Virus record (IMG/VR): IMGVR_UViG_3300027793_000345
Span: 1-20,048 of that record
DNA length: 20,048 nucleotides
From: a virus
Strand: one strand, 5' to 3'
Below, piece after piece: positions 1-20,048 of the stretch (position 1 is the first letter of the stretch; every line of letters starts with the position of its first letter). The position numbers were made by a program, and so were the translations under genes. The notes below the pieces were generated by a model. It saw nothing but the letters and a program-made list of their open reading frames with translations. It was not told where the DNA came from and did no database searches.

Positions 1-168
1 CACCTGAGAACACGACACTTGCGAGTGACGACGCTGGCTGCACAGGCCAACGACGCACACCGGACGACAGCGCGAGGGGGGGGTACGGGGGGAAAGTGGC
101 GAGCCAAGACTCGTCAATCGACCCCCTCGAATCTCCGGAACAAATCTCAGGGGGTATACGGAGTGAAC
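1..168. other. Leader region before the plus-strand genes, no gene called
   Basis: This stretch holds two runs of G (about 75-82 and 87-92) and open frames that I regard as chance. One could start at a GTG near 96, but it overlaps the better-supported gene at 169 in another frame. A ribosome binding site for that gene lies at about 160-163. I see no convincing -35/-10 pair, phage-type promoter or hairpin. The end of an upstream gene may lie at the extreme left edge, but too little is visible to say. Confidence 0.4.
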
Positions 169-366
169 ATGAGCAACGCAGCGATGTTCTTGCAAGGCGA
201 GCCGCCAGACGAGTCGGTGCAGATGACACTGACCATCAGGCGGGCGGGGCAGCCGGACGAGGTGGTGAAGGTTCCGTACTGCATGGCAGTTCTGGTGTAC
301 AGCATGTGTGCGCGTGGTGACGACTACTGCGTGTTGGAGAACATCAATCGCGACGATGGCAACTGA
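169..366 (+). CDS. Small unknown phage protein (65 aa)
   Basis: The function is not recognised. The ATG at 169 was chosen because GGAG lies five bases upstream and the protein then starts MSNAAMF; an upstream TTG in the same frame would add a low-complexity Arg/Gly/Thr-rich leader that looks non-coding. The protein reads as a short beta-rich domain (about residues 19-35, TLTIRRAGQPDEVVKV) followed by a hydrophobic helix with two cysteines (residues 37-48, YCMAVLVYSMCA) and an acidic end. Its last 11 bases overlap the next plus-strand gene, suggesting a two-gene unit. It lies on the strand opposite to the virion operon, so it belongs to a different transcription unit. Confidence 0.6.
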   Translation: MSNAAMFLQGEPPDESVQMTLTIRRAGQPDEVVKVPYCMAVLVYSMCARGDDYCVLENINRDDGN

Positions 367-631
367 CTTCACCTGGCACCCCGCGACTGACCCGTACATC
401 GACGCTGTTGGCTTCTGGGGGCGTCTGACGGGCGTGGTGTACAAGACGGGGTTCTGGCGGGTGTATGACCAGAAACGTCTGTACGCACGCGGGAGGGGCG
501 GGCGTGAGGGGTGTGAGAGTGCGCTGCGGAAGATTGTGAAGGCGCGGTATGCGAAGGGGCGTGTGGTGGTGTTGAGTGCAGAGAAGGTGGCAGAGCGGGT
601 TGCACTCGTGCGGAAGATGCTGGACGGCTAA
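356..631 (+). CDS. Small basic unknown phage protein (91 aa)
   Basis: The function is not recognised. The start at 356 (MATDFTW) overlaps the end of the preceding gene by 11 bases, fitting translational coupling; an earlier in-frame start at 308 would lie wholly inside that gene. The first 45 residues are rich in aromatics (Trp, Tyr, Phe), and the rest is strongly basic with a helical C-terminus (about residues 60-91). The charge would allow nucleic acid binding, but no known motif is seen. Its stop codon at 629-631 overlaps the stop codon of the convergent minus-strand gene, so the two opposing units meet with no spacer. Confidence 0.6.
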   Translation: MATDFTWHPATDPYIDAVGFWGRLTGVVYKTGFWRVYDQKRLYARGRGGREGCESALRKIVKARYAKGRVVVLSAEKVAERVALVRKMLDG

Positions 632-640
632 TGCTTGTCC
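622..640. terminator. Weak hairpin over the convergent stop codons
   Basis: GGAC at 622-625 pairs with GTCC at 637-640. GC at 627-628 can pair with GC at 633-634 around a TAAT loop, with a G-T pair and one bulge between. The hairpin sits exactly on the overlapping stops of two converging genes, where a two-way terminator would be useful. The stem is short and no T-run follows on either strand, so this is a weak candidate and may be chance. Confidence 0.2.
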
Positions 641-900
641 TTCGCCCGCCAGAAGTCCTGCGTGATGACTTCCATGAGTGCCAGCACGCCGTCGCGCGTC
701 ATGCTTGACTGCTGAATCACGAGGTCTGGCGTGGTCAGGGTGTGGGTGGCATCGCTGACGCGGATGCGGATGAGCCACATGTCATCTTCGTTGTCCAGCG
801 CGTGAAAGGCGTAGTACAGGCTGTACTTGCCCTCGCAGGCGTAGATGGCGTTCTTGATGGCGTTCTTGGTGGTCGAGTGCATGTACAACGTCACGCGCAC
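628..900 (-). CDS. Small unknown phage protein (about 90 aa)
   Basis: The function is not recognised. The start is uncertain. A GTG at 900 lies one base after the stop of the preceding 32-aa gene. A second GTG at 894 has GAGG five bases upstream. The first ATG is at 882. The GTG starts keep the beta-like opening VRVTLYMHS, which seems natural. The body has a helix (KNAIKNAIYACEG), a central strand-rich part (about residues 25-50, with MWLIRIRVSD) and a C-terminal helix ending WRAKDKH. It is the last gene of the long minus-strand run, and its stop overlaps that of the plus-strand gene ending at 631. Confidence 0.55.
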   Translation of the reverse strand: MRVTLYMHSTTKNAIKNAIYACEGKYSLYYAFHALDNEDDMWLIRIRVSDATHTLTTPDLVIQQSSMTRDGVLALMEVITQDFWRAKDKH

Positions 901-901
901 C

Positions 902-1000
902 TCAATTCGGGCTGATGTAGGGGTTGTCTGCCACGAGGTCGTCAAAGTCGGGTGAGCAGAGGTCGTCAGGGAACATGGGTTCGATGGACGGCCACGCCAT
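902..1000 (-). CDS. Very short acidic ORF (32 aa)
   Basis: This short frame starts at an ATG at 1000 and encodes an acidic, proline-containing peptide that begins MAWPSIEPMFPDD and ends DNPYISPN. It has a good ribosome binding site, AAGGGGGTG, four bases before the ATG. It fills the gap between the methyltransferase stop (14 bases upstream) and the next gene, whose candidate GTG start lies one base after its stop. Position, ribosome binding site and the stop-start contact with the next gene support a real small gene. No family is recognised. It could also act as a leader peptide coupling translation of the gene after it. Confidence 0.5.
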   Translation of the reverse strand: MAWPSIEPMFPDDLCSPDFDDLVADNPYISPN

Positions 1001-1004
1001 GCGT

Positions 1005-1013
1005 CACCCCCTT
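1005..1013 (-). promoter_or_regulatory. Ribosome binding site AAGGGGGTG for the 32-aa ORF
   Basis: On the minus strand AAGGGGGTG stands four bases before the ATG at 1000 and directly after the methyltransferase stop codon. It is the main reason for calling the 32-aa ORF. Confidence 0.55.
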
Positions 1014-1014
1014 G

Positions 1015-1665
1015 CTACGCCACTGCCTGCTTCCTGTCCGCCAACGCCTTCTCAATCCGCTGCTTCGCAATCTCGCAGTACGCGGGGTCCAGTTCGATGC
1101 CGATGAACTTGCGGCCAGTCTTCACGCAGGCGACGCCCGTGGTTCCGCTGCCCATGAATGGGTCGAGGATGGTTTCGCCTTTTACCAGCGATATGCACCA
1201 CTCCATCAGCGCAATTGGCTTTTGCGTCGGGTGAACACGCTTGATGCCTCGACCATCGGCGTTGACTGCGCCGCCATGCATTAGACGCTTGATCTTGTAC
1301 CTCGTGCGTTTGCTGGTCCATGCCAACTCAAACGGGCTTCCCAGAATCCGATCTGCTCGCTCGTTTGTTCGCTTGTCCCAGCACAACCACCCGCCAGCGG
1401 GGAGGCGGTGAGCAAAGTTGTTGCCGCCCCATATGACCGTTTCCTTCGACAGTGACAGCAACGGCGTTGGATCGAACTCTTTGGAATCCCCGGCAATGAC
1501 ACCACTAAACCGCGCGTTTTGATACCTTGATGCCTCGTAATTGATGCCATACGGCGGGTCCGTCACCACCGCGTCCACCTTGCCAATGTGCGGCAGGATT
1601 TCGAGGCAGTCACCGCAGTAGAGCGTTACGTCGTCGGTTTGGAAGTAGGGAACGGGGGTCGTCAT
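1015..1665 (-). CDS. DNA methyltransferase (adenine-N6 or cytosine-N4 type)
   Basis: Transfers a methyl group from S-adenosylmethionine to an exocyclic amino group in DNA. The 216-aa protein carries the catalytic motif DPPYG at residues 36-40 near the N-terminus, HPTQKP at 145-150, and the SAM-binding DPFMGSGTT at 168-176 followed by FIGIELD (187-193). Catalytic motif first and SAM motif last is the beta-class order of the N6/N4 family. The region between, where the specificity region should lie, is short, so target recognition is probably compact. The ATG at 1665 forms an ATGA overlap with the phosphoesterase stop; an upstream in-frame start would run far into that gene. No restriction endonuclease is visible nearby, so it looks solitary. 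A likely role is protection against host restriction or marking phage DNA (inference). The target sequence and the methylated base cannot be read from the sequence. Confidence 0.92.
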   Translation of the reverse strand: MTTPVPYFQTDDVTLYCGDCLEILPHIGKVDAVVTDPPYGINYEASRYQNARFSGVIAGDSKEFDPTPLLSLSKETVIWGGNNFAHRLPAGGWLCWDKRTNERADRILGSPFELAWTSKRTRYKIKRLMHGGAVNADGRGIKRVHPTQKPIALMEWCISLVKGETILDPFMGSGTTGVACVKTGRKFIGIELDPAYCEIAKQRIEKALADRKQAVA

Positions 1666-2435
1666 ACGGGCATCATCCTCACTTCTGCTGACCAGTTCTT
1701 GCCGTGATTCCTTGACAGTCGCTCGTGCTTTGTCTCTGCCAGCAGCACGGCGGGTGCCCACTGGCTCGTGTCAATGCGTGCAGCCCACTCGGGCTTGAGC
1801 GGGCCGATGGTGCCCACGTTCGCGTACCACCACGGGAGCGGTATCTTGCGTGTACGCAAACAGCGCGTGACCGCCTCGGGACGGTGGGTGTGGGCGCGGA
1901 CAAACAAGCGGTGTGCAAACTCGCCTGTCATGTTGTTTGTTTGCAGGGCCTCGGTCTCGCCGCTGTTCACCCCTGCGTCGTAGCCGTGCGAGAAGACAAC
2001 CTGCCCCACGCTGTACGTGCCACGGGCCGACTTGATATAGGGCACTTGATGCCAGCGCAGGAACTCGTGCCCCCACTCTGACTTGTTCCAATGCACAAGG
2101 CTGCGCAATCGCTTGGGGACGCGGCGTGCGTCTGGTCGCTGAAGGTTGTCGTCGTGGTTGCCAAGCACCCACACGAACTGCGTGGTGTCTGGGCACGCCT
2201 TGCGTACTCGTTCACTAGTCGCAGCCGCAGCTTCGTACTCATCTCTCTGGTCGTGGTCGAACTCGTTGCTGTCATGGACTGTGCCGCCGACAGCCTCGAA
2301 GCGGTCGCCAAGGTGAACCACAATGTCGGGTTTCCACTCGGCGATGCGTTCGAGCAGCCAGCGAATGTGCCGCTCGGGTGTGAAAGGCGCGTGTTCGCAG
2401 CCATAGGCCAAGACGCGGACGGTTCGTGCGGCCAT
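1662..2435 (-). CDS. Calcineurin-like metallophosphoesterase
   Basis: This 257-aa protein shows the metallophosphoesterase blocks in order: GCEH (12-15), HLGDRFE (41-47), LGNHDD (91-96), FSHG (148-151, His150) and AHTH (181-184). The family hydrolyses phosphate mono- or diesters with two metal ions. The first block is normally D-x-H; here the Asp position reads Cys13 while His15 is kept, so one metal ligand may be altered. Phage members of the family are often annotated as phosphoesterases or possible nucleases; the substrate here is unknown. The start at 2435 has AAGGGA five bases upstream. It follows the large terminase after 28 bases and overlaps the methyltransferase start by ATGA, so the two are probably co-translated. 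Confidence 0.85.
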   Translation of the reverse strand: MAARTVRVLAYGCEHAPFTPERHIRWLLERIAEWKPDIVVHLGDRFEAVGGTVHDSNEFDHDQRDEYEAAAATSERVRKACPDTTQFVWVLGNHDDNLQRPDARRVPKRLRSLVHWNKSEWGHEFLRWHQVPYIKSARGTYSVGQVVFSHGYDAGVNSGETEALQTNNMTGEFAHRLFVRAHTHRPEAVTRCLRTRKIPLPWWYANVGTIGPLKPEWAARIDTSQWAPAVLLAETKHERLSRNHGKNWSAEVRMMPV

Positions 2436-2440
2436 GCACT

Positions 2441-2446
2441 TCCCTT
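2441..2446 (-). promoter_or_regulatory. Ribosome binding site AAGGGA before the metallophosphoesterase
   Basis: AAGGGA lies five bases before the ATG at 2435 in the 28-base gap after the large terminase gene. This gap is one of the few true spacers in the minus-strand run. It is AT-rich and holds a second stop (TAG) two codons after the terminase TAA. I see no promoter or terminator in it. Confidence 0.6.
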
Positions 2447-2463
2447 GTTAGTGTTTGCTAAGT

Positions 2464-4248
2464 TTAGAAGTTACGCAGTGCCGTTGTCAACGGTTTCTGC
2501 TTCTTTCCCCACAACTCAGCCTGATATTTCACGCGATCCTGACGCAGTTGCTCCATCTCGCGGTCCTGCGTCTTGCGCTTCATCTGTGCAGTCTCAAGCC
2601 GGTTCACGGACGACAACGCTTCGCACATCATGGCGAGCGAGTCAATGGCACCGTCTTCGCCAAGGCAGTTGCGGTCGCGGGTGAGGTTGACAATCTGGAA
2701 CTGGATGTTGTTGTGCGGGTCGTCAAGGTCAGTCACCTTGATAGCCTCGCGGTCAAACACCACGCGGTGCGCGCCAAACAGCGGCTCAAGCACGCTCAGG
2801 ATGCGTTCTTCCTTGCGTGTGACGTTGCGGACGGGCGTGACCGTGCAGGACCAGCCATCGGGGTAATCAGCGTGCTGGCCGGGTTCCAGACGCAAGCGAC
2901 GCATGATGCGTTCGAGCGTCTGTTGGCAGGTGCCTGCAATGTCGATGTTCGTCTCAAACACCAACTCGCGGACGTGGTATTCACGGCACGCAAGCACGAC
3001 AGGTTCGAGTGCAGCCTCGTCAAACCCACCCGGAAGGCCCGTGCATTTCTGGACGAAGATCATGCCGCCAGCCGAGCAGCCGATGGAGAAACCCGACTTG
3101 TCCGTACCACGGCCTGCGGGGTCAAGGGCAGCCACGCGGCGCGTCGCAGGCCCCCATTGCGTGTCGATGTAGACTGGCCCGTACAGCCCGTCACCTTCAA
3201 AGCCCATGCACTCGATGTCGAGCTTGGTGCTTCCGTTGTGGTTGTTCTTGCCGTAGGACAGGGTGAGAGGCAGCAACTTCCCAGCAGGCGGGCGGGGCAC
3301 GTCGTAGATAATGAGGTCTTCAAGGCGAAGCGGGTACTTCACCATGTCCTGAATCTGGACGGCCATCATCATTTCGAGCAGCCAGTTACGCCGACCGGCT
3401 GCACGCTTTACGGCGATCTGCTGCGGGCCGAATCGCTCAGGGCACACGGGTTCGCCAGGCTTGGCTTCGCCACGGTCCACCTTGTCACGCAGGAACGGGG
3501 CGAGGTTGAGCGTTGGCTCATCGTCGTTGGGGTAGGCGATGGGCACGCCGATGATTTGAAACCCACGCTTGCGGTACTCAAGCACAAGAGATTGCTCGTG
3601 CTTTGGGGTCTGACTCGCCAGAATCTTGAGCGGGTCCACGCGCGGGCGCGCTTTGTTTTCATCCTCGTTGCCGTACAGGATGTTGGTGAACTCGGTCGTC
3701 AGGTTGCGCAGACGCTCACGCGCTTCGATAGTCTCGCACGTCCCCTTGGTTTCAATGTCGTCGGGGTAGATGGTGTGGGCGCGGTTACCTTCAAGCTGAC
3801 CACCGATGCCCAGAATGACGAACGACGGCTGGCGGTTGATGTCGCAGCCATGCACGTCAAACGAAAGCATGTTGTCACGCTGGCCCTTGCGCGGGCGCAG
3901 GTGACGAAGGAACGAGCAGCGGTCAAGGGCCGACCGAATGGCGTGTCCCGACTTCTTTGCGTCCTTCTCACTCTGGCTGATGATGAGGGCCTTGCGGTTG
4001 TTGTCGCGGAAGACCTCATGCAGCGAGTTGACGATGGTGATGCCGGTTGACTTGCCGCCACCACGGAACATCAGGCCGCAACGAAGGATGACATCTTTGG
4101 CCGGGTCGTAACCGTCGATGGCTGTCATCCAGTCGAAGAACGAATCCTCAACCCATGTCAGCGCGTTCAGCGGCCAACCCATTTCCTCCCACACCGCGCG
4201 TCGAAAGTACGACGGCGAGTGGAACAGTTGCTCAACGTCCCATTGCAT
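2464..4248 (-). CDS. terL: Large terminase subunit, T7 gp19-like
   Basis: The packaging motor: an ATPase that pumps DNA into the procapsid and a nuclease that cuts the concatemer. The 594-aa protein has the Walker A loop FRGGGKST (61-68), the T7-type segment GIGGQLEGNRAHTIYPDDIE (147-166) with the acidic Walker B pair, and a nuclease domain starting ALDPAGRGTDKSG (374-386), with FETN (431-434) and a late acidic GEDGAID (530-536) as further candidate metal ligands. Length is close to T7 gp19 (586 aa). The start MQWDVEQL at 4248 was chosen because it overlaps the small-terminase end by only 17 bases; a start at 4350 would run 119 bases into it. A long open frame on the opposite strand is a codon-bias artefact. 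Confidence 0.95.
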   Translation of the reverse strand: MQWDVEQLFHSPSYFRRAVWEEMGWPLNALTWVEDSFFDWMTAIDGYDPAKDVILRCGLMFRGGGKSTGITIVNSLHEVFRDNNRKALIISQSEKDAKKSGHAIRSALDRCSFLRHLRPRKGQRDNMLSFDVHGCDINRQPSFVILGIGGQLEGNRAHTIYPDDIETKGTCETIEARERLRNLTTEFTNILYGNEDENKARPRVDPLKILASQTPKHEQSLVLEYRKRGFQIIGVPIAYPNDDEPTLNLAPFLRDKVDRGEAKPGEPVCPERFGPQQIAVKRAAGRRNWLLEMMMAVQIQDMVKYPLRLEDLIIYDVPRPPAGKLLPLTLSYGKNNHNGSTKLDIECMGFEGDGLYGPVYIDTQWGPATRRVAALDPAGRGTDKSGFSIGCSAGGMIFVQKCTGLPGGFDEAALEPVVLACREYHVRELVFETNIDIAGTCQQTLERIMRRLRLEPGQHADYPDGWSCTVTPVRNVTRKEERILSVLEPLFGAHRVVFDREAIKVTDLDDPHNNIQFQIVNLTRDRNCLGEDGAIDSLAMMCEALSSVNRLETAQMKRKTQDREMEQLRQDRVKYQAELWGKKQKPLTTALRNF

Positions 4249-4558
4249 CTTTGATCTTGGCGATAAGCGGACCAGCCATGTCGTCGTCTTCGACGGGCTT
4301 GCTTGCTGGCAGTTCGCCAGCCTTCTTCTGCACGTTGGCAAGTTGCGCAAGGATGGTGTTCCCCGCGTCCAGCGTGATTTCGTTGTTCTTGAGGTGCGAG
4401 GCCATGACCTCGAAATACTTCGCGTCAGCCGTCACCTTGACCGTGCCGCCTTGACCGTCAGGCACGACGCGACCATTCTCAAGAATGTCCATGAGTGCGC
4501 GGTGAAAGCCGTTGAGTAGTTGCGTGCCGTTGTAGTTGCGGGGTGCTTGGTCATTCAT
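4232..4558 (-). CDS. Probable small terminase subunit, T7 gp18-like
   Basis: Recognises phage DNA and hands it to the large subunit. The 108-aa protein sits directly upstream of the large terminase, as in T7, and has a similar small size. It begins with a helical part (about residues 13-30), then an alternating segment with KVTADAKYFEVMASHLKNNE (41-60). That segment recalls the pattern of an Ala/Asp helix followed by a 'xxFLKxN' turn that I know from small terminases of T7-like phages. The C-terminus is Ala/Lys-rich and acidic. No catalytic motif is expected. It overlaps the gp16-like gene by ATGA and the large terminase by 17 bases. The call rests on position and pattern more than on a diagnostic motif. 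Confidence 0.65.
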   Translation of the reverse strand: MNDQAPRNYNGTQLLNGFHRALMDILENGRVVPDGQGGTVKVTADAKYFEVMASHLKNNEITLDAGNTILAQLANVQKKAGELPASKPVEDDDMAGPLIAKIKDAMGR

Positions 4559-7500
4559 CGTTCACGCTCCGGCAGAACGTCCTTGGCGATGTAGTTCATG
4601 GCATCACGCACGCCAAAGACGTTGGGGACAAAGGCAGCGTTGATGCCCGTGCGGACGTGCTGAGAGGTAAAGTCGAGTTCACTGTCAAAGGGCGTGCGGA
4701 ACGCCTCGACCGTGCCGATGGCGTTCTTGGCCCAGTCCAGTGTGGGGTTGCCGGTCAGAATGGCGATAGCACCGTTGTCGGCACCCAGCCCACTGACGCG
4801 GTTGACAGAGAACGGGGCTTTGTAACCGGCAGAAGCAGCGGCGAAGTCCACGCCCATCGGGAGCAAACTGGACCACGTAGCGCGGCCAAAGCCTGCCAGA
4901 GCGAGGTTGCGAGTGCTGAATCGTTCCTCTGCGACCTTGTTTGGGTCGCCACCAAAGAGTGCAGCTGTCGAGACAGCGAAGCCGCCCATGATGATTGCCT
5001 GCATCACGCCAAGGGCACTGCTAATAGCCATGCGGCTGAAAGCCAGCCCAGCGTCACCGCGGGCCATTGTGTCCGCGTGGAAGGCAAGTTGCGTCTCAGC
5101 TGCACGCAGACCGAACTTGCGGAACTGGAGCAGCAATCGGCCCCACATCGTGTCGGCCCACATCGGCAGCGAAGTCGGGTCGGTGATGTTCATCGCACGA
5201 CGGACGTTCCGCTTGATTGCTTGGTCGTAGACGACGCGGGCTTCAAGGTCCGTCCATTCCTGCGTGTTGGGATACCAAGCCTCGCCTGTTTCATCCACGC
5301 GAAGCGCGTGCTTCTTAATCTGATTGGACACACGCTTCCATTCGGCTTGGTCCATGCCAAGTTCGCGGAGTTGTGCAGCCGTGGGCACCTTGTCGTTGAC
5401 GGCCATCTTCACTGTCGCGTCGATGTATCCCGCGCCCGCGACAAGCTCACCAACGTCCTGCGTCCACCGCTGGGCTGAGAACGTCGCACCGAACTGTGCG
5501 CCACGTGCCGACACGTCTTGCAGCTTGGCAAGCAGTTGGTCAATCTTGGCGTTGCTGTCAGCAACCTGCCGGATAGGGCCACTGTTGAACGCCGATGTGC
5601 CGATGCCCAAATCCTGCGTGAGATACGCGAGCAGGTGCAGGCCCTCAACGTCGCCCTTCTTGGCGCGGTTGAGCATGTTCACAAGCTCGGGAATCTGCGC
5701 GAGGATGCTGGTATGCCCAAACTCAGCCGTGGCACGGATGATGTCAGTGGCGTTCACCGCACCCATCGTCGGCGTGGACAGCAGACGCATGTACTGCGCG
5801 TTGATGTTTGCTTGTGCCAGTGCCATTGCCCGGCGTGATGACAGGCTCTTGGCTTCCATCGTGGGAATGCCCATCATCTTCTTCGCAGCCCACTCGATGC
5901 GTTGCACGTTGGCTGAGTCACGCACGCCGTTTTCGGCGTAGACCTCGTTGATGCGGGCAACCATCTCTTGCAGGTTGCCAAAGCCTTCGCGACCAGTGCG
6001 GGCAGACCACACGCGCGAGACTTCCGCCATAGCAGCCGCACCAATCAGGTTGCTGGCTTCGCTGGCGAACAGGCGGCGAGGGTCGTTGTCAAGCCGGTCC
6101 TCGATGCTGTAGGTCGTGCCGTCAGCAAACGTGTGGACGTAGGTTTCGTCCAGCGGGGCGCGGGTGCGAAGCGACGTGGTTGCCGCTTGCTCGTCGTCAG
6201 CAAGCACGCGGGCCGCAAGGCTCTTGACTTCTTCGGGTGTAGCGTCCGGGAAGACTTCACGCACGAGGCGGCGGAACTCGTCACGCGACATGCCTACACC
6301 GCCAATGGCGTTGTTGAGGTCGTTCTGCGTGCCACCATTCTCGATGATTCGCTTGGCGATGAGGTTGGCGAGTTTGCGACCACGCTGGGGATTGGCCTTC
6401 TGTGCATCCGTCAAGTCAAGGTCGCGATAGACGGCTTCCGTCCACGCTTCCTCAAGACGGTTGCGCCACTCGCTGCCGTAGCGAGCTTTGAAGTCCACAA
6501 TGTCTTGGTCGATGATGGGGCGGTTGTACGAGCGGGGCACGCGGTAGGGCTTGGCCTTGGTAGCCTCTGCCACTTCCTTCGCGCGCGGTACGTTGTGGGC
6601 CACGGCGTAGTCAAGCAGGTCGCGGTAGGACTTATTGACGGACTCGGCAGCCTCACGCAGAATCTTCGTCTTCGGCGAGTTGTCGATTGCGCCACGGCTA
6701 AAGCGGCGAATCTCCTTGACGACGGCCTCACCGAACTGCACGAAGGACACAGGCTTCTCGCCATCGGCGTTTGCCTGCTTTACGTATGCGTCGTACTTGG
6801 TCGTCAGCGTGACTTCGTGCGGGGTCGTGTACGCGCGAACCGCGTCTTCAACTTGTGACACCGCACCGTACTGGGCGTACCCGTCAGCCTTCGGCACCAC
6901 GTCGGTGTTGAGCATGTTGCCCAGCAGACGCACTTCCGCAACGTCCTCACGACCAACCATAGCGGCGTTGCTGAATCGCATCGCACCAAGGTCCACGTTC
7001 TTGAGCGGACCAGCACGCATGAATGCGGGCAGGGGGATGTTCGAGATGCGAGAGTCGGTGATGTTGTGCAGGTAGATGCCTGCGTTCACGTCCTTGTTGG
7101 CGAACAGCGGGTTGCCGCCTGGCTGCTGGGCAGTGCCGGGGGACGTGCTACCCGGACGCATTGCCTGGGTCGTTGCTGCGTCGAGGAAAGCCTTTGGCGG
7201 AAGCGGCATGGTTGCCTCTTTGTCGCCGTATCGGAGTTCAACAAACGGGTCAAATCGAATCTCAACCGGCTTGTCGCTTGTGCCGCCCTTTCGCTTCTTG
7301 GCAAACGCTTTGATCCTGTCGCGAACCTTGATTCCATGCTCACGAACAGTTTGCTCGTCCGCACCTGTGACTTCCATAAGCCACTTGGCGTAGTCTGCAT
7401 CACGCTTGCTCGGGTTCTTTTGAGCAAGGATGTAGCCCGCACGGTCGATGTCGCTGGCAAAGTTGATCGTGAATTTGTTCTCACCAACTGAGTAGCGCGG

Positions 7501-8751
7501 CGCAGCCTTTGACAGCTCTTCCGGTAGCTTTGGTAGCGTCGCGGTGTCAATGACAACCTTTTGGCGTGTAGCTGGCTGTGTTGGTGATTGCGATGTTGCT
7601 GTAGTCGTCGGGGCGGCAGCCGGTACGGTGGTAGGCTGCGAGGTCGATGTGGCCGCTGGTTGTGAATCCACTGCCGGTGCAACTACAACCGGACGCTCGG
7701 TGACAACACGCGGCTGGATGACGGGTGTTTCGTACACGCCGGTGAGTCCAACGACGGTTTCATCAAAGTCCTTTACAGCCTTCTCGCCTGTCACGCCGCC
7801 GTAGACCTTGAGGCCCTTGTCGGTGAGTGGCGTGCCAGCAGCCGTGGCAATGGCAACGTCAGCCCGTTGCACCATTCGCTGTCCGACCTCTTGCATAGCC
7901 GTGTCGATAGTGGTCGCGCGCGGCAAAGCAGCGAACGTGCCGGGAATGAGCGACGACAACGCGAACGACGCAAACACTGCGCCGTCTTCCGCGTCGCTAT
8001 CCATCGCAGTGAACGTACCGGCAGTGATGCCCGTGGCCGCACCGACAGTGCCGAAGCGACGCAGGCGGCTGGCATCGGCCAGAGCAGAAGCACTGCCGCC
8101 AAACACAAAGTCAGACGCGATGTTGCCAGCAATCTCGTAACCGCTGATGCGTGAGTCTTCGCTTGCACGCAGAGCCTCACCAGCGGCGGTGGGCACGGCG
8201 TTGATGAGTCCGGCGCGTGCGGCCATGCCCATACGTGAAGCAAAGAAGCCAGCACGACCAGCCGTGGCAGCAGTGCCGAATCCGCCCGTGGCAAGCATTG
8301 CCCCGATGCTCACGGGGTCGAGAATCTGTGCGCCGACGTTTGCGGCAGCACCGCCCCAACCAGCACCTTCCAGGCGACGACGGCGTTCCGTCTTTGCTCG
8401 CAGTTCCGATGTGAGCAACGCGAGTTCAAACTCACTGTTGGCGTTCGGCAGAGCATCCCAAAGGTCAGGGTCGATGCCCTGTGTAGATTGCTCCAGACGC
8501 TCGCGAGTCCACTGCAAAGGCTCGCCATTGGCAGTCGGGTCGAACATGCCATACGCGAACTTGCGAGCCTTGGCAGCAAGGGCACCTGTGGGGCCACTTT
8601 CCAGCAGCGCAGACGACAACACGTTGGTGTCGAACGCGGTCAGTAGCGACGCTACGCCGCCATCTTCCTGCGCGCCGACAGACTGAATCGACGTGATTGC
8701 TTGAGGCTGTGCTGTCGATTCAAACGGCTGGATGTTGGATATGCGGCTCAT
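4555..8751 (-). CDS. Giant internal virion protein, T7 gp16-like
   Basis: At 1398 aa it is near T7 gp16 (1318 aa), and it lies after gp14- and gp15-like genes, as in T7. Such proteins sit in the core inside the capsid and are ejected to form a channel across the cell envelope. N-terminal part (1-340): Ala/Gly-rich with hydrophobic stretches. Residues about 343-400 form a Thr/Pro/Ala/Gln-rich linker. About 404-487 is a compact module (with FASDIDRAGYILAQKNPSKR at 431-450) that I recall as recurring in large phage proteins. The rest is long and helical, with hydrophobic segments near 1241-1266. I do not see the lytic transglycosylase motif that T7 gp16 has at its N-terminus. It overlaps its neighbours by ATGA at both ends. 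Confidence 0.8.
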   Translation of the reverse strand: MSRISNIQPFESTAQPQAITSIQSVGAQEDGGVASLLTAFDTNVLSSALLESGPTGALAAKARKFAYGMFDPTANGEPLQWTRERLEQSTQGIDPDLWDALPNANSEFELALLTSELRAKTERRRRLEGAGWGGAAANVGAQILDPVSIGAMLATGGFGTAATAGRAGFFASRMGMAARAGLINAVPTAAGEALRASEDSRISGYEIAGNIASDFVFGGSASALADASRLRRFGTVGAATGITAGTFTAMDSDAEDGAVFASFALSSLIPGTFAALPRATTIDTAMQEVGQRMVQRADVAIATAAGTPLTDKGLKVYGGVTGEKAVKDFDETVVGLTGVYETPVIQPRVVTERPVVVAPAVDSQPAATSTSQPTTVPAAAPTTTATSQSPTQPATRQKVVIDTATLPKLPEELSKAAPRYSVGENKFTINFASDIDRAGYILAQKNPSKRDADYAKWLMEVTGADEQTVREHGIKVRDRIKAFAKKRKGGTSDKPVEIRFDPFVELRYGDKEATMPLPPKAFLDAATTQAMRPGSTSPGTAQQPGGNPLFANKDVNAGIYLHNITDSRISNIPLPAFMRAGPLKNVDLGAMRFSNAAMVGREDVAEVRLLGNMLNTDVVPKADGYAQYGAVSQVEDAVRAYTTPHEVTLTTKYDAYVKQANADGEKPVSFVQFGEAVVKEIRRFSRGAIDNSPKTKILREAAESVNKSYRDLLDYAVAHNVPRAKEVAEATKAKPYRVPRSYNRPIIDQDIVDFKARYGSEWRNRLEEAWTEAVYRDLDLTDAQKANPQRGRKLANLIAKRIIENGGTQNDLNNAIGGVGMSRDEFRRLVREVFPDATPEEVKSLAARVLADDEQAATTSLRTRAPLDETYVHTFADGTTYSIEDRLDNDPRRLFASEASNLIGAAAMAEVSRVWSARTGREGFGNLQEMVARINEVYAENGVRDSANVQRIEWAAKKMMGIPTMEAKSLSSRRAMALAQANINAQYMRLLSTPTMGAVNATDIIRATAEFGHTSILAQIPELVNMLNRAKKGDVEGLHLLAYLTQDLGIGTSAFNSGPIRQVADSNAKIDQLLAKLQDVSARGAQFGATFSAQRWTQDVGELVAGAGYIDATVKMAVNDKVPTAAQLRELGMDQAEWKRVSNQIKKHALRVDETGEAWYPNTQEWTDLEARVVYDQAIKRNVRRAMNITDPTSLPMWADTMWGRLLLQFRKFGLRAAETQLAFHADTMARGDAGLAFSRMAISSALGVMQAIIMGGFAVSTAALFGGDPNKVAEERFSTRNLALAGFGRATWSSLLPMGVDFAAASAGYKAPFSVNRVSGLGADNGAIAILTGNPTLDWAKNAIGTVEAFRTPFDSELDFTSQHVRTGINAAFVPNVFGVRDAMNYIAKDVLPERER

Positions 8752-11018
8752 GGAATCGTGAATGCACCGAAGTTCTGGCGAGCGTCGCGGATGGGTTGAA
8801 TGATGGGGCCGAAGATGCTTTCAAGGCTGTTGCGTGCGGTTTCGGGGTCAAAACCCTTGGTCAAATCGTTACCGCGAGCGTTGCGGCGTTGCTGTGATTC
8901 CCAGCCGTTAACACGCAGGTCGTAAGCAAACTTCTTGATCTGGTCGCGTGTCATGGGCGGCAAAGGTCCATTGCCAGTGTTGACGATGGCACCGATGTTC
9001 CGCATGTCGTGGAAGGTGAACGTGCCGTTGCGTGCGTTGTACTGAATCTCAATGTCGGATGCACTGGGTTCTTCGCCGTCAATGGCGTTCACACGGGCGT
9101 GGCTTGCGAGAATCTGGTTGACTTGTTCTTCCAGCACTTCGCCGATCTCATACCCGTACATCTCTTTTTGTGCATTGGGCACACGGACGTAGTTGCCGTG
9201 GTAGCGAACCGCATCTCGCTGAATGATTGCAGATGCACGCTTGATGGCTTCTTCCGAATTGCCCGTGCTACGCACAAACACGCGGGCGAGGGCAGTAATG
9301 TCCTGCCGCATCGTCTGGATGTTGTTGTCGAAGTTGCGACCGAACCACGGCGTTGCAATGCTGCCAGCCTGCTCGTCCAGCGTCTTGAGTTCGTCAGACG
9401 TGAGCGGGCGTGGGTTGCGGGTGAAGATGCGGTTGGCTTCCGTGACAGCACGCACGGGGTCGCGGCCAACGTCAGCTTGCATAAGCAGACTGGCCGTTTC
9501 CAGCAACGCAAGGCGGTCGTCACTCAAGCCCATCACGGTTGATGCCGACGTGCCGAGTGACTGGTACGTCGTCAGTGTTTCGGCAAACTGCCGCGCGACG
9601 GCTTGATAGTTGGGGTCGTCGGGAAACTCAAGGATGGCACGTTTGGCAAGTACAGACTCGGTGTTGCGGGCGATCTGGTAGACGGGGTAGCCGTTGGCAA
9701 CCGCGCGCTCGGCAGTCAGTTGCAGTGCTTCTGTGGTAGTGCGACCAGCCTGAATATACCCGGCAATCTCCTCGTTCTGGATCTGCTCCACAAGTTCCTG
9801 CGGTGTGGCTCGCACCTCAACCTCAACATCCTTGTCGCCGATGCGGACGGCGTTACGAAGGACACGGGCCTCGGTGTCGTAAGGCATGGCTGCCGATGCA
9901 TAGGCGGTGCGAGCGGCTGTCAGCATCTCGCCTTGCAGCGATTGCGTCATCACCTGCTTGGCTTGCAGTTCTGCCTTCGCCAGAGCAGACCGCTCTTGCT
10001 GTTCCACTTCCGTGTACAGGGCGTTGAGGCGAGTAGGTCGCACAAGTCCAGTGTCACGCACTGCGTCAAGCGATTCGCGGATAAACGACGTGGGGGCACC
10101 CTGCTGCACAAGCGAGTTGAAGTTCTCGACAATGGCACTCTCGTTGTCGTTGTTGATCTTCTCGCGGTTGGCCTGTGCAGTAGCAATCAGTGGCAGCAGG
10201 TCGTTCTTGTACTCGGCTGGTGCATGCTGGTAGAACTCGGTTACACGGGCAACGTCGCCAACCTCAGCAGCAGCTTTGGCAGGATTGATGTAAGCGCGCG
10301 TGAACAACTCTGCGTCCGTAGCAAACGGACCCTTCGAGCGAAGCAGCGAGATTGATTGCAATGCTTCTTGTGCCGAAACGTCGGGGTTGGTGTTGTAGAA
10401 ACCAATCTCATCCGCACTTCGCAGTTGGTCGTTCTTGCGAACTTCCGTCCGCTTGGGCGCAATCGCCGTTGCAAACTGCGGAACAAACTTGCGAACAAGC
10501 TGCGAGCGTACATTCTCGGGCACGCCCTCTGGGATGTAGCCGTTGACGATGGGAACAAGTTCTTGTTCAAGTTGCGCGTCGGGTACGTCCGACAGCAGGG
10601 CAGCCATCTGCTGCGTTGGCTGGGCGGCACCCGCCTGCTCTTGAAACAACTGCACTTGCACCGCAAGTGTCTGCTCGCCAGCACCAAGAAACTCCTTCTC
10701 GGCAAGTTCGCGAGCATCCTTCTGCGCCTTCTCGTAATCCTGCCGCTGCTGCTCATTGAAAGCCGCGATTTCCCTTGCCCGCTGACCCTCACGGAAGCGA
10801 CGCAACTCCGCATCGCGTCCAAGGTCGCTGACGATGCCAGCCGCACCCGAGATGATCTGTGCGAGGCTCTGCGTCACGGGTGACACCGAATCCACCGCGC
10901 CAACTGTGGGCATGGTCGAAATGGCGATGGCGTTTTGGAAGTCGCCCGGCGTGGGTGACGCGGCGCGGTTTTGCCGCACCGCTGTCATCGCACGCGGGTC
11001 TGAGGGAAGTTGGCTCAT
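8748..11018 (-). CDS. Internal virion protein, T7 gp15-like
   Basis: At 756 aa it nearly matches T7 gp15 (747 aa), and it has the same place between gp14- and gp16-like genes. In T7, gp15 joins gp14 and gp16 in the core stack and the ejected DNA channel. The sequence is soluble and mostly helical: a Ser/Ala/Pro-rich start (1-60), a highly charged coiled-coil-like stretch (69-110, with EGQRAREIAAFNEQQRQD), then Ala/Glu/Gln-rich helices and a mixed C-terminal part rich in Asn and Arg. No enzyme motif is seen. The start MSQLPSD at 11018 overlaps the previous stop by ATGA. Function is assigned from length, order and composition. Confidence 0.8.
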   Translation of the reverse strand: MSQLPSDPRAMTAVRQNRAASPTPGDFQNAIAISTMPTVGAVDSVSPVTQSLAQIISGAAGIVSDLGRDAELRRFREGQRAREIAAFNEQQRQDYEKAQKDARELAEKEFLGAGEQTLAVQVQLFQEQAGAAQPTQQMAALLSDVPDAQLEQELVPIVNGYIPEGVPENVRSQLVRKFVPQFATAIAPKRTEVRKNDQLRSADEIGFYNTNPDVSAQEALQSISLLRSKGPFATDAELFTRAYINPAKAAAEVGDVARVTEFYQHAPAEYKNDLLPLIATAQANREKINNDNESAIVENFNSLVQQGAPTSFIRESLDAVRDTGLVRPTRLNALYTEVEQQERSALAKAELQAKQVMTQSLQGEMLTAARTAYASAAMPYDTEARVLRNAVRIGDKDVEVEVRATPQELVEQIQNEEIAGYIQAGRTTTEALQLTAERAVANGYPVYQIARNTESVLAKRAILEFPDDPNYQAVARQFAETLTTYQSLGTSASTVMGLSDDRLALLETASLLMQADVGRDPVRAVTEANRIFTRNPRPLTSDELKTLDEQAGSIATPWFGRNFDNNIQTMRQDITALARVFVRSTGNSEEAIKRASAIIQRDAVRYHGNYVRVPNAQKEMYGYEIGEVLEEQVNQILASHARVNAIDGEEPSASDIEIQYNARNGTFTFHDMRNIGAIVNTGNGPLPPMTRDQIKKFAYDLRVNGWESQQRRNARGNDLTKGFDPETARNSLESIFGPIIQPIRDARQNFGAFTIP

Positions 11019-11581
11019 TGTGAGAGTTGGTCAATGCCGGTGCCAAGGGCACTACCGGCTTGGAAGCCTTGCAGCCCGCCCATGATGGCATCGAGCGGTC
11101 CGAACCGCTGCTGGCTGCGGAGTTGTGCAATCTGCTGGTCGAACTGCGCGCGACGGGTACGCAGGCGCGTGCGTTCGTTGATGTTGATGATTTGCTGGTC
11201 CGTCGATGCGTTGACGGCGTTGGTGATAAGCAGGTCGTCAATACTGCCACTGGACGGCAAGCCGCGTTCAGCTGCGGATGCCAGCGTGCCGCCAGCAATC
11301 GCACGGAAGCGTTTGGTGGCTTGCAGACGTTCCACGGTGGAAGCGTCCACGATACTTTGGTAGTCGATGCCTGCGGCGTTGGCGGCGTTGTTGGCGGTCG
11401 TGCGTAGGGCACGGTTGGTGCCGATTGCACCAAGCAGGGCAAGCCCCGCGCCAACACCTGCACCCACAGGACCAAGCGTGCTGGCAAGGCTACCAGATGC
11501 GGCAGCCGATGCCCCAAAGCCCATACTGGCCGATGCCGCCGACTGCCCGGCCATGATGCTCAGTGTCGAGAACTGGCTCAT
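11015..11581 (-). CDS. Internal virion protein, T7 gp14-like
   Basis: 188 aa, close to T7 gp14 (196 aa), in the position between gp12 and gp15. Residues about 9-57 are a small-residue hydrophobic stretch (Ala, Gly, Ser, Leu; GPVGAGVGAGLALLGAIG at its end) that could enter a membrane, as expected for the ejected protein that sits in the outer membrane. The rest is helical: DASTVERLQATKRFRAIAGG (78-97) and a charged segment INERTRLRTRRAQFDQQIAQL (about 133-153), typical for this family. It starts MSQF at 11581, overlapping the gp12-like stop by ATGA. No enzyme motif. Confidence 0.76.
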   Translation of the reverse strand: MSQFSTLSIMAGQSAASASMGFGASAAASGSLASTLGPVGAGVGAGLALLGAIGTNRALRTTANNAANAAGIDYQSIVDASTVERLQATKRFRAIAGGTLASAAERGLPSSGSIDDLLITNAVNASTDQQIININERTRLRTRRAQFDQQIAQLRSQQRFGPLDAIMGGLQGFQAGSALGTGIDQLSQ

Positions 11582-14484
11582 TGCGTGGCACTCCCGCGAA
11601 TACTGCTCGGCATGGTCGTGAACTCAACAGCCTGGATGCTGACGGGGTACGCACTGCCGCTGCTCAGGAACACCTTGCAGTCGCCAGCGGGACCGATCTG
11701 GTAGACTCGCCACGTCCGCTCCGTTGCGAGATACCCGCTCGGGTCAACGAACGATTGCGTCAACTCTCGGTTCACGTACTTGCGACGCACAGTGAAGTCG
11801 CCGTTACGACGGGTGCGGATGCCCATGCTGGCGATGACAGGCCGCGAAGTCAATGACGCAAGCCCGCCCGTGTAGCGCACGAACGGCTCACTCAGCGTGA
11901 TGTCAAGGTTGTACGAACGGCCAAGCATCAAAGCACTTGCCGAGTAGTTGCCAGCCGCACTGACAGTCGCACCACCACCACCGCTGGTCACGGCCAAAGC
12001 TGCGCCCGTTGACAGGATGACGGAATTGATGGTCGCGTCCGTGAAGGTTGTTCCATACTGATCTCCGAGCGTCCACGTCGTCGTGCCTGCCGAGAACGAT
12101 CCAAGCAGGGACACACGGCGGTCAAGTCGCACGGGCAACGCGGCGGCGGCAGACCCAAACTCTTGGGCAACCGCGTCGGGTTCGATGCGAAGCACTTCAA
12201 GGAAATACTGGCCGCTGGTGGCGGTGATAGCGAACGTCGTGGGGTTGCGAGTGACGCGCTCCACCAGCATCCAAACTTCGTTGCGAAGTGAGACTGCATC
12301 GCAGATGCGGTAGTTGAGGTTAAAGATGTACTTCGTCCACGCACTCTGAATGCGCTCGGTGCCTTGATAGCCAGAGCGATAGGCGTAGCACAGGTAAGCA
12401 TCACGCACAAACACGCCAAGCCAGCCTTCGCTGGGGATGGCGATGAGGCGGATGATGTCAGATTCGACAAGACTGGGGACATGGGCGGTGATGTCTTCGG
12501 CGTAGGACTGTGCGAATGTGTCGTCGTACACGTACTCGCGAACCTGTGCGGTCTGCCGCACGTTGGCAGCAGCACCGGCAAGGCGGTTGTTGGCGTAGTA
12601 CACACGCTCGTCCATTGCCACGGGGTCACACTTGACGGCAGAACCACGGGGGCCACGGGTGACGGTGGCTGCACTGGGCGTGAAAGCCTCGCCGCCAACC
12701 TCGTACACCTGCTCTGGGCTAGTAAGCACTAACAACTTCTCACGGTACGCAAAGAGCGAATAGACCGTGGGCAGTTGGTCGCCTGAAAGTTCGATGCTGA
12801 TGCGGTCGCTGTCAACAGTCTGGTCTTCTGCCACGCGGTAGAAGTTGAACAGGTTGCTGGTTTCGCTCGCCACCACCCATCGGCCCATGCCAAACACGAG
12901 GCGGTTCTTGTAGAGGGCAGCGTCACCAATGAACTCCCCATCCTTGAAGGGCTGGGGCACGTCGTTGGTTTCTTCGTCACCAGCTAGACGGTCATCCCAG
13001 TCGATCTGGTCGATGGTGAACGTCAGCGGGCTGGTGTTGGTCCGCACCATCGCCACGGGCATCTTGGCAGGATCGAGCGTGTAGCGAGGCTCTGCGGGGC
13101 CAGGGACGCGACGCCAGCGGTCAACCACGTCCACACGAACCGCACCACTACCACCGCCGCCAGCCGTGATGGTGTAATCACTGCTGCTGGCAGAGAACGG
13201 ACGGGTGTTCACTGTCAAGTCGCCAGAACTGCCAGCCACGCCCGCCGCTGTCGGGGGCAAGGGCGGGTAGATGATGGCATCGTTGCCCTTCCACGGGCCT
13301 GTAATCTGGAACGCACCGTTGGTGTAGAGACTGGGCACCCATGCGACAAGGACAGCGTTCTCGCCCAGCGAACGGAACTCCTGCTGGATGCGGGCGGCAA
13401 TGTCGCTCATGCTGTCGTATCCGCCGATCAACGCGGCAAAGCTCACGCTGATTTCGTATTCCTTGCCAGCACCGTTGATAACCACATCGCCCGTGGCCGC
13501 AAGCGCGCAAGAAGTGCCGGGGCGATAGGTGGGGCCAGTGGTTGCATCGACCACGGTGATTTGGTCGTTGCTGTCACGGCTCACGAGCGTCACAAAGCCT
13601 GTAGACGCGCCGCCGCCAAAGGTGACACCCGTTCCGCCCGTGATGCGGATGTGTTCGCCAGCCTCAAACGTGATACCTGTGAATCCACCCACCTTCGTCA
13701 GCGTCCACGTATCGCCGCTCACGTTGGCAGCGGTCACACCCGTGAGGCTCAGGGGCAAGCGACGGAACGCGATACGGAAGCTCTTGGGGTCACTGCCGCT
13801 GCTGTCCCAGTCGCCGTTGAGCTTCCACCAATCGGTGTAGGCGTACAACTGGGCCGAGTACGTCGGGTACGTGCGACCATCATCGCTGACGTACTGGTAG
13901 TAGCCCTTCACGAAGTCCACGCCGTCAGCCTTCGCGCGGTGGTACGTGTTCACCACAGGGGTCTGGGCGGTCATCGCGTCAGCGTCATCCCACGTCGCCG
14001 TCAGTGTGTAGTTGGTGAAGTTGAGCGTGCCGGTCGCCACCTTGGTGTTGATAACGAGCGTGGTGTCGTTGATAGTGACGAGCTTGATGTCCTCTGCGCC
14101 AGCACCGCCAGCGTTGAGGTAGGTCTGCACACCCGTGCCAAGCGTCACCGTGCCAGCCGTGCCGCTGCCACGCTTGAAGACGCGGATAGCGTTGTTCGCA
14201 CCGTTCTTGCCAATGAGGGCGATGTACCGCTCGTTGTCGTCGCGGTCGATGGCGTGCAGGCGGTAAGGGTCGCCAGCCGTCAGGGACAACACGCGGTCAA
14301 GCTCGCTTCCCACCCGCTTGGTCGCGCCGTCGAACGTAGAGAAGTCCACGTTGGCAGCGTCAGACACTTGGTTGGGGAAGCGAGCCATGCCAGGCTGCTG
14401 CGTGATGCCAGCATACAGGATGCTGCTGGGAATCGGTACAGCCTTGTTGTCGTCAGACAGGCCCGTGCGTTGGAATTGGCTCAT
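11578..14484 (-). CDS. Tail tubular protein B (nozzle), T7 gp12-like
   Basis: Forms the distal nozzle of the short tail that closes the DNA channel. The 968-aa, beta-rich protein carries family segments: a start with ILYAGITQQPGMARFPNQV (22-40, compare T7 'GVSQQ' with 'R.P.Q'), ADGVDFVKGYYQYVSDDGRT (187-204), the signature YKNRLVFGMGRWVVASETSN (525-544), DRISIELSGDQLPTVYSLFA (560-579) and LLVLTSPEQVYEVGG (584-598). T7 gp12 is 794 aa; the surplus sits mostly between about 245 and 460, where Gly/Thr/Ser-rich beta segments look inserted. It overlaps the preceding adaptor-like gene and the gp14-like gene by ATGA. A 410-aa frame on the other strand is a shadow. Confidence 0.93.
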   Translation of the reverse strand: MSQFQRTGLSDDNKAVPIPSSILYAGITQQPGMARFPNQVSDAANVDFSTFDGATKRVGSELDRVLSLTAGDPYRLHAIDRDDNERYIALIGKNGANNAIRVFKRGSGTAGTVTLGTGVQTYLNAGGAGAEDIKLVTINDTTLVINTKVATGTLNFTNYTLTATWDDADAMTAQTPVVNTYHRAKADGVDFVKGYYQYVSDDGRTYPTYSAQLYAYTDWWKLNGDWDSSGSDPKSFRIAFRRLPLSLTGVTAANVSGDTWTLTKVGGFTGITFEAGEHIRITGGTGVTFGGGASTGFVTLVSRDSNDQITVVDATTGPTYRPGTSCALAATGDVVINGAGKEYEISVSFAALIGGYDSMSDIAARIQQEFRSLGENAVLVAWVPSLYTNGAFQITGPWKGNDAIIYPPLPPTAAGVAGSSGDLTVNTRPFSASSSDYTITAGGGGSGAVRVDVVDRWRRVPGPAEPRYTLDPAKMPVAMVRTNTSPLTFTIDQIDWDDRLAGDEETNDVPQPFKDGEFIGDAALYKNRLVFGMGRWVVASETSNLFNFYRVAEDQTVDSDRISIELSGDQLPTVYSLFAYREKLLVLTSPEQVYEVGGEAFTPSAATVTRGPRGSAVKCDPVAMDERVYYANNRLAGAAANVRQTAQVREYVYDDTFAQSYAEDITAHVPSLVESDIIRLIAIPSEGWLGVFVRDAYLCYAYRSGYQGTERIQSAWTKYIFNLNYRICDAVSLRNEVWMLVERVTRNPTTFAITATSGQYFLEVLRIEPDAVAQEFGSAAAALPVRLDRRVSLLGSFSAGTTTWTLGDQYGTTFTDATINSVILSTGAALAVTSGGGGATVSAAGNYSASALMLGRSYNLDITLSEPFVRYTGGLASLTSRPVIASMGIRTRRNGDFTVRRKYVNRELTQSFVDPSGYLATERTWRVYQIGPAGDCKVFLSSGSAYPVSIQAVEFTTMPSSIRGSATQ

Positions 14485-15080
14485 TGCTGGGGTTGCTGCG
14501 GGATCATGGGTTCACGACGCGCGCGGGCTGCCGTGCGAGGCGTGACAGGCATGTTCATCATCTCTGCGCGGATGCGGTCGTTGTCACGCTGGCGGGCAAT
14601 GTCAGGGGCCATGATGCGGACGAAGCGGTCAACCGCAAACGCCAACACAAGGGCTTGCTCACTGCCGCTCAGTTCTTCAAACGGAGCCTCACGCCACACG
14701 TCCACGACATACGTGCCAGCGGCGAAGGTATCGCTGCCAGCCTCGTTGTCGTACAGGTGCATGTTGCCGCCAATGGGACGCACGCTGAGTTGACGGTTCT
14801 CGATGCCAGCCTTGCCAGCCACCTTGACCACACGTCCGCCAAGGTGAATCGTGCCGCCGCCAGTGTTGAACGACTGGTTGCGGTCGCAGCGCGTATCAAG
14901 TCCCTCATTACACACCTGACGGGTGAACAGGTCTAGGTAATACTCAGCCTGCCCTTCCGGTGACGAGCCATACGTCTTGCTGGGCCATGAGCCGCTGCTG
15001 TCGAGTGCCGACACACGCGGAATCAGAATTTCCGCGAGCAGCAAGTTCACGCCGTCAATGCGGGAGTGGTTTGATGACAT
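14481..15080 (-). CDS. Second gp11-like tail adaptor protein
   Basis: 199 aa, beginning MSSNHSRIDGVNLLLAEIL. Residues 95-157 resemble the gp11 (tail tubular protein A) core: RQLSVRPIGGNMHLYDNEAG followed by a beta strand TYVVDVWREAPFEELS and a long helix ALVLAFAVDRFVRIM. That matches the pattern 'LYD..., F.G.Y.VDV....PFEELP, helix' of the 207-aa protein encoded at 15974-16597 (NRLYDKDKNTYEFDGEVEVI). Both also share VSALD near the start and a following helix before a Trp/Asn-rich turn. The ring joining portal and nozzle is normally built from one protein; this copy may form a second ring or a modified adaptor (inference). The start has AAGGA eight bases upstream; its end overlaps the gp12-like gene by ATGA. 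Ends in Pro/Gln. Confidence 0.65.
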   Translation of the reverse strand: MSSNHSRIDGVNLLLAEILIPRVSALDSSGSWPSKTYGSSPEGQAEYYLDLFTRQVCNEGLDTRCDRNQSFNTGGGTIHLGGRVVKVAGKAGIENRQLSVRPIGGNMHLYDNEAGSDTFAAGTYVVDVWREAPFEELSGSEQALVLAFAVDRFVRIMAPDIARQRDNDRIRAEMMNMPVTPRTAARARREPMIPQQPQQ

Positions 15081-15089
15081 GGGGTGTCC

Positions 15090-15581
15090 TTACTGCGCGA
15101 TCTGGAACGTGATGGACGGCGTGACAGCCACGGTCGAGGCACTGACAGCCTCAAGCACAACCGACGCGCCGGGCGCGATGATGATGCCGGGTTCATTCAG
15201 GCCAGCCGACAGGTTCAGCTGACCCTCGGGGTAGTTGGTGGGGTACTGCTTCTCAATCAGCACGTCAGCCGCGACGGGGTTCGTGCCCCACGCGCCCGTG
15301 ACGGCGGTGATAGTGAAGTCGGCAGTCTCGGGTGCGTTGGGGTTGATCTTGCGGGGTGTGACCGTGATGGACGTACCACCGCTGCCAGCAGTGCCGGTCA
15401 GACGTGCGATGCGCCACTTGATCTCAGCGGTTGACGCTGCCGAGTGCGTGATGTCCACGTTGCGCAGGCAGAGTTCACGGTTGCTACCAGCCGTGATGAC
15501 CGCCATTGCCTTGACACCGCTGTTGACTGCGGACGTGTTGACAGCAGCGGTCGTTATAACCGCTGACCAATCGCTTGCCAT
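15090..15581 (-). CDS. Beta-rich probable structural protein (163 aa)
   Basis: No known family is recognised. It is rich in Thr, Ala, Ser, Val and Gly, and reads as a series of beta strands: NRELCLRNVDITHSA (34-48), AEIKWRIARLTGTAGSGGTSI (52-72), the long middle with KQYPTNYPEGQLNLSAGLNE (111-130) and a final PGASVVLEAVSASTVAV (137-153). It resembles the protein encoded at 19160-19801 in strand pattern. Placed between two gp11-like genes, it is probably a virion component such as a head or tail decoration or fibre base (inference). The start at 15581 has AGGAG six bases upstream. The 9-base gap after it holds the ribosome binding site of the adaptor-like gene. Confidence 0.65.
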   Translation of the reverse strand: MASDWSAVITTAAVNTSAVNSGVKAMAVITAGSNRELCLRNVDITHSAASTAEIKWRIARLTGTAGSGGTSITVTPRKINPNAPETADFTITAVTGAWGTNPVAADVLIEKQYPTNYPEGQLNLSAGLNEPGIIIAPGASVVLEAVSASTVAVTPSITFQIAQ

Positions 15582-15587
15582 GTGATG

Positions 15588-15592
15588 CTCCT
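15588..15592 (-). promoter_or_regulatory. Ribosome binding site AGGAG fixing the start at 15581
   Basis: On the minus strand AGGAG lies six bases before the ATG at 15581, just after the TAA stop of the proline-rich gene. It makes this the clear start of the 163-aa protein. Confidence 0.7.
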
Positions 15593-15593
15593 G

Positions 15594-15977
15594 TTATCGT
15601 TCTTCGATGGTGATGGGAGGACCAGGATCGAACGTGCCGCCCGCTGCAATGGGGCCGGACGAAGTGGGCGGTGTGCCGTCGATGCTGGACGACACCCAAC
15701 GCCACCGATTGCTTGGCGTGGGGAAACGTTGTGCGAGATTTCGACGTGCGACAGCGCGCTTGCGGTAAATACGCGCAGGCGGGTCGGGTTGCGGGTCAGG
15801 CTGAGGAATGGGTGGGTCTTCGTCACCGGGCAAGTCGCCACCCGGATTGATCTCCTCGCCCGGATTGACAATCTCCTCGTCAGGCGGAGTGGTGTCTTCA
15901 GGCGGGCAACACCCTTGTGCAGACACGCTCCGCGCGCCTTCGAGCAATTGCGCGGGGATGTTGTGCTTGCAGGTCAC
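15594..15977 (-). CDS. Proline-rich, acidic-then-basic small protein (127 aa)
   Basis: No family is recognised. The start is a GTG at 15977 forming a GTGA overlap with the stop of the gp11-like gene. The N-terminus has Cys3, His5 and a Cys-Cys pair (23-24) that could bind metal or form disulfides. Residues about 25-67 are a run of Pro, Asp and Glu with Gly (PDPQPDPPARIYRKR at 60-74 marks its end), then a basic stretch (69-84, RIYRKRAVARRNLAQR). A Trp-containing segment RWRWVSSS (91-98) and a Gly/Pro-rich tail follow. The composition suggests an unstructured bridging protein. Location among tail genes points to a virion role, but nothing proves it. Confidence 0.6.
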   Translation of the reverse strand: MTCKHNIPAQLLEGARSVSAQGCCPPEDTTPPDEEIVNPGEEINPGGDLPGDEDPPIPQPDPQPDPPARIYRKRAVARRNLAQRFPTPSNRWRWVSSSIDGTPPTSSGPIAAGGTFDPGPPITIEER

Positions 15978-16597
15978 TCGCCAAGCTCCCGAATGGTGTA
16001 GTTGTAATTGCGACGCTCACCCAGCACTTGCAGGGCCGTGCTGCTGCCAAGCATGTTGGACTTCTTGATGTCAGACTCAACCTGTTGGGCGCGTGCCCGC
16101 CACTGCCGATGCTTCTGCACGACACGCGGCCAACGCTGTGCGTCACGCCGCTGGTCAAGCATCATCATGGCAGCCTCGCCAATGCACCACCACTTGAGAT
16201 GGATGGGCAGGCATTCGACTGTGAACCGCGTGGTGTAGATGACTTCCACCTCGCCGTCAAACTCGTAGGTGTTCTTGTCCTTGTCGTACAGACGGTTGCC
16301 AAGTTGCACAAGGTTGCGATGGGCGTCTTTGCCGTAGGGGAGAATCTGCGTGACGAGCGGTTCATTGGACGCGCTTAGTGGCACGAACACGAAGTTGCTG
16401 GCGTTAGGTGTGAGCTTCACCTTCCAGTACGTGTTCATCCCGATGTACGTGCTGAATAGGTCGAATGCGTGCGTCTCGATGTTGCGATGGGCGATTGCCT
16501 GACGCGACACACCGTTGGCACCTGCCGGGTCGAGTGCTGACACCGTGGAGTTGTCCACGAGATTCATCACTCGCTGCACCATTTCCAGCATTTCCAT
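15974..16597 (-). CDS. Tail tubular protein A (adaptor), T7 gp11-like
   Basis: Joins the portal to the nozzle protein. The 207-aa protein has a helical start (MVQRVMNLVDNSTVSALD, 6-23), a helix (34-49), the turn-strand region with WKVKLTPNASNFVFVPLSAS (58-77), a segment NRLYDKDKNTYEFDGEVEVI (101-120) and TRFTVECLPIHLKWWCIGEA (123-142), then long basic helices (about 143-180). This order matches T7 gp11, where a 'YDR....F...I.V.....Y.EMPECFRYWI' core is followed by charged helices, and length is similar (196 aa). It starts at a TAATG contact (1-base overlap) with the preceding stop and ends in a GTGA overlap. Unusually it is not next to gp12: two genes and a second gp11-like gene lie between. 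Confidence 0.82.
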   Translation of the reverse strand: MEMLEMVQRVMNLVDNSTVSALDPAGANGVSRQAIAHRNIETHAFDLFSTYIGMNTYWKVKLTPNASNFVFVPLSASNEPLVTQILPYGKDAHRNLVQLGNRLYDKDKNTYEFDGEVEVIYTTRFTVECLPIHLKWWCIGEAAMMMLDQRRDAQRWPRVVQKHRQWRARAQQVESDIKKSNMLGSSTALQVLGERRNYNYTIRELGE

Positions 16598-17154
16598 TAG
16601 GTGTTCACCTCAACGTAGGTTTCCACGTCGGTAGCCGGTGATGCGCCAGCCCGCCACACGTCCACGTACAGGTCGTAGTTGCCAATGTCTTCGATGCGAA
16701 GCACGGCGGGCGTGTTGTCAGCGGGCGAGTGGACCAGCGGCGAAGCTGCACCCAGCGTCGTCAGCAGGTTCGTCAGAAAAGCACTTGCCGTGAACGTGAT
16801 GGTGTCGGCAAAGAAGTCAGTTGAGTTCGCGGGCGACACGATGTTGCCAGCCGTGAACGTGCCAGTGCCCAGACTGATGACGGGGCCGTTGGCAATCTCA
16901 TTCGAGGCGGGCGACATAATGGCTTGGCGTGCCCACAAGCCGAAGTTGCCAGTCGCATTGTCGGCATTGGCGGCGAACATGATCTGCACGCCACGGCAGC
17001 GGAACATCTTGGGCTTCACGCCGCCAATCTGGATGAGCGTTGCGTTTGCAGGTGTCGAGGTCACGACGGGGCCGGTGATGCTTGCGGCAGAACCAGTGAA
17101 CGTGCCCGTCTGCGGGTAGCGGACGAGGCCCGATGAGTACAGGTCAGATGACAT
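16597..17154 (-). CDS. Beta-rich probable structural protein (185 aa)
   Basis: No family is recognised. The protein is rich in Thr, Ser, Ala, Asn and Gly, with strand-like stretches such as FRCRGVQIMFAANADNAT (51-68), FGLWARQAIM (71-80), VISLGTGTFTAGNIV (92-106) and NYDLYVDVWRAGAS (159-172). No signal peptide or membrane segment. The start at 17154 is fixed by a strong AAGGAG five bases upstream that overlaps the esterase stop codon. It is followed by a TAATG contact with the gp11-like gene. The context, between an esterase and the adaptor gene, suggests a virion protein, for example a fibre or decoration component (inference). Confidence 0.6.
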   Translation of the reverse strand: MSSDLYSSGLVRYPQTGTFTGSAASITGPVVTSTPANATLIQIGGVKPKMFRCRGVQIMFAANADNATGNFGLWARQAIMSPASNEIANGPVISLGTGTFTAGNIVSPANSTDFFADTITFTASAFLTNLLTTLGAASPLVHSPADNTPAVLRIEDIGNYDLYVDVWRAGASPATDVETYVEVNT

Positions 17155-17159
17155 GGAAG

Positions 17160-17165
17160 CTCCTT
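17160..17165 (-). promoter_or_regulatory. Strong ribosome binding site AAGGAG overlapping a stop codon
   Basis: On the minus strand the TAA of the esterase gene runs into AAGGAG, and the ATG of the next gene at 17154 follows after CTTCC. It is among the strongest ribosome binding sites in the window and suggests high expression of the 185-aa protein. Confidence 0.7.
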
Positions 17166-18504
17166 AGCGGAATCGACCGCGAACGCGGAAGGTCTGGTTG
17201 GGGTTCATGATTTCGTTCCACATGGTCGCGGCCATGTAGTCCGCGCCACTGCCGACCGTGAACGAGTAGTTGGTCGTTGTCGGGCCGGTCAGGTGGATGT
17301 TGTCGGGTGTCCAGATGGCGGGCGAGTTCAGTGCGAGTTGATACAAGTCAATGAAGATGCTGCCAATCTCCTGCGCGATGCGATACAAGGCACGGCCACG
17401 AGTCTCGTGGTGAGTCGCGGTGTAGCCCGTGCGGAAGTCGTTGACGAGGATGTACGTCGGGCGGGGAAGTGCAGCAGCGTCATACGCAGCGTTCATTGCG
17501 TCGATGATCGCGCGGATGTTGTTGTAGTAGTTGGTCTGGTCGCCAGCGTTGAGTTGCGTCTGTTCGGCAGGGTCCGTACCAATCAGCGGGTTCGTTGAGT
17601 TTTGGCCTGCACCGCACAGCATCTGGTAATTGGGCGCAAACATCGCGTTTGCCAAGAACCACGCTGCATTGGCCGTCGTGCTGTAGGCATTAGCTCCATC
17701 GCCACCCCACTGGCGAACAGTATCGAGTGTGCAATAGCCGCCCACGCCCCACGGCGCGAGACAGAAGCCTGTCGTGCGATTACCAGCCGTGCCTCGGTAG
17801 TACGACACGGGACCAACCAGCATCCGCGTGCCAGTCTCAACAACTGCCGTGCCGCCTTCAATAAGGCCGCAACCGGGGTCGTCGGTTCCCGCACCACAGT
17901 CCATGTCAGTGAACTGCCAGCCGTCCGCGCCCGCCATAGACACGGATGACGGCGTAGCGACGTTGTTGTACGTCGGGCTTGCGTCAGTTCCAGTCTTGCG
18001 ATACGACCGGAATCGAACCGTGGTCACACCTCCAGCGTGGCGATACCACGGGATGCGGGCGATGGTCTGCTGTGATGCCCACGGGTTGCCACGCACCGCG
18101 CTGCCCCAGCCCGTCAGGAACTGCTGCATGTACGGAGACGCGCTCAATGTCGGAGCATCGCCGCTGAACGGATAGTCCAGAATCTGCGTCGGTGCAATGT
18201 CAGCAATCGCCGCACTGTTGGCTTGGTCAGGCCGGAGAATCGCGCGGGCGGCAGCGAAGTTGGTGTTGGAGAAACCACCCGATGCCCAGAACGCAGAGCC
18301 GAGGCTTGCCGCGCGGCACAGGATGCCCGACCACGGCACATCCCATGTGCGGATGATGCCATGCCACACGGGGCAGTTGGACGCATCCAGTGCTGTGCGT
18401 GAGTCGATGCCAATGCCCAACCGCACGTCGCACGCGGTCGATGCCAGCGCAGCACGAAGCCCCGCCGTGTTGTACGACGTTGGCACTTGAAGTCGGTATG
18501 ACAT
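17164..18504 (-). CDS. SGNH/GDSL-type hydrolase (esterase-like), probable virion protein
   Basis: A 446-aa protein with the pattern of an SGNH esterase. Block I is LGIGIDSRTALD (29-40), with Ser35 as likely nucleophile in an 'x-D-S' motif. Block III candidate is GAGQNS (298-303), with Gly300 and Asn302. Block V is PDNIHLTG (400-407), with Asp401 and His404 as the catalytic Asp-x-x-His. Between them lie a beta-rich insert and ALPRPTYILVNDFRTGY (345-361), a typical core strand. The family removes acyl, often acetyl, groups from sugars or other esters. Phage versions often modify surface polysaccharide at attachment (family knowledge); that role here is inference. The start follows the preceding TAA directly (TAAATG). 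No signal peptide is seen. Confidence 0.75.
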   Translation of the reverse strand: MSYRLQVPTSYNTAGLRAALASTACDVRLGIGIDSRTALDASNCPVWHGIIRTWDVPWSGILCRAASLGSAFWASGGFSNTNFAAARAILRPDQANSAAIADIAPTQILDYPFSGDAPTLSASPYMQQFLTGWGSAVRGNPWASQQTIARIPWYRHAGGVTTVRFRSYRKTGTDASPTYNNVATPSSVSMAGADGWQFTDMDCGAGTDDPGCGLIEGGTAVVETGTRMLVGPVSYYRGTAGNRTTGFCLAPWGVGGYCTLDTVRQWGGDGANAYSTTANAAWFLANAMFAPNYQMLCGAGQNSTNPLIGTDPAEQTQLNAGDQTNYYNNIRAIIDAMNAAYDAAALPRPTYILVNDFRTGYTATHHETRGRALYRIAQEIGSIFIDLYQLALNSPAIWTPDNIHLTGPTTTNYSFTVGSGADYMAATMWNEIMNPNQTFRVRGRFR

Positions 18505-18714
18505 TTATTGCTTGTCCTCTACGCGCTCAACGCGCCGATCTACAGCCTTGATCTGTTCTTTGATGGCGGCAATGTCGGCGGTCATGCGGAACTGCATTCC
18601 CATAAGTGCCAAGATGCCTGCCGTGAGTAGTGACGTGATGACACCGAACGCCGCTTTTTCAGCGAGGCCAAACGTCACGACCTGTTCACCGTTGTCACCA
18701 CGCTTCAACGTCAT
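18505..18714 (-). CDS. Small membrane protein with one TM segment and a coiled coil (69 aa)
   Basis: Residues 21-40 (AAFGVITSLLTAGILALMGM) form one membrane segment. They are followed by a short perfect heptad pattern, with Ile48, Ile51, Ile55, Val58, Val62 and Val65 as core positions, in AAIKEQIKAVDRRVERVEDK. The N-terminus is short and polar with no signal cleavage site, so the coiled coil may lie outside the cytoplasm, as in an inner-membrane spanin, although 69 aa is very short for one. It could also be a holin helper or anti-holin. The ATG at 18714 is shared in a TGATG contact with the lipoprotein stop; the esterase gene follows directly. The family is not recognised with certainty. Confidence 0.65.
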   Translation of the reverse strand: MTLKRGDNGEQVVTFGLAEKAAFGVITSLLTAGILALMGMQFRMTADIAAIKEQIKAVDRRVERVEDKQ

Positions 18715-18950
18715 CACTGCACCCCCACGGGCGTAGCCGCTTCGTCCACCGCCTGCTTGAGCCACTGGCCCGTGCGGGTCTTGATGGTCTTTTCTTCCGC
18801 CGACAGTTTGATGTCAGCCGCCACGTACTCAGCGTGTTCGGCCACAACCTTGTCCACGGCGGGCTTGATGTTGCTTGCACTGACAGTGCCGCTGACACAC
18901 CCGCCCAGAGGCAGGCACATGAGCAGACAGATGATGGCTGGTTTGTTCAC
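18714..18950 (-). CDS. Small lipoprotein, possible outer-membrane spanin
   Basis: The 78-aa product has a lipoprotein signal: positively charged start, hydrophobic core (IICLLMCLPL) and the lipobox LGGC at residues 15-18, giving lipidation at Cys18. Val at position +2 of the mature protein favours outer-membrane sorting. The mature 61 residues are helical and charged (about 30-66). The start is a GTG at 18950 in a GTGA overlap with the holin-like gene. Lying directly after a holin-like gene and before a TM/coiled-coil protein, it may take part in lysis as an o-spanin, but the order is the reverse of common i-spanin/o-spanin pairs. The lipoprotein call is firm; the spanin role is inference. 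Confidence 0.75.
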   Translation of the reverse strand: MNKPAIICLLMCLPLGGCVSGTVSASNIKPAVDKVVAEHAEYVAADIKLSAEEKTIKTRTGQWLKQAVDEAATPVGVQ

Positions 18951-19150
18951 TTGGTCACCGCCTGTTCCACAACCTTCTTGTCGCTGTACTTGCTCCACAG
19001 CACGGAGCCAACGCCGACGACAACAGCCGCCGCGACACCGACAAACGTGTTCGCTTCTTCCTGCGCGATGGTGATGCCGAAGTAGCCGACGCACACGGCA
19101 AGGGCGTAGCGGACGGCGGATTCAACCAGAGGTTTCAGAGTTGCGTTCAT
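18947..19150 (-). CDS. Holin-like membrane protein (67 aa)
   Basis: Two membrane segments, about residues 12-29 (AVRYALAVCVGYFGITIA) and 36-52 (FVGVAAAVVVGVGSVLW), are joined by a short acidic turn (QEEANT), followed by a basic tail SKYSDKKVV. This short two-helix layout, with a closing 'VLWSKYSDKK'-like end, fits small class II holins such as those annotated as Pam3-gp28 family. Holins open the inner membrane at the end of infection. ATG at 19150 has AAGGA four to five bases upstream. It is followed by a lipoprotein gene through a GTGA overlap. No endolysin gene is seen next to it. Confidence 0.68.
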   Translation of the reverse strand: MNATLKPLVESAVRYALAVCVGYFGITIAQEEANTFVGVAAAVVVGVGSVLWSKYSDKKVVEQAVTK

Positions 19151-19159
19151 GTGTTCCTT

Positions 19160-19801
19160 TCAGGCAAGGGCCACAGCCTCATGCCAATCGACGTTGACGA
19201 CGAGTTGCCACGTACCAGCCGCGTCCATTGCTGCGGGGTTGCGGATGGCGAGAAGTTGACCGGGCTGGAGAACGACAGGGGCACACTCAGAGGCGTGGAA
19301 CTCCCACAGTGACTCCGCGTAGTTGCCCGCATTGCCCACATGCACGAGGCTCATGGTGCGGATGGGGTCAGCCTCAAACGTGATGCCGGTGACAGTCAAC
19401 GCGCCCGTGGTGGCAACACGCATGTCGCCGCCCTGTGCGGTGTTGAACTCGGACAGTGGAGACGTGGTTGACTTGCTGACAGCGGCAGTAATGGCCGTAC
19501 CACCACCAGCAGCCGCACCGGAGCCACGGAACAGTGCCAGACGACGGCCAGCCGTGATCGGCGTGGTGTACGCCACAATGGTCGTGTATTGCAGGCGGAT
19601 GCGTTCAATGAAAGCGAGGCGAGCCGATGACGGATCGAGTCGCATGGCGAACACCGATGAGTTAGCGACAAGTGCTGCACCCACCGTGCCCGTGACCGCG
19701 CTGACGGCGTAGGTATCGCCGCGAGGAACAAGCGTGGTGCGGAACGAACCAACCTCCACCTTGGCCTGCGTGGAAGTCGCGCCGTTTTCGATGATTGCCA
19801 T
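19160..19801 (-). CDS. Beta-rich probable structural protein (213 aa)
   Basis: No family is recognised. It consists of Thr/Ala/Gly/Val-rich beta strands: SSARLAFIERIRLQYTT (58-74), GRRLALFRGSGAAAGGGTAI (85-104), LTVTGITFEADPIRTM (135-150), and VVLQPGQLLAIRNPAAMDAA (176-195) ending in WQLVVNVDWHE (198-208). Strand order and several spots (R-L, 'G.G...GGT.I', 'PG..V') resemble the 163-aa protein at 15090-15581, so the two may share a fold. No signal or membrane segment. It lies between an unknown gene and the holin-like gene in the virion operon, which points to a capsid-surface or tail component (inference). ATG 19801 lies three bases after the previous stop. Confidence 0.62.
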   Translation of the reverse strand: MAIIENGATSTQAKVEVGSFRTTLVPRGDTYAVSAVTGTVGAALVANSSVFAMRLDPSSARLAFIERIRLQYTTIVAYTTPITAGRRLALFRGSGAAAGGGTAITAAVSKSTTSPLSEFNTAQGGDMRVATTGALTVTGITFEADPIRTMSLVHVGNAGNYAESLWEFHASECAPVVLQPGQLLAIRNPAAMDAAGTWQLVVNVDWHEAVALA

Positions 19802-19804
19802 GTG

Positions 19805-20048
19805 TTATACCACCATCCAGTTGAATCGGAAGAAGCCGACAACAGCACCACTCGAACGCCAGAAGCACCGCACAGTGCGTGAGTTGTCCAAGCCCGTACT
19901 CACGATGACAGAATCCATCTCAGCCTCATCTGCAAGCGTGCCCTTGCCCCGATACGGACCAGCGGCTTGCTGCACGATGATGCGACCCGGCGCAGGCGCA
20001 CCAAAGGTGAACGTGCCGGACGTTCGCGGTGTCGCCCCAAGGTCAATG
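19805..20048 (-). CDS. C-terminal part of an unknown gene, cut by the window edge
   Basis: An open frame enters from the right edge and ends at a TAA at 19805-19807, giving at least 80 residues. The visible part is a beta-rich, soluble C-terminal region. It includes GTFTFGAPAPGRIIVQQAAG and, near the end, RTVRCFWRSSGAVVGFFRFN and a final WMVV. No motif is recognised. Its stop is three bases before the start of the 213-aa gene, so it belongs to the same operon. The full length and start lie outside the window. Confidence 0.65.
   Translation of the reverse strand, partial: IDLGATPRTSGTFTFGAPAPGRIIVQQAAGPYRGKGTLADEAEMDSVIVSTGLDNSRTVRCFWRSSGAVVGFFRFNWMVV

Follow-up and report, generated by a model that had tools for sequence, protein, structure and literature searches.

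Two predicted gp11-type adaptors encoded in one tail module of a T7-type podovirus

In a T7-type neck, one adaptor ring lets the portal meet the six-fold nozzle. More than one small ring protein can stack from portal to tail in siphophages and myophages (adaptor with stopper or head-completion rings) and in SU10-type and P22-type necks; these rings are of different families, whereas both copies considered here are gp11-type. The locus described below raises the question of whether one T7-type tail module can encode two gp11 adaptors and, if so, how they would share the neck.

The sequence analysed (the window), a virus record of 20,048 bases, covers part of a T7-type podovirus genome and is read on the minus strand. 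In transcription order it begins with a gene for a protein of 213 aa; small lysis-like genes, a fibre-like gene of 446 aa and p185 come next, followed by A207, the proline-rich P127, p163, B199 and the nozzle gene (968 aa). Beyond the nozzle gene come three genes for proteins resembling internal virion proteins (188, 756 and 1,398 aa), and a gene of 108 aa and the large terminase complete the order. On another contig of the same species (L005), portal-, scaffold- and capsid-like genes were recognized by eye further upstream. Neighbouring genes share one to four bases at p185/A207, A207/P127 and B199/nozzle, as would be the case in a single translated unit.

The two candidate adaptor genes, both on the minus strand, were found where the original prediction had placed them: A207 (copy A, 207 aa, predicted to face the portal) at 15974-16597 and B199 (copy B, 199 aa, predicted to face the nozzle) at 14481-15080. 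Between them lie P127 (15594-15977, minus strand), which shares 4 bases with the end of A207, and the probably beta-rich p163 (15090-15581, minus strand). The nozzle gene (11578-14484, minus strand) encodes a protein of the T7 gp12 type (PF25675 Phage_nozzle, 8.4e-74; phrog_457, 6.5e-82).

Copy A was readily assigned. A207 matched PF17212 Tube (5.2e-9, 36.7 bits for a cut-off of 22.3), phrog_446 (6e-14) and independent gp11 profiles (98%, P 2.6e-13). Its best PDB sequence match by profile was the adaptor gp22 of cyanophage P-SCSP1u (PDB 8i4m; 9.4e-5). The same adaptor came first in the fold search, where the top 19 PDB matches were all gp11-type adaptors, and the predicted order of elements fits a helix bundle with an inserted beta domain; both results come from a poor model (pLDDT 40). 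The P-SCSP1u adaptor is a single copy present 12 times per virion (PMC10575957), compared with two genes in the window. A207 does not directly precede the nozzle gene, three genes intervening in the window and one at the orthologous position in contig L023; such adjacency is usual for the gp11 family and stands outside its definition by fold or sequence.

Copy B required more sensitive comparisons. B199 matched phrog_446 weakly (0.001); its orthologues matched that family somewhat better (1.4e-4 and 3.1e-5). The Pfam search reported no PF17212 match for it, no match was obtained in annotated phages, and a B profile built from three sequences retrieved no adaptor from the PDB sequences. These negative results would suit a protein that is no relative of gp11 and resembles it by chance or by general convergence of helical adaptors. 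Nevertheless, a profile of gp11 from eight phages aligned with the three-row B profile over 144 columns, from the start to residue 158 (94.5%, P 7.8e-8). The score of 46.0 was far above the maximum of 12.8 from 200 column shuffles of B, and no other window protein exceeded 11.1 against the gp11 profile. An HMM built only from contigs with a single gp11 picked out exactly A207 (1.8e-15) and B199 (2.6e-5, both for Z = 100,000) in the window, the next window protein scoring 2600.

The fold search pointed the same way. All of the top 17 PDB matches of the B199 AlphaFold model, which is of moderate confidence (pLDDT 60.5), were gp11 adaptors (E 5.6e-5 to 1.6e-3, TM about 0.36-0.50), from T7, KP32, PhiM1, HRP29, Kp7, Kp9, E1004 and P-SCSP1u, and the top matches in a viral fold library were tail tubular protein A or tail adaptors. 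Moreover, the best match of the window's copy B (W_B) outside its own lineage was L023_2 (E 7e-5), an unmistakable gp11 (PF17212, 6.5e-25) in the same gene position as B199. That position, directly before the nozzle gene and here overlapping its start by 4 bases, is also held by the single gp11 of eight reference phages, where it directly precedes gp12. Chance likeness is contradicted by the fold matches, the shuffles and L023_2, and we regard it as very improbable. A207 and B199 thus almost certainly both belong to the gp11 family.

The likeness of A and B to each other had been noticed by eye from short common words, which alone are insufficient to carry homology. The word VSALD does occur in both proteins (residues 19-23 of A and 23-27 of B). 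Compared as single sequences, A and B remained at chance level (BLASTP E = 0.75), and two-row profiles aligned over only 24 columns; adding orthologues resolved this. With three orthologues on each side, the eye-made alignment proved right, placing VSALD on VSALD, LYD on LYD and then CLP on FEEL over 143 columns (P = 0.005), with a score of 21.6 for a maximum of 11.3 in 200 column shuffles.

Altogether, family searches, profile comparison, predicted fold and comparative genomics agree with the original prediction of two gp11-family genes in one tail module: neither model has an unrelated fold, and both proteins fall in the gp11 family by profile search. These profiles and models demonstrate a module encoding two predicted paralogous adaptors of the T7 gp11 type. 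The single-copy counterpart, T7 gp11 or KP32 tail tubular protein A (PF17212, phrog_446; PDB 7ey7, 6r21, 5mu4), shares with the window copies the predicted order of helix - helix - beta domain - helix, a similar length of about 200 aa, a place directly before the nozzle gene like that of B199, and motifs around VN.L and LYD and around the segment that follows the beta domain. It differs in being one gene where two diverged copies are found here, and B lacks its C-terminal embracing helix and has a longer helix 1-helix 2 loop.

The occurrence of the pair was then assessed in related contigs. Nozzle alignments that included distant phages worked for this purpose, while two-row viral scans gave only the same two species. 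In L007 the order A, proline-rich, beta, B and nozzle is the same as in the window, with identities of 77% (A), 68% (P127), 85% (p163) and 66% (B). It is also unchanged in the distant L124, at identities of 36% (A), 36% (P127), 29% (p163), 36% (B) and 47% (nozzle). The A copies and the B copies of the window, L007 and L124 form two clades, each with 100% support, and the pair, being common to all three, predates 53% nozzle divergence. In L023 two gp11 genes with a mutual identity of 41% (E 7e-23) stand in tandem immediately before the nozzle gene. In L106 one frame of 538 aa (6181-7794), just before the nozzle gene, contains two gp11 domains (residues 6-179 and 348-530) joined by a linker of about 170 residues.

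Elsewhere a single gene is the rule. A gp11 was detectable next to the nozzle gene in 83 other contigs or phages; each has one, and even a relaxed search of them found no second convincing gp11. In annotated phages, 2,375 records with a gp11 match contained 2,379 places, so that at most four records can hold a second place at that sensitivity. Among Planctomycetota genomes, 6 of 392 had a gp11 match, in one place each. No duplicated gp11 or two-adaptor neck is described in the open-access literature that was searched.

L106 branches elsewhere in the tree (98/89), which points to a separate duplication; gp11 doubling therefore probably took place two or more times. For L023 and the window lineage, AU tests of one duplication or two gave p 0.34 to 0.47. 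The window's copy A (W_A) matches L023_1 (E 2.7e-12) more closely than it does L023_2 (7e-6), and together with the match of W_B to L023_2 this would suit orthology of the copies in gene order. Between the window and L007, dN/dS was 0.17 for A, 0.19 for B, 0.20 for P127, 0.10 for p163 and 0.18 for the nozzle gene; synonymous sites were partly saturated. Purifying selection acts on both window copies, and neither is decaying. A decaying duplicate is ruled out by these ratios and by conservation, and an assembly artefact by the presence of the pair in several contigs from several metagenomes.

How the copies have diverged was judged against the known contacts of single adaptors. The C-terminal helix of T7 gp11 embraces the portal, and its acidic residues E26, D35 and D39, in the helix 1-helix 2 loop, touch the gp12 nozzle (PMC6702177). 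In P-SCSP1u gp22, portal contacts are made by H176, S177 and M178 and nozzle contacts by E20 and N24 (PMC10575957). In a common alignment, the 79 single-copy gp11s that extend over both ends all hold N, S or T in the S177 column. Residues 180-207 of A207 (SNML onward; 15977-16060, minus strand) align with this portal-contacting C-terminus (contacts from PMC10575957 and PMC6702177), and W_A, L007_A and L023_1 keep N-x-L in the S177 region; the L124_A C-terminus aligns only approximately. The segment is absent from W_B, L007_B, L124_B and L023_2, which have proline- and glutamine-rich tails instead. The C-terminal embracing segment varies among adaptor types (PMC6702177); therefore it was not taken as defining for the gp11 family. 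Complementary losses in the two L106 domains were considered and downgraded, the end of domain 1 being ambiguous.

On the nozzle side, the B copies are most conserved in an insert in the helix 1-helix 2 loop, at residues 28-46 of B199 (SSGSWPSKTYGSSPEGQAE; 14943-14999, minus strand). Twelve of 20 columns are identical in the window, L007 and L124, and the consensus of the window-lineage B copies, S.G.WPSKTY..S..G.AE, includes eight residues inserted relative to gp11 in this nozzle-facing loop. The nozzle-face GE motif is found in 64 of the 79 single copies and in L023_2, and in none of the A copies. However, it is also absent from 5 of 9 single-copy relatives in A's part of the tree. Its loss was thus downgraded as proof that A has left the nozzle, and this half of the A/B division is weak and was given little weight. 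The strongest statement that the alignments allow is that this lineage has two conserved, putative gp11-type adaptors, of which only A would keep the portal grip.

Two different adaptor proteins probably make up the tail neck and split its work between them. The original prediction had inferred a second ring or a changed tail neck, and this gains weight from the conservation of both copies in diverged phages and from the portal-gripping C-terminus kept only by A copies. We favour an explanation in which A and B would divide two jobs done elsewhere by one gp11 ring. The C-terminal segment of copy A would hug the portal clip and stem, so that A forms a portal-facing ring. Copy B, devoid of the portal segment and provided here with the conserved nozzle-loop insert, would form a second tier bearing the hexameric nozzle. 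The axial order would then be portal - A - B - nozzle, parallel to gene order. This arrangement accounts most simply for the direction of loss and for the gene order, and it is supported by the position of B's conserved stretch in the nozzle-contacting loop and by the overlap of the B and nozzle genes. A division into portal-facing and nozzle-facing copies is reasonably probable; stacking in tiers rather than in one mixed ring is more tentative, somewhat short of an even chance, and the explanation as a whole comes close to one. A point against two tiers is that T7 gp11 assembles into its ring exclusively on the portal (PMC6702177), which leaves the assembly of B unexplained.

The main and serious rival is a single ring of 12 in which A and B alternate, six of each, the two genes fixing two conformations for the six-fold nozzle. 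It draws on structures: T7 gp11 subunits adopt two alternating conformations where they face gp12 (PMC6702177), and one P-SCSP1u nozzle contacts two adaptors through different interfaces (PMC10575957). The gp11-gp11 fusion of L106 looks as six double subunits would be expected to look, although its linker is long for neighbours in one ring, and one copy per pair with a portal-gripping tail also fits gripping by half of the subunits. Yet A and B alike should retain both faces if each subunit reaches from portal to nozzle, and the B copies lose the portal side; we consider the mixed ring possible, on the doubtful side. Alternatively, one copy could be the neck adaptor and the other a separate fibre-docking or collar protein using the gp11 beta domain. 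That domain is a fibre dock (PMC6702177), relatives gain extra domains at this gene position (an F5/8C domain fused to gp11 in L029, an RCC1 propeller gene in L111), and the fibre-like 446-aa gene lies just upstream in the window. B's conserved insert, however, is in the nozzle-facing loop, outside the beta domain, and the predicted helix bundle is kept in both copies, making this role unlikely.

In favouring two tiers of divided function, we note that a broader proposition covers both arrangements. It is fairly probable that T7-type phages have, at least two times, split the single adaptor ring into two specialised gp11s (or a gp11-gp11 fusion), which would fix the passage from 12-fold portal to 6-fold nozzle in sequence, as stacked tiers or as a mixed 6+6 ring. 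A duplicated ring gene that was long kept and has diverged at the parts touching portal and nozzle constitutes a natural experiment on the role of each surface. Single copies, tandem pair and fusion are ready constructs for testing how the symmetry mismatch is solved.

P127 and p163 had no family match in Pfam or PHROG, and p163 had no match in annotated phages. They accompany the adaptor pair, kept in place, in the species of the window, L007 and L124. Since both travel with the pair in L007 and L124, a part in the neck is possible, and they would probably be lineage-specific neck or collar decoration. In L023 the two gp11 genes adjoin, without P127 and p163 between them; these proteins are thus not obligatory for a double adaptor.

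Other variation was observed around the adaptor gene. In L029 (4758-6365) gp11 carries a fused C-terminal region that includes an F5/8 type C domain (PF00754, 8.4e-14), possibly giving a sugar-binding adaptor. In L123 (7076-8809) the gp11 domain ends a frame of 578 aa, about 375 residues preceding it. L111 (7310-8806) carries an RCC1-type beta-propeller gene (PF00415) between gp11 and nozzle; L110 and L111 are the nozzle relatives from bacterial assemblies, both in Planctomycetota MAGs. The single gp11 of L036, L052, L084, L110, L121, L125 and L126 is 270-311 aa long, with an insertion in the middle (beta, fibre-dock) part.

Within the window, the 446-aa fibre-like protein (17164-18504) shows SGNH-hydrolase-like motifs by eye but matched neither Pfam nor PHROG; in L007 its place is taken by another protein of similar size. 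Finally, the tail genes of L003 and L006 are 99-100% identical to those of the window up to the nozzle gene. From about 11,000 to 8,700, identity is 92% for p188, 83% for p756 over half its length and 30% for p1398, as though the ejection genes had been swapped behind an almost identical neck.
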